From Phormidesmis priestleyi BC1401 (GTDB lineage Bacteria; Cyanobacteriota; Cyanobacteriia; Leptolyngbyales; Leptolyngbyaceae): 64,000 nucleotides of DNA. The notes beneath the pieces were generated by a model. It saw only the letters and a list, made by a program, of their open reading frames with translations. It made no database searches and was not told the DNA's origin. Positions 1 to 64,000 of the stretch are shown piece after piece; within the stretch, counting starts at the first letter, position 1, and every line of letters begins with the position of its first letter. The DNA lies in contig NZ_LXYR01000002.1 of the NCBI RefSeq assembly GCF_001650195.1, forward strand, positions 124,001 through 188,000, in the 5' to 3' direction. A program made the position numbers and the translations under genes.

Positions 1-3
1 TCA

Positions 4-396
4 ATGCTGCAAGATCCGGCGATTCGAGTGCCGATCGCCATTAGTCTCGGCGCGATCGCGGGTGCTTTGTGCCGCTATTACTTAACCATCTGGTCGATTC
101 AGCGCTTCGGAATCGCATTTCCCTACGGGGTTTTCTTGATTAACTTAAGCGGCTGTTTTTTAATGGGATTTCTGGCAACGTGGTTTGTCGATCAGCCGAC
201 ATCTCCTGAAGTTCGGCTAATGTTGACCACTGGATTTTTAGGTGCCTACACCACCTTTTCGACTTATGGATTAGACACCCTCAATCTGCTGAGAACTCAA
301 AACTTTTCAGCCGCAGGTCTTTACTGGCTGGGCAGTGCCGCTTTAGGAGTCGTCTTCGTTCAGCTAGGAGCAATGCTGGCGAGAGTTGGACAATAA
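4..396 (+). CDS. crcB: Fluoride channel CrcB/FluC
   Basis: This 130-residue membrane protein belongs to the CrcB/Fluc family, which exports fluoride as a small dual-topology dimer in the inner membrane. The family signature is visible: GAIAGALCRY near the N-terminus, then a second helix with the INLSGCF motif, then LMLTTGFLGAYTTFSTY in the third helix, where the conserved GxxGxxTTFST segment lines the pore. Four hydrophobic segments fit the family length of 120-130 residues. The start is the first ATG in the window, and what lies upstream is not visible. Many bacteria carry two crcB genes side by side, so a partner outside the window is possible. It converges with the next gene, 10 bases between the stops. 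Confidence 0.93.
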   Translation: MLQDPAIRVPIAISLGAIAGALCRYYLTIWSIQRFGIAFPYGVFLINLSGCFLMGFLATWFVDQPTSPEVRLMLTTGFLGAYTTFSTYGLDTLNLLRTQNFSAAGLYWLGSAALGVVFVQLGAMLARVGQ

Positions 397-406
397 AAGA
401 GTTTGA

Positions 407-790
407 TTACTTTTGTTTGGCTTCGTAGAGATAGAATTTTCCAAACAAGCCGACGGTCTCAAAGTGGTAGGTCGGCATTCCGGGAAGAAAGGCTAAATCG
501 GGCACGATCGCGCGCACTGATAGGTCAGTTTGATAGAAGCTAAACACGAGATAATCTTGGCGATCGGTGTTGCGAGTAATCACCTTTTTGATCTCAGACT
601 GATTGTCGTCTACAAACTTTGGACATTGGCTTGCCAACCCCAAGGGCGCTTTTTTGCAAGCGTCTTCTCGAATGCGCTGAACTGCAAACGCTTCAAACGC
701 CTCCTGTTTAGGGTTAGTCAGCGCCAAGGTTGCGGCTATTCCCAGTAGCGCCACTCCAATCAGTCCTGCTGCCAGGTTGACTATCTTCAT
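407..790 (-). CDS. DUF4359 domain protein, membrane anchored
   Basis: I place this in the DUF4359 family of small cyanobacterial proteins; its function is unknown. I start at the ATG that gives MKIVNLAAGLIGVALLG, because the 19 residues upstream look unlike the family and the ATG directly precedes a single hydrophobic anchor or signal segment. The exposed part carries TNPKQEAFEAFA after the anchor, two cysteines (CKK and CPKF) that could form a disulfide, and the C-terminal block YHFETVGLFGKFYLYEA typical of the family. It stands alone between crcB and tRNA-His. Location outside the cytoplasm is inferred from the N-terminal segment. Confidence 0.8.
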   Translation of the reverse strand: MKIVNLAAGLIGVALLGIAATLALTNPKQEAFEAFAVQRIREDACKKAPLGLASQCPKFVDDNQSEIKKVITRNTDRQDYLVFSFYQTDLSVRAIVPDLAFLPGMPTYHFETVGLFGKFYLYEAKQK

Positions 791-935
791 AGCGGTCAAT
801 CCCCACTCCACAAGCGTTAGACAATCGGCTGCCTCACGCGAAACCACGATCTTAGACGCGATCGGACAAATTTTGTTCTCGTCCTAAAAGATCTAGCTGA
901 CTTGTCCCCTTGAATGCTATAGTACTAACTGTGAT

Positions 936-1009
936 GGCGAGCGTAGCCAAGTGGTTAAGGCAGTGGTTTGTGGTACCACCATCCGGGGGTTCGAGTCCCC
1001 TCGTTCGCC
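936..1009 (+). tRNA. tRNA-His (GTG)
   Basis: The sequence folds into a complete cloverleaf. The acceptor stem is bases 937-943 with 1002-1008. The D arm follows T8-A9, the anticodon stem GTGGT/ACCAC encloses the loop TTGTGGT with anticodon GTG, and the T arm has loop TTCGAGT. The extra G at 936 pairs with C1009, which matches the G-1:C73 pair that identifies histidine tRNAs. CCA is not encoded. There is no variable-arm insertion. Confidence 0.97.
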
Positions 1010-1058
1010 CTTTTAAGTTTTGATTAGCATTAGCGACCCTGATCGCTCTCTATGGTTT

Positions 1059-1967
1059 CTAGAGTTGAAACGAGCCATCAGGCATAATCGTTCTACTGAA
1101 AATTGTTCTGTGGCGCTTAATCTCCCGAATATCAGCATCGGTAAGGTTGGCATCGGTGAGATTGGCTCTGCTTAAATTTGCGCCCCTCAAACAGGCAGTC
1201 GTCAAGATCACTCCCGTCAAATCTGCCCCGGTTAGGTTTGCACCTCTGAGATTTGCTCCGGTCAAGTCTGCACCTGCGAGGGTCGCTTTACTCAAATTTG
1301 CCCAGGCGAGATCTGCACTCGATAAATTGGCTGCGCTGAGATTGGCTGCAAATAAATAGGCGTTTCTGAGGTGCGATCGCATCAAGTTTGCCTTTTGCAA
1401 ATCGGCATGATAGAGATGCGCCTCCATCAGTTCGGCTTCATAGAGATTGGCGTTGCTGAGATTTGCATGGGCAAAATTAGCATTGAGCAGCATTGCCTCG
1501 CTGAGGTCGGTTCGTCTCAAATCTGCTTCGCTGAGATCAGCTTCTCGAAAGGTTGCGCCTCGAAGCTCAGTGCCGATCAGATTGGCTCTGGTTAGATCGG
1601 CTCGATCGAAGTTAGCTCCCTTCAGATCTGCTCCAATCAAGTTGGCATCGCTGAGATCTGCGCCGCTCAAATCAGCAGCAACTAAACTAGCATCAACTAA
1701 TTCCGCTTTTTGGAGGGTTGCATCGATTAGTTCAGCGTTGAGCAGCGTTGCCTGATTGAGAATCGCGCCATTGAGATTAGCAGCAATCAGCTTTGCCCAG
1801 GACAGATCAGCTTTTTTTAAGTTGACGTGATTAAGATCTGCGCCTCGGAGATTTGCGCCCTTTAAGTCGGCTTCGCTGAGGTCAGGGTAACTGTGCGGAT
1901 GGAGCGATCGCCATTCAATCCACGCCACTGCCCCTTGCTGCAATAGCTTGAGATGCCTTGATGCCAT
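1059..1967 (-). CDS. Pentapeptide-repeat protein
   Basis: Almost the whole 302-residue protein, from about residue 30 to 285, is made of A(D/N)LXX pentapeptides (ADLKG, ANLRG, ADLNH and so on), which fold as a right-handed square beta helix. The first 25 residues (LLQQGAVAWIEWRSLHPHSYPDLS) form a cap seen in other cyanobacterial members. No enzymatic domain is present and the role is unknown; some relatives bind other proteins or mimic DNA. The ATG lies two bases after the ccmP stop, so the two genes are almost certainly cotranscribed. Strong repetitiveness makes the opposite strand look open in places, but nothing there is a gene. Confidence 0.92.
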   Translation of the reverse strand: MASRHLKLLQQGAVAWIEWRSLHPHSYPDLSEADLKGANLRGADLNHVNLKKADLSWAKLIAANLNGAILNQATLLNAELIDATLQKAELVDASLVAADLSGADLSDANLIGADLKGANFDRADLTRANLIGTELRGATFREADLSEADLRRTDLSEAMLLNANFAHANLSNANLYEAELMEAHLYHADLQKANLMRSHLRNAYLFAANLSAANLSSADLAWANLSKATLAGADLTGANLRGANLTGADLTGVILTTACLRGANLSRANLTDANLTDADIREIKRHRTIFSRTIMPDGSFQL

Positions 1968-1969
1968 GT

Positions 1970-2611
1970 CTATTCCTTTCGCATCTCGGTCGGATGCTCT
2001 CGCCCAGCGACGTTCTCGATCGCTGCCACCACTGCCTGAGATGCTGCCATGATGTCTCGCTCTGCGCCACCGAGATAGAGTCGCCCAAAGCTGCCCACCG
2101 CCGAGATTTGCAAAATGTTGATGAAGGCGGCTTTTTCGGCTTCGTTGGCGGCGAGGGCGGCAAAGGCGGCGGGTTCGACTTCAAAGACGTAGAGGGTTTG
2201 CCCTGCCAGAATCATGTTGCCGCGTCGGGTGCGGTTGATCAGTTGGGTGTGATGGGCATCGATGTTGCGAATAATTTGGCTAGAAATCACCCGCGGCTTG
2301 AGACCTTCGTTTTGCCGAACGCCCATCGCGTCTAGGATTGCTCGACCTGCGGCTTTGACTTCGCCCTGATTGCTGGCGTGAATTTCGAGCAGCCCATACA
2401 GACGTTCGACCATTTGCACACCGGGACGCACCACGGCTGATTTCATCGCCACGTCCATGATGCGGTTAATTTCGATGCCGGGAGAAATCTCAATCCAGAG
2501 GGAGGCATCTCCGGGCAGGGGTAAAAAGCCCAGTGCCTCGGTGCCGAGATAAGCAGCGTGTTGGGGCTGCAAGTTGTCGAGATACACGTAACTGCGAAGA
2601 TCGATTCCCAA
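1970..2611 (-). CDS. ccmP: Carboxysome shell protein CcmP (tandem BMC domain)
   Basis: CcmP is a tandem bacterial-microcompartment-domain protein of the beta-carboxysome shell. Two stacked trimers form a gated pore thought to pass larger metabolites such as 3-phosphoglycerate or RuBP. The 213 residues match the family length. Recognisable blocks are [18 protein letters not shown] at the N-terminus, [18 protein letters not shown], the first-domain segment [17 protein letters not shown], and the second-domain end [11 protein letters not shown]. The start is TTG: the only nearby in-frame ATG is followed at once by a stop, and [12 protein letters not shown] is the conserved family N-terminus. A TATACT -10-like hexamer on this strand lies at 2642-2647. 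ccmP is commonly unlinked to ccmKLMN, as here. Confidence 0.93.
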
Positions 2612-2699
2612 AAGTCACATCCCTGGCAAAGAGGCTAGATCAGTATACGATTTTGCGTTGACTCGTGGCTACTGACTAGGGAGGATAGAGGCGATTCTG

Positions 2700-4730
2700 C
2701 TATGCATCGACTAAATCGCTGTGGTCGGTTTCCCTGTTCCGAATGGTCTCAAATAAGTCGCTGTCATCATTGGTAAATGCACACACATCAAAGTAATAAA
2801 CTGCGGGTGTTCCACTTCTTCTGCGGTTAGAAATCAAATAAGAATTAAGGTCAACGAATTTTTCATGATCTCGGTTAGAAAGGCTGATCAAATAGTTTCC
2901 AAAGTTGTCATAGATCAGAAAGTGTTCGTAGCCAATTTTTAACAGTGTCTTAATAGCCTCGATCGCTTCAGCTTCAGCGTTTGGTTTAAAGGTCAGATCA
3001 TACTCAAAATAGAGAACTGGACGAGATGCAGAAATAATGTCAGCCGAGGCGTTAATAATTGAGAAGTCAAAGCCATCGGTGTCTATTTTGAGAAGTTTTG
3101 CATCCTTAAATCTGGAGTGATCTTGAATGATTGTGTTCAGGCTTTTCATTGCAACTCGCTCACCTTTGCTGGAAGTAAGAGCATTGACGATCGAGGCAGT
3201 TCCTCCGTGATTGAGAGTTGAATCAAAATTAATGATCTCCCCATCAGTGCCAACAAAACACTCATCAATTTCAACGTCTCCGATCTGCAAAGCATTGCGT
3301 CTCAGACATTCAACAAACTCAGGACTTCCTTCAACGCATAGGACTGGAACTGCCCGACCACTGCGGATGAGTGCTGCACTATCGCCGACATTTGCCCCAA
3401 TGTCGATCGCAGATGATTGGGGATATTTATCAAAAACTGCCTGGGAAATATAGCCTAAAGCAGTATCATATCTGTGCCAAGTTGCTTGATAGTGATCTAA
3501 GCGATGGTCGATCGGCAGAAGAATAGAGTAGCAACCAATTTTGTATCGTTTAGTCGCAAGTTTTGCACTCTTCAGATTGACTAACTCTATGAAAATAGCC
3601 TCTAACTTATCAACTGCTTTAGCTTGACTAAATTCAGACATTGCTCGTTGTTGACCTGTTCGAGTAATTGCCTCCCAGCGTGCCAAGTCTGTTGGCAGAG
3701 AAGACAAACTATCGGCTAGATCAAATGGGTTTTCAGACTCAAAGATTAGTCCATCGGTGCCAGATTCGGCGATGATTTCTTTGGCTCCTCCGGTGCCACT
3801 GGTGACGAGAGTGAGTCCTGCTGCCATTGCCTCAATTTGACTGATTCCAAATGGCTCCTCAAATCGAGAAGGAAAAACCAGAACATTATGAGTTTTATAG
3901 AGTTGAATCAGTTCTTGACGAGACAATGCTCCTGGGAAGTGAACGGATTCTTGGAGTCCTTCTGATTCCACAAATTGCTTTAAAGCTTCAACAAATTCTG
4001 GTTGAAACGTGCCCCCGGCGATCGTGGCGGTGAATTCAATTCCTGCCGCGTGAAGTAGAGAGAGCGCTTCGACTAAAACATCAGCCCCTTTGTATGCGGT
4101 GACTAAACTGGCGTAGGCAATGCGAAGACGATCGCGCGGCGGAAGCTCGGCTTGATAAAAGGCATCGACATCGGCACCAGGATAAATAGTTTGTGTTGTA
4201 GCGGTCGAGTAGCCTAACGTCTGAAGGCTTGCCGTGACCCAATCGCTACAGGTGATGGGCTGGTAAAGGGGCGATTGGGGCGTGTGCTGAGGCGAATAAT
4301 CGGCTTGAGCATTCATCAAATAGTGAACCACGGGCACATGACGAGAGAGCAATAGTGCTAAACTCTCTGCTTCCATTTGCACAAACCGCAGATTACCTGC
4401 TAAACAAACATCGGGCTGAAAGTGGTCTAAGTGGTGTTTGAGCACCGCCTGATTTTGCTGCCTCGCACTCACTACGCGCTGATGGTCAAACCAGCTTGCT
4501 CCTTCAGAGGACCACCCACCCATGAGCGACAAACAACGATCGACAGGCGGATCAGGATAGAGACTGACGTGAGATGCAGAAAACTGGGGCGTGTCACTCG
4601 TCAACACTAAAACGGTGTGACCACGATGTTGCAACAGTCGGGCAAAGTCTGCGATCGAGCGTTCATATCCTCCTAAAACTTGCGGCGGGTAAAGATTGGT
4701 GAGCACTAAGATTTTGAGAGTTTTAGTCAT
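2700..4730 (-). CDS. GT4 glycosyltransferase fused to FkbM methyltransferase
   Basis: This is a two-domain protein of about 676 residues. Residues about 5-385 form a GT4 (GT-B) glycosyltransferase: an N-terminal LTNLYPPQVLGGYERSIADF glycine loop and a C-terminal nucleotide-sugar site with VFPSRFEEPFGISQIEAMA and the EPFG glutamates. Residues about 430-660 form an FkbM-type SAM-dependent methyltransferase, with SAIDIGANVGDSAALI (motif I) and the family's LLKIDTDGFD block. I start at the ATG giving MTKTLKILVLTN; the longer frame overlaps the upstream gene and adds unrelated residues. It lies 40 bases downstream of the SPINDLY-type transferase, so they probably share a transcript. Acceptor and sugar are unknown; I infer building and O-methylation of a glycan. 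Confidence 0.88.
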   Translation of the reverse strand: MTKTLKILVLTNLYPPQVLGGYERSIADFARLLQHRGHTVLVLTSDTPQFSASHVSLYPDPPVDRCLSLMGGWSSEGASWFDHQRVVSARQQNQAVLKHHLDHFQPDVCLAGNLRFVQMEAESLALLLSRHVPVVHYLMNAQADYSPQHTPQSPLYQPITCSDWVTASLQTLGYSTATTQTIYPGADVDAFYQAELPPRDRLRIAYASLVTAYKGADVLVEALSLLHAAGIEFTATIAGGTFQPEFVEALKQFVESEGLQESVHFPGALSRQELIQLYKTHNVLVFPSRFEEPFGISQIEAMAAGLTLVTSGTGGAKEIIAESGTDGLIFESENPFDLADSLSSLPTDLARWEAITRTGQQRAMSEFSQAKAVDKLEAIFIELVNLKSAKLATKRYKIGCYSILLPIDHRLDHYQATWHRYDTALGYISQAVFDKYPQSSAIDIGANVGDSAALIRSGRAVPVLCVEGSPEFVECLRRNALQIGDVEIDECFVGTDGEIINFDSTLNHGGTASIVNALTSSKGERVAMKSLNTIIQDHSRFKDAKLLKIDTDGFDFSIINASADIISASRPVLYFEYDLTFKPNAEAEAIEAIKTLLKIGYEHFLIYDNFGNYLISLSNRDHEKFVDLNSYLISNRRRSGTPAVYYFDVCAFTNDDSDLFETIRNRETDHSDLVDA

Positions 4731-4770
4731 CTTGATTACTCTTGAGTGAAATACGGTGTTGCTGAATTCA

Positions 4771-7020
4771 TCACGATCGCTCACTCAGTTCGGCTGATGA
4801 TTCTGACGTTGCTAAATAGGTTGCCCACATTTGCTCGTAAGCCTTTTCCATCTCGCGAGTAAATTGTTTGCCATTCCAAAGTGGGGCAGTTTGTTTCGAT
4901 CGCTTCAACTTCCAGGCGATTTGCTGCCGGAGCGCCGCATCGGTTCCTAAACGAACTCCCCAATTGACATATTCGTCATCTGTCCAGGCGATGCCTTCGG
5001 TGAGTCCGGCGTTGGTCAGCATCGTGTAGCTGTTTCGAGCGGCAAATTGTTCTCCGACTCGCGTCACTAATGGGATTTCCATCCAAAGGGCTTCGAGGGT
5101 TGTGGTTGCGCCATTGTAGGGAAAGGTGTCTAGCACCACATCGGCGATCGCTAAATTAGCGCGATGAATTTCAACCGATGGGTCATCAGGCAAAAATCGG
5201 AGACGATCGCTTGATACGCCCTCTTCTTCAGCGATTTCTGCAAAAAATTTGCTGATCGATTCCTGGTCTGAGAGTCCTTTAATTAAGAAGTAGCTGTTGG
5301 GAACTTGCTTAAGAATTCGCATTTGCAGCTTTACGGTGTCGCGATGTCGTTTGTAGCCTCGCTGGGCACTGAGGAAGACGATCGCATCATTGGGAATCTC
5401 TAAATGTTCTCGTCGTAGCGTGGGAATGCCGACTTCAAAACCATCGACGGCAATATAGGTTTGAGGCAACCGAACAATTTTCTCACTGTAGTAATCTTGG
5501 GCGGAGTCTGGCAAAACGTAGGGGTCGGCGATGAAATAGTCGATCGCGGGTAAACCTGATGCATCCCAACCGAGCCAGGTTGCTTGAACGGGGGCGGGCT
5601 TGAGTGCCAAAATCTCACAGGTTAGATCGAGGGTGATGCTGTCAAGATCGATGAGAATATCAATTTCGTCTTCATGGATCTGGGTCGCGATCATTAAGTT
5701 GGTTCCTAGACCGACCGTTTCAATTTTGTGGACGTGTTCAAATTGGTTCACATACCACTCTTGCAAGGGATCGTGAAATTTTCGATAGCTGAGAAAATAG
5801 CCATAGAGTTCAAAGCGATCGCGATCATGGTGCTGCAATAGGCACCGAGCAAGCCAGCCGACCGAATGCGTTGCCATGCAGTGAGACAAATAGCCGATTT
5901 TAAGACGCTTGGGGGCGCGATCGCGGATTGAGTGCTGATAGTTTCTGCCCTTGTTGGCGGCGTTGAGTTGAATATTTTTTTGACAATATTCGAGGACTTG
6001 ATTTTCGAGGGTGCGCCAGCGCTGTGGCTGATCGTAGAAGTAGACCAAATAGTAAGACGAGTTGAGCAGCCGAGAGATACTAACAGAATGTACATCGGTG
6101 GGCTGTTGCTCAACCAAAGTCTGCAACAAAGACTCATGCCTCTCAGCAATCTTCAGCGCTTCTTGCCAATAGCCACCCGCACCAAGCAAGCCCCGCAAGA
6201 TTAAATGGTTAGAAAAAATCTTTTCGGGTAAGTAGTTTGTGAGTTCATATCGACGCTCACCGACTTGGATGCTGCGATCGTACTGTTTTGCGTTGTGATA
6301 AAAAAGCGACAAGTGACCCAAAAATTCGATGCTGTCAGGGTCAAAGCGGAGATAAGCCTCAACCAGATCGGCTGCAAATGCACCACTCATCTTACTGTGA
6401 GCAAATCGAATCGCTGCGGGCAGCAAAACCTGCATCAAGGCGTGAGTATCAGGAACTAAGCTGATGCAACCCTCAGCAAATTTGAGCAGAGACGGCGTAG
6501 GGGCGGCGTGATATAAAACAGTTTCTAAAACGTGTAGCAAAAACTCTGAATTGACCTCTACTCCTTGAAGCGATTGCGGCAACTCCAACTCTTCAAGCGT
6601 GTCATCGGTGTAGAGATCAAGCTCGATCGAAAGCTGCAAGAGTTGCAGAACGTTATAAATGAGATTAGGAGACACTTCGCGCAGATGTTGACGGATTGCC
6701 CACGCGGTTGAGTAGTCTGTCAAAGCCTCGCGTCTCTCTGCCTCGGTTTGCAACACTTGCGCTAACTCAGCGACCCATTGTTCAACCTGATCAGGTTCAC
6801 CTTCCGACATCGCAAACAGCCAGGTGGTTTGGGCTTCGGCTTCTTCACCTTGCAAGAGCAGCAATAAGCCTAACTGCCAATAATAAGATCGCTCTTCGGG
6901 GTTGGACTCGATCGCTTGTTCGTAGAGTTGGGCAGCTTGAGCATAATTTGCTTGCGCTAGATATTGGCTAGCTTGCAATTGCCAGGAGGTTAACGCTTCG
7001 GTAGAGTTGGTAGAAGTCAT
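4771..7020 (-). CDS. SPINDLY-family O-GlcNAc (GT41) transferase with TPR
   Basis: The 749-residue protein has TPR-like helices at its N-terminus (residues about 10-60, YLAQANYAQAAQLYEQAIESNPEE) and a longer helical region to about 350. The C-terminal GT41 catalytic half begins at RLKIGYLSHCMATHSVGWL and includes VQATWLGWDASGLPAIDYF, FLSAQRGYKRH and the nucleotide-sugar block VLDTFPYNGATTTLEALW. Family members add a single sugar (GlcNAc or fucose) to Ser/Thr of cytoplasmic proteins. It lies between a type IV pilin gene and a GT4-FkbM fusion on the same strand. Modification of the pilin or another surface protein is my inference, not shown by the sequence. Confidence 0.9.
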   Translation of the reverse strand: MTSTNSTEALTSWQLQASQYLAQANYAQAAQLYEQAIESNPEERSYYWQLGLLLLLQGEEAEAQTTWLFAMSEGEPDQVEQWVAELAQVLQTEAERREALTDYSTAWAIRQHLREVSPNLIYNVLQLLQLSIELDLYTDDTLEELELPQSLQGVEVNSEFLLHVLETVLYHAAPTPSLLKFAEGCISLVPDTHALMQVLLPAAIRFAHSKMSGAFAADLVEAYLRFDPDSIEFLGHLSLFYHNAKQYDRSIQVGERRYELTNYLPEKIFSNHLILRGLLGAGGYWQEALKIAERHESLLQTLVEQQPTDVHSVSISRLLNSSYYLVYFYDQPQRWRTLENQVLEYCQKNIQLNAANKGRNYQHSIRDRAPKRLKIGYLSHCMATHSVGWLARCLLQHHDRDRFELYGYFLSYRKFHDPLQEWYVNQFEHVHKIETVGLGTNLMIATQIHEDEIDILIDLDSITLDLTCEILALKPAPVQATWLGWDASGLPAIDYFIADPYVLPDSAQDYYSEKIVRLPQTYIAVDGFEVGIPTLRREHLEIPNDAIVFLSAQRGYKRHRDTVKLQMRILKQVPNSYFLIKGLSDQESISKFFAEIAEEEGVSSDRLRFLPDDPSVEIHRANLAIADVVLDTFPYNGATTTLEALWMEIPLVTRVGEQFAARNSYTMLTNAGLTEGIAWTDDEYVNWGVRLGTDAALRQQIAWKLKRSKQTAPLWNGKQFTREMEKAYEQMWATYLATSESSAELSERS

Positions 7021-7084
7021 TGTCGTGGGGGCTTGATCGAAAGGGTTGCTTTAGTATGGACGCAAGATAAAGCGACGTAACACG

Positions 7085-7122
7085 CAAAAAAATGAGTGGA
7101 TAGAAATCTACCCACCCACTCT
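7085..7122 (-). terminator. Rho-independent terminator after the pilin gene
   Basis: Read on the minus strand, GAGTGG...GTAGA pairs with TCTA...CCACTC (bases 7094-7121) across a short loop, with a small bulge, and is followed by a run of seven T. It lies about 60 bases beyond the pilin stop codon and would separate pilin transcripts from the downstream glycosyltransferases, at least partly. Confidence 0.65.
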
Positions 7123-7179
7123 CTAAAATTTTGAAACTTAGCGCTCAGGCTAGATCATTGCAACTTGATTGTGCTGTCA

Positions 7180-7728
7180 TCAACCTTTGCTCATATCTCT
7201 CGCGGTGGCATCACACGTTGGTTGTGCAGAAGTTCCAGCAGCAGGTGGTTTTGGGTCTGCTAATATCTTAGCGTCGGGCGTGATTGCTTCACACAAAACA
7301 GCCGTTGTGGTTGCGTCACTAGCCTCTTTCACAACCGAGATAGCGACCATGCCGTTATAAGACTTTAGGGCCTTCGCTTTGGAGGTGCCATAGTTGATCA
7401 CACTAGTAGCATCAGTGGCAACTGCCTGAAGCGTGTAATCGTAGTTAGAAGTTGTTGCTGGAACGGGGTTTGCCAAACCATTGAAGTCAGATGAAAAGTT
7501 GCTCTTTTCCAAATAGCGAGCTTGTTGAGTGCGGTTCAGGGTTCCCACATACTGCTTGGCTTCAGACTGCTTGGCTTTGTTTGCCTGGTTCAAGAAAGAA
7601 GGCAGCGCGATTGCAGACAGAATGCCGATGATGATGATGACCACCAATAGCTCGATCAGGGTGAAACCTTGATCTTTCTTTTTGCCGACGAGGTGTTGCA
7701 GAAACTTTGCTTTGAGTTCAGATTTCAT
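7180..7728 (-). CDS. pilA: Type IV pilin-like protein (PilA family)
   Basis: This is a 182-residue prepilin. It has a basic leader ending KKKDQG, then the type III cleavage site G|FTLIELLVVIIIIGILSAIALP with the invariant Glu at mature position 5, then the usual QANKAKQSEAKQYVGTLNRTQQARY alpha-helix of cyanobacterial PilA proteins. Two cysteines (VLCEAITPD and AQPTCDATARD) near the C-terminus can form the disulfide of the D-region. Such pilins form the pilus used for motility and DNA uptake after cleavage by PilD. An AGGAGA lies about 12 bases before the ATG. The GT41 and GT4-FkbM genes follow on the same strand, beyond a terminator. It may be the major or a minor pilin; the window does not decide. 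Confidence 0.88.
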   Translation of the reverse strand: MKSELKAKFLQHLVGKKKDQGFTLIELLVVIIIIGILSAIALPSFLNQANKAKQSEAKQYVGTLNRTQQARYLEKSNFSSDFNGLANPVPATTSNYDYTLQAVATDATSVINYGTSKAKALKSYNGMVAISVVKEASDATTTAVLCEAITPDAKILADPKPPAAGTSAQPTCDATARDMSKG

Positions 7729-7729
7729 G

Positions 7730-7947
7730 GAAAGAGTGTCTCCTAAAGGGTGCGGGTGGATGAGCTTCTAACGCTGAACCTAACTTGCCCAGTTCTTTCA
7801 CCTTTCATATCACTCGTCTCTAAAAATCTTCCTGATTTCTCAAACCCTCGATCCAATAAGAGTTAGAGGCGACGATCTGCTCCTCATAAAGTGGAGCGAA
7901 GCCCTCGCCAGCCCTAGAATTCTTGTTCTCTCCTTAGGGCTACCGTG
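7730..7947. repeat. Intergenic region with decayed dispersed-repeat sequence
   Basis: Upstream of the pilin gene, bases about 7875-7905 read (on the minus strand) GGCGAGGGCTTCGCTCCACTTTATGAGGAG. That is close to the interior of the short repeat elements at 52.5 kb and 62.3 kb. I see no gene here. The pilin promoter must lie in the first 150 bases, but I cannot identify it confidently. Confidence 0.45.
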
Positions 7948-8572
7948 TGCACAAGTTGCTCGATCGGTCATGGCTGAGGTTCTTCGCCCCCTAAATCCCC
8001 CACTTTGGGGGACTTTAAAAAAGATAGCAACTGGGAAGCGGTGGGCACGCTTGGAGAAGTCGTCTTCAATTCGCTCGATGAATTCTCAGCGCATTCGTGG
8101 AACAACTCCAAACCTCATTGCGGCGGCTCGACAGCTTCGACAAAACCTGACCCCGGCTGAGAAGATGGTGTGGGACGCTCTCAAAAACCGTCAACTGCAC
8201 GGCTGGGAGTTTCGCACTCAGCATCCGATCGAGTCTTTTATTGTCGATTTCTATTGTCCTCAGCATCGATTTGTCATTGAACTCGATGGCGCAGTTCATG
8301 ATCAGCAAAGGGAGTATGATGCTGCCCAAACTGAGAAACTGAATCATCTGGGCTATCGAGTCATCCGGTTTGATAACCAAGAAGTGATGTCAGATTTAAG
8401 TAGTGTTCTCCAGCAGATCGTCAACGCGATCGAACCCCAGCCTCCTCTTCTCAAAGTCCCCCAAAATGGGGGATCTAGGGGGCTGAAGCCGACTCAACCG
8501 AAGTGACAAAGACTTGTTTGTACACCGCAGTTCCCGTGGGAGAGGGCTGGGGTGAGGGCAAAGATTTACAGG
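7948..8572. mobile_element. Palindromic repeat element carrying a DUF559 nuclease gene
   Basis: Two arms in inverted orientation flank the DUF559 gene. The left arm is at about 7993-8020 (CCCCCTAAATCCCCC, then CTTTGGGGGACTTT). The right arm is at about 8450-8483 (CAAAGTCCCCCAAAATGGGG, then ATCTAGGGGGC). Outside the left arm lies GTGTGCACAAGT...GATCGGTCA, and the right edge (8551-8566) reads GGTGAGGGCAAAGATTTA. The same outer and inner sequences, in the opposite orientation, make up the gene-free element at 59194-59403, where the two palindrome arms nearly touch. I infer that this is one repeat family and that the nuclease gene sits at the palindrome axis. Exact ends are uncertain. Confidence 0.65.
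8078..8506 (+). CDS. DUF559 (Vsr-like fold) endonuclease domain protein
   Basis: The protein is about 142 residues from the ATG giving MNSQRIRGTTPNL; upstream in-frame codons lie in the repeat arm and are unlikely to be coding. It has the full DUF559 domain: ARQLRQNLTPAEKMVWDAL, then GWEFRTQHPIESFIVDFYCP and FVIELDGAVHDQQREYD, then LGYRVIRFDNQEVM. The D...ExD pattern (IVDFYC, IELDG) is the PD-(D/E)XK-like active site shared with very-short-patch repair nucleases. The last 15 residues are translated from the right palindrome arm. No methylase or partner gene is adjacent. The function of stand-alone DUF559 proteins is not established; the setting inside a repeat suggests a link with the repeat's spread or maintenance. 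Confidence 0.88.
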   Translation: MNSQRIRGTTPNLIAAARQLRQNLTPAEKMVWDALKNRQLHGWEFRTQHPIESFIVDFYCPQHRFVIELDGAVHDQQREYDAAQTEKLNHLGYRVIRFDNQEVMSDLSSVLQQIVNAIEPQPPLLKVPQNGGSRGLKPTQPK

Positions 8573-8626
8573 TTAATCGAGCCAGATACTCAAACAGAGC
8601 AAAGAGCATTGCATCCTCTGACTGAC

Positions 8627-8657
8627 TTGACGAGAACCCACTATTTTGCGATATACT
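8627..8657 (+). promoter_or_regulatory. Candidate sigma70-type promoter of the NTRC gene
   Basis: TTGACG at 8627-8632 and TATACT at 8652-8657 are separated by 19 bases, slightly longer than ideal. The -10 lies 32 bases before the ATG. It is the only good hexamer pair in this short intergenic stretch. Confidence 0.5.
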
Positions 8658-8689
8658 AAACGTAGTCGTTATGAGTTTGTTTATACCCT

Positions 8690-10057
8690 ATGGCAACCCC
8701 AACCGTAGAGAATGTAGTCATTATCGGTTCTGGTCCGGCTGGATATACGGCAGCTATCTATGCAGGTCGTGCAAACCTCAAGCCTCTGATGTTTGAGGGC
8801 TTTCAAGCGGGAGGGTTGCCTGGTGGACAGTTGATGACCACCACCGAAGTTGAAAACTTTCCGGGCTTTCCTGAAGGCATCACAGGTCCCCAACTGATGG
8901 ATCGAATGAAAGCGCAAGCCATGCGCTGGGGGGCAGAGCTACACATGGAAGATGTCACCTCGGTTGATTTGAGTCAGCGTCCGTTTGTGATTAAGTCTGA
9001 CGATCGAGAAGTTCTCGCCCACAGCATCGTGATCGCCACAGGTGCTACCGCCAAACGGCTAGGGCTTCCTGAAGAACGTCAGTTTTGGAGCCGAGGCATT
9101 TCAGCCTGCGCCATTTGCGACGGGGCAACTCCTCTCTTTCGAGGCGCAACGCTGGTCGTGATTGGTGGCGGCGACACTGCGGCAGAAGAATCGATTTATT
9201 TGACCAAATATGGCGATCACATTCACATGATTGTCAGAACGGATAAAATGCGCGCCAGCAAAGCCATGCAAGATCGCGTTCTGTCCAATCCCAGAATCAC
9301 CGTTCACTGGAACACAGAACCTGTTGATGTCGTAGGCAACGACGAGCACATGACTGGGGTGAAGGTCAAAAATACTAAAACCGGGGAAGAACGCATCATT
9401 GATGCCAAAGGGCTGTTTTATGCGATCGGGCACACGCCCAACACCTCTCTCTTTAAAGGTCAGCTAGATCTCGATGACGTTGGCTACATTGTCCCCAAAT
9501 CCGGATCGGTCGAAACCAGCGTCGAAGGCGTATTTGCGGCTGGAGACGTGCAAGACCACGAATTTCGTCAAGCAATCAGCGCGGCTGGAACCGGATGTAT
9601 GGCAGCGATGCTGGCAGAACGTTGGCTATCCTTCAACGGCTTGGTGCAAGAGTTTGCTAAAACTCACGCTCAACAAACCGCCGAAGAGACACCCACGCAC
9701 ATTGAGGAAATCAAGCCCAGCGCTGAGTTTGATGTCGCCGCCACTCGTCACCAGGGCGGACTGGCGTTGAGAAAGCTCTATCACGAGAGCGATCGCTTAA
9801 TCGTCGTCAAATATGTCTCACCTGACTGCGGTCCTTGCCACACGCTCAAGCCGATTTTCAACAAAGTCGTCGATGAGTTTGACGGTCGCATTCACTTCGT
9901 CGAAATTGACATCGACAAAGACCCTGATATTGCCGAGTCAGCAGGGGTGACGGGCACTCCAACGATTCAATTCTTCAAGCACAAAGGCATTGTTGCTGAG
10001 GTCAAAGGCGTAAAGCAAAAGAGTCAATATCGAGAATTGATCGAGAGCAACCTCTAA
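8690..10057 (+). CDS. ntrC: NADPH-thioredoxin reductase C (NTRC, TrxR-Trx fusion)
   Basis: This 455-residue flavoprotein fuses a thioredoxin reductase to its thioredoxin. Residues 1-315 are the reductase: FAD site [18 protein letters not shown], redox pair C140-A-I-C143, NADPH site [13 protein letters not shown], and second FAD motif [12 protein letters not shown]. After a linker, residues about 345-455 form a thioredoxin fold with active site C380-G-P-C383 and the cis-Pro segment [13 protein letters not shown] uses NADPH to reduce 2-Cys peroxiredoxin and, in chloroplasts, several light-regulated enzymes. The gene is monocistronic, with a repeat element upstream and an ABC permease downstream. 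The symbol follows plant usage and is unrelated to the nitrogen regulator NtrC. Confidence 0.95.
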
Positions 10058-10127
10058 GAAGGAGACAGGAGTTTTGAGTTTTGGGTGAAGTCTTCTACTA
10101 TTGAGGCTTCTTACTCACTCCTCCCTC

Positions 10128-11003
10128 ATGTCTCTCAATCTTCCTCGCCTGCGATCGTTAAATTTTTCAGAGCGTCCTAGCCTGTCATTGCAAATGATGC
10201 AGGTTGGGACGCTTTTGACGTTGGTGTTTGTTGGAATCGCGGTGCTGGCTCCAGCATTTCAAGGGTTAGGCTGGCTGCAAAGTCCGATCGAGTTTCTCGA
10301 CAATCTGCCTCACCAACCTCCGTCGGCGGCGCATTGGTTTGGGACGACTGGCTTAGGCTATGACGTGTTTTCACGAACGCTCTATGGCACTCAGGCAGCA
10401 ATTCAGGTGGTGATTTTAGCGACCGCACTCAGCTTAATCATCGGTGTGCCGTTGGGAATGGTGAGTGGATATCTGGGCGGAAAGCTCGATCGTATCCTCC
10501 TCTTCTTTATGGATACGATCTACACGTTGCCGGGATTGTTGCTATCCGTGACTCTGGCATTTGTGGTCGGGCGAGGCGTATTTAATGCGGCGATCGCCCT
10601 CAGCATTGCCTATGTCCCACAATATTATCGAGTCGTGCGAAACCAAACGGTCAGCGTCAAAACCGAACTGTTTATCGAAGCTGCACAGGCGATGGGCGCT
10701 TCGACCTGGCGAGTTTTATCGCGCTATTTGTTTTTGAATGTGATTCAAAGTGTGCCTGTCCTGTTTACGCTCAACGCCGCAGACGCGATTCTCACCCTCG
10801 GAGGTTTGGGATTTTTAGGACTGGGTTTACCCGATGAAGTTGCCGAATGGGGACACGATTTGCGTCAGGCACTTGATGCCCTCTCGACGGGAGGAATTTG
10901 GTGGACTGCCTTCTTTCCAGGATTGGCAATGACGTTGATGGTCGTCGGACTGTCGCTGTTTGGAGAAGGCTTAAACGAACTCACCGAACGCAAAGCACGA
11001 TGA
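10128..11003 (+). CDS. Peptide/nickel-type ABC transporter permease (DppC/OppC family)
   Basis: This is a membrane subunit of a peptide-type (DppC/OppC) ABC importer. It has five to six hydrophobic segments and the family EAA loop EAAQAMGASTWRVLSRYLFLNV, which contacts the ATPase. The periplasmic start PPSAAHWFGTTGLGYDVFSRTLYG is the classic OppC N-terminal signature (HWFGTDxxGRDxxSR). I start at the ATG giving MSLNLPRL; the upstream TTG adds only nine residues. No DppB, binding protein or ATPase lies next to it, so the partners are elsewhere, as is common in cyanobacteria. The substrate cannot be read from the sequence. It converges with the DUF3067 gene, two bases between stops. Confidence 0.88.
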   Translation: MSLNLPRLRSLNFSERPSLSLQMMQVGTLLTLVFVGIAVLAPAFQGLGWLQSPIEFLDNLPHQPPSAAHWFGTTGLGYDVFSRTLYGTQAAIQVVILATALSLIIGVPLGMVSGYLGGKLDRILLFFMDTIYTLPGLLLSVTLAFVVGRGVFNAAIALSIAYVPQYYRVVRNQTVSVKTELFIEAAQAMGASTWRVLSRYLFLNVIQSVPVLFTLNAADAILTLGGLGFLGLGLPDEVAEWGHDLRQALDALSTGGIWWTAFFPGLAMTLMVVGLSLFGEGLNELTERKAR

Positions 11004-11005
11004 CG

Positions 11006-11323
11006 CTAAAAGTCTTCTAAAAGCCACTCCGAAGCGCGTTCGCCTAAATCGATCGGAACATTCACCGCCTTACCCAAGCGCGGACGCTCACGAGTTTTCT
11101 CGATATAGGTTTGCACCTGCGAAACTGCGCCCCACGCGTCGATATAGCCCGCAACCTGATCGAGATGCGCGACGTAGTCTGCCTCAGATAAGGGAAACGA
11201 CGCTTGTTCTAAATACTTCCACATCACCTGCACAAAAATCTTGCCCTGAGTCCGCCGGACTTGGATATCGTAAGAGTGACCCCACTTATCGATCAGAAGC
11301 TGTCGTAGGTCGTGTCCGGTCAT
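11006..11323 (-). CDS. DUF3067 family protein
   Basis: This 105-residue protein matches DUF3067, which I know from cyanobacteria and plastid-bearing eukaryotes. Conserved parts visible are MTGHDLRQLLIDKWGHSYDIQ, FVQVMWKYLEQASFPLSE and the central WG/VQTYI helix. There is no signal peptide or membrane segment. It is transcribed divergently from petC-petA, with about 280 bases between. The position next to the cytochrome b6f genes suggests, but does not prove, a role in biogenesis of that complex. Confidence 0.82.
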   Translation of the reverse strand: MTGHDLRQLLIDKWGHSYDIQVRRTQGKIFVQVMWKYLEQASFPLSEADYVAHLDQVAGYIDAWGAVSQVQTYIEKTRERPRLGKAVNVPIDLGERASEWLLEDF

Positions 11324-11407
11324 GATCGCGATCGCCCAAGATTTTGTAACATTTCGTATAAATTTACGGCTTTAACGGTTCGCTATGATTGCTAATGTTA
11401 AAGTTTG

Positions 11408-11413
11408 TATAAT
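11408..11413 (+). promoter_or_regulatory. Candidate -10 element upstream of petC
   Basis: A TATAAT preceded by TTTG lies about 195 bases before petC, in the DUF3067-petC divergent region. No convincing -35 is found at the right distance, so this would imply a long leader. Support is modest. Confidence 0.35.
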
Positions 11414-11605
11414 ACACCCACAAAAGGCTACAAACGACTGCTTCAGAAGGTTTTCTAGCATTTTTTGATTCTAGAAAGCTCTTGTGAAACCAGCGATCGT
11501 CGCTTGTGTAGGTAACTAGATCTAAACCCAGAACTTTCAGATAAGTTCTGATCGTCAATCTGTGTGATTTGTCGCAATCATCCCCGATATCTCTAGAGTG
11601 TAGAC

Positions 11606-12148
11606 ATGGCTCAACTAACTGGACCTGCCGATGACGTTCCCAGCATGGGTCGTCGTCAATTTATGAACGTTCTGATGTTTGGCTCTGAGGCACTGGTCGC
11701 TGCTGGTGCCCTCTATCCAGTCATCAAATATTTTATTCCTCCATCGAGCGGCAGTAGCTCTGGGGGTGTCACCGCTAAAGATGCTTTGGGTAACGACATC
11801 GTTCTCACCGACTATCTAACGAGCCACCCGGCGGGCGATCACTCCCTCGTGCAAGGCTTAAAAGGCGACCCTACTTACTTGGTTGTGCAAGAAGATAAGA
11901 CCATTACAAACTACGGCATTAACGCGGTTTGCACCCACTTGGGCTGCGTTGTTCCGTGGAACGCCAACGAGAACAAGTTTATGTGCCCCTGTCACGGCTC
12001 TCAATATGACAGCACCGGAAAGGTTGTGCGCGGTCCGGCTCCTCTGTCTCTTGCCCTGGCACATGCCAACGTCGAAGACAACAAAGTCGCCCTCACTCCC
12101 TGGACTGAGACCGACTTTCGCACCGACGAAAAGCCCTGGTGGGCGTAA
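11606..12148 (+). CDS. petC: Cytochrome b6f Rieske iron-sulfur protein
   Basis: PetC carries electrons from plastoquinol to cytochrome f in the b6f complex. The 180 residues hold a twin-arginine-type N-terminus ([21 protein letters not shown]) that stays as the membrane anchor. A glycine-rich hinge (SSGSSSGGV) follows, and then the 2Fe-2S binding boxes CTHLGC and CPCHGSQY with both Cys-His pairs intact. The length is normal. petA follows after about 55 bases, the standard cyanobacterial petCA operon. Confidence 0.98.
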
Positions 12149-12204
12149 TTCAGGTTTTAGTATCCTGACCCCTTCTTCCTTTGTTATCCCTTTTATTGCT
12201 AGAG

Positions 12205-13191
12205 ATGAGAACAAGCTTTTTATCGTCGATGTGGCTGCGTAGCGCTCAAACTGTGACTCAAAAGGTCGCGATCGCGATCGTTGCCATTACCGTCTTGCTG
12301 GCAGGGAGCCTTGCTCTGCCTCAAGCCGCGTCTGCTTATCCTTACTATGCCCAAGAAGCTTACAAAAATCCTCGTGAGGCAACGGGGCGAATTGTCTGCG
12401 CCAACTGTCACTTAGGGGCTAAACCAACCGAAGTTGAAGTGCCTCAGTCTGTGTTGCCTGACACTGTGTTTGAAGCGGTGGTGAAGATTCCCTACGATAC
12501 GAGCATTCAGCAAATCCAGGGGGATGGCAGCAAGGGTCCGCTAAACGTTGGCGCAGTGCTGATGTTGCCCGAAGGATTTAAGCTGGCTCCTGAAGACCGC
12601 ATTTCTGACGAAATGAAAGAAAAGATGGGCGAACTGTATGTTCAGTCTTATAGCGACGATCAGCCCAATATTCTAGTGGTTGGTCCGATTCCAGGTGAGC
12701 AATATCAGGAAATCACCTTCCCGATTTTGTCTCCTGACCCCAAGAGCGATAAGTCAATTCGCTTCGGCAAGTACTCCGTCCACGTCGGCGGCAATCGCGG
12801 TCGAGGTCAGGTTTACCCCACAGGCGATAAGAGCAACGACACCGTTTATAACGCGTCTGCAACGGGTCAGATTGCCGCAATCAGCAAGACTGAAGAGGGC
12901 GGCTTCACTGTCACGATTAAAGAGGCTGATGGCAAGACCATTGATGAAACGATTCCTCCAGGTCCTGAACTGCTCGTCGCAGAAGGTCAGGATGTGAAGT
13001 CGGGCGATGCGCTGACCAACAACCCCAATGTGGGCGGGTTTGGTCAGGTTGACAAAGAAATCGTGCTGCAAAGCCCCAATCGCATTAAAGGACTGATGGC
13101 ATTCTTTGCGATGTGTACTTTGACTCAAATCATTCTGGTGCTGAAGAAGAAGCAGGTTGAGAAAGTTCAAGCGGCTGAAATGAACTTCTAA
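12205..13191 (+). CDS. petA: Apocytochrome f
   Basis: Cytochrome f is the c-type subunit of b6f that passes electrons to plastocyanin or cytochrome c6 on the lumen side. The predicted 328-residue precursor has a signal peptide ending QAASA, so the mature protein begins [12 protein letters not shown]; its N-terminal Tyr is the axial heme ligand. The heme motif is CANCH. The C-terminal membrane helix is [23 protein letters not shown] take the ATG at 12205; an upstream TTG would add eight residues. A terminator follows 40 bases after the stop. Confidence 0.98.
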
Positions 13192-13232
13192 CACAGAGGC
13201 AGCGAGTTGAGGTGAAGAATTCGCCTCTTTGG

Positions 13233-13260
13233 GGATGGGCTTATGGCTCATCCCTTTTTT
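13233..13260 (+). terminator. Rho-independent terminator of petCA
   Basis: GGATGGGC (13233-13240) pairs with GCTCATCC (13246-13253) around a five-base loop and is followed by CTTTTTT. A second hairpin, GAGGTGAA/TTCGCCTC, lies just upstream. Confidence 0.85.
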
Positions 13261-13571
13261 AGTAACAAAACCCAGTTCGGGTACGGGAAGATGAATAGCA
13301 ACGGAACAGAAAGTTACGCAACAGATGTCAGACTTCTATTCTTTTCTTATACTAATTTCTCTGTGAAGCTGCACGAAACAAGGTGTTTGATCACCGTTTT
13401 TGACAAAGGTTGGTTCTATGCAGGCTGGGATTCGATTGGTATTACAACAATTCTCGCTTGGGTTCTTTGATTAAGAAAGCTGTAAAGTCCTCCGAGTTAT
13501 CACAGTTACATAATTTTTTTTACATCTGTATTGTTTGAGTTGACACGTATATTTTTATAACACAAAAGCAA
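13261..13571. other. Intergenic region, no gene seen
   Basis: About 310 bases between the petCA terminator and the next gene. It is AT-rich, with a TTGACA at 13540-13545 and a TATAAC at 13556-13561, but the 10-base spacing is too short for a normal promoter. The open frame starting at 13243 begins inside the terminator hairpin and has no family resemblance, so I do not call it. Confidence 0.6.
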
Positions 13572-14570
13572 ATGCAGCCAGAAATGATCAGAAGTGTGCA
13601 ATTAGGAGATCGCGCTCTATCCGCACCAGCAAGCCAGAATTTCTCAGAAGCATGGGCTAAGAAATATTTGCAAAATCTAGACAACCAGGACGACATTGAA
13701 TCTACGATTAGCCAGAGCGAAACGGCAGCAGAAACGGCAGATTCACTTAGGCAAGTCCTTCGCACAACCAGCGCTCAAGCCTGGACACAAACCGAAGCGC
13801 TGCTCGCCAGAGAACTCATCCGACACCAAATTGATCATCAGTTGATTGACCCCTGGGCTGTAGCAAAAGATGCTCACGAGGTCTACGAGATCACGCTCTC
13901 TGCCTATGCTCAACAATTAGAACCGTTCCGGCTCTCTAGGCTGATTGCGCCAAACCTTGGTGAAATCCGGCGGAAGCATACGGCGATCGACCCTAGAGTG
14001 ATTGGGTTCATCAGTATGCAGTTTCACTACAGCGGACAGATGTTGCTCAATCTGGCTCTGATCGCTGCTCGACCGTTGCTGAGTCAATACTTTAAGGTGA
14101 TTGACGACCATCTTTATATGCCGCTTCAGCGTGCCTATGATGCCGCCGCTCAACACGACTATTCTGCTCCAGCCCTGCAAACCGTACAGCGTCTCATTCC
14201 GCTCTGTAGCCCGATCGCTAACCGAGTGGTTGATCGGGTGGCGCGAGTCAACCCCACTTACCAATCTCACTCAGGGCGATTGGGAGATGTTAACGTTCGC
14301 GTTTCTAGCCTGCGCGACACCGAAATGTTTCAGGTGTATTTGTGGGTTTGCATCTTGGAAAACAGCGTTAGTGCTGTCCAGCAAGAGCTTTTTCCGCTGT
14401 GCGTCATGCTGTACCCCCGTTTGAAAGTGCGGTGGGAAATCGTGCGGCAAATGCTTCACTTGCTTAACGGTGAAATTAGTACGCATCTCAGCCCGGCTCA
14501 ATCTGCCTATTTCAAACCCTATTACGAAGCACTTTGGGCGATGTTTTCGCCGCAGGTATTTCCCGATTGA
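13572..14570 (+). CDS. Conserved hypothetical protein, alpha-helical
   Basis: I do not recognise this 332-residue protein. It is soluble, with no signal peptide or membrane segment. Long helices rich in Leu and Gln dominate, with segments such as TQTEALLARELIRHQIDHQL, IDPRVIGFISMQFHYSGQMLL and VYLWVCILENSVSAVQQELFPLC. The first 70 residues are low in hydrophobics and probably disordered. Codon use and composition look like the neighbours. It stands alone, converging with an SRPBCC gene. The start is the first ATG; an ATG four codons later is equally possible. Confidence 0.75.
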   Translation: MQPEMIRSVQLGDRALSAPASQNFSEAWAKKYLQNLDNQDDIESTISQSETAAETADSLRQVLRTTSAQAWTQTEALLARELIRHQIDHQLIDPWAVAKDAHEVYEITLSAYAQQLEPFRLSRLIAPNLGEIRRKHTAIDPRVIGFISMQFHYSGQMLLNLALIAARPLLSQYFKVIDDHLYMPLQRAYDAAAQHDYSAPALQTVQRLIPLCSPIANRVVDRVARVNPTYQSHSGRLGDVNVRVSSLRDTEMFQVYLWVCILENSVSAVQQELFPLCVMLYPRLKVRWEIVRQMLHLLNGEISTHLSPAQSAYFKPYYEALWAMFSPQVFPD

Positions 14571-14609
14571 TGGGATTTGTTTTACATACATTCCGAATCA
14601 ATCCCTCTT

Positions 14610-15062
14610 TTAATCGCAAAAACGCTGACTTGATCGTTCGGCATATTGTTTCAATTCCCATGCCATGCGCTGAATTCCCTGCTGTTCATCGCGCCGAATA
14701 AAGGGCAAAAACATCTTGCTTAATGCGCCTGAGAAGTTTTCTCGATGGATGTATTTTGTGCGATTTCTGCCAATATCCTGCAACTCAAAAACGTGCTCGT
14801 TGCGAAAACCTGGAATCGTCGAAACCCACTGCAAACAAAACTCTGGCTGAACGATCGTGATTAAAGGCTGGAACTCAATGGCTTCTTCGCCCGGAACCCG
14901 GCACAGAGACAGCACCGTCTCCCGACCTTGAACAAATGGCTGATTAGAATTGCAGTCATACAAAAAGGTATTCCAATATTTCCAGCGATCTTTTTGGAAC
15001 AAGATACGCCAGACGTTAGATTTTGTCGAGTTAATCTCGATTTCAGTATAAAGACTTGGCAT
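14610..15062 (-). CDS. SRPBCC (START-like) domain protein
   Basis: The 150 residues match a single SRPBCC lipid/ligand-binding fold. It opens with the typical IEINSTKSNVWRILFQKDRWKYWN strand-helix, then a beta sheet (ETVLSLCRVPGEEAIEFQPLIT, CLQWVSTIPGFRNEHVFEL), then the long C-terminal helix RRDEQQGIQRMAWELKQYAE. Relatives include polyketide cyclases and coenzyme-Q-binding proteins; the ligand here is unknown. It lies downstream of rpaA on the same strand, about 55 bases away, and could be a second gene of that transcript. Confidence 0.8.
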   Translation of the reverse strand: MPSLYTEIEINSTKSNVWRILFQKDRWKYWNTFLYDCNSNQPFVQGRETVLSLCRVPGEEAIEFQPLITIVQPEFCLQWVSTIPGFRNEHVFELQDIGRNRTKYIHRENFSGALSKMFLPFIRRDEQQGIQRMAWELKQYAERSSQRFCD

Positions 15063-15117
15063 TCAACATACCCTGCAAGGAGCGATCGACCTCACTGTGC
15101 CCTTTTCTCCACGATTC

Positions 15118-15864
15118 TCAACCCGCGACAGAAGACTCTACATTTGCTTCAATATCGTCTGTGCTAGGCAGTTCTAGACAGTAGCCAGCCCCATAGACGG
15201 TTTTGATAAAGCGAGGATGACGCGGCTCTGGCTCCAGCTTGGTTCTCAAATGCCGGACGTGAACTCGAATCGTCTCAATATCATCATCGGGATCGTAACC
15301 CCACACCTCTTTAAGAATCTCGCTCGGAGAAACGGTTTGACCGTGACGCTGAAGCAAGCAGTGCAGCAGTTCAAATTCTAAGTGAGTCAGCTTGACCGTT
15401 TTGCCAAACCAAATCGCCTCAAACCTCTCTGGCACCAGCACGAGCGGACCATAGCTGAGAATTTCGCTGTGCTTTGCAGCTTGGGGAATGCGATCGGTGC
15501 GACGCAGCAGTGCCCGAACTCGCGCTAGCAGTTCTTCAACCTCAAAGGGCTTGGTCAAATAGTCGTCCGCGCCTGCGTTAAACCCTTCAACTTTGTTTTG
15601 CGTCTGCCCCAACGCCGTCAACATCAACACAGGGACATCAGAGGTGCGATCGTCGCGGCGAAGTCGCTGACAAATGGTGAATCCATCCACTTGGGGCAGC
15701 ATCAGATCGAGCATGATCAAGTCGGGCTGAATTTGCAATGCTAACGCCTGACCCCGAATGCCATCACCTGCTTGAGTGACATCATAGCCAGCCATTTCAA
15801 GGTTGACAGCAACTAATTCTGAGATAGCGGGGTCATCGTCGATGACGAGTATCCGGGGCATCAT
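15118..15864 (-). CDS. rpaA: Response regulator RpaA (circadian output)
   Basis: This OmpR-family two-domain regulator has a receiver (residues 1-120) with acidic pocket D9-D10-D11, phosphoacceptor D53 in [15 protein letters not shown] in MLTALGQ and K in [21 protein letters not shown] winged-helix DNA-binding domain (residues 135-235) has [20 protein letters not shown] and [20 protein letters not shown]. The sequence, length (248) and phosphosite number fit RpaA of the cyanobacterial clock output, which is phosphorylated by SasA and controls dusk genes. It differs from RpaB, which starts quite differently. The start may be the first or second of two adjacent ATG codons. Confidence 0.88.
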
Positions 15865-16084
15865 TAAATCGTTTTACTAAACTACTGGAGCGGCACGATC
15901 GCAGGAAGCAGCGCAAGACTTATCAAGTTTCCTGTTCAGATTATACGCAATGATTCCAATTCCTCTCGCACATAAACGTTGATCCCTCAAAAAGAGTCAG
16001 TGAGAGGGGAGTCGATTCGCACAAGACCCGCGCTATACTGAGTCGCTTGGTTGGTGCAACATCAGAGAGATTTTGGGGTAAGCC

Positions 16085-17257
16085 GTGGTTTTTTTGCTAC
16101 TCTTTGCACTCATCAGTTCGCTGATTGCTTTACGAATTTTTGCCGATAATCTACGTCGGCATCTATCAGAGGCGAGGGTGATTGCCCCAATTTTTGCCGA
16201 TCGAGCGCTACCCGATTTGCCTTCCGTTTCGGTGATCATTCCCGCCTATAACGAAGCTGAAAATATTCAGAGTTGCGTAGATGCAGTCCTCAGCAGTTCT
16301 GATTCTGAACGGTTAGAGGTGTGGGTCGTCGATGATCAGTCCACTGATGAAACGCTGGCGATCGTACAAGCCATTTCAGATCCTCGACTAAATGTGTTGG
16401 CAGGAAAACCCCGCCCCGCAGGTGAAACGTGGGTGGGCAAAAATTGGGCGTGTGCTCAGGTGACTGCTCTGACGAACGGAGATTTTTTGCTGTTCATTGA
16501 TGCAGACGTACAGCTTAAACGAGGCGCGATCGAGACCGCCGTTGCCGTCGCCGAACGAGAGCAAGTAGACTTGCTGACCTTTTGGATGACGATCGTGTGC
16601 GGTTGTTTGGGCGAGTGGTTAGCGCAGCCCGTGATCGCCAGTTTATTTGCGGCTTCGTATAGCTTTGCAGAGGTTTGCGATCCAAAAAGTGAGGCGGTGT
16701 TTGCGGTGGGTCCGTTTATGCTGTTTCGGCGCAGTGCCTACGAGCGGATAGGGGGGCATCGAGCCGTTGCCAATGAAGTGGTCGAAGATGTAGAGCTAGG
16801 GCGACGCATTAAGCAACACGGGCTAATCCTCTGGTATGGCTTGGGTCATGAGATGGCAGACGTGAGAATGTATCGATCGATCGCCGCTCTCTGGGAAGGC
16901 TGGACAAAAAACTGGTACATCGGCTCACATTGCAATCTTCGGCAAACCCTCTATAGTGCCTTCGTGACGTTTTTAGTCTTCACCGTGCCCTGGTTAGGGT
17001 TGCTGATCGTGATCGTTCAGATCATCTTTTTCCCGATTCACTGGTGGGATCTCAGTCCGATTGTGCTTGCACTGGCTGCGATCGTCCTGCACTATAATCT
17101 GCGTCGTCTCGTTCAAAAATTCTCTAACATTCCACCTGACTATTGGTGGTTAAGCGGCATCGGTGGCGTATTGGTGAGCGCGATCGCGATCGTCTCAATC
17201 ATTAAAACCGAAACAGGCTGGGGCTGGACGTGGCGAGGACGCAACTTATCGAATTGA
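16085..17257 (+). CDS. Membrane GT2 glycosyltransferase, CruG/HpnB-like
   Basis: The 390-residue protein has an N-terminal membrane segment and a GT-A fold: VSVIIPAYNEAENIQSCV, VWVVDDQSTDET and the metal-binding FIDADVQL. The acceptor-side motif VVEDVELGRRI resembles the ED and (Q/R)XXRW region of GT2 enzymes. Three to four C-terminal membrane helices follow from about residue 275. This layout matches CruG, the carotenoid 2'-O-glycosyltransferase of cyanobacteria, and HpnB of hopanoid producers. I cannot separate these from the sequence alone. The start is GTG; a GGGG-containing purine stretch precedes it. The antiporter gene follows after 18 bases, which suggests cotranscription. Confidence 0.72.
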   Translation: MVFLLLFALISSLIALRIFADNLRRHLSEARVIAPIFADRALPDLPSVSVIIPAYNEAENIQSCVDAVLSSSDSERLEVWVVDDQSTDETLAIVQAISDPRLNVLAGKPRPAGETWVGKNWACAQVTALTNGDFLLFIDADVQLKRGAIETAVAVAEREQVDLLTFWMTIVCGCLGEWLAQPVIASLFAASYSFAEVCDPKSEAVFAVGPFMLFRRSAYERIGGHRAVANEVVEDVELGRRIKQHGLILWYGLGHEMADVRMYRSIAALWEGWTKNWYIGSHCNLRQTLYSAFVTFLVFTVPWLGLLIVIVQIIFFPIHWWDLSPIVLALAAIVLHYNLRRLVQKFSNIPPDYWWLSGIGGVLVSAIAIVSIIKTETGWGWTWRGRNLSN

Positions 17258-17275
17258 AATCTCAGGTCTACTATC

Positions 17276-19459
17276 ATGCACTTCGATCCCGTGGTTCAAG
17301 TTCTGATTCAAGTTTTGATTATCATCGGTCTCTCTAGACTGATAGGGTTGGCGTTTCGGCGCATCAAACAGCCGTTGGTAATTGGCGAAATCGTCGCGGG
17401 CATTATGCTCGGACCGTCGCTATTTGGCGCGATCTCCCCTGATGCAGCAGCAGCACTCTTTACGCCAGAGACGATTCCCTATTTGGGGGTGCTGTCTCAA
17501 ATCGGGCTGATCTTTTTTATGTTTTTAATTGGGTTAGAGTTAGATCCAAAATATCTTAAAAAGGGCTTAGACGTGGCGGTGCTGGTGTCCCATATCAGCA
17601 TTCTCGTCCCGTTCTCATTGGGGACGTTACTAGCGTTGTTGCTCTACCCGCAAGTGTCAAATGATGGCGTGTCATTTACAGCGTTTGCGTTGTTTTTAGG
17701 GGCAGCGATGTCGATTACGGCGTTCCCAGTGCTGGCACGAATTATTACTGAAAATAACTTACAAAATAGTCGCTTGGGGACGTTGGCTCTGACCTGCGCG
17801 GCAGTCGATGATGTGACTGCTTGGTGTCTTTTGGCGTTGGCGATCGCGGTCACTCGCACCAATTCGATGGCAGGGGCATTGCCGACGATCGTGGAGTCGA
17901 TCATCTATATCGGCTTGATGGCAACGGTGGGACGCAAACTGCTGGGTTATTTATCGTCTTATTACGATCGTGCCCGCAAGCTCAATCAAACTGTAGTCGC
18001 GCTGATTTACATGGGGGTCGTGATCTCAGCGTTGATTACTGAGTTGATTGGAATTCACCTGATTTTTGGGGCGTTTTTGTTTGGGGCGGTGATGCCCAAA
18101 CACGAAGGGCTGACGCGAGAATTAGCCCAAAAAACAGAAGATTTTGTGCTGACGTTTTTACTGCCGATCTTCTTTGCCTACAGTGGTTTGAGAACTCAGG
18201 TCGGTCTACTCAACAGCCCGACATTGTGGACGTTGTGTTTAATTGTGGTAGCGGTCGCGATCGTTGGCAAATATGTCGGAACTTATGTGGCGGCGCGAGT
18301 GTCTGGCATCGACAAACGAGAGTCTGCGGCATTGGCTTGGTTAATGAACACTCGCGGACTGACGGAATTGATCGTCCTCAACATTGGATTAAGTTTGGGA
18401 GTGATTTCGCCACTGCTTTTTACCATGCTGGTGATTATGGCGTTAGTCACCACGTTTATGACTTCACCATTGCTAGAGTTAACGTATCCAAAACAGCAAA
18501 TTCGTCAAAACAGTGCCGAACCTGTGGTAGACGATCGCGAACCGTCTTATCGAATTTTGGTGCCGATTGCGAATCCCAGCAGTCAGAAAGGCTTAATTCA
18601 GTTAGCGATGGCGATCGCAGTCGGCAATGTCTCGCTGCAACCACAGCACAAACCCGCGATCGTGTCGCCGCTCAGCTTGATTCAGCTAAACGAAGATTAT
18701 GGCTATGAAAGCACACCTGTAGAAGCCGATCGCTTAATTGCTCAACGACAGATGCAACTCGACGAGCTAGTGCAAAGCATTGAGCCACCTGAGCATCAGA
18801 GTTTAGTGCGCCCGATCATTCAAGTCTCAAATGATGTGGCGAGAGCCACTGCCCAAATTGCCAGTCGCGATCAGGTCGATCTGGTGCTGGTCGGCTGGCA
18901 CCGTCCAGCGTTTAGCAGCAATCGCTTAGGGGGGCGAGTTGGGCAGATTCTCAGCACGTCTCCGGTCGATGTCGCGGTGTATGTCGATCGCCAAACCACA
19001 AAGCTCGACAGTCTTTTGCTTCCCTATGTGTCTAATGTTCACACCGATTTGGGGCTAGAACTGGCGCTCAGAATGCTGATCAATCGCGAAAATAGTCACC
19101 TCACCATTTTGCGAATGGCAACGGGCGACCAGCCGCCCAGCGAGTTGAGCTATGAGTTTTATGATCTGATGGAACGGTTGCCGCAGAACGTTGTCGATCG
19201 CATCTCAATGCCGATCGTGGAGGCAGAAAGTCCGATTTTGGCGGTGGTAGATGCCTCTAGAATGGCAGACCTCACGATCGCAGGTGCCAGTCGAGAATGG
19301 GGACTCGATCGTCAAACTCTCGGACGCTATGCCGATGAGTTGGCGGTGCGATGTCGTTCGTCGCTGCTGATTACGCGCCGATATAATCAGGTTGCTTCGC
19401 ACTTAAACTCGGTGTTAGAAAGTCCTGGAATTGAGTCAATGAGTGGACGCGAATCATGA
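17276..19459 (+). CDS. CPA2 cation:proton antiporter with C-terminal Usp domains
   Basis: This is a 727-residue antiporter. Residues 1-400 contain about twelve membrane helices, with family blocks KQPLVIGEIVAGIMLGPSLFG, ALFLGAAMSITAFPVLARI, LGTLALTCAAVDDVTAWCLL (the ion-binding acidic pair VDD) and MNTRGLTELIVLNIGL. Residues about 420-720 are soluble and look like two universal-stress-protein folds, which bind nucleotide in several cyanobacterial transporters. Substrate is K+ or Na+ exchanged for H+; the sequence does not decide. The stop overlaps the next start by four bases, so the two genes are translationally linked. Confidence 0.9.
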   Translation: MHFDPVVQVLIQVLIIIGLSRLIGLAFRRIKQPLVIGEIVAGIMLGPSLFGAISPDAAAALFTPETIPYLGVLSQIGLIFFMFLIGLELDPKYLKKGLDVAVLVSHISILVPFSLGTLLALLLYPQVSNDGVSFTAFALFLGAAMSITAFPVLARIITENNLQNSRLGTLALTCAAVDDVTAWCLLALAIAVTRTNSMAGALPTIVESIIYIGLMATVGRKLLGYLSSYYDRARKLNQTVVALIYMGVVISALITELIGIHLIFGAFLFGAVMPKHEGLTRELAQKTEDFVLTFLLPIFFAYSGLRTQVGLLNSPTLWTLCLIVVAVAIVGKYVGTYVAARVSGIDKRESAALAWLMNTRGLTELIVLNIGLSLGVISPLLFTMLVIMALVTTFMTSPLLELTYPKQQIRQNSAEPVVDDREPSYRILVPIANPSSQKGLIQLAMAIAVGNVSLQPQHKPAIVSPLSLIQLNEDYGYESTPVEADRLIAQRQMQLDELVQSIEPPEHQSLVRPIIQVSNDVARATAQIASRDQVDLVLVGWHRPAFSSNRLGGRVGQILSTSPVDVAVYVDRQTTKLDSLLLPYVSNVHTDLGLELALRMLINRENSHLTILRMATGDQPPSELSYEFYDLMERLPQNVVDRISMPIVEAESPILAVVDASRMADLTIAGASREWGLDRQTLGRYADELAVRCRSSLLITRRYNQVASHLNSVLESPGIESMSGRES

Positions 19460-19941
19460 AATTTAATCTCAAATCTTTCACGTTTTATGCAGGCTCGATC
19501 GGGTTTGTGGTTGCGCTCTTTAGCTTTGCCACTGCCTATGGTGAGGCAAATCTCAAAGCACCCAATAAGCTAGAGGGTCGATATCGCATTGCGGCTCAAA
19601 GCTTGCCCGGATGCTTAAAAGCAGATGCCCTAATTCTCACGATTCAGCAGTCAGGAATCTATCTCAGTGGCTCGTTGTTAAACGCAGATGAAACGAGCAA
19701 AACCCTCACCGCTTCCAAGAAAAAATCGTCGCTGACGGGAATGCTCGATCGCGATCAACTGACGTTATCGGGGGTTCCTTCTCACCTAGATGAGTGTCAA
19801 AAAGCTGCCCCAGTTCCTAAAGTGCAGATCCAAAGCACCATGACAGAGGGCGCGATTAAGGGCAAAATTCGCTTAGAGTCTGAGGCGGAAGCGGATTTTG
19901 TTGGCAAGCGAGAAGCTCCTCCAGAGGCTCAAGCTAAATGA
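19456..19941 (+). CDS. Hypothetical secreted or membrane-anchored protein
   Basis: This 161-residue protein is not recognised. It has an N-terminal hydrophobic segment (FTFYAGSIGFVVALFSFATAYG) after a short basic stretch, so it is exported or anchored. The body is polar with a repeated beta pattern (LEGRYRIAAQ, LILTIQQSGIYLSGSLL, LTGMLDRDQLTLSGV). Two cysteines (GCLKAD, DECQKA) could pair. It overlaps the antiporter gene by four bases (ATGA) and may serve the transporter. Its 3' end overlaps the narM gene tail to tail by 13 bases. Confidence 0.75.
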   Translation: MKFNLKSFTFYAGSIGFVVALFSFATAYGEANLKAPNKLEGRYRIAAQSLPGCLKADALILTIQQSGIYLSGSLLNADETSKTLTASKKKSSLTGMLDRDQLTLSGVPSHLDECQKAAPVPKVQIQSTMTEGAIKGKIRLESEAEADFVGKREAPPEAQAK

Positions 19942-20381
19942 AATTCTCTTAACGCAGGCAAAAAATTAGTGTTCTCATGTCCAGAACGGCTCAATTTGAT
20001 CAACGCGAATCGCCGTAACAGAGTCAGCGATGCCCACTGGGTTTGCGACAGCGTAACGCCCACGTCTTGCGCTTTTTCCTGCACACTATCCGGGATGACC
20101 GTCACGTCTTCCCAATCGGGGTGAGGGTCGATCGCTAAATCGGTTGCCGTGTCTCCAGTGCGCTGCAAAATCATGTGATGTAGGAGATCTCGATAATCAG
20201 CCGCTTCAGAATCTGTCTCGCACGGAGTGTCTACTAGAAGTTGGCGATCGTCCTGATTAAATTTATTCCACTGCGGAAGTTTTAGCTTCACGCCACAAGC
20301 ATCAAGCTTAAGCCGAACCTGCATCGGAACGCAGCGCAAGGACTCTACAAAATCTGCTTCAAATTGAAAAAATTCTGACAT
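19929..20381 (-). CDS. narM: Nitrate reductase-associated protein NarM
   Basis: NarM is needed for active nitrate reductase (NarB) in cyanobacteria, probably in maturation; the family is Nitr_red_assoc. The 150 residues open with FFQFEADFVESLRCVPMQVRLKLDACGVKLKL, the family hallmark, and carry IPDSVQEKAQDVGV and the final ALIKLSRSGHENTNFLPAL. It is cytoplasmic with no membrane segment. It lies about 2.5 kb downstream of narB on the same strand, cut off from it by psiE, a broken toxin gene and an HNH gene. Confidence 0.9.
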   Translation of the reverse strand: MSEFFQFEADFVESLRCVPMQVRLKLDACGVKLKLPQWNKFNQDDRQLLVDTPCETDSEAADYRDLLHHMILQRTGDTATDLAIDPHPDWEDVTVIPDSVQEKAQDVGVTLSQTQWASLTLLRRFALIKLSRSGHENTNFLPALREFHLA

Positions 20382-20395
20382 GGTGAATCCTATGA

Positions 20396-20872
20396 CTAAT
20401 TCTGTTTAAGATTAGCGCGACGAACAATCCAATAGCTCACAGACAGCGAGAAAATCGCAACGCCTAACCCAATGACTTCGACCCCAGACGTTTTGCTTAA
20501 ATCTAAAATAATAATCTTTCGAGCCACTGCAATTAATGACGTAACGATCACTAGCTCAACTTGAATGACGTGCTTTTTAAGATAGGCGGTGATGTTTTCT
20601 AGAATCTCTAGCGCAATCAAAATATTTAAGAACAGTCCAAATATCTTAAACAGGGTTTCACTAAATCGCGTGTGATTAGGTGAAGTCAGTTCACTCCACA
20701 ACTCTTGCACCAAAAAAACGCTGAGATCAAAGACGGCAAAGACCGTCACCAACACCATCAGGATCGATAGCACTTTTGAGACTACACTCTCAATGCTTTC
20801 TAATCCATGCAGAAAATTTTGGTCTTTGAGACAGTCGCGCGTGCGTTTAACAAAGTTTATCAACAGCCGCAT
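20396..20872 (-). CDS. PsiE-family four-helix membrane protein
   Basis: The protein has four hydrophobic helices in about 158 residues and matches the phosphate-starvation-inducible PsiE family. Key parts are VSKVLSILMVLVTVFAVFDL (helix 1), LFKIFGLFLNILIALEILE (helix 2), VELVIVTSLIAVARKIIIL (helix 3, with the conserved RKII) and VIGLGVAIFSLSVSYWIVRR (helix 4). The biochemical role of PsiE is unknown. I choose the ATG giving MRLLINF; a TTG four codons upstream is possible. It lies 15 bases before narM on the same strand, so the pair is probably one transcript. Confidence 0.82.
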   Translation of the reverse strand: MRLLINFVKRTRDCLKDQNFLHGLESIESVVSKVLSILMVLVTVFAVFDLSVFLVQELWSELTSPNHTRFSETLFKIFGLFLNILIALEILENITAYLKKHVIQVELVIVTSLIAVARKIIILDLSKTSGVEVIGLGVAIFSLSVSYWIVRRANLKQN

Positions 20873-21087
20873 AAGATTTCTCAAGCCAAATCAATGCTGT
20901 GAGAATACTCGTCAAAGGGGACAAGCATCAACCGATCGGTAAGATTCGTGACATCTCAATCTTGCAGGTTAGCGATCGGCAAAGCTCTATAGACGTTCTA
21001 CATCCTCAGGTTCTTATGCTGCTGCGTTCGTTCTAGGGTTTCCAAACACTCAACCCACGGTTTTAGAATCGCAGGAAAGCGCTTGAT

Positions 21088-21403
21088 TCAATTAGGCTCC
21101 TCAAAAAGAGTTGGAAAGTCACGACGACCACTTACAACCCGCAAGATTTCGATACCGTCATCCAAAATTCTGTAGAAAATGACATAGCTTTCTAGAGACA
21201 GCCCTCGAAGGTCGGGGTGTATTGCTCTATAGCTTTTACCACTATTGGGGGAAACAACGAGTTGTTGACATTTGCTATTGAAAGCACTAAAGAAGCGATC
21301 GCCTGCTTCGAGACTACTTTCGTCAAAGTAATCAGCAATTTCGTTGTGATCCCGACTGGCGAGAATGTTGATAACGTAGGAAATTCCTTATGCTTCCACT
21401 CAT
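21088..21403 (-). pseudogene. ParE/RelE-type toxin, 5' frameshift
   Basis: On the minus strand a coherent ParE-type frame runs from about 21382 to the stop at 21088-21090: RDHNEIADYFDESS, FFSAFNSKCQQL, PNSGKSYRAIHPDLRGLSL, then YVIFYRILDDGIEILRVVSG and RRDFPTLFEE. It includes the toxin core (Y-R, hydrophobic strand, RVVSGRRD). In frame, however, the codon before GISYVINILAS is TAA, and no usable start lies before the middle of the domain. The ATG at 21401-21403 (ATGAGTGGAAGC) is in another frame. Removing one base in ATAAGG would join it to the toxin frame as MSGSKGISYV. I therefore read a single-base frameshift. No intact antitoxin gene is visible upstream. Confidence 0.78.
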
Positions 21404-21644
21404 AAAAGTCCTTTGTAAATCGCTTGTACAGAGCGGCTCTAGTTTTGTCACAAACCCGCCTTCAACATCTATGCATATTTAAGTATATTCATTTCAATCG
21501 GTGTTAATGAATTGCACATTGCATTGAACTCAGAATTCAATATTAAAATCTATCTTCCGTTCTTTTCGCTGAGGTGTTCAACCACCTGCTGTTCATGTAT
21601 TTCTTCCCAACAGTTTTGTCAACAGTCCGGACAATTTTAAATCG

Positions 21645-21713
21645 CCAATGGTGGAATGCGGGTTTCAGCATCATCACTGAGGCAAATACCAACGGTGGAA
21701 TGCGGGTTTCAGC
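21645..21713. repeat. Two direct copies of a 25-bp sequence
   Basis: A 25-base unit beginning CCAATGGTGGAATGCGGG occurs at 21645-21669 and again at 21689-21713 with a single T-to-C change, giving a 44-base period. It lies just downstream of the HNH gene stop. The rest of the 317 bases between the ParE relic and the HNH gene holds no gene. Two copies are too few to call CRISPR and no cas gene is near. Confidence 0.8.
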
Positions 21714-21720
21714 CTCTGCC

Positions 21721-22785
21721 TCAAAAAATGTCCGGAGTATTGTTTTGTAGAAAGGATTGATAATGTTGACTTATAGCATTCAAACTAGGCTTGACACTAT
21801 CTTCTTTTGGAATTTTTATTTTCCTACCATTAAGCTCAGTGTAACTAGTGCCTAATAGCTTGGGAGAAACTATAACTTCGTAATTTTGAGGGTTAACTGA
21901 AAGCAAACTCTTATCGAAGAGCGTATGTATATCTGCCCGTAATAGCATTCCGTTTGAAGGATGATTTGTTCCAGCATCCGAGTAGCGAATGATATGAGCC
22001 GCTTCCAACGCTGACTCTTCATCGCAACCTGTGATAGCACACGTTCCTTGGTAAACCTTGATTAGTGCTTGTCGAAATTTAGATTGTCCTTTACGCCCCT
22101 TAGAATCTTTATTATTCGTAGTCAGTAGGTACTGTAGCTTCTTGGAAAGAAAATCCTGAGGCTCCTCTCCCTCCATTAGACGGACTAATCTTACAAGAAC
22201 ATCATCTTTTTCCTCTAAACTTAACTCAAGTGACTTTATAGATTTCTGATAAGCAGAGACTAGTTTGACATGATCAATATTATGCCAAGGATTGATACTA
22301 ATTTCTTTGTCAGTAAGATTCTTATCGGAGATAGGGTTCAAAGACTTAGACTTTCCTAACTCCAGGTTCTCTTTTGCTGCTTTCTTCCATAGAAGGACTA
22401 GTTCTTTCGATAGCCTGTCTTCACACTCAACTCCATTAGTAAGGTCTATCAGTCTGACAAGAGTGTTTCTCCGTTCATCAGAAGCTAAATTATACTGATT
22501 ACAGTGTTTTGTCAAAACATAGGCTATCCGCTCCCAGATCAGAATTTCTCTTTCAGGGTGAAAGTCATATATAAAACCTTTAATCCAGTCATTAAGAGTA
22601 TCGTTTAGTAGTGAGCCTGTGAGTGGATAAATCTTTGTAAGTCTAGCAATCTGGTTATTAGAAAGCTGACTTCTTGCTCTTTTGAGAACGTGGATCTCTT
22701 CATAAGCTATTCTCTCCTGTGAGAATTTGCCTGGTTTAAGATTTATAACTTCCACTAACGGACTAGACTTCTTCTTTTTTGACAT
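21721..22785 (-). CDS. HNH endonuclease domain protein
   Basis: The 354-residue protein has an HNH nuclease domain at about residues 240-310. Its metal-binding core is CAITGCDEESALEAAHIIRY, followed by HPSNGMLLRADIHTLFDKSLL, with the HNH histidine in AAHI and the later N and H in SNGM/ADIHTLFD. The first 230 residues are basic and helical (KKKKSSPLVEV...) and are not recognised; they may bind DNA or a partner. Base composition is clearly more AT-rich than the flanking narB gene, and the gene has no HIP1 (GCGATCGC) site, which points to recent transfer. Such proteins occur in defence loci, but no partner gene is present, so defence remains a guess. Confidence 0.85.
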   Translation of the reverse strand: MSKKKKSSPLVEVINLKPGKFSQERIAYEEIHVLKRARSQLSNNQIARLTKIYPLTGSLLNDTLNDWIKGFIYDFHPEREILIWERIAYVLTKHCNQYNLASDERRNTLVRLIDLTNGVECEDRLSKELVLLWKKAAKENLELGKSKSLNPISDKNLTDKEISINPWHNIDHVKLVSAYQKSIKSLELSLEEKDDVLVRLVRLMEGEEPQDFLSKKLQYLLTTNNKDSKGRKGQSKFRQALIKVYQGTCAITGCDEESALEAAHIIRYSDAGTNHPSNGMLLRADIHTLFDKSLLSVNPQNYEVIVSPKLLGTSYTELNGRKIKIPKEDSVKPSLNAISQHYQSFLQNNTPDIF

Positions 22786-22853
22786 TGATTAAGTGGTATT
22801 CAGTTGGCTTGATAGTACTAACATATTGCATTATTTTGATTGGTTGTGCAAAC

Positions 22854-25175
22854 TTAGAGCCGAATCGATAGCAATGGCATCAGCGCATCGTCCGTGAGCA
22901 GTTCACTTTTTTGAGCGGCGACGTTTGAATCGATCGGCACCACCTGCACCGCACACGCCTTCAATTCGGGCTGTTTTGAGTCAGGGCAGCAAGCCGGATG
23001 AGTCAACGCATTCGCTTCAGCGTGATTTGCCCAAAGTGCGCCCCAGTGCATCGGCACAAACAAAGTACCCGGCGAGATCGCTTTCGTCACCAACACCGGA
23101 AGCCTGACAAACCCGCGCCGCGATCGCACTTCGACCCATTCGTCGTTTTTGACTCCGATCTCCGCCGCATCGCGAGGGTGAATCTCAATAAACGGGTTGG
23201 GGTGCATCTTCATGATTTTCTCAATCCGCCCAGTGCGCGTCAGCGTGTGCCAATGCCCATAGAGCCGTCCCGTCGTCAAAACGTAGGGATAGCCTTGATC
23301 TGGTGGCTCCGCTAACCCGCGAGAATAATAAGCCGCAAATCGTGCCCGTCCGTCTGGTGTGTGAAAGCGGAGATCGGTATACAACCGTTTAACAGGCTGA
23401 GGAATGAGGGCTGAAGGCTGAGGAATGGGCTTTTTCTCTTGGAGCTTTTCAACTTCAATCCGTGCGCCTTTTACCCGTGCACTGATGCTCGGCGCATCTT
23501 TTATCCCAATGCTCTCTGCTGTTCCAGAAAGCGGCCACTGCAGCGCCCCTTCTGCACGGAGACGAGCATGACTGATCCCCGACTGATCACAGGGGCGATC
23601 GTGGGTGAGTTGAGCAAATTCGCGATAGACTTCGGCAGAGGTGTTGAACGCAAATTGCTTGGTGAAACCGAGACGGCGACCCACTTCGGCGAAGATTGCC
23701 CAGTCTGCTCTGGCTTGCCCCGGCGGACTGCGGAACTTGGGACAGAGCGTGACGCGCCGTTCGGAGTTAACCATGACTCCAGTTTTTTCGCTCCACTGAG
23801 CCGCCGGAAGCAGCACATGGGCATATGCCGCCGTTTCGGTTGGATAATAGGCATCTTGATAGACGGTGAACGGCGATCGCTTCAGCGCTGCTTTGGTGCG
23901 CTCAATGTCGGGCATACTCACCGCCGGGTTGGTGGCAGCTACCCACAATACTCCGACTTCTTCCCGCTCTAAGCCTGTAATCATTTCCCAGCACGTCAAC
24001 CCTGGAGTCACTGAAATTGCGCCGGGTTCGAGTCGCCAAAATTGCTCAACCGCAGCCCGATCAGCCGGATTGTTAACGAGACGATATCCGGGTAGCAGAT
24101 GAGAGAGTCCTCCAGCTTCGCGCCCTCCCATCGCGTTGGGCTGACCCGTCAGCGAAAATGGACCCGCTCCAGGCTTACCGATTTGGGCGGTCATCAAATG
24201 CAAGTTAATCAGCGCTCTGACTTTCGCCGTTCCTTCGCTTGATTGATTGAGACCCATTGACCACATCGACAAGACTCGCTTTGAGTCGCCCCAATATTTC
24301 GCCGCCGTTTCTAAATCTTGCTCTGAGATGCCGCAGCGATGTGCTACTACGTCAGGCGAATAGTGCTGAAGCACCACTGCATAGTCTGAAAAATGAGACG
24401 TGTGCCGATCTACAAAATCAGCATCGATTTTGCCCCATTTCAGCAGCAGATGACCGATGCCGTTGAAGAGATCGATATCGGTTCCGGGCTGGATGGCTAG
24501 ATGCAGATCAGCGACTTCAGCCGTAGGAGTGCAGCGCGGGTCAATGACTACCAATTTGACGTTACTGTCTTGTTTATGGTGCTTCCGCAAGCGGTTGAAG
24601 AGAATTGGGTGACACTCAGCGAGGTTGCTGCCTGCAATAAAGGCGCAATCGGTTTCGTCGAGGTCGTCATAGCAGCAGGGCGGACCGTCAGCCCCAAAGC
24701 TTTGAATATAGCCCGACACCGCCGACGACATACACAAACGAGAATTGGCATCGAAATTATTCGTGCCCAGGCAGCCTTTCATCAATTTTTGAGCGATGTA
24801 GTAGTCTTCAGTTTGAAGCTGACCTGACCCATACATACAAATAGCGTCTGCCCCTTGAGTTTGGTGGACGGTTTGAATGCGATCGCGAATCCGATCGAGC
24901 GCTTCATCCCAACTGACTCGTCGAAAGGGTTCATCCAGCGACTCTCGCATCATCGGAAACTGTAAGCGATCTTTATGCAGCGACTCGGCGATCGTGGCTC
25001 CTTTAACACAGACCATGCCCTGACTAGAGGGATGGTCGCGATCTCCCCGCACTTGCCAGATCGGAGTGCCTTGCTTGTCGCGCGTGGTTGCCTTGCCGAG
25101 CTGCGCGGGGGGAAGCGCTTCTAACCCGCAGCCCACGCCACAATAGGGGCACAGCGTCTTAGTCGAATCAATCAT
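22854..25175 (-). CDS. narB: Ferredoxin-nitrate reductase NarB
   Basis: NarB reduces nitrate to nitrite with electrons from ferredoxin. The 773-residue sequence begins with the 4Fe-4S ligand motif CPYCGVGC (about residues 9-16) plus CVKGATI. The Mo-bis-MGD domain follows, with the molybdenum cysteine in [11 protein letters not shown] and binding blocks [24 protein letters not shown] and [21 protein letters not shown]. The C-terminal domain ([18 protein letters not shown]) closes the cofactor. It lacks a Tat signal, as expected for a cytoplasmic enzyme. Its start overlaps the DUF1830 stop by four bases. It is the last enzyme gene of the nirA-nrtABCD-narB cluster. Confidence 0.97.
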
Positions 25176-25474
25176 AAGCGTTCGGTGACAGGGGTACGAT
25201 CGGCGGAGGCAGCGATCTTTTCATAGACCCGCAGTTGCAGACAGGAAATCTGAGCCAAAAGGCTCGTAGCCGCTGCGCGGTGGATATGAATTTCGAGTAG
25301 GGCATCTGGTGGGGCTTCAAAAAGCAGGCGTTGTCCTGGAAAGATCAGGTGCTCAAACCTCCAGTTTGGAAGATTGGTGCTTTGAGCCATCTGAAGCTGA
25401 CTGGTGGCATTGATGTAATAGCAAAGAAAGCGGTCTGTGCGATCAAAAGGCGGAGCGGACGGAAGTTGGGTCAT
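25172..25474 (-). CDS. DUF1830 protein
   Basis: This 100-residue cyanobacterial protein carries the DUF1830 hallmark [16 protein letters not shown], followed by [27 protein letters not shown]. It has no membrane segment and no known activity. It overlaps narB by four bases, so translation is probably coupled, and a short MITE-like element lies 15 bases before its start. A role near nitrate reductase is possible from the linkage only. Confidence 0.85.
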
Positions 25475-25489
25475 ACCAAAAGTCCTTTA

Positions 25490-25649
25490 GGATCGTGAAT
25501 TAAATAAGGTCGGTCATTGCAACGTTGACTCGCCCTCACCCTAGCCCTCTCCCAAAAGGAGAGGGAACCGGAATTCTAGCTCCCTTCTCCCCAGGGAGAA
25601 GGGTTAGGGGATGAGGGCGAAGATCTCGGCATTAGTAAATCCACGTTCC
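25490..25649. mobile_element. MITE-like element, TTA duplication (copy 1)
   Basis: This 160-bp element has ends GGATCGTGAATTAAAT and, inverted, GGAACGTGGATTTACT. A TTA lies on each side (25487-25489 and 25650-25652), as a target duplication would. The inside includes CCTCTCCCAAAAGGAGAGGG and CTCCCTTCTCCCCAGGGAGAAGG hairpins and no gene. It interrupts the nitrate cluster between nrtD and DUF1830-narB. Confidence 0.78.
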
Positions 25650-25652
25650 TTA

Positions 25653-25814
25653 ATGACAGCGCTCAAATGCCCATCCACAGATTTGGGATCTCCGTCGATT
25701 CGTTTTACGTAGGCACTATTTTTGCTCGTAGGCGATCGTCGTTTCTGTGTGCCTTAGTACTGCTTCGGTCTCCGGGTCGCAGTCTTGAGCAAACTTAATC
25801 ACAAACTTAATCAT
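25653..25814 (-). other. Short decayed coding remnant after nrtD
   Basis: A 32-codon frame starts at 25814, overlapping the nrtD stop, and ends at 25716 (begins MIKFVIKFAQDCDPETEAV). Beyond its stop the +1 frame stays open up to the repeat element. It may be what is left of a small gene cut by the element, or chance. I do not recognise it. Confidence 0.25.
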
Positions 25815-26637
25815 GGGTAGCAAAGCGACTAAATAAGAAATCGAGCGCTTGGTTCCGCAGGGTGTAGTAGTGCGGGTCTTCCATGATTTGCGTGCGAATG
25901 CGCGGACGCGGGAAGGGAATATCTAAAATCTCGCCAATCTTAGCGGCAGGTCCGTTGGTCATCATGACGACGCGATCGGCAAGAAAGAGCGCTTCGTCAA
26001 TGTCGTGAGTGATCATCAGCACGGTGACACGATGCTCAGTCCAAATCTGCAAGAGTTCTTCCTGCAATTCTTCTTTGGTGATCGCATCGAGGGCACCAAA
26101 CGGCTCATCTAGAATCAGCACTTGCGGATAGATGGCTAAGGCACGCGCGATCGAGACTCGCTGTTTCATGCCGCCCGACAGTTGCCCCGGTTTCTTATTC
26201 GCTGCTTCTTCTAACCCGACCATCGCCAGGTGTTTGTGAACGATGTCTTCTTTATCTTTTTTGGGCTTGTCCGGGTAAACCGAATTGACTGCCAGATAGA
26301 CATTTTCAAAGGCAGTTTTCCAGGGCAGCAGCGAATAGTTTTGGAACACGACCATGCGATCGGGTCCCGGTTGGGTAATCTGTTTTCCCTGAAGGCGAAC
26401 CTCGCCACTAGAAGGCTGCCGAAAGCCAGACACCATATCGAGCAGGGTGCTTTTGCCACAGCCAGAGTGACCAATGACGCAGACAAATTCCCCCTCACTG
26501 ACGGTGAGATTCACCTGATCTAAAACCGTGTAGTCTCCGCTTTTAGTCGGATAAACCTTTGACAGGTTATCGACGACGAGAAACGGATCGGGCTGAAGCG
26601 TTTGTGGAGTAAAGTCTTCGTTGATTAGAGTCTGCAT
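25807..26637 (-). CDS. nrtD: Nitrate ABC transporter ATPase NrtD
   Basis: NrtD is one of two ATPases of the nitrate/nitrite importer NrtABCD. The 276 residues form one ABC domain: Walker A GHSGCGKST, Q-loop VVFQNYSLLPW, signature LSGGMKQRVSIARAL, Walker B LILDEPFGALDA and switch His in MITHDID. The C-terminal tail PFPRPRIRTQIMEDPHYYTLRN is shared with the NrtC ATPase half. It lies 27 bases after nrtC in the operon. Confidence 0.96.
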   Translation of the reverse strand: MQTLINEDFTPQTLQPDPFLVVDNLSKVYPTKSGDYTVLDQVNLTVSEGEFVCVIGHSGCGKSTLLDMVSGFRQPSSGEVRLQGKQITQPGPDRMVVFQNYSLLPWKTAFENVYLAVNSVYPDKPKKDKEDIVHKHLAMVGLEEAANKKPGQLSGGMKQRVSIARALAIYPQVLILDEPFGALDAITKEELQEELLQIWTEHRVTVLMITHDIDEALFLADRVVMMTNGPAAKIGEILDIPFPRPRIRTQIMEDPHYYTLRNQALDFLFSRFATHD

Positions 26638-26664
26638 AGGGAGGAAAGGGGGAATAAGAATGGG

Positions 26665-28689
26665 TTAGGCAGCGCTTTTGATCCGATTGCTGGGCACATC
26701 AAGCAAGACTTCTTCGATGCGAATGTCGTGACTGATCTCTAGAGATTTGAGATACGCGATCGGGTCATTGGGGTTAAACACGACCCCGTCAAACAATGTG
26801 AACGAATTGCGGTTTGGCTCGGTGCCGGGATAGCCAACCTGTCTCGCTGCTTCGCCATAAAGTTCGACTTGACGGACGCGATCGAGAATCTCAATCCAGT
26901 TTTTAGGAAAGGCGGGAATGATCTCCCATCGAGCAAGCTGGGTCAAAATCCACAGGGCACCGACTCGCTGAGGACAGTTGGTTTGGTCGATGTGAAATTG
27001 GTTAAACCGCAGCAGAGATTCGGGTTTGCGATCGCCGCCATAACTATAGGGATCGATGAATCCGGGACGAATATATTTCACGTCAGCCCCAACATATTCA
27101 GGCTTTGCCAACAGATTGAGCATCTCTTCGCGGTGGCGACGATCGTCGCAATATTCACACGCTTCGAGCAAAGCTTTCATCAGCGCGAGGTGCGTTTGAG
27201 GATGCTGAGTTGCCCAGTCTTCACGCACGCCTAAAACTTTTTCGGGGTGTCCTGTCCACAAATCATGGCTAGTCGTCAGCACCACGCCCAACCCTTCTTG
27301 AACGGCGCGAGAATTCCACGGTTCGCCCACACAGAAGCCGTCTAGAGTTCCTGCTTCTAACGCTGCCACCATTTGAGGCGGCGGCACCGTGACGAGATTT
27401 ACGTCTCGATCGGGGTCAATTCCTGCTGATGCCAGCCAATAGCGCAACAGCAAATTCTGCATCGACGCGGAGTGCACCACGCCTAGTGTGTGAGTTTCTC
27501 CGGGCGTTTGGGTGATGAACTGTTTGAAATCTTCGAGAGATCTCACACCGCGATCGTAAAGTTTTTTGCTGATGGTAATCGCATCGCCATTCCGCGACAG
27601 CACCATTGCGGTGAGGACGGGCATCGGCGCTTTGCCATTCATGCCGAGGGTCAATCCTAGCGGCATGGCAGCCACCATTTGCGCCGCGTCTAATCGTCCT
27701 TCGGTGATGCCTTGGGCGATCGCCTTCCAACTCGGTTCGCGGTGCAGCGTAACTTCTTCTAATCCGTGCTTTTTAAAGAAGCCTTTCTCTTTAGCAATGA
27801 TCAGCGGCGCACAATCCGTCAGAGGAATAAACCCAATATCGAGATTGACTTTTTCTAGCCCGTTGCGAGCGATCGCCACTTTGACGGTTTCTTTAACTTT
27901 GCGCTTTTTGTCTCGCTTTTGCTGATTGAGAAAATAAATGATCTCATTCCGCAGAGCATAGTAGCTGGGGTGACTGACGACCTCCATTCGCGTGCGAGGA
28001 CGAGGAATGGCGACATCAAGAATCTGACCGATGTGAGCGTCGGGTCCGTTGGTGAGCATGACGATGCGATCGGACAGCAGCAGCGCCTCATCGACATCAT
28101 GCGTCACCATCAGACACGTCACCTGGCTTTCTTCGCAGATTCGCATCAGTTGCTCTTGCAGATTGCCGCGAGTCAGTGCGTCCAATGCGCCAAACGGCTC
28201 ATCGAGCAACAGCATTTTGGGACGAATGGCGAGAGCACGAGCGATCGCGACGCGCTGTTTCATGCCGCCCGATAGCTCTTTGGGCTTACGGTGTGCCGCA
28301 GGTCTTAACCCCACCAGATCAATGTTTTGCTCGATAATGCCTTTGCGTTCGTCTTTGGGCAAATGCTTTAAGACTTTATCGACTGCCAGGGCAATATTTT
28401 CCTGCACGGTCAGCCACGGCAGCAGCGAATAGTTTTGGAACACCATCATGCGCTCGGGTCCCGGACTGGTCACCTGTCGCCCTTCTAGCACTACACCGCC
28501 CACGCTGGGTTTGTCCAACCCCGCTACGATGCTGAGCAGGGTAGACTTGCCGCAGCCAGAGTGACCAATCAGCGTCACAAATTCGCCTTGACGAATCTGA
28601 AGTTCAATGTTTTTAAGGGCAACATAGCTGCCGCCCCCTGTGAGCGGAAAGACTTTATCAACGTGGTCGATTTCTAAAAAGAAAGACAT
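26665..28689 (-). CDS. nrtC: Nitrate ABC transporter NrtC (ATPase plus NrtA-like domain)
   Basis: NrtC has an N-terminal ABC ATPase and a C-terminal copy of the NrtA nitrate-binding fold that regulates uptake in response to ammonium. From the ATG giving MSFFLEIDHVDKVF (an upstream TTG would add nine residues) it has about 674 residues. The ATPase shows GHSGCGKST, LSGGMKQRVAIARAL and LLLDEPFGALDAL. From about residue 285 the binding domain begins (NLDIGFIPLTDCAPLIIAKEKGFF) with GFCVGEPWNSRAVQ. Order in the operon is nrtA-B-C-D. Confidence 0.96.
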   Translation of the reverse strand: MSFFLEIDHVDKVFPLTGGGSYVALKNIELQIRQGEFVTLIGHSGCGKSTLLSIVAGLDKPSVGGVVLEGRQVTSPGPERMMVFQNYSLLPWLTVQENIALAVDKVLKHLPKDERKGIIEQNIDLVGLRPAAHRKPKELSGGMKQRVAIARALAIRPKMLLLDEPFGALDALTRGNLQEQLMRICEESQVTCLMVTHDVDEALLLSDRIVMLTNGPDAHIGQILDVAIPRPRTRMEVVSHPSYYALRNEIIYFLNQQKRDKKRKVKETVKVAIARNGLEKVNLDIGFIPLTDCAPLIIAKEKGFFKKHGLEEVTLHREPSWKAIAQGITEGRLDAAQMVAAMPLGLTLGMNGKAPMPVLTAMVLSRNGDAITISKKLYDRGVRSLEDFKQFITQTPGETHTLGVVHSASMQNLLLRYWLASAGIDPDRDVNLVTVPPPQMVAALEAGTLDGFCVGEPWNSRAVQEGLGVVLTTSHDLWTGHPEKVLGVREDWATQHPQTHLALMKALLEACEYCDDRRHREEMLNLLAKPEYVGADVKYIRPGFIDPYSYGGDRKPESLLRFNQFHIDQTNCPQRVGALWILTQLARWEIIPAFPKNWIEILDRVRQVELYGEAARQVGYPGTEPNRNSFTLFDGVVFNPNDPIAYLKSLEISHDIRIEEVLLDVPSNRIKSAA

Positions 28690-28728
28690 AGCAGGAGAAG
28701 AATGAAGAATCACCAACGATCGGGTTAA

Positions 28729-29562
28729 CTAATTTTCTGAAACAATCAGCGAACCGAGGTAGCTAACCAGTCGATCTAACGCCAAGCCCACTAAACCGAC
28801 ATACAGCACCGCAATAATGATTTCGCTCATGCTATTTTCGTTGCCTGCGTTGTAGGCATCCCAGATAAAAAAGCCGATGCCGCCTTCTGCTTTCAGCATT
28901 TCTGCCGCCACGATCGCCAGCCACGCCAAGCCGATGCCAATTCGCAATCCACCAAACACATAGGGCACAGTGGACGGCACCAAAATGTTAAAGAAATATT
29001 CTCTCCCCGACAGGCGCAGCACTTTGGCAACGTTGTTATAGTCTTGAGGAATTTGCTGAACGCCCAGCGCAGTGTTGATGACGATCGGCCAAATCGCCGT
29101 AATGAAAATCACAAACAACGCGGCTGGGTCGCTGGACTGAAAAATGCCCAGCGCCAGCGGCAACCACGCTAGAGGCGGAACCGTCCGCAACACTTGAATC
29201 ATGGGGTCAAGACCGCGCCGCATAAATTGACTCATCCCGATTAACACACCGAGGGCAATGCCCACGATCGCCGCGAGCGAATACCCGATCATCACCCGCT
29301 GCAAACTGATCCAAATCTGCCAGCCTAACCCTTTAGAGGTGCCGCCATCGTCATAAAACGGGTTGAGAATCAACTCATAGGTTTGCTGCAAAACCCGAAT
29401 CGGACCCGGCATCTTGGTATCGGGCGCAAGACACAACAACTGCCAAACCGTTAAAAGCACCGCCGTACATACGATCGGCGGAATCAAAAGTTTGGCGTGT
29501 TTTTGAATCGTTTCAACAAACGCAGACGACGACGCTGGACGAAGGGAAGGATGAATAGTCAT
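28729..29562 (-). CDS. nrtB: Nitrate ABC transporter permease NrtB
   Basis: NrtB is the membrane subunit. About 277 residues, with six hydrophobic segments and the family's cytoplasmic loop LRLSGREYFFNILVPSTVPYVFGGLRIG that meets the ATPases. RTVPPLAWLPLALGIF and AEGGIGFFIWDAYNAGNEN are typical of the nitrate/taurine (SsuC-like) class. I use the ATG giving MTIHPSLRP; the upstream TTG would add 12 residues. It lies between nrtA and nrtC. Confidence 0.96.
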   Translation of the reverse strand: MTIHPSLRPASSSAFVETIQKHAKLLIPPIVCTAVLLTVWQLLCLAPDTKMPGPIRVLQQTYELILNPFYDDGGTSKGLGWQIWISLQRVMIGYSLAAIVGIALGVLIGMSQFMRRGLDPMIQVLRTVPPLAWLPLALGIFQSSDPAALFVIFITAIWPIVINTALGVQQIPQDYNNVAKVLRLSGREYFFNILVPSTVPYVFGGLRIGIGLAWLAIVAAEMLKAEGGIGFFIWDAYNAGNENSMSEIIIAVLYVGLVGLALDRLVSYLGSLIVSEN

Positions 29563-29645
29563 AGGGAGTTGCAGAGGGTTCAGAGAATGCAAGAACAAAA
29601 ACTTTTGGTTAGGGGCATGATCTTGTCGTGCCCCTAACGCCTTGA

Positions 29646-30971
29646 CTACGCTTTCTTAATCTTGAGGCTACTCAAATATCCTGCGGTATCATTTGCGTCA
29701 AATTTGGTGCCATTAAAGAACGTCTCGACCCCACGCGACGAATCTTTGGGAATCGCGGCTTCTTGCCCGATCGCCTTCGCAGCAGCTTTCCACAGGTCTT
29801 CACGGTTCACTTTGTCGACCATCTCTTTGATGTTGGTATCCGCCGCAAACTTACCCCAGCGAATGCTTTCGGTGATAAACCAGGCATCGTGATTCTTAAA
29901 CGGATAGGAAGCTCCATCCCGCCAGAATTTCATCAGCAAATCGCTGTTTTGCAGGGTGCGACCATCGCCAAAATCAAAGTTGCCTTTGGCGCGATCGATG
30001 ATGTCTTTTACGGGAGCTTTGATGTATTTATCAGCCGACACAATCTCACACATTTCCTGCTTATTTTCGTCTTTATCACACCAAACTTGAGCTTCTTGAA
30101 TCGCCATCAACAGCGCCTTCGCCGCTTTAGGATTTTTGTCAACCCAATCTGCCCGCATTGAGAACGCTTTTTCGGGGTGCCCCTTCCACATTTCGCCTGT
30201 CGTCAGGGCACTATAGCCAAGTTTTTTGTTGACCAGACGACTGTTCCAAGGTTCACCGACGCAAAACGCATCCATCGTTTTGGTTTCCATGTTGGCAACC
30301 ATCTGAGGCGGCGGAATCACGACCAGATCCACGTCGTTGTCAGGATCGATGCCCCCTGCCGCTAACCAATAGCGCATCCACAAGTCGTGGGTGCCACCGG
30401 GAAACGTGACGGCTGCCTTGAATTTTTTGCCAGCCGCCTTTGCCGCATCGACTTTTGCCTTGAGCAATGAGCTATCTACTCCAACTTTCAAGTCTGCATA
30501 GTCGTTAGACAGCGAGATGCCTTGCCCGTTGAGGTTGAGACGCGCCAAAATATACATGGGCAGCGGCGTGTTGCCCTTGGTGATCTTGCCTGCTGACATC
30601 AGGTAAGGCATGGGGGTCAGAATGTGTGCCCCATCAATGCCGCCTTTGTCAGAGCCGAGTTCGAGGTTGTCACGAGTCACTGCCCAAGAAGTTTGCTTAG
30701 TGACTGAGACATCTTTCATCCCATACTTCTCGAAATAGCCTTTTTCTTTGGCGATGACCAACGGGGCGCAATCGGTCAGGGAGATAAATCCGAGCTTGGC
30801 AGTGGTCACTTCTGGCGCATCTGCCGTGCCAGAATTCACAGCCGGAACCGCGTTAGGAGTGCCTCCACCTGTCGCAGATTTATTAGGGCTGCTGCACCCA
30901 TGAACAAGCAGCGTTCCGGCAGCGGTCGCGCCTGCGGTGATGATAAAGTTCCGTCTTGAGAGATTGCTCAT
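29646..30971 (-). CDS. nrtA: Nitrate/nitrite-binding lipoprotein NrtA
   Basis: NrtA captures nitrate or nitrite outside the membrane for NrtBCD. From the ATG (MSNLSRRNFIITAG) it has about 441 residues; the leader carries a twin-Arg-like SRRNF and a lipobox ending LLVHGC, so it is predicted to be lipid-anchored. Nitrate-site blocks are TAKLGFISLTDCAPLVIAKEKGYF, FPGGTHDLWMRYWLAAGGID and DAFCVGEPWNSRLV. Length is normal. It follows nirA by about 140 bases. Confidence 0.96.
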   Translation of the reverse strand: MSNLSRRNFIITAGATAAGTLLVHGCSSPNKSATGGGTPNAVPAVNSGTADAPEVTTAKLGFISLTDCAPLVIAKEKGYFEKYGMKDVSVTKQTSWAVTRDNLELGSDKGGIDGAHILTPMPYLMSAGKITKGNTPLPMYILARLNLNGQGISLSNDYADLKVGVDSSLLKAKVDAAKAAGKKFKAAVTFPGGTHDLWMRYWLAAGGIDPDNDVDLVVIPPPQMVANMETKTMDAFCVGEPWNSRLVNKKLGYSALTTGEMWKGHPEKAFSMRADWVDKNPKAAKALLMAIQEAQVWCDKDENKQEMCEIVSADKYIKAPVKDIIDRAKGNFDFGDGRTLQNSDLLMKFWRDGASYPFKNHDAWFITESIRWGKFAADTNIKEMVDKVNREDLWKAAAKAIGQEAAIPKDSSRGVETFFNGTKFDANDTAGYLSSLKIKKA

Positions 30972-31114
30972 TAATCCTATTCCAGTGGTTTCGCTGAGTT
31001 TGATTTGCCGCAAGGGGGAACTTGCAGCGTGTGAGGAGGAACGGTGTCAATGGGCAGCCGAGAATAGCGTTTAACTGCCCGGTTAACAGTCTGGTAAATG
31101 GACTTGATTACCAA

Positions 31115-33022
31115 TCAAGCCTCGATCGATACCTGACCCACCGGATGAGCGATGCACGTCAGAATAGTTCTAGCGGCGCGATCGTCATCATCTAGTGCGG
31201 CAGGGTCGCCGTCATATCGAACTTCACCTGCTAACAGCGTTTGCCTGCAGGTGCCACACGTTCCCGATCGACAGCTACTGTCGAGGTCAATTCCTGCGTG
31301 TTCAGCCATCTCTAGAATCGAGCCACCTTCGATCGAGGTGACTGATTGACCAGATTTTGCAAACTGAACCGTGGCAGGAGCCGCGATTGCAGGGGCGGAA
31401 CTCTGAGACTGCTGAAGAAACTGAAGACTGGTTGGTAACTCGTCTTCGACAGTCACTTCAATTTGAGAAGGCTGACCAACAGGCATTTCTGCGGTGAGAT
31501 GAGCACCAAATTGCTCAACCAAGATATCTCGCAGAATCGGCTTCAAATCCTCACAGGGAATGCCTTTCCGAACACAGGTGCCCAGATGAGCGTCTTTGCC
31601 CACGGTGCCACCCATATAAAGGTCTACCCCTTCCAGCGTGCGCCCGTCTTTGCGGACTTTGGTGCCCATCAAGCCAATATCGGCAACTTGAGGCTGACCG
31701 CATGAGTTGGGGCACCCCGTCCAGTGAATGCGAACGGGACGATCGCACGTCAGTTCGGCTTCGAGTTCTTTAATCAATGCAACGGCGCGATTTTTGGTTT
31801 CAATCAAGGCAAAGTTGCAGAACTGCGAGCCAGTACACGACACGAGCGCACGAGAAAGATTGTTGGGTCTGTGGGAAAACCGCTCAACGATCGCTTCTTC
31901 GAGCAATGCTGAGAGTCGGGAGTCGGGAACGTTGGGCACGATCACATTTTGCTCGACCGTGAGGCGAAGTTCTTCACTTCCATAGACTTCGGCGAGTCGC
32001 GCTAAGTCAAACATATCCTGGGCAAACAGCCGCCCTACCGGAACGTGTAGCCCCACATAATTCAAGCCGGGTTGTTTTTGGGAATAGACTCCGATGTGGT
32101 CGCGCTTGTCCCAAAGGATCTCATCTTTAAGAGCCGCCGGACGCAGTGAATGTCCGATGTCCTGCTCAACTTCAGAGCGGAACTTCTCGATGCCCCATTC
32201 GTCGATCAGCCACATCAGACGAGATTTTTGACGGTTGGCGCGCAGTCCATGATTGCGATAGACCGTGAGAATCGATTCACACATCGCGACCACTTCGCCA
32301 GGAGTCACCCACACGTCCATCGGCACGGCGGCTTCGCATCGTTTGGCAGAAAAGAAGCCACCGACCAAAACGTTGAAGCCGAATATGCCGTCTTGATAAG
32401 CGGGAACAAAGGCGATGTCGTTGATTTCAGCGTGAACAGAGTTATCTCGACAGCCCGCGATCGCGATATTAAACTTGCGAGGCAGATTGGTAAATTCAGG
32501 ATTGCCCTGACCATGATTGGTGATCATGTCTTGCACTTGAACTGCCAACTCACGCGTGTCGAACAGTTCATCGCCATCAATCCCGGCGACCGGAGAACCC
32601 GTAATGTTGCGAACATTATCCATTCCCGACTGAATGCTGGTCAGCCCCGCTTTCTCAAATCGGTTAAAAATGTCGGGCACATCTTCGATCCGAATGCCGC
32701 GCAGTTGCAGGTTTTGGCGAGTGGTCACATCGGCATAGCCGTCTTCGCCGTAGCGCTGCACGATTTCTGCCAACAGCCGCGTCTGTCCACTGGTGATAAT
32801 GCCATTTGGCAACCGCATCCGCAGCATAAACTTGCCCGGAGTCACCGGACGGAAGAAAACCCCCATCCATTTGAGGCGATGGTCACGATCGGTTTCATCC
32901 ATCGCTTCCCAGCCGATCTGAGCAAAATAATCCAGTTCAGCCCTCACCGCAAGCCCGTCTTTCTCGGCTTTCAATTTTTCAAACTTATTGAGAGTTACGG
33001 CTGATGAAATGGTGTCTGTCAT
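31115..33022 (-). CDS. nirA: Ferredoxin-nitrite reductase NirA with C-terminal 2Fe-2S domain
   Basis: NirA reduces nitrite to ammonium with six electrons from ferredoxin. Residues 1-515 are the siroheme/4Fe-4S enzyme, with both half-domains (MLRMRLPNGIITSGQTRLLAE, TTRQNLQLRGI) and the cluster ligands CTGSQFC and CPNSC. Residues about 545-635 are an added ferredoxin with 2Fe-2S ligands C-RSGT-C-GT-C and a final Cys in ILTCIAHP. Most cyanobacterial NirA proteins stop near residue 510; this extension is known from Plectonema boryanum. It could supply electrons directly. The gene heads the minus-strand nitrate operon and has an NtcA-type promoter about 190 bases upstream. Confidence 0.97.
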   Translation of the reverse strand: MTDTISSAVTLNKFEKLKAEKDGLAVRAELDYFAQIGWEAMDETDRDHRLKWMGVFFRPVTPGKFMLRMRLPNGIITSGQTRLLAEIVQRYGEDGYADVTTRQNLQLRGIRIEDVPDIFNRFEKAGLTSIQSGMDNVRNITGSPVAGIDGDELFDTRELAVQVQDMITNHGQGNPEFTNLPRKFNIAIAGCRDNSVHAEINDIAFVPAYQDGIFGFNVLVGGFFSAKRCEAAVPMDVWVTPGEVVAMCESILTVYRNHGLRANRQKSRLMWLIDEWGIEKFRSEVEQDIGHSLRPAALKDEILWDKRDHIGVYSQKQPGLNYVGLHVPVGRLFAQDMFDLARLAEVYGSEELRLTVEQNVIVPNVPDSRLSALLEEAIVERFSHRPNNLSRALVSCTGSQFCNFALIETKNRAVALIKELEAELTCDRPVRIHWTGCPNSCGQPQVADIGLMGTKVRKDGRTLEGVDLYMGGTVGKDAHLGTCVRKGIPCEDLKPILRDILVEQFGAHLTAEMPVGQPSQIEVTVEDELPTSLQFLQQSQSSAPAIAAPATVQFAKSGQSVTSIEGGSILEMAEHAGIDLDSSCRSGTCGTCRQTLLAGEVRYDGDPAALDDDDRAARTILTCIAHPVGQVSIEA

Positions 33023-33183
33023 GATGAGCCTGATGGTAATGGGTGTCCGCGCTGAACACGAACGATCAAGAAACTAATTCTGTTGCGAGGTGAGTCAAAC
33101 TTTAAAGTTAAATCTGTCAACGAGTCGTCATACAGATTTCAACTTTCAGTACATTTAAGGCTTGACAATTTGCTCATGAAGCC

Positions 33184-33225
33184 AAGGTAGGCGAGATCAC
33201 AGGGGAGATTCGTATATTTAGTTAC
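33184..33225 (-). promoter_or_regulatory. NtcA class II promoter of nirA operon
   Basis: On the minus strand GTAACTAAATATAC (33225-33212) is a perfect GTA-N8-TAC NtcA site. Exactly 22 bases later comes TACCTT (33189-33184), fitting the TAN3T -10 box. This is the full layout of an NtcA-activated promoter, used when 2-oxoglutarate is high. It implies transcription from near 33178 and a leader of about 155 bases before nirA. The rest of the 336-base divergent region to the Rieske gene holds no gene. Confidence 0.88.
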
Positions 33226-33358
33226 TAAATATTTCCAAGTATGAAGTTTGTGCATGGATATGATGCGATTTCAGCATCGAATGGGAGAGTTCTGCTCGCG
33301 CTGCATCTGCTGTTAGGATAAAACTTCACATTGCGCTAATTTCGGTAAGGAGCACCCT

Positions 33359-33832
33359 ATGAATCGTCGATCGTTTCTCTCGTGGTTTGGGCTGGGTTGG
33401 GCGGTCAGTCGTCTGCCCGTCGCGATGACTGCGATTGTTTCGGGGCTGGCTGGCTGCATTAAGAACTCTGATTCGGCTGCTCTACCGAGTGCAACTGCAA
33501 TCAATGTTGCCAAAAGTGATGGCTTTCAGTTAATCGGATCAGTTGCCGATCTCGATAAAAATAATCAGATCTTGAGTGAGCAATCTGCGATCGGTCCGGT
33601 GCTAGTGGTTCGCAGCCCGACTACGCCCACTGCGGTGCTGGCGGTGAATCCGACCTGCACGCATCAAGGGTGTCTAGTGGCGTGGAAGAGTGAGCGCAAA
33701 TCTTTTGCGTGTCCCTGTCACAGTGCCGCCTTCACAGCAGATGGAGCGGTGATTCAGGGTCCGGCGCGTAAGCCATTAGGGACTTACCTGGCGAAAATTG
33801 AAGGGAATTCGGTTTTGGTGAAAAAGGTATAA
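33359..33832 (+). CDS. Rieske 2Fe-2S domain protein
   Basis: A 157-residue protein with an N-terminal MNRRSFLSWFGLGWAVSRLP twin-Arg-like export or anchor segment, followed by GLAGC, a possible lipid-attachment cysteine. Then a Rieske fold with both cluster boxes, CTHQGC and CPCHSAAF, Cys and His ligands intact. It resembles the small stand-alone Rieske proteins of cyanobacteria, not PetC; partner unknown. It is divergent from nirA and shares the intergenic region with the NtcA promoter. Confidence 0.88.
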   Translation: MNRRSFLSWFGLGWAVSRLPVAMTAIVSGLAGCIKNSDSAALPSATAINVAKSDGFQLIGSVADLDKNNQILSEQSAIGPVLVVRSPTTPTAVLAVNPTCTHQGCLVAWKSERKSFACPCHSAAFTADGAVIQGPARKPLGTYLAKIEGNSVLVKKV

Positions 33833-34023
33833 CGAGTTGAGTGTTGGATTGACGGCTTCGACTTCGGTATAGATGAGTTTTCAGCCTTGCGTAAAGCTGT
33901 TTCGCAGATTGAAAGACGATGATATGAAAACGGTTTAAGAGATTCGTCATCATCTGCAAGAAGTGATGCAGAAAGGCAGCCCGTCGGGTTAGACCGAGAT
34001 TATCGACACGATCGGGCATCTTA

Positions 34024-34246
34024 GGATTGTGGATTAAACACCTCCGACAATTGCACCGCTTCTTCGCCCTCTAAATTCCCCATTCCGGAGGACTTTGAGA
34101 CAGCAAGATCAACGTTTCAGCCCTGACCTGAGAGTCAAAGTCTCCCACGAGTTGAGGATTTGGGGGTTTTCCGATGATTCAAACGAAGCGGTAAAGCCCT
34201 GTCTCCAAGATGAAGGCAAATCCCGGTTTTATTTAATCCAGACTCC
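34024..34246. mobile_element. MITE-like element, TTA duplication (copy 2)
   Basis: A 223-bp element with ends GGATTGTGGATTAAAC and, inverted, GGAGTCTGGATTAAAT, flanked by TTA on both sides (34021-34023, 34247-34249). The inside carries a degraded palindrome (AAATTCCCCATTCCGGAGGA paired loosely with TCTCCCACGAGTTGAGGATT). No gene is present between the Rieske stop and this element (33833-34023) either. Confidence 0.72.
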
Positions 34247-34358
34247 TTAGTTAAAGTGCCCGATCGCGCCGCAGTTGGTTTAGGATGTGCAAAAGCAAAC
34301 TTAAGCGTACTCCACAGTTTTGTGAGTAAGCGGTTCAGTCATTACCCGCCGAGGAACC

Positions 34359-35666
34359 GTGCAGCCAACTCATTTTGAACTTTTGCAGCAAGCTCAAACC
34401 GCCGCCTATCGAGCAGACTGGGCATTGCTCAATCAACATCTCCAGCACTTGTTAAGCGGAGATTATTCCTCTTGCTCTTTTGATGCAGATCTATCCGCTC
34501 TTCTATTAGATCTAGCATTACAGAGTTTAGAGTCTGGAGACTTTCAAGACCGATGGGATGTCGCTAAACTCTTTCCAAGTTTTGGCGTTGGCGCGATCGC
34601 CCCCCTGCTCGATCTGCTTCAAGATCAAGACGCTGACTCAGAGGCGCAGTGGTTCGCGATTCGAATCTTAAGTAGCTTTAACCATCCCAGTGTCGTCACC
34701 GCGTTAGTCGATCTGCTCAAAACATCCACCAACGAAGACCTGAACGCGATGGCAGTTAACACTCTCGCGGCGATGGGCAGTAGCGCGATCGAGATTCTCA
34801 CCCCGTTGCTCGATCAAGACAACACGCGCCGATTAGCGACTCAAACCCTGTCTCAGATTCGTCACCCTGCAACAGTGCCCTTGCTGATTGAGATTGTTCA
34901 CGATCGAGAGGCTAAAGTGCGAGCAACGGCGATCGAAGCTCTCAGCAGTTTCCACACCCCAGACATTACAAGAATTCTGATCCAGGCGCTTAGAGATCCG
35001 AGCACACCCGTCAGACGAGCCGCCGTGATCGGACTCGGCTTTTGCACTGCCGAAGTCACAGAACTGGATCTCGCCTCGCATCTGCGTCCGCTCTTGCTCG
35101 ATTTGAATCTAGACGTGTGCAGACAAACCGCGATCGCCCTTGGTCGGTTAGGCACCCCTGCGGCAACCAGCGTCTTGTTTCAAACGCTGCAATCTCTCAA
35201 CACGCCGGAATCATTAGCGATCGAGCTTGTCAGAGCCTTGGGCTGGATCGGCACGTCAGACGCACTGCACAATTTGCAGCGCTCGCTGATCCAACTCCCG
35301 CTGGCATCTGTTTGTCAAGAAATCTTGGTGGTGTTGGGGCGAGTTGACCATCCCGACCAAAAACGTCAGGCAACCCAAATCTTGCTCGATTTATTGCAAC
35401 AAGACGGCACCTTTGCTCAATCGGCTTCAGCCCGACAAGCGATCGCCCTCGCTCTAAAACAACTGGGCGACCCGGCGGCGCTCAATCCGTTAATTAATCT
35501 TCTTGCCGATCCCCACGTCAGCGTCAGACTGCACGTGATTGCTGCCCTCAAATCTCTCGCCCCTGAAGCCGCCCATCAACGCCTAAAGCAACTGTTTCAA
35601 AGTGAACACTCTGGTTCAGAACTGGGACGCGGTGTGGCGATCGCTCTTGAAGAGTGGCACTTTTAA
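34359..35666 (+). CDS. HEAT-repeat protein
   Basis: The 435-residue protein is a chain of HEAT/PBS-lyase-like repeats from about residue 70 to the end. Units such as AVNTLAAMGSSAIEILTPLLDQD, ATAIEALSSFHTPDITRILIQALRD and AIALKQLGDPAALNPLINLLADP recur about every 30 residues. Such repeats are scaffolds for protein binding; in cyanobacteria relatives include bilin lyases and NblB-like proteins. No catalytic motif is visible. The start is GTG at 34359 and there is no closely matching SD, so the start is less certain than the product. Confidence 0.85.
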   Translation: MQPTHFELLQQAQTAAYRADWALLNQHLQHLLSGDYSSCSFDADLSALLLDLALQSLESGDFQDRWDVAKLFPSFGVGAIAPLLDLLQDQDADSEAQWFAIRILSSFNHPSVVTALVDLLKTSTNEDLNAMAVNTLAAMGSSAIEILTPLLDQDNTRRLATQTLSQIRHPATVPLLIEIVHDREAKVRATAIEALSSFHTPDITRILIQALRDPSTPVRRAAVIGLGFCTAEVTELDLASHLRPLLLDLNLDVCRQTAIALGRLGTPAATSVLFQTLQSLNTPESLAIELVRALGWIGTSDALHNLQRSLIQLPLASVCQEILVVLGRVDHPDQKRQATQILLDLLQQDGTFAQSASARQAIALALKQLGDPAALNPLINLLADPHVSVRLHVIAALKSLAPEAAHQRLKQLFQSEHSGSELGRGVAIALEEWHF

Positions 35667-35729
35667 AGAATCGTGAGGTTTAGCGATAAGTTTTGAGCGA
35701 CAAACTCATCGATTCCTTACCCTCAACCT

Positions 35730-35771
35730 GTATCAACTCTTACTAAAGTTTTTAATCAAATTCGTTAAGGT
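35730..35771 (+). promoter_or_regulatory. NtcA class II promoter of ntcB
   Basis: GTATCAACTCTTAC (35730-35743) is a perfect GTA-N8-TAC site. After exactly 22 bases TAAGGT (35766-35771) fits the TAN3T -10 box. The start of transcription would fall near 35778, 25 bases before the ntcB ATG. The match in both parts and the spacing make this a strong prediction. Confidence 0.88.
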
Positions 35772-35802
35772 CTATAGGAAGTGTCACACTCACTACAAGT
35801 TC

Positions 35803-36768
35803 ATGCGTCTAGAGCAGTTGCAGGCATTTCTCGCAGTTGCAGAAACCGGGAGCTTTCAACAAGCCGCCCGAAAATGTAATGTGACGCAATCTACTATCAG
35901 TCGTCAGATTCAAGGACTTGAAGCAGAAGTTGGGCTGCCGCTGCTGCACCGCACGGCTCAAGCAAAATTGACCATTGCGGGCGATCGCTTCCTGCCTCAC
36001 GCCCGCAAAATTTGGAACGAGTGGGGCACCGCCACTCAAGAACTCGCAGACTTGCTAGAAGGCAAGCAACCCGAACTGTGTGTGGCGGCGATTCATTCGG
36101 TCTGTGCGTTTCACTTGCCGCCTGTGCTGCAACGGTTTTGCAAAGAGCATCCAGAAGTGCAGTTGCGGGTGACATCATTAGGCAGCGATCGTGCCCTCAA
36201 AGTGCTGAAAGATGGGCTGGTCGATCTGGCGATCGTCATGAATAACCGCTTTCTGACTAATAGTCCTGAAATGGTTGTCGATGTCTTATATGACGAGCCT
36301 GTCAAAATTCTAATGGCGGCAAATCACCCACTTACCCAGTATGACGCGGTGCCCTGGACAGAATTGGTGCGCTATCCCCAAGTCGTCTTCAAAGATGGCT
36401 ATGGAATGCAGCGACTCGTTCAAGAACAGTTTCAGCGTCAGGGGGTTGCCCTCAACGCCGTTCTAGAACTCAACACATTAGACGCATTTCGCGGCATCGT
36501 TCGTCAAGGAGAACTGATTGCTCTGCTGCCTCAAGGCGCGATTCATGACATTCATCTCGACCCAACGTTGGCATCACGAGCGACGGCTGCCCCGACCTTG
36601 ACTCGACAGGTTGTGCTGGTGACGACCCATGATCGGCTGCAAATTCCTCCGATTCATCGCTTTCGATCGCTAGTGCATGAGTTAATGCGTCAGCCCAGTG
36701 TAGTAATCCCCTCCTTAGTGTCGCCAAAAACTGTAAAGCACGTCTCTTCTCAAGTCGTGGAAAGATAA
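35803..36768 (+). CDS. ntcB: LysR-type nitrate assimilation activator NtcB
   Basis: A 321-residue LysR regulator. Residues 1-60 form the helix-turn-helix (FLAVAETGSFQQAARKCNVT, then QSTISRQIQGLE); residues about 90-295 are the effector-binding domain (ELCVAAIHSVCAFHLPPVLQ, GLVDLAIVMNN). The sequence and its place beside nirA-nrt-narB fit NtcB, which raises nitrate-operon expression in response to nitrite. LysR regulators of carbon assimilation (CmpR, RbcR) are the main alternative, but the location and the NtcA promoter favour NtcB. It is followed by the TrpD-like gene after 40 bases. Confidence 0.88.
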   Translation: MRLEQLQAFLAVAETGSFQQAARKCNVTQSTISRQIQGLEAEVGLPLLHRTAQAKLTIAGDRFLPHARKIWNEWGTATQELADLLEGKQPELCVAAIHSVCAFHLPPVLQRFCKEHPEVQLRVTSLGSDRALKVLKDGLVDLAIVMNNRFLTNSPEMVVDVLYDEPVKILMAANHPLTQYDAVPWTELVRYPQVVFKDGYGMQRLVQEQFQRQGVALNAVLELNTLDAFRGIVRQGELIALLPQGAIHDIHLDPTLASRATAAPTLTRQVVLVTTHDRLQIPPIHRFRSLVHELMRQPSVVIPSLVSPKTVKHVSSQVVER

Positions 36769-36808
36769 ACGTCTGAAACAAAATTCTTAAGGTTGCTGGA
36801 TAGAAATT

Positions 36809-37864
36809 ATGAGCAATGCGTTTAGAGAGCTACTGCGAAAAGTGGGCAGTGGACCTCACACCGGGGAAGATTTGAGCCGCGACCAGGCAAAAGCGGCAAC
36901 TCGGATGATGCTGCTGCAAGAGGCAACTCCGGCTCAGATTGGGGCGTTTATGATTGCCCATCGCATCAAGCGCCCAACTGGGGAAGAACTGGCGGGAATG
37001 CTAGACGCTTATCAAGAGTTGGGACCGAGTCTTCAGCCGATCGAGTCTGCCTACCCCGTCACGGTTCTGTGTTTGCCTTACGATGGTCGATCGCGCACGG
37101 CTCCGATTAGCCCATTAACGGCTCTGATTTTGACGAGTGCAGGCGTGTCTGTGATTCTGCATGGTGGCGATCGGATGCCCACAAAAGAAGGCGTGCCGTT
37201 GATCGAGCTTTGGCAAGAATTGGGCGTACATTGGGAACGGCTGTCGCTCGATCAAGTCCAGCGCGTTTTAGAAACAACAGGGCTAGGATTTGTTTACTTG
37301 ACAAATCACTTTCCGCTTGCATCGGGACTGGTGACGTATCGCGATCAAATTGGCAAACGTCCCCCGTTTTCTACATTAGAGCTGATGTGGTCGCCCTATG
37401 CAGGAGACGCTCATGTGGTCTGTGGCTTTGTGCATCCGCCTACTGAAAATATGTTTCGCGATGCCTTTGCTCGACGCGGAACAACGAACTTCACCACCGT
37501 CAAAGGGTTAGAAGGAAGCTGTGACTTGCCGCGCGATCGCACTGCCATCATCGGCATCCACACATCTGAGTTTGAACGGCAGAATCTCGTTCCTCGCGAC
37601 TATGGGTTTGCTGCAAAAGAAGTCCCTTTAACCTCGACGCACGACTGGGGCGTGGCAGTGCAAGCCGTCTTAGGAGGCAAGCCCTCTGAGCTAACGCAGG
37701 CCGCAGTCTGGAATGGCGGTTTCTATCTGTGGCGCTGTGGCGTTTGCCCCGATCTCACCGCAGGGCTTGCCAAGGCTGAAGCCATTCTGACTCAAGGTAT
37801 CGCGGCTCAAAAGCTCAGTCAGATCTGCAAAGTCACTAAATCTTTAGCATCCGTCAAGTCTTAA
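36809..37864 (+). CDS. Anthranilate phosphoribosyltransferase-like protein (TrpD2-type)
   Basis: The 351 residues resemble TrpD in the helical N-terminal domain (DLSRDQAKAATRMMLLQEATPAQIGAFMIAHRIK) and overall length. The glycine-rich PRPP/anthranilate loop of true TrpD is altered: here it reads ILHGGDRMPTKEG. Such proteins are not the tryptophan enzyme; they belong to TrpD2/YbiB-like relatives with unclear substrate. It is cotranscribed with ntcB (40 bases apart), an order I have seen in other cyanobacteria. A role tied to nitrogen status is an inference. Confidence 0.78.
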   Translation: MSNAFRELLRKVGSGPHTGEDLSRDQAKAATRMMLLQEATPAQIGAFMIAHRIKRPTGEELAGMLDAYQELGPSLQPIESAYPVTVLCLPYDGRSRTAPISPLTALILTSAGVSVILHGGDRMPTKEGVPLIELWQELGVHWERLSLDQVQRVLETTGLGFVYLTNHFPLASGLVTYRDQIGKRPPFSTLELMWSPYAGDAHVVCGFVHPPTENMFRDAFARRGTTNFTTVKGLEGSCDLPRDRTAIIGIHTSEFERQNLVPRDYGFAAKEVPLTSTHDWGVAVQAVLGGKPSELTQAAVWNGGFYLWRCGVCPDLTAGLAKAEAILTQGIAAQKLSQICKVTKSLASVKS

Positions 37865-37870
37865 CCGCTT

Positions 37871-38782
37871 CTAGCCGACGGGTAAGATCATGCCTTCCTT
37901 CGCCAACAAACTGTTTGGGAATATCACCTGCACGTCAGACTCGACTTGATCGAGAAAATCATCGTCGTGGCTGGGGTCGTGGTGAAACATCACGGCTCTC
38001 TTGACACCCGCCACCTGAGCGACTTTCAGCGCTTCTTGCCAGGTGGAATGACCCCAGCCAATCTTGGGGGTTTTGGGGTCGTAATATTCTTCGTCGGTGT
38101 AGCACGCGTCATAAACCAAAACGTCTGCATCGCGCGACAGGTAGACCAGATTTTCGTCGATGCGGTCAGGATAGTGCTCAGTGTCGGTGGCATAGACGGC
38201 AGTGCGACCCCGCCACGTCACCCGATAGCCCAATGCCGAGTTTGGGTGATTTAACGGACCGGTCTCAATGGTAATATCGTCTAGCTGAATGACATCACCC
38301 GGCATCAAATCGTGAAACTTCATATCAGACTTCATCACCTGCATCGGCACTGGAAAGTTGGGGTGATGCATCTGATCACTGAGACGCTGCTTCATCGTCG
38401 CGCCATTGGGTGCCACGCCTCCATAGATGTGGAAGCAGTTACCTGGCACAAACGCAGGCACAAAAAATGGAAATCCTTGAATGTGATCCCAGTGAGAATG
38501 GCTGAAAAACAGGTGTGCTTCGACAGGCGGCTGCTTTAGCAGGTGCTGACCTAAAACCCGCAGACCTGTTCCTCCATCAAAGATCAGGCGTTTACCGCCA
38601 ACTCGCATCTCTAGACAGGAAGTGTTGCCTCCATAGCGGACGGTTTCACCTCCCGGAGCGGGAATGCTGCCCCGAACGCCCCAAAACTGAATCACAAATT
38701 CTGAAGGATTAATCATTTCTAGATTTGTACTTGTCTCAAGAGCGTCTGCTGAGCTGGATTTGGAGCAGTCTGGATGAAACAT
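37871..38782 (-). CDS. MBL-fold metallohydrolase (phosphodiesterase-like)
   Basis: About 303 residues from the ATG (MFHPDCSKS; an in-frame TTG would add three). After a disordered N-terminus the fold begins FVIQFWGVRGSIPAPGGETVRYGGNTSC, typical of the PhnP/RNase Z-like group. The zinc site is visible: HSHWDHIQGF, a distant His before GYRVTWRG, D in VYDACYTDEE, and HHDPSHDDD near the end. It probably cleaves a phosphodiester or a cyclic phosphate. It converges with the TrpD-like gene, six bases between stops. Confidence 0.83.
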   Translation of the reverse strand: MFHPDCSKSSSADALETSTNLEMINPSEFVIQFWGVRGSIPAPGGETVRYGGNTSCLEMRVGGKRLIFDGGTGLRVLGQHLLKQPPVEAHLFFSHSHWDHIQGFPFFVPAFVPGNCFHIYGGVAPNGATMKQRLSDQMHHPNFPVPMQVMKSDMKFHDLMPGDVIQLDDITIETGPLNHPNSALGYRVTWRGRTAVYATDTEHYPDRIDENLVYLSRDADVLVYDACYTDEEYYDPKTPKIGWGHSTWQEALKVAQVAGVKRAVMFHHDPSHDDDFLDQVESDVQVIFPNSLLAKEGMILPVG

Positions 38783-38957
38783 TTTAGTCAAATTTGTGGA
38801 TTAGTCACAAACTGCTAGATGAAGGGTTCACGATCGAAGTCACACTCCAACCATTTATCGAAACGGTTGCCCAACCTGGGTTGGTTATTCTTTATGCTAC
38901 CCATCTCGATTCCGTTGTTACCAATTCAATCAGAATTCAAACTTTATTGATAGGTCA

Positions 38958-38982
38958 AAGGCTCAAGAAGTTCTTGAGCCTT
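38958..38982 (-). terminator. Hairpin terminator after ppa
   Basis: AAGGCTCAAG and CTTGAGCCTT form a perfect 10-bp stem with a five-base loop, 18 bases after the ppa stop, followed on the minus strand by only a short T run. It may act in either direction. Confidence 0.65.
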
Positions 38983-38999
38983 CTAAGGCGAGATGTGGG

Positions 39000-39512
39000 C
39001 TATTGGCGATAGGCTTTGATGCACTGCTCTACTAAGGGCAGAACTTTATCAACATCCTGCCAGCCGAGGATTTCGGTCACTTTTTTCTCTAGATTCTTAT
39101 AGGTTCTGAAAAATTCGGCGATCTCATCCAGACGGTGAGATGCCAGATCATTGAGGGATTTGACATTGACATAGCGAGGATCTTTGTCAGGAACACACAA
39201 GATTTTTTCGTCGCGATCGCCGCCATCGATCATTTCTAACATCCCGATCGGACGAGCCGCAATTACGCAGCCGGGGAAGGTCGGCTGATCCATAATTACC
39301 ATGCCGTCTAAAGGATCGCCATCATCTGCCAGCGTGTTGGGGATGAAGCCATAATCATAGGGATATTGCACCGAGGCGTAAAGGACGCGATCGAGCGCGA
39401 AGGCATTCAAATCTTTGTCAAATTCATATTTATTTTTGCTGCCTGCGGGAATTTCGACCAGGACGTTGATTAAACCTGGCTTAGGCTGGGCGGGAATGCG
39501 AGTTAAATCCAC
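39000..39512 (-). CDS. ppa: Inorganic pyrophosphatase (family I)
   Basis: This soluble hexameric enzyme hydrolyses pyrophosphate to phosphate, pulling biosynthesis forward. The 170 residues show [45 protein letters not shown] (the D-x-D-x-x-D metal site is in DDGDPLD) and [12 protein letters not shown]. The start is GTG; GGAGAACC lies before it on this strand and [10 protein letters not shown] is the family start. The length matches bacterial enzymes. Confidence 0.96.
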
Positions 39513-39644
39513 TGCGGTTCTCCAAGCGACGTAAAAAAGAGATGAGGAATGAGGGATGAAACACTAAATTGCAGATCATCGCTGATTCTTCATCCTTGAT
39601 TTTAGGGGAAGAGGGCGATCGGTTTGATCATCTCGGTTCACGAT

Positions 39645-40628
39645 TTAGATAAATCTTGCCGTCCAAAGCAGCGCTAATGCCGCGATCGCGAACCAGTCAG
39701 CTCGCTTAAGCCGCAACTGATGCCACTCAACGCGGTGACGATCGGGGCTGGTAAACCCCCGCACTTTCATCGCGCTAGAGATTTGCTCTGCCCGCAGCAG
39801 CAAGTTTTCTAAGAGCCGTTCTGCAACTAACATCCAAACCTGTACGCCGCGACGAAATCCAAGTTTTTTCCAGTTGATTGCACGAGTTTTAATCGATCGG
39901 ACTAAGTTCTGAAACTCCTCTAGCACGAGAGGAATAAAGCGCAGGGAAAGCGTCAGCGTCAGCGCAATCTCGGTAACGGGCACCCCAAATCGTCGCAGAG
40001 GACTCATTAAATCTTCGATTCCGGCAGTGATTTCTTCAGGGGCAGTGGTGAGGAGATAAAGATTGGTGCTGTAGAGGAGGGTGAATAAAAGGGTGCTGAG
40101 CCGGATAGCGAGGTCGAGCGATCGCCGCGTTACTGTCAACGGACCTCGCTTCAGCAAGACGTAGTGATAGTCAGTAGGTTGAGGCAGATCAGGACGTTTA
40201 AGCGCTTCAGTCGCCGCGTTTTGAGCAGTAGGTTTGCCAAGGTTAAACGGGTTATACCAAGCGGGAGGTGGCACAGGTGCAGACAGCGTACTCGATTGCT
40301 GAACAAATGCCAGTTCGTTTTCGGGCAGTCGAGATTGATGATTGGCGTTTAAACCATCCGGCGCGATCGACACCAGCGAAAACACATAGAGCGCCAGCAG
40401 CGCCAGCCACCCAATCTGCTGCTTCCACACTCGCAGAGGAATCATCGCCGACAGAGTGAGCAGCACCAAAAAAGCCACCAGAAAGATCCGCCACTCTGGG
40501 CTTGCCAGCAGAGGAGTCGCCAAAAAACTCATCAGCCACGCCAGCTTGACGCGGGGATCAAGTCGGTGCAGCCAGGTAATGGGGTGTTCTAGATAGAGAC
40601 CGAGGGGGAGCGATCGGAGTAAATCCAT
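39645..40628 (-). CDS. ECF transporter T component (CbiQ/EcfT family)
   Basis: EcfT links substrate-binding S proteins to ATPases in energy-coupling-factor vitamin or metal importers. The 327 residues start LPLGLYLEHPITWLHRLDPRVKLAWL, have about six membrane helices, and end with the coupling helices that contain the ARG motifs (LLRAEQISSAMKVRGF, the Ala-Arg-Gly-like pair). A 60-residue insert between helices 3 and 4 (about residues 110-165) is hydrophilic. It lies about 85 bases after der; the two are linked in many cyanobacteria. No S or A component is near. Confidence 0.85.
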   Translation of the reverse strand: MDLLRSLPLGLYLEHPITWLHRLDPRVKLAWLMSFLATPLLASPEWRIFLVAFLVLLTLSAMIPLRVWKQQIGWLALLALYVFSLVSIAPDGLNANHQSRLPENELAFVQQSSTLSAPVPPPAWYNPFNLGKPTAQNAATEALKRPDLPQPTDYHYVLLKRGPLTVTRRSLDLAIRLSTLLFTLLYSTNLYLLTTAPEEITAGIEDLMSPLRRFGVPVTEIALTLTLSLRFIPLVLEEFQNLVRSIKTRAINWKKLGFRRGVQVWMLVAERLLENLLLRAEQISSAMKVRGFTSPDRHRVEWHQLRLKRADWFAIAALALLWTARFI

Positions 40629-40712
40629 TTGGGTTTGGATTCTGGATTGAGGAATTTCACATCAGATTTCAGAGTTCAGATTGAAATCTGTTGTCTAAGA
40701 CTTGCTAAACTC

Positions 40713-42086
40713 TTAGACCTTTGTTCTCACCTTGATCGCTCGGTTCACACTGCCGCGTTCCATCTCGCGCACCTTCTTGCCGCGCCATAAGAGACGAATC
40801 GGCGTGCCTTTAAATCCTAGAGATTGACGGAACTGCCGCTCAACATAGCGACGATAGGCTTCGCCAAATAAGGTGGGATCGTTGACAAATAGCGCGATCG
40901 TCGGCGGACGGGTGCTGACTTGCGTGCCATAGTAGATTCTGCCTTGACGACCTTGGCGCGTGGTAGGCGGTGAGTGCCATCTAGCCGCGTCTTCTAGCAC
41001 TTCGTTGATTACAGAGGTGCTGACTCGGCGCTTGTGCTGTTCGGCAGCAATATCGACCAGTTCAAAAATCTTCTCGACTCGCTGACCCGTTTCGGCACTA
41101 ATGAAAATGGTTTCTGCCCATTCGAGGAAGTGCAAGCGACTGCCGATCAGCTTTTCATATTCATAAATAGTGGTCGAGTCTTTCTCGATCGCGTCCCATT
41201 TATTCACGACGATAATGCAGCCGCGACCTTCGTCTGCGATGCGTCCCGCAAGTTTTTGGTCTTGCTCGGTGACTCCATCAACGGCATCTAAAACAAACAG
41301 CACCACGTCGGAGCGATCGATCGCTTTGAATGCTCGGTTGATGCCAAAGAATTCAGGTCCATATTCGACGTTCTTTTTCTTGCGAATTCCGGCGGTATCG
41401 ATGAGGCGATAGGACTTGTCTCCACGCTCGACGACCATATCGATCGCGTCTCGCGTCGTGCCAGAAATCGGACTGACGATCGATCGCTTTTCTCCGACAA
41501 AAGCGTTGAGCAAGCTAGATTTGCCCACGTTGGGGCGACCGACGATCGCGACGCGAGTCTCTTGGGGTTCTTCGATTTCACTATTTTCAGGCAGATGAGT
41601 TAGGAGTTGCTCCATCAATTCGCCTGTGCCGTTGCCGTGAATGCCAGAGACCGGGAAGGGTTCACCGATGCCCAGACTCCAAAACTCGGCGGCTTGAGTC
41701 AGCCCACTCTCTAGCGATTCACATTTGTTGACTGCCAGCAAAACGGGAACGGGCTGTTGACGTAACCATCGAGCGATTTCTTCGTCGGCAGTGGTTAAGC
41801 CCTCTTTGCCATCCACGATAAAGATCGCCGCGCTCGACTCTGCCAAGGCTGCTAAGGCTTGTTCACGAATCAGAGGCAAAAACTCGGTGTCGTCGTCAAA
41901 CACCAAGCCGCCTGTATCAACGACTAAGAAGTCTCGATCGCCCCAGAAGGCGTTTTTATAAGTCCGATCGCGGGTTACGCCAGGTTCATCAAAGACGATC
42001 GCGTCTTGCACCTTCGCGAAACGGTTGACGAGGGTTGACTTGCCCACGTTGGGACGACCAATGATAGCAACAATAGGCAAGGACAT
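40713..42086 (-). CDS. der: Ribosome biogenesis GTPase Der (EngA)
   Basis: Der is an essential 50S-assembly GTPase with two tandem G domains. From the ATG giving [18 protein letters not shown] it has about 457 residues. G domain 1 has [13 protein letters not shown] and NKCE; G domain 2 starts near residue 178 with [14 protein letters not shown] and NKWD. The C-terminal KH-like domain ends with RAIKVRTKV. Length and motifs are complete. Confidence 0.97.
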
Positions 42087-42237
42087 AAGCAAGGAGGGAT
42101 GAGGGGTGAAAAAATTGGGCTGAAGGAGAACACTATCGAGTTTTCATCAGCATCCCATTCTAACGAGTTTATACAAAAGTTTGTGGATAGTTTTATTGAG
42201 TGTGTTATGAGAACAGGACAGAATCGCGTCACTAGAT

Positions 42238-43044
42238 TCAGGTCGAAGGCTCAACCCACACTCTCATTTCAGTGAGTTGCAACGGTCCAAACTGGGTGGC
42301 TAGAGCGACATCGGCGGCATCTCGCCCATAGGCGATCGCGACTCGATTTCCTCGCGGTTGTGATTGAGTGGCATCAAACGTAAACCAACGCCCCTGCGGA
42401 GTGTCACTTTGCATTTCGCCGACAAATGCCTCAAACCACGCATGGAGATCCATTGGGTCAAGCTGATAGAGATAGCCTACGACCATTCTTGCTGCAATGT
42501 TGAGACTTCGACAGAGAGCGATTCCCAAATGGGCAAAATCTCGACAGACTCCGACCCGATCGTGCGCCGTCTCATAGGCTGAAGTCGAGGCATCGCTGGT
42601 GCCATATTGATATTTAATTTGGGTGTGAATCCAGTCTCGAATGGCTTCTACCTGGTCATATCCAGGAGTCCGATCGCCCACAATCTCGGTCGCCAAATCA
42701 CCCAAGCGATCGGAGGGGCAATAGCGACTCGGCAGCAAAAACTGAAGCACATCATCGGGGACGTATTGCACCGGGACGAACGGGGCACCTGGGGCGACAT
42801 CGATTTGGTCGGCGGTTTCTGCGCTGGCGATCGCGCGGACTCGAAACGCACCTTGAGGAGTCAGCAATCGTTGACACAAATTGCCATAGCTGTCGGTATA
42901 TTCCACCATCGGGACGCTTGGCTCTAGCAAATATTCTTCACGAAAAACCCATTGTCCTAACCCGCTTCGAGGTCTGAGCATGAGAATTAAAGGCGTTGGA
43001 GCACTCGCTTCAAATAAGATTTCACATCCGGCATCCAACCGCAT
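42238..43044 (-). CDS. Transglutaminase-like protease domain protein
   Basis: The 268 residues have an N-terminal beta domain and a transglutaminase-like core. The catalytic Cys is in RVGVCRDFAHLGIALCRSLNI, His in DLHAWFEAFVG and Asp in FTFDATQSQPRGN. Such proteins often act as cysteine proteases or peptide-modifying enzymes; the substrate is unknown. No signal peptide is visible. It stands just upstream of der on the same strand, about 150 bases away, so linkage is uncertain. Confidence 0.87.
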   Translation of the reverse strand: MRLDAGCEILFEASAPTPLILMLRPRSGLGQWVFREEYLLEPSVPMVEYTDSYGNLCQRLLTPQGAFRVRAIASAETADQIDVAPGAPFVPVQYVPDDVLQFLLPSRYCPSDRLGDLATEIVGDRTPGYDQVEAIRDWIHTQIKYQYGTSDASTSAYETAHDRVGVCRDFAHLGIALCRSLNIAARMVVGYLYQLDPMDLHAWFEAFVGEMQSDTPQGRWFTFDATQSQPRGNRVAIAYGRDAADVALATQFGPLQLTEMRVWVEPST

Positions 43045-43074
43045 CGTTTTTTGCTCTCTGACTACTTAAATAGT

Positions 43075-43368
43075 TTATCCAAGAATCTCGGTGTAATGCT
43101 CCACCACGGGAAACGGGTCATAAAAACAGTGGAGTCGCTGTTTCCAGGTTTGATAATCGGGGGATTGGCGAAACCCGATCGTGTGTGCTTCCAGGGTCTC
43201 CCACCGCACGAGTAAGAGATAGCGATCGTCTACCTCGACGCACTTTTTCAGATCGTGAGATAAATATCCCGGCATTGAAGCGATGATGGGAGAGGCTTTT
43301 CTAAAAGCAGTCTCAAATTCACCGCTCAATCCTGATTTAATCGTGAGAATTGCGACTTCAAGAATCAT
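43075..43368 (-). CDS. Antibiotic biosynthesis monooxygenase (ABM) domain protein
   Basis: The 97 residues are one dimeric alpha-beta barrel of the ABM family: MILEVAILTIKSG, FETAFRKASPIIASMPGYLSHDL, YLLLVRWETLEAHTIGFRQSPDY. Members bind small aromatic or heme-like ligands; this one lacks clues to its substrate. It sits in a minus-strand run with the transglutaminase gene (30 bases downstream) and the methyltransferase gene (35 bases upstream). Confidence 0.87.
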   Translation of the reverse strand: MILEVAILTIKSGLSGEFETAFRKASPIIASMPGYLSHDLKKCVEVDDRYLLLVRWETLEAHTIGFRQSPDYQTWKQRLHCFYDPFPVVEHYTEILG

Positions 43369-43403
43369 AACCGTTCAGCATTTTCAACACGCATCTGAGA
43401 AAT

Positions 43404-44015
43404 TTATTTAATAGCAACCCCTTTGTAAAAATAACCGATGACTGCGGACAAATCTTGTGGTTGAAATTCGTCGATCGTCACTTGCCCAAACTGACGCTCA
43501 ACCAACTGTCGGATGTCTCGATCGAGGTGACACCCATCGGCAATCACTTTCTGAATCGGCGTTAGACGATGCTGCCACACCTGAGTTTTAGCATCGCGAC
43601 TCAGCCCATGTTCAACAAAAAAGAACCGTCCTCCAGGCTTGAGAACTCGGTGAATCTCTTGCAGGGCTTGCTCGACTTTGGCAATGCTGCACAGAGTCCA
43701 GGTGCTGACGACGCTATCAAACTGACAATCGCCGATCGGCAAGCTTTCACCATTTAAAACTCGATGATCGACGACAATTCCTGATTCTCGGATGCGTTTC
43801 TGTGCGATCGCACTCATGCCAGGGTTTGCATCAATGGCAGTTAACTTTTGCAGATCAGACGGATAGTAGGGCAAATTTAACCCCGTCCCAAACCCGATCT
43901 CTAAAGTGTCTCCTGTGACCTGAGATAAAAGCTCTCCGCGATACTGCGAGAACGTCTGATCTGACATTGCCCAATCTAACAATCGAGGCAGCAGAAATTG
44001 AGAGTAGGGATTCAT
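43404..44015 (-). CDS. SAM-dependent methyltransferase, class I (UbiE-like)
   Basis: The 203 residues carry motif I DTLEIGFGTGLNLPYYP, the acidic LTAIDANPGM and the post-II block DSVVSTWTLCSIAKVEQALQEIHRVLKPGG. It resembles arsenite/phospholipid-type class I methyltransferases. RFFFVEHGLS and the following WQHRLTPIQK are typical of a METTL7-like group. The acceptor is unknown. It lies two bases after the acyltransferase gene on the same strand, so the two are very probably one transcript. Confidence 0.87.
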   Translation of the reverse strand: MNPYSQFLLPRLLDWAMSDQTFSQYRGELLSQVTGDTLEIGFGTGLNLPYYPSDLQKLTAIDANPGMSAIAQKRIRESGIVVDHRVLNGESLPIGDCQFDSVVSTWTLCSIAKVEQALQEIHRVLKPGGRFFFVEHGLSRDAKTQVWQHRLTPIQKVIADGCHLDRDIRQLVERQFGQVTIDEFQPQDLSAVIGYFYKGVAIK

Positions 44016-44017
44016 AA

Positions 44018-45418
44018 TTAATGGATTTTGGCTTGTTTAGAGCGATCGAGATCTGGCTCAAGATCATTCTCGTTGACCCAAAGCGCTTTGTGACCATCAG
44101 AAATTTGGCAGAGATAAAAAGCCCCATCGTGAATCACCTGCTCGACTTTGATAACCTCCCAACCCTCACCACCGCGATAGTGAACTCGATCGCCCACTTT
44201 AAACGCGCAAGTTTGCTGTTGAGACGTATGCACCAAAATCGAATCGAGCGATCGCCCTAGACCAATCGCTCCTCGCTGAAGCCAAGGAGTTGCTGAGTCT
44301 GCCAAGATTGCCAAACCTAAAGTCACGATCGCCATAATGGGAAGGGATTGATAATACAACGCAAGCTGATCGTGAACCAGTAGATCGATAACTCGACCGA
44401 CCACGAAATTGTGAATCAGAAAATAGCTATAGCTATGAATTCCTAGCCAAACCATGATGGACTGGAGCCGAAACGTTTTAGAAATAGAACGAAAAATCAC
44501 CATGCAGCAGAGCGTTAGCCCGATCGCGATTAAGAAATCAGAAAAAATCCAGCCAAATCGATAAAACTGACAGATAAACCCAAGACCATAAATTGGGATT
44601 CCGACGAGTAATGCTTTAGAAGGCTTCCAGTAAACTGCACCTTTGCCTTGTAAATAAGATTGTGCAACCACCATTCCCACCACAAAAGTGCTCAGTTTTG
44701 CAATGAATGGAAGAAAAGGTTGCCAATCGCTTGGCGTATCCAGAATAATGTAGGTTGGATGTCCACCAAAGACATAAACTGCAAAAGCTCGGTAGATTAG
44801 CGTTATTAAAAGGCTAATCGTCAATAGATTACGCGCCCCCCAACGCTGAAGAAAGTGCCACAGTAATGGGAAGACCAATGTAAGGCTGAGGATCAGTGGA
44901 ACAAACCACCAAGGTCCGCTCGTAGGTAATAGCACACCTCCACTGTAATCAAACAACAGCGGAAAAGTCAGTCCTCCAAAGGTGTGCCAAGCATCGGGTG
45001 CATAGCTATTCGTAATTTTACCGATCGCCCACAGCACAGGATAAGCTAGCCATGCTACCGTCCAAAACGGTAAAAGAATTCGCAGCGATCGTCGATTGAG
45101 AAAGGGTTTAATTTCTAAGGGCTTTCCCTTCAGCGACAATACTAAGCTGAAGCCACTAATCAATACAAAAACGTCTACAAACTGAAAGCCAAACCAGACA
45201 GGAACGCTAGCAAGTTGAGCAAAAAAACCTGAACCCAGATGATGAGCAGCGCTTAAAATCTGTTGCCCATTGCTCCACAGTCCAGTCGGTTGAGGCGTAT
45301 AACTATAGTGAGTAAATAATAGCTGAGAGTGATAGAGCAGCAGCATTACGGCTGCAAAAATACGAATTCCTTCTAGCCACGCCAGACGCTGCACTCTTAT
45401 CTCTTTAGAATCACTCAT
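44018..45418 (-). CDS. Acyltransferase family 3 (OafA-like) with C-terminal SH3-like tail
   Basis: About 466 residues. The first 385 form an integral membrane O-acyltransferase with about ten helices. The N-terminal catalytic block is RLAWLEGIRIFAAVMLLLYHSQ (the conserved His is in LLYHSQ), followed by VDVFVLISGFSLV. From about residue 405 a soluble tail follows (FKVGDRVHYRGGEGWEVIKV, ISDGHKALWVNENDLEP), which looks like a small SH3-like beta barrel. That tail is unusual for the family. It probably acylates a surface glycan. I choose the ATG over an upstream TTG. Confidence 0.85.
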   Translation of the reverse strand: MSDSKEIRVQRLAWLEGIRIFAAVMLLLYHSQLLFTHYSYTPQPTGLWSNGQQILSAAHHLGSGFFAQLASVPVWFGFQFVDVFVLISGFSLVLSLKGKPLEIKPFLNRRSLRILLPFWTVAWLAYPVLWAIGKITNSYAPDAWHTFGGLTFPLLFDYSGGVLLPTSGPWWFVPLILSLTLVFPLLWHFLQRWGARNLLTISLLITLIYRAFAVYVFGGHPTYIILDTPSDWQPFLPFIAKLSTFVVGMVVAQSYLQGKGAVYWKPSKALLVGIPIYGLGFICQFYRFGWIFSDFLIAIGLTLCCMVIFRSISKTFRLQSIMVWLGIHSYSYFLIHNFVVGRVIDLLVHDQLALYYQSLPIMAIVTLGLAILADSATPWLQRGAIGLGRSLDSILVHTSQQQTCAFKVGDRVHYRGGEGWEVIKVEQVIHDGAFYLCQISDGHKALWVNENDLEPDLDRSKQAKIH

Positions 45419-45424
45419 TCTCAA

Positions 45425-45822
45425 ACAATCTCTTAGTCAATCAGTCCAACGATTCGCCTAAATTCTTACGAAATTCTAGACGCTCATCGACCCAATGGGA
45501 TCGAGACTCTACCATACATGCCATCTCATTCTGGTAGTCGAGAGTTCTGTGAAAATCTATCTAAGTGCTTAACAGACTTAAAGATCCATGTTCAAAGGCA
45601 TCTCTCACAAGACAAGGGTTTTTTGAAACCGAGAGAAAACCTCGATCGAGCCACAAACCCTCCTTTAGGTAGGTCAACAAAACTTCATCAAGCAGTCATA
45701 ATCAAGACTCAGTAGAACTACGAATATTGGCAGTGAGCGGGTCAGTAGAATATCCCAAATTCTACAGTATGGACTCGATCGCAGATCGGGTTCAATCTGT
45801 ACATTACTTCTGGGTTGCTCCT
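45425..45822. other. Intergenic region, no gene supported
   Basis: About 400 bases between divergent genes. The open frames here (for example from 45518) have no family resemblance and poor codon pattern. Promoters for both sides must lie here, but I find no clear hexamer pair. Confidence 0.5.
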
Positions 45823-46116
45823 ATGTCCCATCAGTTAACTCGTCAAGATCTACGCCTGTTAGAAAAGTATCGAATCCAGCGGCTGCGTCAACTCTTCCCA
45901 AAAACGTTGGGTCTTTGCCTACTCAAGTTAGATAACAACGACACGCTGCGAGTGCACTGCCCCGAACCTTGGCTGGTCGATCGCATCATTGACGATGCTG
46001 ATCATCTACTCGACTCGGCTCGTCAAACCTTGGGTGTGCGCCACATTTCGCTCTATTATGCGGGTGAAGAAGTGTATAAAACAAAGACTCGCCGCGCAAA
46101 ATCAATCTCAGCCTGA
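45823..46116 (+). CDS. Small conserved hypothetical protein
   Basis: About 97 residues from the ATG giving MSHQLTRQDLRLLEKYRIQRL; the frame is open further upstream, but those residues look non-coding. Helix-helix-strand content (LLEKYRIQRLRQLFPK, CLLKLDNNDTLRVHCPEPWLVDRII) recalls the small N-terminal domain of DnaA, though weakly. I believe it is conserved in cyanobacteria but do not know its role. It lies 95 bases before thiD. Confidence 0.6.
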   Translation: MSHQLTRQDLRLLEKYRIQRLRQLFPKTLGLCLLKLDNNDTLRVHCPEPWLVDRIIDDADHLLDSARQTLGVRHISLYYAGEEVYKTKTRRAKSISA

Positions 46117-46213
46117 GCTTCAAAAAGACGACGTAATCTTGTCAGACCCGATCGCCTTGCTCAGCCTTGGCAGAACCGATTAGGATGGTGATCAATCTCC
46201 TGAGTGGCGGTGT

Positions 46214-47023
46214 ATGACTTCTAAAATTGCTCTTGTCCCTGTTGCGTTAACGATCGCTGGCTCAGATAGCGGTGGCGGAGCCGGGATTCAGGCAGATTTA
46301 CGCACTTTTGCGTTTCATCAAGTTCATGGAACCAGTGCCCTCACCTGTGTGACTGCGCAAAACACTCTGGGCGTAACCCGCGTCGATGCGCTATCTGCCG
46401 AAGCAGTGGTGGCTCAAATGCAAGCCGTTGTCCAAGATATTGGCGTACAGGCAGCAAAAACGGGAATGCTGCTCAATCAGGAGATTATCGCCGCTGTTTC
46501 AGAACAGATTGAAACCCTCAACATTCAGAATTTAGTCGTCGATCCGGTGATGGTGTCTCGCACAGGCGCACAACTGATTGACGATGTGGCGATCGCGACG
46601 CTGCGACGACTGATTCCCCACGCCGTTGTGTTAACGCCCAATCGCTATGAGGCTCAGATTCTCAGTGGGCTAGAGATTGACACACTAGAAGCTATGCAAG
46701 AAGCAGCGCAGCGCATTTATCAGCTCGGAGCCAAGGCAGTCTTAGTGAAAGGCGGCGGCATGACAGGCGATCTGCGAGGTGTAGATGTCTGGTTCGATGG
46801 GAATCACTTAGAAACGCTGAAGACCCAGAGGGTGGACACGGAAAACACCCACGGAACAGGATGCACCTTGTCAGCGGCGATCGCCGCCAATCTTGCTCTG
46901 GGGAGAACGACGATCGAGGCAACCCGATTAGCCAAAGATTACGTGACGAGCGCCCTCGGTTATTCCCTCAACATCGGCAAAGGTCAAGGACCCGTCGGGC
47001 ATTTTTTCCCACTTTTGCAATAA
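46214..47023 (+). CDS. thiD: Hydroxymethylpyrimidine (phosphate) kinase ThiD
   Basis: ThiD phosphorylates HMP and HMP-P to HMP-PP for thiamine synthesis. The 269 residues show VALTIAGSDSGGGAGIQADLRTF (substrate site), GTSALTCVTAQNTLGV, VVDPVMVSRTGAQL, TPNRYEAQIL and the anion hole TENTHGTGCTLSAAIAANLA. The length is normal. It is cytoplasmic and stands alone, followed by a structured intergenic stretch before metK. Confidence 0.95.
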   Translation: MTSKIALVPVALTIAGSDSGGGAGIQADLRTFAFHQVHGTSALTCVTAQNTLGVTRVDALSAEAVVAQMQAVVQDIGVQAAKTGMLLNQEIIAAVSEQIETLNIQNLVVDPVMVSRTGAQLIDDVAIATLRRLIPHAVVLTPNRYEAQILSGLEIDTLEAMQEAAQRIYQLGAKAVLVKGGGMTGDLRGVDVWFDGNHLETLKTQRVDTENTHGTGCTLSAAIAANLALGRTTIEATRLAKDYVTSALGYSLNIGKGQGPVGHFFPLLQ

Positions 47024-47104
47024 GGCGATTCTTAGAGAGAACACTCTTCACCGTGCAATTGTTAGGATGCCACCACAGATCTCTATCAGGTTCGCCCTAA
47101 ATGA

Positions 47105-47147
47105 GTGGCAAAAAGCCAGCGATCTTAAGGAGGCACGATCGCTGCTC
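47105..47147 (+). other. Possible structured RNA or DNA element after thiD
   Basis: Bases form nested pairs: outer ATGAG/CTCAT, an inner stem GCGATC/GATCGC, and a small hairpin GGC-AAAAA-GCC, which together look like a three-way arrangement. It lies just before the metK promoter, so it would belong to the 3' end of thiD mRNA. It matches no SAM riboswitch that I know. Function unknown. Confidence 0.3.
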
Positions 47148-47164
47148 ATCTGACTAAAGCTGAG

Positions 47165-47173
47165 TGATATAAT
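47165..47173 (+). promoter_or_regulatory. Extended -10 promoter of metK
   Basis: TGATATAAT is a perfect extended -10 (TGNTATAAT). No good -35 is found at 17 bases, as is common for extended -10 promoters. Transcription would start near 47180, giving a 50-base leader. Confidence 0.6.
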
Positions 47174-47227
47174 TCCTCCAGCAATTTAGACTGTCTCTAC
47201 CCTTTATCTAGTCAAGAGGAGAATTCC

Positions 47228-48487
47228 TTGTCACGACGATATTTTTTTACATCAGAATCGGTTACAGAAGGGCATCCCGATAAGATTTGTGATCAGATTT
47301 CTGACACAATTCTCGATGCCCTGTTAGCCCAAGATCCCAAAAGCCGCGTGGCTGCTGAAGTCGTGGTCAACACTGGGTTGGTTCTCATTACAGGTGAGAT
47401 TACCTCCAAAGCACACGTTAACTTCATCGATTTAGCCCGCAAAAAGATCGCAGAAATCGGCTACACGGGCGCTGAAAATGGCTTCTCAGCCAACAGTTGC
47501 GCGGTGCTGATTGCCGTTGACGAGCAGTCGCCCGACATTGCTCAAGGGGTCAACGCGGCTCACGAATCTCGCGAAGAATCCAGTCAAGAAGCGCTCGATG
47601 CGATCGGTGCAGGCGACCAGGGAATTATGTTTGGCTTTGCCTGCAATGAGACTCCTGAACTGATGCCGTTGCCGATCAGTTTGGCTCACCGCATCTCGCG
47701 CAAACTAGCAGCCGTCCGCAAAACGGGTCAACTGCCTTATCTGCGTCCTGATGGCAAAACCCAAGTCACCGTTCTTTATGAGAACGATCGTCCGATTGGG
47801 ATTGACACGATTCTGATCTCGACGCAGCACACGGCGACGATCGGCGACATCACTGACGATGCCGCAATTTTGGCGAAAATCAAAGAAGATTTGTGGGCGC
47901 TGGTCGTTGAGCCAACATTTGGCGATATTAAGATTAAGCCCGATGCCAATACGCGCTTTTTGGTTAACCCCACAGGCAAGTTTGTGATTGGTGGACCTCA
48001 AGGCGACTCTGGCTTAACCGGGCGCAAAATCATCGTAGACACCTACGGCGGTTATTCGCGTCACGGGGGCGGCGCATTCTCCGGCAAAGACCCCACGAAA
48101 GTCGATCGCAGCGCGGCGTATGCCTGCCGCTATGTCGCGAAAAATATCGTCGCCGCTGGGTTAGCTGACAAGTGCGAAGTGCAGTTAAGCTATGCGATCG
48201 GCGTGGCTCGCCCAGTCAGCATCATGATCGAAACCTTTGGCACGGGCAAGGTCGATGACGATCAGCTTCTAGAGTTGGTCAAGCAACACTTTGAGTTGCG
48301 TCCGGCGGGCATTATTCAGACGTTTAACCTGAGAGGGTTGCCGAGTGAGCGGGGCGGTCGCTTTTATCAAGATTTGGCAGCTTATGGTCACTTTGGGCGC
48401 ACTGATCTTGAGCTTCCCTGGGAGCAAACCGATAAAGTGGTGGTGCTAAAAGAGGCGTTGGCTCAACCCGCTTCAGCACGCGTCTAA
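47228..48487 (+). CDS. metK: S-adenosylmethionine synthetase MetK
   Basis: MetK makes SAM from methionine and ATP. The 419 residues show [20 protein letters not shown] at the N-terminus, [21 protein letters not shown] (ATP loop), [21 protein letters not shown] and [23 protein letters not shown]. The start is TTG, with AGGAG ending 6 bases before it; [12 protein letters not shown] is the usual cyanobacterial start. A strong terminator follows. Confidence 0.97.
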
Positions 48488-48530
48488 TTTCCAGAGGCAG
48501 TCCTTCAAGGAGACTTGCCTCTTTCAGTCT

Positions 48531-48565
48531 GCCCCTGCTAAGGTGCTTCCTTTCAGGGGCTTTTT
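48531..48565 (+). terminator. Rho-independent terminator of metK
   Basis: GCCCCTG (48531-48537) pairs with CAGGGGC (48554-48560) and TTTTT follows. A second hairpin with AGAGGCA/TGCCTCT stems lies just upstream (about 48493-48522). Confidence 0.85.
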
Positions 48566-48666
48566 GATGGGACTGCTTGCAACGTCATTTCATCAATTTC
48601 AAACGCTGCGCTTGAGAAATTGCAGCAGATCTGGAATGCTGAAAGACTAGACTATGGGGAAACTGT

Positions 48667-48882
48667 GTGGCTTTCTGGATCAAGCTGACCTTCGATCGCA
48701 CCATCTATATCATTGACCTAGACCGCATTGCTGCCTTTTCTCAAACCTCAAGGGGTCGAGTTGCGTTTGGAGTCCCCGATGAAAGTATGACGATCGTGGT
48801 CAACCAGCAGAAAGACCCAGACACTTATCAGATTATTTTGAATTACGTCGAGAACACCACCGGGCACACCTTTAACGACTAA
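48667..48882 (+). CDS. Small conserved hypothetical protein
   Basis: A 71-residue soluble protein starting at GTG: MAFWIKLTFDRTIYIIDLDRI then a strand-rich body (GRVAFGVPDESMTIVV) and a C-terminal helix (DTYQIILNYVENTTG). I do not recognise a family. Codon use fits the neighbours. It overlaps the ROK gene by 11 bases, tail to tail. Confidence 0.6.
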   Translation: MAFWIKLTFDRTIYIIDLDRIAAFSQTSRGRVAFGVPDESMTIVVNQQKDPDTYQIILNYVENTTGHTFND

Positions 48883-49798
48883 CTTTTCCCGATTTTTTTA
48901 ACCTCTCTAAAGCTAATTTTGCCGCTCCGACCATGCCTGCTTGATTTCCTAATGTTGCTGGCAAAAGCTGCAAGCCCTGACGAGAGCTAGGCAGCACCCG
49001 CCGATTGATTTCTGACAAAATGGCTGGAAAGAAGAACTTTGCACTGGCGCTGATGCCGCCGCCAATCACGATCGCTTCAGGAGTCAACACATAAATTAGA
49101 CTACTCAGTCCGATTCCTAAATCGCGCCCATAGAGCCGCCAGAATTCCAGCGCGTCAAGATCTCCTGCTTGGGCAAGATTGCCGAGTTGGTCAGGCTCTA
49201 GCCCCGTGCGCCGACGAATCGCTGGAATGGCAGCATATTGTTCTAAAGAGCCGCGATTGCCACTGTTGCACAAAGGCGCGTCGTCAGCCGGACTGAGAGC
49301 AATCAAGCCCAATTCTCCCGCCGAGCCGTCTCGCCCGACAAACAAGTTGCCGTTCAAAATAATTGCGCCGCCAACCCCAGTGCCCAACGTCAACAGGATT
49401 AAGTCGCGGAACGATCGCCCCGCTCCCAGCCAAGCTTCACCCAACCCTGCACAGTTCGCATCATTGGCTAACACCGTCATCCGTCCGGTTTTTGCTTCTA
49501 GCCAGTCAGCCAACGGGACATTTTGCCAACCCGCTAAATTAATGGCGACTCGTGCAATGCGTCCGTCTGCATCCGCAGGTCCGGGGGTTCCAACACCGAT
49601 CGCGCGGCTTTTACGATCGAGATCGATTTGCTCGATCGCAGTTACCATTGTGACTAACACAGCCTCTGGCGTTGCAGGCTGGGGCGTGGGAACTGTTAAA
49701 GATTGTAGACATACGCCGTCTCGCCCAAATCGCCCTAACTTGATTGCCGTTCCACCTAGATCGATGCCTAAAACTTGAGTCTCATTCGTCAATTCCAT
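48872..49798 (-). CDS. ROK-family sugar kinase (glucokinase-like)
   Basis: The 308 residues have the ATP phosphate-1 loop VLGIDLGGTAIKLGRFG, the catalytic Asp in VLANDANCAGLGEAWLGAG, LTLGTGVGGAIILNGNLF, and EAIVIGGGISASAKFFFP. The ROK zinc site is degraded: SPADDAPLCNSGNRGSLEQYAA keeps only C-x-S-G-N-x-G-S-L-E. It lacks a DNA-binding domain, so it is a kinase, not a repressor. Glucose is the most likely substrate. Confidence 0.88.
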   Translation of the reverse strand: MELTNETQVLGIDLGGTAIKLGRFGRDGVCLQSLTVPTPQPATPEAVLVTMVTAIEQIDLDRKSRAIGVGTPGPADADGRIARVAINLAGWQNVPLADWLEAKTGRMTVLANDANCAGLGEAWLGAGRSFRDLILLTLGTGVGGAIILNGNLFVGRDGSAGELGLIALSPADDAPLCNSGNRGSLEQYAAIPAIRRRTGLEPDQLGNLAQAGDLDALEFWRLYGRDLGIGLSSLIYVLTPEAIVIGGGISASAKFFFPAILSEINRRVLPSSRQGLQLLPATLGNQAGMVGAAKLALERLKKSGKVSR

Positions 49799-49851
49799 CG
49801 TCTGTCCGTTTCCGCCGATCCTATGCGGAAACTTTAGACTTTATATGACCT

Positions 49852-50085
49852 TTAAGGCAACCGCTTCCAAGCCTGGGCGACAATTTCGCTCAACCAGCGT
49901 CGTTGCCCCTGCTCTAACAGGCTGTCATCTGCCAAAACCTCTGACAACAACTCCTCTAGAGACTGCCCTTTTGCCCGCGCAATTTGCACAACCCCGGCGA
50001 TCGCGGCGACAATGAGTTCTTCATTGACGGGTTTTTGTTGAAGTGCAGCGATTTCTTGGGGATTTGCTGGAATAGGATAGTTCAT
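49852..50085 (-). CDS. Small conserved hypothetical protein
   Basis: About 77 residues from the ATG giving MNYPIPANPQEIAALQQKPVN. Mostly helical (EELIVAAIAGVVQIARAKGQSLEEL, WLSEIVAQAWKRLP). No motif is recognised. It lies 53 bases upstream of the ROK kinase on the same strand and may be cotranscribed with it. Confidence 0.6.
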   Translation of the reverse strand: MNYPIPANPQEIAALQQKPVNEELIVAAIAGVVQIARAKGQSLEELLSEVLADDSLLEQGQRRWLSEIVAQAWKRLP

Positions 50086-50234
50086 AGCGGGGTTACACGA
50101 CGTTGTAATTGCAGTCAATTATGAGAGAGTTGTAAAGTTTCTTTAGAAAGCTTGGTATTCAGGAGTCTATCGCATTTTGATCCCCTGTCAAGCCCCTCTC
50201 CCTCAGTAAATTTATCGGAGTTTAGATCCCCCAA

Positions 50235-52388
50235 ATGAAAGAGATTCTTTATTTAGAGGTTCCTACCCCAGACTCAGATCAAGTGATACACTGGCTTCAG
50301 CAAGAGTATCAGCCTGAGAAAGGGGAGAAAGTGCTGACAGCAGCGGGGTTTCGGCTGCGGTTGACTCCTCTAAACTCAGTAGAAACCATCAGGATTGGTA
50401 ACCAAACAACTTCAAAGTTTGAGACGAGTGACGAACTTTCGGTCTTCATTTGGACGCTTCAACGCACCACTTATCTCAAAGTATTTCGGTGGGGAGAGCG
50501 ATCGCTGCCTCACGAAAAATCGGTTGTGCGGCACCTGACCCAAGCGATTAGAACACACTTTCCAGAAAAGTATCCATCACCGCCTCAAATTGACCTCTCA
50601 AAGCAGACTATTTTTGAGGCACTAGCTGCCGCCTATCCGCAAACGGTCAAATATTTTCAAAAAATGCCCAATGGGGAATATGACCTCACCCGCGTCTATT
50701 GGTGGGAGCAGCGCTGGCGAGAAGGTGTAAAAAATCCGCAGCAGCCGAGGCAGGTCATTTTTAGAGAGAAGGAGAAAACTCCTTATTCCTTACCCTCCTA
50801 CGACTTAATTTATGTGGGGGGCGCACTCGGCATCATTCATGCGGCGGTGATGGCTCGGTTGGGCTATCGGGTGCTGTTGATCGAGCGTTTGCCCTTTGGA
50901 CGGATGAACCGCGAATGGAATATTTCTCGCAGTGAGTTTCAGAGTTTGATTGATTTGGGGCTCTTTACTCTGGCGGAGTTCGATCGGGTCATTGCTAGAG
51001 AATATGTCGATGGATTTCATAAGTTTTTTGATGCTAACAATCCGCCTCAGGCAAAGGCGCGAGTGCTGCACACGCCCACGGTTTTAAATGTGGCGATCGA
51101 CTCCGATAAGCTGCTCAAACTCTGCGGTGAAAAACTGCGCGAGTGTGGCGGCGAGATTTGGGAGGAAACCGAGTTTCTGAGGGCAGACATTCGCGCTCAT
51201 GAGGTCACGATTCAGGCGAAGCATTTGCCGTCTCAAAGTGAAAAGCAGGTGACAGGACGCTTATTGATCGACGCAATGGGAACGGCTTCTCCGATCGCGT
51301 GGCAACTCAACGGAGGTCGCGCCTTTGATAGTGTTTGTCCGACAGTTGGAGCCGTGATTAGCGGCGGGTTTGAGCCAGGAGTTTGGGATTCTCAGTTTGG
51401 GGATGTTCTCAACAGCCACGGCGATATCTCACGGGGGCGACAACTGATTTGGGAGCTATTTCCGGGAGAAGGCAACGACTTAACGTTTTATCTGTTTCAC
51501 TATCATCAAGTGCATCCCGAAAACCCCGGTTCGCTGCTGGAGATGTATGAAGATTTCTTTACGATCGTTCCTGAATATCGCCGCTGTGACGTGGACGAGT
51601 TGGTGTGGAGCAAGCCGACCTTCGGCTACATTCCGGGTCACTTCAGCGTGAACGATCGCGATCGCCATGTGGCATTTGATCGACTGATGGCGATCGGAGA
51701 TGCAGCCTCGCTACAGTCGCCGCTTGTGTTTACTGGGTTCGGGTCGCTCGTGAGAAACCTGACGCGCATGACTCATCTGCTCGATACGGCTCTTAAGCAC
51801 GATTTATTAAAGGCAAAACAGCTCGATCGGATTCGTGCCTATCAAAGCAACGTTGCGGTCACTTGGCTATTCTCAAAGGGCATGATGGTGCCCACTGGCA
51901 AGTCTCTGCCGCCGCAGCAGGTGAATGCAATGCTCAACACGTTTTTTGATGTGTTAGCCGTTCAGCCGCCTGATATTGCGGAGGCGTTTATCAAAGACCG
52001 CGTGACGTGGCTGCGGTTTAACCAGATGGCAATTATTGCGGCGTGGAAAAATCCGATGCTGCTGCTGTGGATCTGGGAAATGGCAGGCGCAAAAGACCTG
52101 ATTCGCTGGCTTGGCAGTTATTTCAATTTTGGATTTAACGCCTTGTTAAGCTGGATTTTTGCAGGCTGGCTTCCTGGCGTTTTGCATCAAGTGCAGCCTT
52201 GGTTAGAGCCGCGTTTTCCGGCTTTGTGGCTGTGGCTGTTGTCTCAGGCATACGCCATTACTTACGGCATGGGTAAACCACAAGCGATGCTAAAGCCCAG
52301 GTTCTCGGCGCGTAGATTGGTTTCTGAGTTATCAGAGTCTCATCCAGATCCAAGCGCGACGACGCGAGAAAGTCAGGTTACAAGCTAG
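50235..52388 (+). CDS. CruA/CruP-type lycopene cyclase-like flavoprotein
   Basis: A 717-residue FAD-dependent protein. About 190 residues of N-terminal extension come first, then the FAD-binding fold: YDLIYVGGALGIIHAAVMARLGYRVLLIER, the segment NREWNISRSEFQSLIDLGLF, and the second FAD contact RLMAIGDAASLQSPLVFTGFGS. A membrane-associated tail follows (MLLLWIWEMAGAKDL, WIFAGWLPG). The NREWNIS block and the FTGFG end fit the CruA/CruP group of carotenoid cyclases and their relatives. CruA converts lycopene to gamma- or beta-carotene; CruP acts differently. I cannot say which this is. A repeat element follows. Confidence 0.68.
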   Translation: MKEILYLEVPTPDSDQVIHWLQQEYQPEKGEKVLTAAGFRLRLTPLNSVETIRIGNQTTSKFETSDELSVFIWTLQRTTYLKVFRWGERSLPHEKSVVRHLTQAIRTHFPEKYPSPPQIDLSKQTIFEALAAAYPQTVKYFQKMPNGEYDLTRVYWWEQRWREGVKNPQQPRQVIFREKEKTPYSLPSYDLIYVGGALGIIHAAVMARLGYRVLLIERLPFGRMNREWNISRSEFQSLIDLGLFTLAEFDRVIAREYVDGFHKFFDANNPPQAKARVLHTPTVLNVAIDSDKLLKLCGEKLRECGGEIWEETEFLRADIRAHEVTIQAKHLPSQSEKQVTGRLLIDAMGTASPIAWQLNGGRAFDSVCPTVGAVISGGFEPGVWDSQFGDVLNSHGDISRGRQLIWELFPGEGNDLTFYLFHYHQVHPENPGSLLEMYEDFFTIVPEYRRCDVDELVWSKPTFGYIPGHFSVNDRDRHVAFDRLMAIGDAASLQSPLVFTGFGSLVRNLTRMTHLLDTALKHDLLKAKQLDRIRAYQSNVAVTWLFSKGMMVPTGKSLPPQQVNAMLNTFFDVLAVQPPDIAEAFIKDRVTWLRFNQMAIIAAWKNPMLLLWIWEMAGAKDLIRWLGSYFNFGFNALLSWIFAGWLPGVLHQVQPWLEPRFPALWLWLLSQAYAITYGMGKPQAMLKPRFSARRLVSELSESHPDPSATTRESQVTS

Positions 52389-52397
52389 CGATTCTTA

Positions 52398-52569
52398 GGA
52401 ACATGGATTGATTAAAGTGCAACTTCTCACCCTAGCCCTCTCCCCAAGGAGAGGGAACAAGACTCTCGCTCCCTTCTCCTTGGAGAGAAGGGTTGGCGAG
52501 GGCTTGCACCACTCCGTGAGGAGGGCAGAAGACGCTCACAAATCTTCCAGGTTATTTAATCCACGATCC
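52398..52569. mobile_element. MITE-like element, TTA duplication (copy 3)
   Basis: A 172-bp element with ends GGAACATGGATTGATT and, inverted, GGATCGTGGATTAAATAA. TTA lies on both sides (52395-52397, 52570-52572). The inside has CCCTCTCCCCAAGGAGAGGG and a CTCC/GGAG hairpin (CACTCCGTGAGGAG), close to the 62.2 kb copy. No gene. Confidence 0.78.
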
Positions 52570-52669
52570 TTAGAGAAATCAAAATCGAGTCGAGAAGGGT
52601 TGATGATCTTTTTCGACCCGATCGGGCTGCGTGCTCAGTAAGGAGATTTCTGGCAAAGGAATTACCAAT

Positions 52670-52735
52670 CTTGGAAAGCCCCAAGTCCTCCAATTCTGGG
52701 GGATTCTGACGTTCAGAACCCTCGGAGGAAGATAG
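52670..52735. repeat. Relic of a palindrome-arm repeat
   Basis: AAGTCCTCCAATTCTGGGGG and nearby GAACCCTCGGAGGA resemble the arms of the CCCCCTAAATCCCCC palindromes seen at 8, 34, 57 and 59 kb. It is degenerate, and no gene lies between it and the flanking features. Confidence 0.4.
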
Positions 52736-52763
52736 GTAAATTCATTAAAGGAAAGCTCCTAAT

Positions 52764-53639
52764 CTAGAGATTGGTTCCTGCAAAGGTGTTGCATTGCTCT
52801 GGATTACCCGTCTGAATGCCCTTTTTAAACCACTGGACTCGCTGGGCTGCACTGCCGTGCGTGAAAGATTCTGGCACCACATAGCCTCTTGCGCGTTTTT
52901 GCAAGTTATCGTCCCCAATTGCACTGGCGGCTGTGAGCGCTTCTTCAATATCACCCTGCTCCAAGATTTTTCGCGATCGTTGGGCGCGATTTCCCCAAAC
53001 CCCGGCAAAACAGTCTGCCTGTAGCTCTAGCCTGACTGATAGCTTATTGGCTTCTGCTTTACTTGAGCGACTTTGAAGGGATTGTACCTTGTCAGAGATG
53101 CCCAGTAGATTTTGGACATGGTGCCCTACTTCATGAGCAATCACATAAGCCTGAGCAAAGTCTCCGGGTGCCTGGTACTTATTCTTCAGGTCACGATAGA
53201 AACTCAAATCGATGTAGACCTTCTGATCTCGTGGACAGTAGAAAGGACCCATTGCCGATTGTGCAGACCCGCAGGCAGACCGCACGACATCTGAGTAAAG
53301 AACCAGTTTTGGCTTCACATAATTGCCACCGCTTTGTCTAAAAATATCGCTCCACGTATCCTCGGTATCTGCTAAAACGACGGACACAAAGTCAGACATT
53401 TTATCGGTTCGGGGCGCATCTGTCGTTCGAGGCGATCGAGACTGCGGTGCAGCAGGAACCGGACGATCGCCAGACGGATTGCCTTGATTGAGAATGACGC
53501 TGGGGTCGCCTCCTAAGAAGGTCACCACGAGCGCCAAGATGATCGTCCCAATGCCACCGCCAATGATGGGGGCAGACACTCCTCCTCTACCGCGTTGGTC
53601 TTCAACGTTTGTGCTTCTACGCCCCTTTTCCCAATCCAT
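52764..53639 (-). CDS. Neutral zinc metallopeptidase (YpfJ family)
   Basis: About 291 residues from the ATG giving MDWEKGRRSTNVEDQRG; upstream codons look unlike the family. After a charged segment there is one membrane helix (GGIGTIILALVVTFLGGDP), so the catalytic part is exported. The zinc site is IAHEVGHHVQN, with the usual CGSAQSAMGPFYCPRDQKVYID ahead of it and LELQADCFAGVWG after. Such proteins are common in bacteria; the target is unknown. Confidence 0.9.
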   Translation of the reverse strand: MDWEKGRRSTNVEDQRGRGGVSAPIIGGGIGTIILALVVTFLGGDPSVILNQGNPSGDRPVPAAPQSRSPRTTDAPRTDKMSDFVSVVLADTEDTWSDIFRQSGGNYVKPKLVLYSDVVRSACGSAQSAMGPFYCPRDQKVYIDLSFYRDLKNKYQAPGDFAQAYVIAHEVGHHVQNLLGISDKVQSLQSRSSKAEANKLSVRLELQADCFAGVWGNRAQRSRKILEQGDIEEALTAASAIGDDNLQKRARGYVVPESFTHGSAAQRVQWFKKGIQTGNPEQCNTFAGTNL

Positions 53640-53843
53640 TGCTGCTAGTCTCCGATATTTATAGTTTCCGTGTGCGGCTACTGCGCTCTCAGCTATCTGT
53701 TTAGTCGTCAAGAGCATAGCTGTCTAGCTCAACGAGATCATCCCTCTTCGGCATAGAGATCTTCGTTCACTCAGAAGCTGAGGAGATGAATTTGAATAGT
53801 CGAGGACTCAGCGCAGTATTGCCCAAACTTGGGAGACTTTTGT

Positions 53844-55463
53844 TTAATTGCTGCGGCGTGGGAAAGAGGGCAAGTCGACAGCAGCAAGAGACTTCAGCTT
53901 TTTAGCAGATCGGAGAGGATAGACGATCGGAGACGGTCCACTCGTAACTAGAGGCATTTCACCCTCTTCTTGAATAGGGTGGTGAGTCACTCTCGATCGC
54001 AGCGTGATAAAAGGTGATGAAGATCGCGCCCACTCAGATGACGTTTGCTCGATCGCGTCCAATTGAGGTGCCACAGACTCAAGCAAATCAGGCTCTTGTG
54101 GGTTAGCCGACTCTTCGATCGCGTGAATTTCGTTCAAAATTTCCTGATCGTCCTGAAGTGAATCTGCAAAATCAGCCGCCGAGACGAAAGGGTCAGCCGC
54201 AGATTCAAACGATTGCAGAGCATCCTCAAATTTTTGTTCTAAATCGAGTTCGATCGCAGGTGAGGTTTGATCTATGTGCATTAACTCTACTTCCTGAGTT
54301 TCAACAGGCAGTGATTCGTCGGGCGTAAATAATTGGATTTCGGGGGAAGGCGATGACTCGTAGTCTGAGAGGGTCGATCGCTGAATCGTGTAACTCACCA
54401 TCGGCGGATTAATTTTGGGCGCATCCGTAACCGGAAGCTCAAATAACTCCTCCTCGATCGCTGCCATAGGCGCGTGATCAATCTCCTGATAGAATGCCCG
54501 ATCGTCACTCTCGCCAAAGATAGGTTCCTCATCCCAAGGAGACGGAATATAGTCGGGTTGAGGGTTTTCTAGCAGAGGGTCGAGTTCTGCAAATTCGGGT
54601 TGGGCTGACCAGGGCTGGACAGGTTGCGCTTTTGGCGCTAACAGGTCAGAGGGGCGATGGATCGGGTCGTGCTTGAAATGCTCTGCTCTGATGTTGAGCG
54701 ATAAGTCATCTAAACTATCAATCGATTTAGCAACCGGAACATCAAGACACTTCTCTAAAGCCGTCTTAAACTGCATCGTGTAACGCTGCTGCCGAAGGAG
54801 GCGCGATCGCAGATCTCTACAAGCGTTCTCGGTTTGATGCACGACCTGCGTCTGGTCGGTGTAGCGCTGCTGAGTCAGGGCACATTCTCGCTCTAGCTGA
54901 GCGACTTGTTCTTGACTGGCTTCTAGCTGATCAGTCAGCGTCTCGACTAAGATTTGCTGTCTTTGAGCGGTTTGCTGAGAGTGCTCTAACTCTCGAAACA
55001 GCTTCACAACCTGTTCTTGAGTGGTCGTTAATTCTTGGGTTTGTTGGGCGATGTGGGCAGTTTGCTCGTGCGATCGCCGTTTGATTTGACTCGATTGTGA
55101 CTCCCAGTGTCGTCGCTCTAGCCGCAGCATATTGCGAGTTTGTTGCAGCGCTTTGTTTAAATTTGCGACTTGGGCATGAAATTCTTGGTCTTGTTTTTCT
55201 AACACGCCAACCAGATCGTCTTTCTGTCGGTGAAGATCTTGATTTTGGTGCTCTAATGCCTGGATACGATCGCTCAGGGATTGCAGCAATTCACTCTGGT
55301 CGGGGTTCTCAGGAGTTGCGTGAGGAATTTCGTCCACGGGCAGCGCATTGGGAAAATCAACCGTTGTCCATTCTTCTGCAAGCGAGTCTGGCTCGACTGG
55401 CTCAGACGGGGGAACGGACTCAAACAAGCGGGGATTATTGTTTGAATTTTCGGCTTCACTCAT
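53844..55463 (-). CDS. Large coiled-coil protein, hypothetical
   Basis: I do not recognise this 539-residue protein. An acidic, Pro-rich start (residues 1-50) leads into a long coiled coil (about 55-230) with heptad stretches such as QSLSDRIQALEHQNQDLHRQ, ELTTTQEQVVKLFRELEHSQ and QLEASQEQVAQLERECALTQ. The rest, about 310 residues, is acidic and disordered, with a basic C-terminal tail (SAKKLKSLAAVDLPSFPRRSN). No signal peptide or membrane helix. It may be a cytoskeletal or scaffold protein. The csaB gene lies upstream on the same strand, 230 bases away. Confidence 0.75.
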   Translation of the reverse strand: MSEAENSNNNPRLFESVPPSEPVEPDSLAEEWTTVDFPNALPVDEIPHATPENPDQSELLQSLSDRIQALEHQNQDLHRQKDDLVGVLEKQDQEFHAQVANLNKALQQTRNMLRLERRHWESQSSQIKRRSHEQTAHIAQQTQELTTTQEQVVKLFRELEHSQQTAQRQQILVETLTDQLEASQEQVAQLERECALTQQRYTDQTQVVHQTENACRDLRSRLLRQQRYTMQFKTALEKCLDVPVAKSIDSLDDLSLNIRAEHFKHDPIHRPSDLLAPKAQPVQPWSAQPEFAELDPLLENPQPDYIPSPWDEEPIFGESDDRAFYQEIDHAPMAAIEEELFELPVTDAPKINPPMVSYTIQRSTLSDYESSPSPEIQLFTPDESLPVETQEVELMHIDQTSPAIELDLEQKFEDALQSFESAADPFVSAADFADSLQDDQEILNEIHAIEESANPQEPDLLESVAPQLDAIEQTSSEWARSSSPFITLRSRVTHHPIQEEGEMPLVTSGPSPIVYPLRSAKKLKSLAAVDLPSFPRRSN

Positions 55464-55695
55464 CACTGTTTACCCTAGAGGAAAGGAACCTTACGATCGC
55501 TGGTTGGCTGAGAGTTTGAGACGCAAATCAACGTTTGAGTTCTCCAGACTTAGTTATACCGACAGTTGCTTAAAATTGAACCATCTATCTAAGATTTCTG
55601 CCCATCAGTTTCAGTTTTAAAGAACGAGTGCAAACTTAATATAAAACAATCTTTTACCACACAATTTGATTGATCAGATCTTCAAAGCAAATATT

Positions 55696-56754
55696 TTATC
55701 TTTTAGGTTCTTTTAGGATTTCTTGCAGTAACTCTTGATGCATCAAGGCTCGATCGACCAATGAATGAATCTGATCGTCTGAAAGAGCTGCGCCGTTTGC
55801 ATAAATCTCTAGCCAGGTTTGACTAATCTGACTCGCATCTAGCGGCAGATCTACCAACTCACATCCTGGGATGTCTAGCTCATCCATCAGTCGGCTCACT
55901 TTGGGGTCATAGCTCAACGCAAAACAGCGACACCCTTCAGCCGCCGCCATAATCAGCCCATGCAGCCGCATCGCGATCGCCATTTCTACCCCACGAAACA
56001 CGCCTTTTAACTCCTGCGGGTTTTCGAGCACGAGAATTTTGCTCACTCCTGGAAGCTGAGGTTGAATGGCTTGGGCGATCGCTAAATCTTGACTCGCTTG
56101 AAAGGGTAAGAGCAATAAACAGACCTGCGTTGCTTTTTGAAAGTCAATTAAGGCGCGAGTCAGAACGGTCACTCGATCGGGCGTTAACAGCGGATGCGAT
56201 CGTAGATTCACCGCAACTCTGGGCGCAGGCAAATTCCACAGTCCCGGTACGGCTTCTGACTCCATCGCCCAAACGGGATCGGGAGCCAGCACCGACGAGA
56301 TGCCCCATTCGTGAAGCAGCGTGGCAGAGGCGCGATCGCGCACACTCACTCCGGCACACTGCTTTAAGACTTGCTGCGTCAGCGATCGAGTCAGCGATCG
56401 ATTTAAAGGACCAATGCCCTGTGCCCACGCGATCGTCGTCAATCCCATCGCTTGGGCAAGTTTCATCAAGCCGCCATAATAAAAAGGGCTGAGTGAACTG
56501 GTCGCATCCTGCATTAGGCTACCGCCGCCCCAGATGAAGATATCCGACTGCCGCAACGCTTGAACGACGGATATGAGGGACTTACGATCGCAGCTTGCAA
56601 CTCCATAGCGATCGTGGGTCTGTTGAGGGTTGCCTGACAGAACGAAAGGCTCGATTTGCGGAGGCAACATTTGCAGCAGAGAAGCCAGCAGCGCCTCATC
56701 GCCGCCGTTTCCCATGCCGTAATAGCCACACAGCACCGCACGACGCTTATCCAT
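55696..56754 (-). CDS. csaB: Polysaccharide pyruvyl transferase CsaB
   Basis: CsaB adds ketal pyruvate to a cell-wall polysaccharide, which anchors S-layer (SLH) proteins. From the ATG giving MDKRRAVLCGYYGMGNGGDEALL the protein has about 352 residues. Other family blocks are IFIWGGGSLMQDATSSLSPFYYGG, LAQAMGLTTIAWAQGIGPL and VEMAIAMRLHGLIMAAAEGC with the MRLH histidine. It fits the cyanobacterial CsaB length. No SLH protein gene is in the window. Confidence 0.9.
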   Translation of the reverse strand: MDKRRAVLCGYYGMGNGGDEALLASLLQMLPPQIEPFVLSGNPQQTHDRYGVASCDRKSLISVVQALRQSDIFIWGGGSLMQDATSSLSPFYYGGLMKLAQAMGLTTIAWAQGIGPLNRSLTRSLTQQVLKQCAGVSVRDRASATLLHEWGISSVLAPDPVWAMESEAVPGLWNLPAPRVAVNLRSHPLLTPDRVTVLTRALIDFQKATQVCLLLLPFQASQDLAIAQAIQPQLPGVSKILVLENPQELKGVFRGVEMAIAMRLHGLIMAAAEGCRCFALSYDPKVSRLMDELDIPGCELVDLPLDASQISQTWLEIYANGAALSDDQIHSLVDRALMHQELLQEILKEPKR

Positions 56755-56885
56755 TGTTAGAAGGTTTGAGTTTTGAATCAAGCTTGTAGGGACAACTCAC
56801 CTTAAGCTGATAAGAACACAATTTTATTTCCTTGCTGCCTCAAATCTCATAGCGATCGTGAGTTTATTATCGTGTGATGCCCAGA

Positions 56886-57020
56886 GGTCGCCCCCCAACC
56901 CCCAATCTGGGGGAGCCAGAGTTCTAAATCCCCCAGATTGGGGGATTTAGGGGGCGACCGTTAGGCAAGTTAGCATCATGCAGGGCTGTTCATAATGCAG
57001 GTTATTTAATCCACGATCCT
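56886..57020. mobile_element. Palindrome with one MITE-type end
   Basis: Bases 56886-56959 are a long imperfect palindrome beginning GGTCGCCCCC and ending GGGGGCGACC, with AATCTGGGGGA/CCCCCAGATT inside. About 40 bases further, GGTTATTTAATCCACGATCC (57001-57020) is the inverted end of the TTA-type elements, followed by TAA. The matching left end, if present, would be the degraded AGCGATCGTGAGTTTATTAT near 56851. No gene is here. Confidence 0.6.
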
Positions 57021-57062
57021 AACGACGATCGATCGCCGCCCGTCCTAACTCCACAAACTTTT

Positions 57063-57401
57063 ATGCACGTTCTCTCGATTCCGACCTGGGTGATTCATGT
57101 TTCTAGCGTTGTTGAATGGATCGCGGCAATCTGGCTGATTTGGCGCTATGCCGAAGTCAGTGGAAATCTCGCGTGGCGATCGCTCTCGTTGGGGATGTTG
57201 CCTGCTCTGGTCAGCGCGATGTGTGCTTGCACCTGGCATTTTTTCGACAACCCCGCCTCGTTAGAGTGGGTCGTGACCGTGCAAGCCGCGATGACGGTTG
57301 TCGGAAATTGCACATTAGCGATCGCAGGCTGGTGGATTTGGCGATCGTCCAACAAATCACCTCAAGAATCCGGTCATCAAGAGCCGCTCAACCATGACTA
57401 A
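57063..57401 (+). CDS. DUF2499 membrane protein
   Basis: The 112 residues are a small membrane protein of the DUF2499 family: MHVLSIPTWVIHVSSVVEWIAAIWLIWRYA (helix 1), WRSLSLGMLPALVSAMCACTWHFFDN (helix 2), VVTVQAAMTVVGNCTLAIAGWWIWR (helix 3). The family is found in cyanobacteria and in plants with plastids. The function is unknown. Its end overlaps the DUF3593 gene by eight bases. Confidence 0.88.
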   Translation: MHVLSIPTWVIHVSSVVEWIAAIWLIWRYAEVSGNLAWRSLSLGMLPALVSAMCACTWHFFDNPASLEWVVTVQAAMTVVGNCTLAIAGWWIWRSSNKSPQESGHQEPLNHD

Positions 57402-57684
57402 AGAAACTCTATTCGGACTCTCGCTGTTTCCCTACCTCGCATTTTTGTGGTTTCTAACTCGCTCCAAAGCGACGCCTCGTCTAGCGCTAATCGGCTTCTA
57501 TATGACCCTGGTTTTTGTTGCCGTTACGATTCCTGCTGGCATTTATGCTCAGGTGGCTTATCACGACCAGTTGGCTAATGTAGACTGGCTGCATGGAAGC
57601 GCAGAATCGTTTTTGACGCTTTCTAATATTTTGGTCGTGCTGGGGTTTAGACAAGCGACGATCGAGAAACAGCAGAAAGAGTAG
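57394..57684 (+). CDS. DUF3593 membrane protein
   Basis: The 96-residue DUF3593 protein has three hydrophobic segments (LFGLSLFPYLAFLWFLTRS, LALIGFYMTLVFVAVTIPAG, FLTLSNILVVLGF) and the conserved HGSAESFLTLSN region. The DUF2499-DUF3593 pair is typical of cyanobacteria; its joint conservation suggests a common thylakoid or envelope role, not yet known to me. The eight-base overlap implies coupled translation. Confidence 0.88.
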   Translation: MTKETLFGLSLFPYLAFLWFLTRSKATPRLALIGFYMTLVFVAVTIPAGIYAQVAYHDQLANVDWLHGSAESFLTLSNILVVLGFRQATIEKQQKE

Positions 57685-57764
57685 TCGATCGCTAAACTCT
57701 ACGGATTGCGATCGCGCCAGACGAATCTAGATAAATCCAGTCTTTTTAACGTTTGGGTGCTGCC

Positions 57765-59150
57765 ATGAGTTATTGCCTAAATCTCACCTGTGCCAAACCG
57801 CAAAATCTTGATGGTGCCGACTGTGATCACTGCGGCTCGCCGTTGCGATTGCATCACTATCTGGCGCTGAGTCCGATCGCCCAAGGTGGATTTGGTAGAA
57901 CGTTTCTAGCGGTGAATGAGGCAGAGCTTCTCAAACCGCGCTGCGTGATCAAACAGTTTTTTCCTCAACAGCAAGATCCAAATCTTCTTAAAACTGCCTC
58001 TCAGCTATTTCAGCAGGAAGCTAAACGGTTAAAGCAATTAGGACATCATGCTCAAATTCCGACATTACTGGCTTATTTAGAACGCGATAATCACCAATAT
58101 TTAGTTCAAGAATGGATTGATGGAGAGACGTTAGAACAAGAATTAGAGAGCGGGGCGTTTACGGAAGATCAGATTCATCAACTCTTGCAAGATTTGCTGC
58201 CCGTCTTGCAGTTTATTCACGATCATCACGTTATTCATCGCGATATAAAACCCGCTAATATCATTCGTCGCTATGACGATCGAACCCTTGTTTTGGTCGA
58301 TTTGGGGGCTGCTAAATTTGCCACCGGGACGGCGCTGCTCAAAACGGGGACGATGATTGGCAGTGCGGAATATACGGCTCCAGAGCAGATTCGCGGCAAG
58401 GCATTATTTTCGAGTGATCTTTATAGCCTGGGCGTGACGTGCGTTCATCTCCTGACACAGATGTCGCCGTTTGACTTATTTGACGGCACCGAAGGGCGGT
58501 GGATTTGGCGCGATTATGTCACTACTCCTGTTAGCAATGCTCTGGCAACTGTTTTGGACAAACTGTTAGAAAGTGCGACGAATCGACGCTATCGATCGGC
58601 AGAGTCAGTCCTCGCTGATTTATCTCCGCCAAAGATGACTCCTCGGTACAGGGTCGAGAATCTAGAGGTTCCGCCGATCGTTCTCAATGATCAGCTAGCC
58701 AGAATCTCATCGATTTCTACATCAAAGATGGCGAAGCGATCTGCTTCACATCACCCGTCAAGAGTGAGTAATTGGTCATTTCCGGCAGCGCTGATTGTGT
58801 TGAGTTTGCCAGTCTTTATGATGAGCGTGTCTCGATCGCTCGCTCCACCGTCTCGCCCACCCAAACATTTTGTAAAACCCACGGTTCAGCGTGCCACGAT
58901 CGCGGTTCCTCGCTCGCCAGTTCAGGTTTCGATTTCGACGATCGATCACGCTCAGATCTTAATCACGGTAGACGGAACACAGGTGTTTCAAGGCACCTTA
59001 TCGAAAGGAACTCGCCGAACTTGGAAAGCCAACCAGCAAATCATTCTACAGGCAGAAAATGCGGGATCGCTGATGGTTTCATCGAATCAAAAGCCCGATC
59101 GGGTGTTTGGAAAGTCAGGTGAAATTAAAGAAGCCATCTTTTCAAATTGA
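57765..59150 (+). CDS. Serine/threonine protein kinase with N-terminal zinc ribbon
   Basis: About 461 residues from the ATG. A short zinc-ribbon-like start comes first, with C4, C9, C20 and C23 (SYCLNLTCAKPQ and DCDHCGS). The kinase domain runs from about residue 34 to 290: glycine loop IAQGGFGRTFLAV, catalytic Lys in CVIKQFFP, HRDIKPANII catalytic loop, DLG in place of DFG (LVDLGAAKF) and the APEQIRGK site. A membrane helix (ALIVLSLPVFMMSV) is near residue 345, and the last 100 residues lie outside with a beta pattern (VSISTIDHAQILITVDGTQVF). The layout is that of cyanobacterial SpkB/C-like kinases. Target unknown. Confidence 0.87.
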   Translation: MSYCLNLTCAKPQNLDGADCDHCGSPLRLHHYLALSPIAQGGFGRTFLAVNEAELLKPRCVIKQFFPQQQDPNLLKTASQLFQQEAKRLKQLGHHAQIPTLLAYLERDNHQYLVQEWIDGETLEQELESGAFTEDQIHQLLQDLLPVLQFIHDHHVIHRDIKPANIIRRYDDRTLVLVDLGAAKFATGTALLKTGTMIGSAEYTAPEQIRGKALFSSDLYSLGVTCVHLLTQMSPFDLFDGTEGRWIWRDYVTTPVSNALATVLDKLLESATNRRYRSAESVLADLSPPKMTPRYRVENLEVPPIVLNDQLARISSISTSKMAKRSASHHPSRVSNWSFPAALIVLSLPVFMMSVSRSLAPPSRPPKHFVKPTVQRATIAVPRSPVQVSISTIDHAQILITVDGTQVFQGTLSKGTRRTWKANQQIILQAENAGSLMVSSNQKPDRVFGKSGEIKEAIFSN

Positions 59151-59193
59151 GAAGATCGACAACGCAGATCAAAACGTTCAATCATGGCAACTC

Positions 59194-59403
59194 CAATAGA
59201 CCTCTTGCAAAAGTCTTTGCCCTCACCCTAAATCCCCTATTCTGAGGGACTTTGAACCTTTTTCTGGCTCAAAGTCCCTCAGAATAGGGGATTTAGGGGG
59301 CGAAAGATCTTGGCAGTGACCGATCAACCGACTTGTGTGTACACAATAGAGATGAGGAGAGGGATCTAGGGTGAGGGCAGAGACGTTTACAACACGTCTA
59401 TTG
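59194..59403. mobile_element. Palindromic element, gene-free form of the DUF559 element
   Basis: This 210-bp element has terminal inverted repeats of about 35 bases (CAATAGAC..., GTCTTTGCCCTCACCCTA inside, matched from the right end). The core is a perfect 26-bp inverted repeat, 59230-59255 and 59269-59294, with a 13-base loop. The right half (59300-59345) matches, inverted, the left flank of the DUF559 gene near 7948-8010. No gene fits here. Confidence 0.78.
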
Positions 59404-59431
59404 AGTGATGTCTGACCGCACAATCACCCGG

Positions 59432-60217
59432 TCACAGCGTCTCTAATCGCCGCCGCAACTGATTGCTGACCCCATCAATCATGATGACCACAACCAACAA
59501 AACCAGCATCATTGTTGTCGCCTTGTTGTACTCAAAACCTCGAATATAATTGACCAACTCAAAGCCAATTCCTCCAGCTCCAACGACCCCAAGCACTGAG
59601 GCAGAGCGGATGTTGTACTCGAACATATAGAGGGTATATCCCAATCCTAGCGGCAGCACTTGGGGGAAAATTCCATACTGAGCGATCTGTAACCAGGAAG
59701 CCCCACTCACTCGCAGCGATTCAATAGAGCTTGGATCGACTGATTCGATCGCTTCTTGATATAACTTCGCCAAATAGCCAATGGTATAGATTCCCAATGC
59801 CAATGTTCCCGCAGGCGCGCCCAACCCTGTCGCTGAAACGAAAAATAAACCGAGCACGATCGAGGGCACTGAACGCACCGCATTTTGCACTAAATTTGCA
59901 ATCCAGCGCACCCAACTAGGCGTGAGATTGTGGGCAGAGAGAAGCGCGATCGGGATAGAAAGGAGTGCACCGATCGTCGTTCCCCACAATGACATTTGAA
60001 TAGTCTCAACGAGTGCATTAACAGCGACATCAATGACTGACCAATCTGGAGGCAGCAATCGCGAGATGAAATCGATCGTGTAGGGCACACTCTGATTGAG
60101 CATTTCCAGGTCGAGTTTGAGTCCTCGCAGTGCCCATCCATAAACGAGAATTAGCCCACCTAGAATTAGTAGCCGCTTTGACCAGGCAGATTTGAACCGA
60201 GACGCAAAAAACTTCAT
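59432..60217 (-). CDS. phnE: Phosphonate-type ABC transporter permease PhnE
   Basis: The 261-residue permease has about six hydrophobic segments and the family start LILGGLILVYGWALRGLKLD. The cytoplasmic loop ESLRVSGASWLQIAQYGIFPQVLP binds the ATPase, and GGIGFELVNYIRGFEYNKA ends the family block. PhnE works with PhnC and PhnD to import phosphonates, phosphite or similar oxyanions. The start overlaps phnC by four bases. Confidence 0.9.
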   Translation of the reverse strand: MKFFASRFKSAWSKRLLILGGLILVYGWALRGLKLDLEMLNQSVPYTIDFISRLLPPDWSVIDVAVNALVETIQMSLWGTTIGALLSIPIALLSAHNLTPSWVRWIANLVQNAVRSVPSIVLGLFFVSATGLGAPAGTLALGIYTIGYLAKLYQEAIESVDPSSIESLRVSGASWLQIAQYGIFPQVLPLGLGYTLYMFEYNIRSASVLGVVGAGGIGFELVNYIRGFEYNKATTMMLVLLVVVIMIDGVSNQLRRRLETL

Positions 60218-60975
60218 GACCTGCCTACAGAAAGATGAGCAGGCAAATTCTCACAAATGCCATCATAAACTACGCGCCCTGCATTCAAAACGATCGCTCT
60301 CTGGGCGTAATTAGCTGCGATTGTCAAGTCGTGCAAGACAGAAACGATCGTGATGCCTTGCCGATGCAGTTGAGAAAAAACATCCATCACTTGCGTGGCT
60401 GCCAGCACATCCAATCCTGTAATCGGCTCATCAACGAGTAGAATTTTGGGCGATTGCATCAAGATTCGGGCGATCGCAACTCGCTGCCGTTGCCCTCCAC
60501 TCAGGTGGCTGGTTTTTTGGTAAATTTGAGCGTCTAATCCCAATTCTTGCAGCAGTTGCAGGGCATGCAGGCGATCGCTGCGCCGAAATCCTGTCAACGT
60601 CTGCCAGGTCGATCGCTGCCCCAAACTGCCACACAGCACATTTTCTAGAGCAGTGAGCTGAGGCACCAAACCGCCACCCTGAAACAGAATGCTAACTTCT
60701 TGACGCTGCCGCAATGACTTGAAACTGACCGCTACCCCATTGATGTGAATGGTGCCTTTTTGAATCGGCACTAAGCCAACCAGCGATCGCAGCAACGTCG
60801 ATTTTCCTGCCCCATTTAACCCCACTAAGGTGACAAACTCCCCGGCTCGAATCGCACAGTTCACGCCATTCAACGCCGGACGCTTCAACGTCGCCAAAAA
60901 GGGCGAGTGCAGATTTGAGCAAGCGATCGCCAAAGAAGTCAAAGGCTGAATTTGCATGACTCGGTTAGTTTTCAT
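60214..60975 (-). CDS. phnC: Phosphonate-type ABC transporter ATPase PhnC
   Basis: A 253-residue ABC ATPase with Walker A GLNGAGKST, Q-loop SILFQGGGLVPQLTALENVLCG, signature HLSGGQRQRVAIARIL, Walker B ILLVDEPITGLD and switch His in VSVLHDL. The spacing and GLVPQLTALENV are typical of PhnC. It lies 39 bases after phnD and overlaps phnE by four, so the three are one operon. Confidence 0.9.
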   Translation of the reverse strand: MKTNRVMQIQPLTSLAIACSNLHSPFLATLKRPALNGVNCAIRAGEFVTLVGLNGAGKSTLLRSLVGLVPIQKGTIHINGVAVSFKSLRQRQEVSILFQGGGLVPQLTALENVLCGSLGQRSTWQTLTGFRRSDRLHALQLLQELGLDAQIYQKTSHLSGGQRQRVAIARILMQSPKILLVDEPITGLDVLAATQVMDVFSQLHRQGITIVSVLHDLTIAANYAQRAIVLNAGRVVYDGICENLPAHLSVGRS

Positions 60976-61014
60976 CTCGTGCCTTCTTGCAAAGTGGGGT
61001 TCTCTATCGCTTTT

Positions 61015-61998
61015 CTATTCCATTCCCACTTTTTGCAGCGCCTCCTTGACGGGTGCCAAATGCGAATCGTGTTCAACCTTGATCAATCGATCTGAATTGT
61101 AGAGTGCTTTTAGCAACGCATTATTTGCAGGTTCGTTCAACGTTTGCAGCGCCGCGATCACCTGAGCGCGCATTGATTCAGAAACCCGATCGTCGATCGC
61201 TACTCCGTGAGCAGGCACCCCAGAAATTTCATGCAAAACTCGCAGTCGCTTGCCCTCTCCTTCAGTAATATACGGAGCTTTGAGGGCATATTCAGACACG
61301 GCTGCCACGTCTGCCTGACCCCGCAGAACCGCTTGCAGGGCACCGCCATAGTTTCCACCATAGCTGACTTGGCTAAAGAAACCCTTTAAGCGATCGCGAT
61401 CGGGCACCAGCCCTTGTTTGACCAATTCACCGACCGGAAAAATAAAGCCTGAACCCGACGTAGGAGAAGTAAACGACATTTTTTTGCCTTTTAGCTGCTC
61501 TAAATTCTCTTTGCTATCGCCTTTCTTTTGCAACTCGCTATCATCGCGAACCACAAACACCGATCGGTAGGTATGCCCTCCCGAATAATCATTTCGCACT
61601 TCTGCCAGGTAAAGCTTTGCCCCTGCCAGCTTCTCAGCTTTGAGAGCAGGACGACTGCTCAAAAATGCCACCTCAGCCCGACCTGATTTTAGGGCTTCGA
61701 CGGCTGCGGTGTCGTCTGCCACGATCGCTTCAACAGGCATTTTGAGTTCGGTTGAGAGGAGCTTTGCGATCGCATCGGCTTTGCGCTGAACCTCTGTACT
61801 TCCCGTCCGAGACGGAAAAACAACCCTCAATTGTTTTAGAGTGGCTTGCTCGCTGACGGTTTGTGATTGTATCGGGGAAGATTGTGCAGCAGGTTGTGTC
61901 GCGATATCCAAGCCATTATTGCTACAAGAAATCATCAAGCTGCTCAACCCAATCAATCCCACACTTGTGCCCAACAGCCGTTTTTTGCCTAAAACCAT
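61015..61998 (-). CDS. phnD: Phosphonate/phosphite-binding lipoprotein PhnD
   Basis: This is the periplasmic binding protein of the transporter. From the ATG giving MVLGKKRLLGTSVG, the lipobox ends LMISC and the mature protein begins at Cys. The PhnD-type fold shows LRVVFPSRTGSTEVQRKADAIAKLL, KMSFTSPTSGSGFIFPV and DVAAVSEYAL. Related proteins bind phosphite, methylphosphonate or hypophosphite; the sequence does not settle which. No C-P lyase or phosphite dehydrogenase gene is near. Confidence 0.88.
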   Translation of the reverse strand: MVLGKKRLLGTSVGLIGLSSLMISCSNNGLDIATQPAAQSSPIQSQTVSEQATLKQLRVVFPSRTGSTEVQRKADAIAKLLSTELKMPVEAIVADDTAAVEALKSGRAEVAFLSSRPALKAEKLAGAKLYLAEVRNDYSGGHTYRSVFVVRDDSELQKKGDSKENLEQLKGKKMSFTSPTSGSGFIFPVGELVKQGLVPDRDRLKGFFSQVSYGGNYGGALQAVLRGQADVAAVSEYALKAPYITEGEGKRLRVLHEISGVPAHGVAIDDRVSESMRAQVIAALQTLNEPANNALLKALYNSDRLIKVEHDSHLAPVKEALQKVGME

Positions 61999-62226
61999 GA
62001 CGTATCCTACGATGAATGGTGCCTTTTGTCGCTGCGATCGATTCACGATGAAGCTAGAAGAATCGTAAGGCTTTTTAGGAATTTAAGTCAATAAAGCTAC
62101 TGCAACTAATTCTCAATTAAGTGAGTAGAAAAAACTCTATGCTGAGCGATCGCTCTTCAGTCCAGTCAGGTGCGGTGATCTCACAACAGAACAACCGCAA
62201 TCCAAAAAACCCAAACAAGCCGCTCA

Positions 62227-62380
62227 GGATCGTGGATTAAATTAAGAGCCGGATTTGACCTCGCCCCAACCCTCTCTCCAAGGAGAGGGAGCAAACGGGG
62301 TTAGGCAAGGGCTTTGCTCCACTTCGTGAGGAGGGCGAATCCGGCTTGTACAGTTCCCGAAGTTATTTAATCCACGACCC
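62227..62380. mobile_element. MITE-like element (copy 4)
   Basis: A 154-bp element with ends GGATCGTGGATTAAAT and, inverted, GGGTCGTGGATTAAATAA. The flanks are TCA and TAA, so a TNA duplication would have diverged here. It folds strongly inside: AGCCGGATT/AATCCGGCT, CCCTCTCTCCAAGGAGAGGG and CTCCACTTCGTGAGGAG. No gene. Confidence 0.74.
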
Positions 62381-62699
62381 TAAGTTTTTTGTAGACCGAA
62401 CAAAAATAAACTTTTTTCTATCTTTAGAGTGATGCGTAAGTTGAGCTAGGATCTAAGTAAGAAAAGTTTTTAGGCACTGATTGTCTCCGTTCTTAATGTC
62501 CAGTTGGGCGTTAAGACCTGTTTGCATGGTGTATCTAACTTTGTACAGATTTTTAGATTCGTCCGAGCGACCCTTGCTGGGCGATGAGCCGCCATGGTTC
62601 GTTCAAAAAATATCCTCTCAATCTTGAAGGTTCAAGTCGATGAGATTACTCGGTAGATGTCTAGAAAATGCTTGCCCTTCTGATCGGGGCGCGATCGCA
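62381..62699. other. Intergenic region before the GH2 relic
   Basis: About 320 AT-rich bases with no gene. Neither a clear promoter nor a terminator is visible. An in-frame ATG at 62640 could extend the GH2 relic by 20 residues, but MIRQLETSYPRPQLQ at 62700 is the expected family start. Confidence 0.5.
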
Positions 62700-63389
62700 A
62701 TGATTCGACAACTCGAAACCTCCTATCCTCGTCCCCAGCTTCAGCGTGGCAACTGGCTCAACCTCAACGGCGACTGGAAGTTTGCCTACGACGATGATGG
62801 GCAGTGGAAACAACCCAGCCATGTCTCAGAATGGAACCAGACGATCGTCGTCCCCTTCGCGCCAGAATCTAAGTGCAGCGGCATTCACGATACAGGGTTC
62901 CATTCCAACTGCTGGTATGAGCGATCGTTTGATTTAGAGCCAGGTCAAGACTCTAATCGAGTGCTGCTGCATTTTGGAGCCGTCGATTATCGCGCTCGTG
63001 TGTGGGTCAATCATCAGTTTGTAGGCGAACATGAGGGCGGTCACACGTCCGATCTTCAGCATCGCTATGCGTCACTGCTGGGCGCGGTAAATCGGGTTGA
63101 AATCTTTAGTGGCTTTTGCTACACGCAGTTGACCGATACTTTTCAGGAGGCAAACGGGTTATTGTATATCGATCGTACGCCCAAATTTCCGCTAGACGCG
63201 ATCGCGGCTGCCACCCTGGGTAGGGATGAACGGCTCGACGACAGCGCTATACTAACGGCACCCGTTCCCGGAACATGGTCAGAGGCTGAAAATGTACTTC
63301 CAGGAACTGCTCAAGCCGGATGGACGGAGGCTCACCCTATACAGTCGGTGCTCCATTGTAGTGGACACTCCGGCTCCCAGCCCTGGTAG
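62700..63389 (+). pseudogene. GH2 glycosidase with the catalytic core deleted
   Basis: The frame begins like a full glycoside hydrolase family 2 enzyme: RPQLQRGNWLNLNGDWKFAY, then the sugar-binding beta domain up to RVWVNHQFVGEHEGGH (about residue 115). It then jumps directly to the C-terminal end of the family barrel: FSGFCYTQLTDTFQEANGLL, then YIDRTPKFPLDAIAAATLG. About 370 residues, including the acid/base and nucleophile glutamates, are missing, and the frame stays open across the join near 63046-63052. The last 55 residues are translated from the galT reading frame in another phase, so the normal stop is lost too. It cannot be an active glycosidase. Confidence 0.85.
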
Positions 63390-64000
63390 TGAGCCGATCA
63401 AGGCAACCCCTCATTTAAGGTGGCATCCTCTGCGAGGGGAATGGGTGGCGTATGCGAGTCATCGTCAGGGGCGCACGTTTTTGCCGCCGCCTGAATATAA
63501 CCCCCTCGCGCCGACGACTGATCCAAATTTTCCGACCGAGTTGCCGCCGGGGAAATATGACGTGGCGGTGTTTGATAATCGGTTTCCGTCAATGACTCTA
63601 GAGGTTGAGACGGCTCCGATCGAGATTGTGGAGACGCTTCCGGCAAATGGGGCGTGTGAGGTCGTCGTCTTTACCCAAGATCCGCAAGCGTCTCTCGGTT
63701 CGTTAGATCTGAGTCACCTGGAGTTGTTGCTGCAAGTCTGGGGCGATCGGACTCGTGCGCTCAGTCAGCATCCTCACATTCAATATGTGTTGCCGTTTGA
63801 AAACAAGGGCGTTGAAGTGGGCGTGACGCTCAATCATCCGCATGGGCAAATTTATGCCTATCCGTTTGTGCCGCCTGTGCCTGCCAAGATGTTGGAGTGT
63901 CAGCGATCGTATTATCAAACGCATCAGCGTGGACTGTTAGCCGATCTGATTCAGCGAGAAATCAAGGACGATCGGCGAATTTTGTATCAAGATGAATGGG
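63292..64000 (+). CDS. galT: Galactose-1-phosphate uridylyltransferase GalT (3' truncated by window)
   Basis: GalT exchanges UMP between UDP-glucose and galactose-1-phosphate in galactose use. From the ATG at 63292 the frame gives MYFQELLKPDGRRL, then LRWHPLRGEWVAYASHRQGR, FDNRFPSMT, VVVFTQDPQASLGSL and the catalytic NHPHGQIYAYPF, whose histidine carries the uridylyl group. The frame is open to the window edge (236 codons seen of about 340). It overlaps the end of the GH2 relic by 98 bases, so this start may be shared with a remnant promoter (TATACT at 63248-63253). Confidence 0.93.
   Translation, partial: MYFQELLKPDGRRLTLYSRCSIVVDTPAPSPGSEPIKATPHLRWHPLRGEWVAYASHRQGRTFLPPPEYNPLAPTTDPNFPTELPPGKYDVAVFDNRFPSMTLEVETAPIEIVETLPANGACEVVVFTQDPQASLGSLDLSHLELLLQVWGDRTRALSQHPHIQYVLPFENKGVEVGVTLNHPHGQIYAYPFVPPVPAKMLECQRSYYQTHQRGLLADLIQREIKDDRRILYQDEW

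Follow-up and report, generated by a model that had tools for sequence, protein, structure and literature searches.

The window analysed here, a 64,000-nt stretch of a Phormidesmis priestleyi BC1401 contig, contains a small gene for a DUF559 protein enclosed by inverted repeats, and a similar palindrome without the gene lies near 59.2 kb. This arrangement raises the question of whether nuclease and repeat form a single mobile unit. We consider it probable, albeit with real reservations, that what the window carries is a small mobile element in its gene-bearing form, made of a nuclease and its repeat, following a RAYT-like logic in which cutting and movement are inferred. As originally predicted, a genuine gene with a match to Pfam PF04480 occupies the axis of a palindromic repeat, between inverted inner and outer arms (Table 1). 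The inverted repeat across the gene scored 27, compared to a maximum of 12 after shuffling. The predicted span (7948–8572) located the element correctly, with end points slightly off, the repeats running from about 7914 to 8562. Outermost in each arm is an end of the GCCCTCA/GGGTGAGGGC type, which is degenerate in the left arm; further in follow a stretch resembling GTGTACAC and the inner hairpin, reading GCCCCCTAAATCCCCC-ACTTT-GGGGG in the left arm. The C-rich tails on both sides, GCCCCCTAAAT and GCCCTCACCCC, are directed away from the gene. In the right outer arm, GGGAGAGGGCTGGGGTGAGGGC (8538–8559) matches the double G-rich part of the consensus of the triplex repeat TM-ECO, while the C-rich strand is degenerate; the inner repeats are not of the TM-ECO type and belong to type B, as defined below. 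The DUF559 frame is open from an ATG at 7970, with a likely start at 8078, and at its 3' end continues through the right inner hairpin. Elsewhere in the window, a pattern match on the minus strand at 25582–25617 (G000:C2:149582-149617) marks another hairpin repeat, CCCTCATCCCC...GGGAGAAGGG, of type A.

Table 1. Positions of the gene-bearing element and of its gene-free counterpart in the window
Feature	Position	Strand	Basis or remark
Element with the DUF559 gene enclosed by nested inverted arms	~7914..8562	+	Arms repeated elsewhere in the genome, gene single
Left outer arm, degenerate CTCTCC..., GTGTGCACAAGT...GATCGGTCA	7914..7985	+	Aligns inverted with the 59.2 kb copy and other genomic copies
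Left inner hairpin GCCCCCTAAATCCCCC-loop-GGGGGACTTT, C-rich tail directed away from the gene	7986..8016	+	Sequence
DUF559 gene, Vsr/EDxHD-fold nuclease	8078..8506	+	ORF, Pfam PF04480, AlphaFold model, fold matches
Right inner hairpin, mirror of the left	8451..8483	-	Sequence; inverted-repeat score
Right outer arm	8484..8562	-	Sequence
Gene-free copy of the element	59217..59384	-	Alignment with the window arms
Perfect 30-bp inverted repeat with 13-base loop, within the gene-free copy	59226..59298	.	Arms 59226-59255 / 59269-59298

The protein matches PF04480 (DUF559) with E 2.3e-37 and 127.7 bits, the curated cut-off being 20.6, and its AlphaFold model has a mean pLDDT of 87.5. Fold searching matched it to the N. 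gonorrhoeae endonuclease-like protein 3hrl (Z 14.3), to I-Bth0305I, a homing endonuclease (3r3p; Z 11.4 over 92 residues, rmsd 2.5), and to Vsr (1cw0; Z 9.7), in keeping with the earlier suggestion of a system RAYT-like in concept with a Vsr-fold nuclease. I-Bth0305I was also matched at the sequence level (E 5.2e-5), and with regard to the catalytic fold the protein qualifies as a relative of the EDxHD homing endonucleases. Residues E28, E68, D70, H74 and D81 are invariant in 41 DUF559 sequences, without a residue-by-residue mapping onto 3r3p. In the parts of the literature available to us, a DUF559 gene has already been assigned to the EDxHD family (PMC9403480), and YcjD is described as a PD-(D/E)XK member related to Vsr (PMC1189080).

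The arms of the element recur without the gene. Over 91 columns, the left arm (7914–8018) aligned with the end of the 59.2 kb copy in inverted orientation at a score of 32.5, the maximum in 200 shuffles being 12, whereas for the right arm only the inner 30–33 bp match (scores 23 and 20, shuffled maximum 11). The proposal that both arms reappear there in inverted orientation therefore holds for the left arm and, on the right, only for the inner part. A match limited to the C-rich core, which would have refuted the proposal, can be excluded, because the GTGTGCACAAGT...GATCGGTCA part of the outer arm is aligned as well. The gene-free copy had been predicted to form a perfect 26-bp hairpin around 13 bases; the loop length was right, and the stem is longer (Table 1). 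Throughout the genome, the arms match at least 84 stretches in at least 40 distinct places, with the gene locus and the copy at 59.2 kb among them, and both numbers are lower bounds, as only 40 of 280 candidates were scored. PF04480 has a single match at E ≤ 0.001 in this genome; the same scan gave no match in an E. coli control genome, although YcjD scores 167 bits against the family, a discrepancy that is unexplained. With at least 40 places and one gene, the combination of dispersed gene-free repeats and few gene-bearing loci that characterizes RAYT/REP systems is met. The exact type-B pattern occurs 19 times in this genome and 241 times in that of a sister species (G001).

How general the association is was assessed in 97 related cyanobacterial genomes, including that of P. 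priestleyi, 71 of which have a PF04480 match. All 74 matches with E < 1e-20 were taken as strong loci, and 16 weaker, distant matches, not randomly chosen, served as controls. Regular expressions for five hairpin classes, namely A (CCCTCAYCCC..YTCTCCC), B (CCCCCTAAATCCCCC..GGGGGACTTT), C (CCCCCTT..AAGGGGG), D (CCCCTCC..GGAGGGG) and E (CCCCCAA..TTGGGGG), were searched within 350 bp of each gene. This census found repeats on both sides of 52 of the 74 strong loci, on one side of 14 and on neither side of 8, so that the DUF559 genes of relatives are, as predicted, flanked on at least one side in 66 cases, often by a sequence type other than that of the window. Two of the eight repeat-less loci (L026, L060) do have hairpins that the expressions missed, and another three (L064, L071, L079) form an intein-like clade. 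A repeat class was present in 115 of 144 near flanks compared to 6 of 138 far flanks (1.1–1.45 kb away), and in 0 of 32 flanks of the 16 distant relatives. Tail orientation is mixed among type B and C loci.

For a wider set of loci, we scanned the GTDB contig collection. A scan with a single sequence found no relative there, and an alignment-based scan gave at least 552 relatives among the 590 stretches listed, of which the best 80 were kept. Four of these 80 loci had short flanks and were skipped; the rest were evaluated using a lineage-neutral inverted-repeat score with a threshold of 18. Among these best 80 of at least 552, the threshold was reached at 40 of 76 loci, including Chloroflexi, Bacteroidetes, Planctomycetes, Ignavibacteria, Calditrichia and Proteobacteria, compared to 0 of 60 control pairs 1.5 kb away; the other 36 loci remained below it. 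A gonococcal DUF559 gene is bordered by a hairpin unit of the CCCTCTCCC type, present in direct copies.

The type of repeat goes with the clade of the nuclease. In a tree of the 74 DUF559 domains, which rests on few columns and leaves 33 of 70 inner branches open, the 66 labelled loci require 7 changes of repeat type, with a minimum of 28 in 300 shuffles; merging types B and E reduces the number to 4, the shuffled minimum being 26. Linkage by itself would also make the flank type track the gene tree. Eight genomes (G012, G014, G041, G046, G050, G073, G090, G095) carry nucleases with two or more repeat types, which speaks for the nuclease, and not the genome, as the determinant of repeat type, with a contribution from gene–flank linkage. 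The dispersed copies, counted after subtracting those within DUF559 loci and compared between genomes without correction for phylogeny, show the same correspondence: the B pattern has a median of 14 where B/E nucleases are present (13 genomes) and of 0 in 44 genomes without a strong DUF559 locus (p 4e-8), and the A pattern a median of 4 in 24 genomes with A nucleases and of 0 in the same number without (n=44; p 2e-4).

Comparison of occupied and orthologous empty sites, which the original prediction had called for, yielded clear pairs. The sister species has a DUF559 gene at the place orthologous to the window gene, indicating that the window copy has not moved recently. In a comparison that leaves out window positions 20001–44000, two gene-free elements of the sister species fall where the window is empty, near 4720–4773 and 10995–11007; these sites are too diverged to judge target-site duplication. 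The 59.2 kb site is uninformative in this respect, since synteny changes contig there. Beside its DUF559 gene (L189; C102, ~118400–119000), the sister species has three extra near-identical 185-bp gene-free units in tandem, which suggests local amplification, and a second, decayed DUF559 copy with arms and an internal deletion lies on another of its contigs. Separately, a synteny break between window 10059–10073 and contig C102 coincides with a gene-free element on the sister-species side, as if repeats had mediated a rearrangement.

Another set of sites lies within host genes. At 26 of the 74 strong loci, DUF559 is located inside an open frame of at least 300 amino acids, and in 23 of these frames Pfam matches point to families of methyltransferases or restriction-modification enzymes (MmeI, Eco57I, N6_Mtase, Type_ISP, N6_N4_Mtase and, in three, DUF1156 with a weak methylase match); the remaining three (L031, L057, L079) are methyltransferase- or restriction-like by motif reading only. 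When the joined flanks of one MmeI-like host (L017) were sought in the 97 genomes, 15 matched, with the gene uninterrupted in 12, interrupted in two (L014, L017) and partial in one. At the junction, the empty site L195 reads TGG-CCG-GCG-GCT-GAT-TAC and L017 reads TGG-TT[GCCCTCA...TGAGGGC]AAAGTC-TAC, so that about four codons are replaced with the frame kept; a target-site duplication, the hallmark sought for MITEs of DDE transposases, is absent from this one resolved junction. A near-identical inverted repeat pair on each side of the L017 gene makes gene loss by recombination possible, which would leave a gene-free unit. On the Synechocystis plasmid CP101716.1 (L213), DUF559 and repeats seemingly interrupt a BREX pglX methyltransferase gene, annotated in pieces.

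Insertion into host genes brings plain homing into consideration. DUF559 would then cut insert-free host alleles, many of them DNA methyltransferase genes, and spread by gene conversion, the repeats being by-products or linkers without a role as substrate. The nearest characterised homing enzyme by fold is indeed I-Bth0305I, and identical insertion sites, as judged by reading, recur in different genera with related nucleases (L014/L017; L016/L028; L049/L050/L056; L048/L051/L059). The clade of L064, L071 and L079 points the same way, as two of its members (L064 and L079) are intein-like, with intein Pfam matches below the curated cut-off; in both, going by the motifs, DUF559 seemingly sits in an intein located at DNA methylase motif I, and L064 also has repeat-like PPRTGG/PARGEG stretches. 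Nevertheless, 48 of the 74 loci lie outside long host frames, and from homing alone one would not expect the tens to hundreds of repeats that lack the gene and match the nuclease in type. We regard this explanation as unlikely.

We give still less credence to the idea that the repeats owe their movement to another enzyme (a Y1/RAYT transposase or an IS, for instance) and that DUF559 merely rides in, or is targeted by, some of the copies. What speaks for such a passenger role is that repeats exist in genomes without strong DUF559 loci (type B in G005, G006, G011 and G068; type A in G039, G043, G077, G084, G086 and G094), that Y1_Tnp genes are common (76 of 97 cyanobacterial genomes) and that in 20 wider-set genomes, 17 of which have the type-A tail pattern, the genomes with this pattern beside their DUF559 gene held no more copies of it than the others (medians 2 and 2; 13 and 7 genomes). 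The dependence of repeat type on nuclease clade even inside single genomes is hard to reconcile with it, bearing in mind that only DUF559 was sought between the repeats. Repeat number, moreover, scarcely tracks the number of Y1 transposases in cyanobacteria (rho 0.15, p 0.15; rho 0.20, p 0.05), and in one genome (G021) 95 B repeats are present without any Y1_Tnp match, so that a RAYT as mobiliser of the repeats is disfavoured. A house-keeping function in very-short-patch repair, with the adjacent repeats acting only as terminators or regulatory hairpins, has a precedent in Caulobacter VsrA, a DUF559 protein proposed for VSP repair in the available portion of PMC12907096, but would leave the matching dispersed copies, the in-frame inserts and the empty/occupied polymorphism unexplained; we find it barely tenable.

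The mobile-element interpretation rests on how the element is built, on its copies without the gene, on the match between repeat type and nuclease clade, on the orthologous presence and absence and on the in-frame insertion into methyltransferase genes, each established by sequence comparison alone. The element would comprise the gene of a PD-(D/E)XK nuclease of the Vsr/EDxHD fold, enclosed by a C/G-rich palindromic repeat whose unit is a C-rich-tailed stem-loop that often occurs as inverted pairs. The nuclease is inferred to recognise the hairpin repeat, or a target resembling its end, and to nick or cut the DNA; host repair may then copy the repeat into the break, with or without the gene. 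Gene-free copies could represent non-autonomous units spread in trans, or remnants of gene loss through recombination between flanking repeats. Considering that enzymes of this kind hydrolyse DNA via metal-bound water, as stated in the available part of PMC3943268, insertion should look like break-repair capture or homing and not like classical transposition, and the replacement of about four codons without target duplication at the MmeI-like junction fits this expectation. Our confidence is lowered by the wider-set genomes, which show no excess of repeats where DUF559 is flanked.

One of the repeat types, A, resembles a motif beside which no mobility gene has been reported. More than 260 genomes contain this motif, the intrastrand triplex repeat TM-ECO, of which E. 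coli MG1655 has 23 copies (Holder et al. 2015, PMC4666352); the accessible parts of that report describe G/C-rich triplex motifs as numerous in cyanobacteria, state that mobility activities were never encountered near TM-ECO, give no consensus of genes flanking it, and leave horizontal transfer as speculation. As far as its layout is given there, type A repeats have it in reverse complement (CCCTCAYCCC-NRN-CCCYTCTCCC-loop-GGGAGARGGG), although the arms of most type A copies are one base longer. The exact consensus, which the same parts give as CCCTCNCCC-N3-6-GGGNGAGGG-N3-GGGNGAGGG, lies near only 1 of the 74 strong loci and 6 of the wider-set loci (the best 80 of at least 552). In MG1655 itself, ycjD is a DUF559 gene, and a TM-ECO copy (1351204–1351239) is located 168 bp away, where about 0.002 copies are expected; the motif is present on one side of ycjD and absent from the other. 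On the sapF side of ycjD, in the arrangement sapF-ycjD-fabI (L214), lies a hairpin CACCTCATTCTGACAA...TTGTCAGAATGAGGTG.

A ycjD match is present in 3,365 of 5,426 E. coli genomes. Strain S88 and an O157 strain, both without ycjD, have an efflux operon at that place, with no TM motif within the stretches examined. Alternation of ycjD with the eef efflux operon among strains is described in PMC12817139, the available part of which does not mention the repeat. Near-identical TM places averaged 3.3 in ycjD-bearing rows (37 rows) and 1.3 in ycjD-less rows (22 rows) among the rows listed, which were 60 of 5,385 records, one being dropped. As this difference is confounded by phylogroup, we do not use it as proof. 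Whether DUF559/YcjD proteins are the missing dispersal enzymes of pan-bacterial palindromic repeats that have tails and can form triplexes (PIT/TM-ECO and its sister types) is, in our judgement, evenly poised; together with the repeats they would constitute a kind of nuclease–repeat mobile element beside RAYT-REP, one also capable of in-frame insertion into restriction-modification genes, where the translated repeat forms a linker and the nuclease an internal domain. The rarity of exact TM-ECO near DUF559 genes lowers our confidence in this extension.

Among known systems, REP/REPIN-RAYT (TnpA-REP) is similar in having a hairpin-flanked nuclease gene, dispersed gene-free repeats, often in inverted pairs, and a type-specific partnership. 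RAYT is an HUH (Y1) enzyme, whereas DUF559 is a PD-(D/E)XK nuclease with Vsr fold, and no Y1 (HUH) transposase lies between the window repeats. Palindromic units inserted in frame in protein genes are known from Rickettsia; these elements have, to our knowledge, no tie to a nuclease, whereas at DUF559 loci a nuclease domain is surrounded by repeat-encoded linkers such as PSPLAPLPEGEG. REP tags are GTAG/CGTC according to the part of PMC3733652 available, whereas the tails of DUF559 repeats are CCCTCA or CCCCCTA, and the window hairpins lack a GTAG/CGTC tag. Because both the HUH enzyme and the tag are absent, we class the DUF559 element as RAYT-REP-like and not as a member of that system. The EDxHD homing endonuclease I-Bth0305I shares the catalytic fold, and the two intein-like DUF559 loci and the recurrent host-gene sites are reminiscent of its lifestyle as a homing enzyme; unlike it, DUF559 mostly stands alone between palindromic repeats, with many gene-free copies, and no cleavage has been shown. 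In the literature that we could search, from which subscription papers were mostly excluded, we found no paper naming an association between DUF559 and palindromic repeats.

If this interpretation is correct, a common family of unknown function would gain a role, and an enzyme that is neither HUH nor DDE would be added to the ways in which bacterial repeats spread. The mobility of TM-ECO/PIT repeats would become testable in E. coli K-12 through a named small family with a solved structure (3hrl). In-frame insertion into DNA-methyltransferase genes could, in addition, account for odd methylase fusions in databases.
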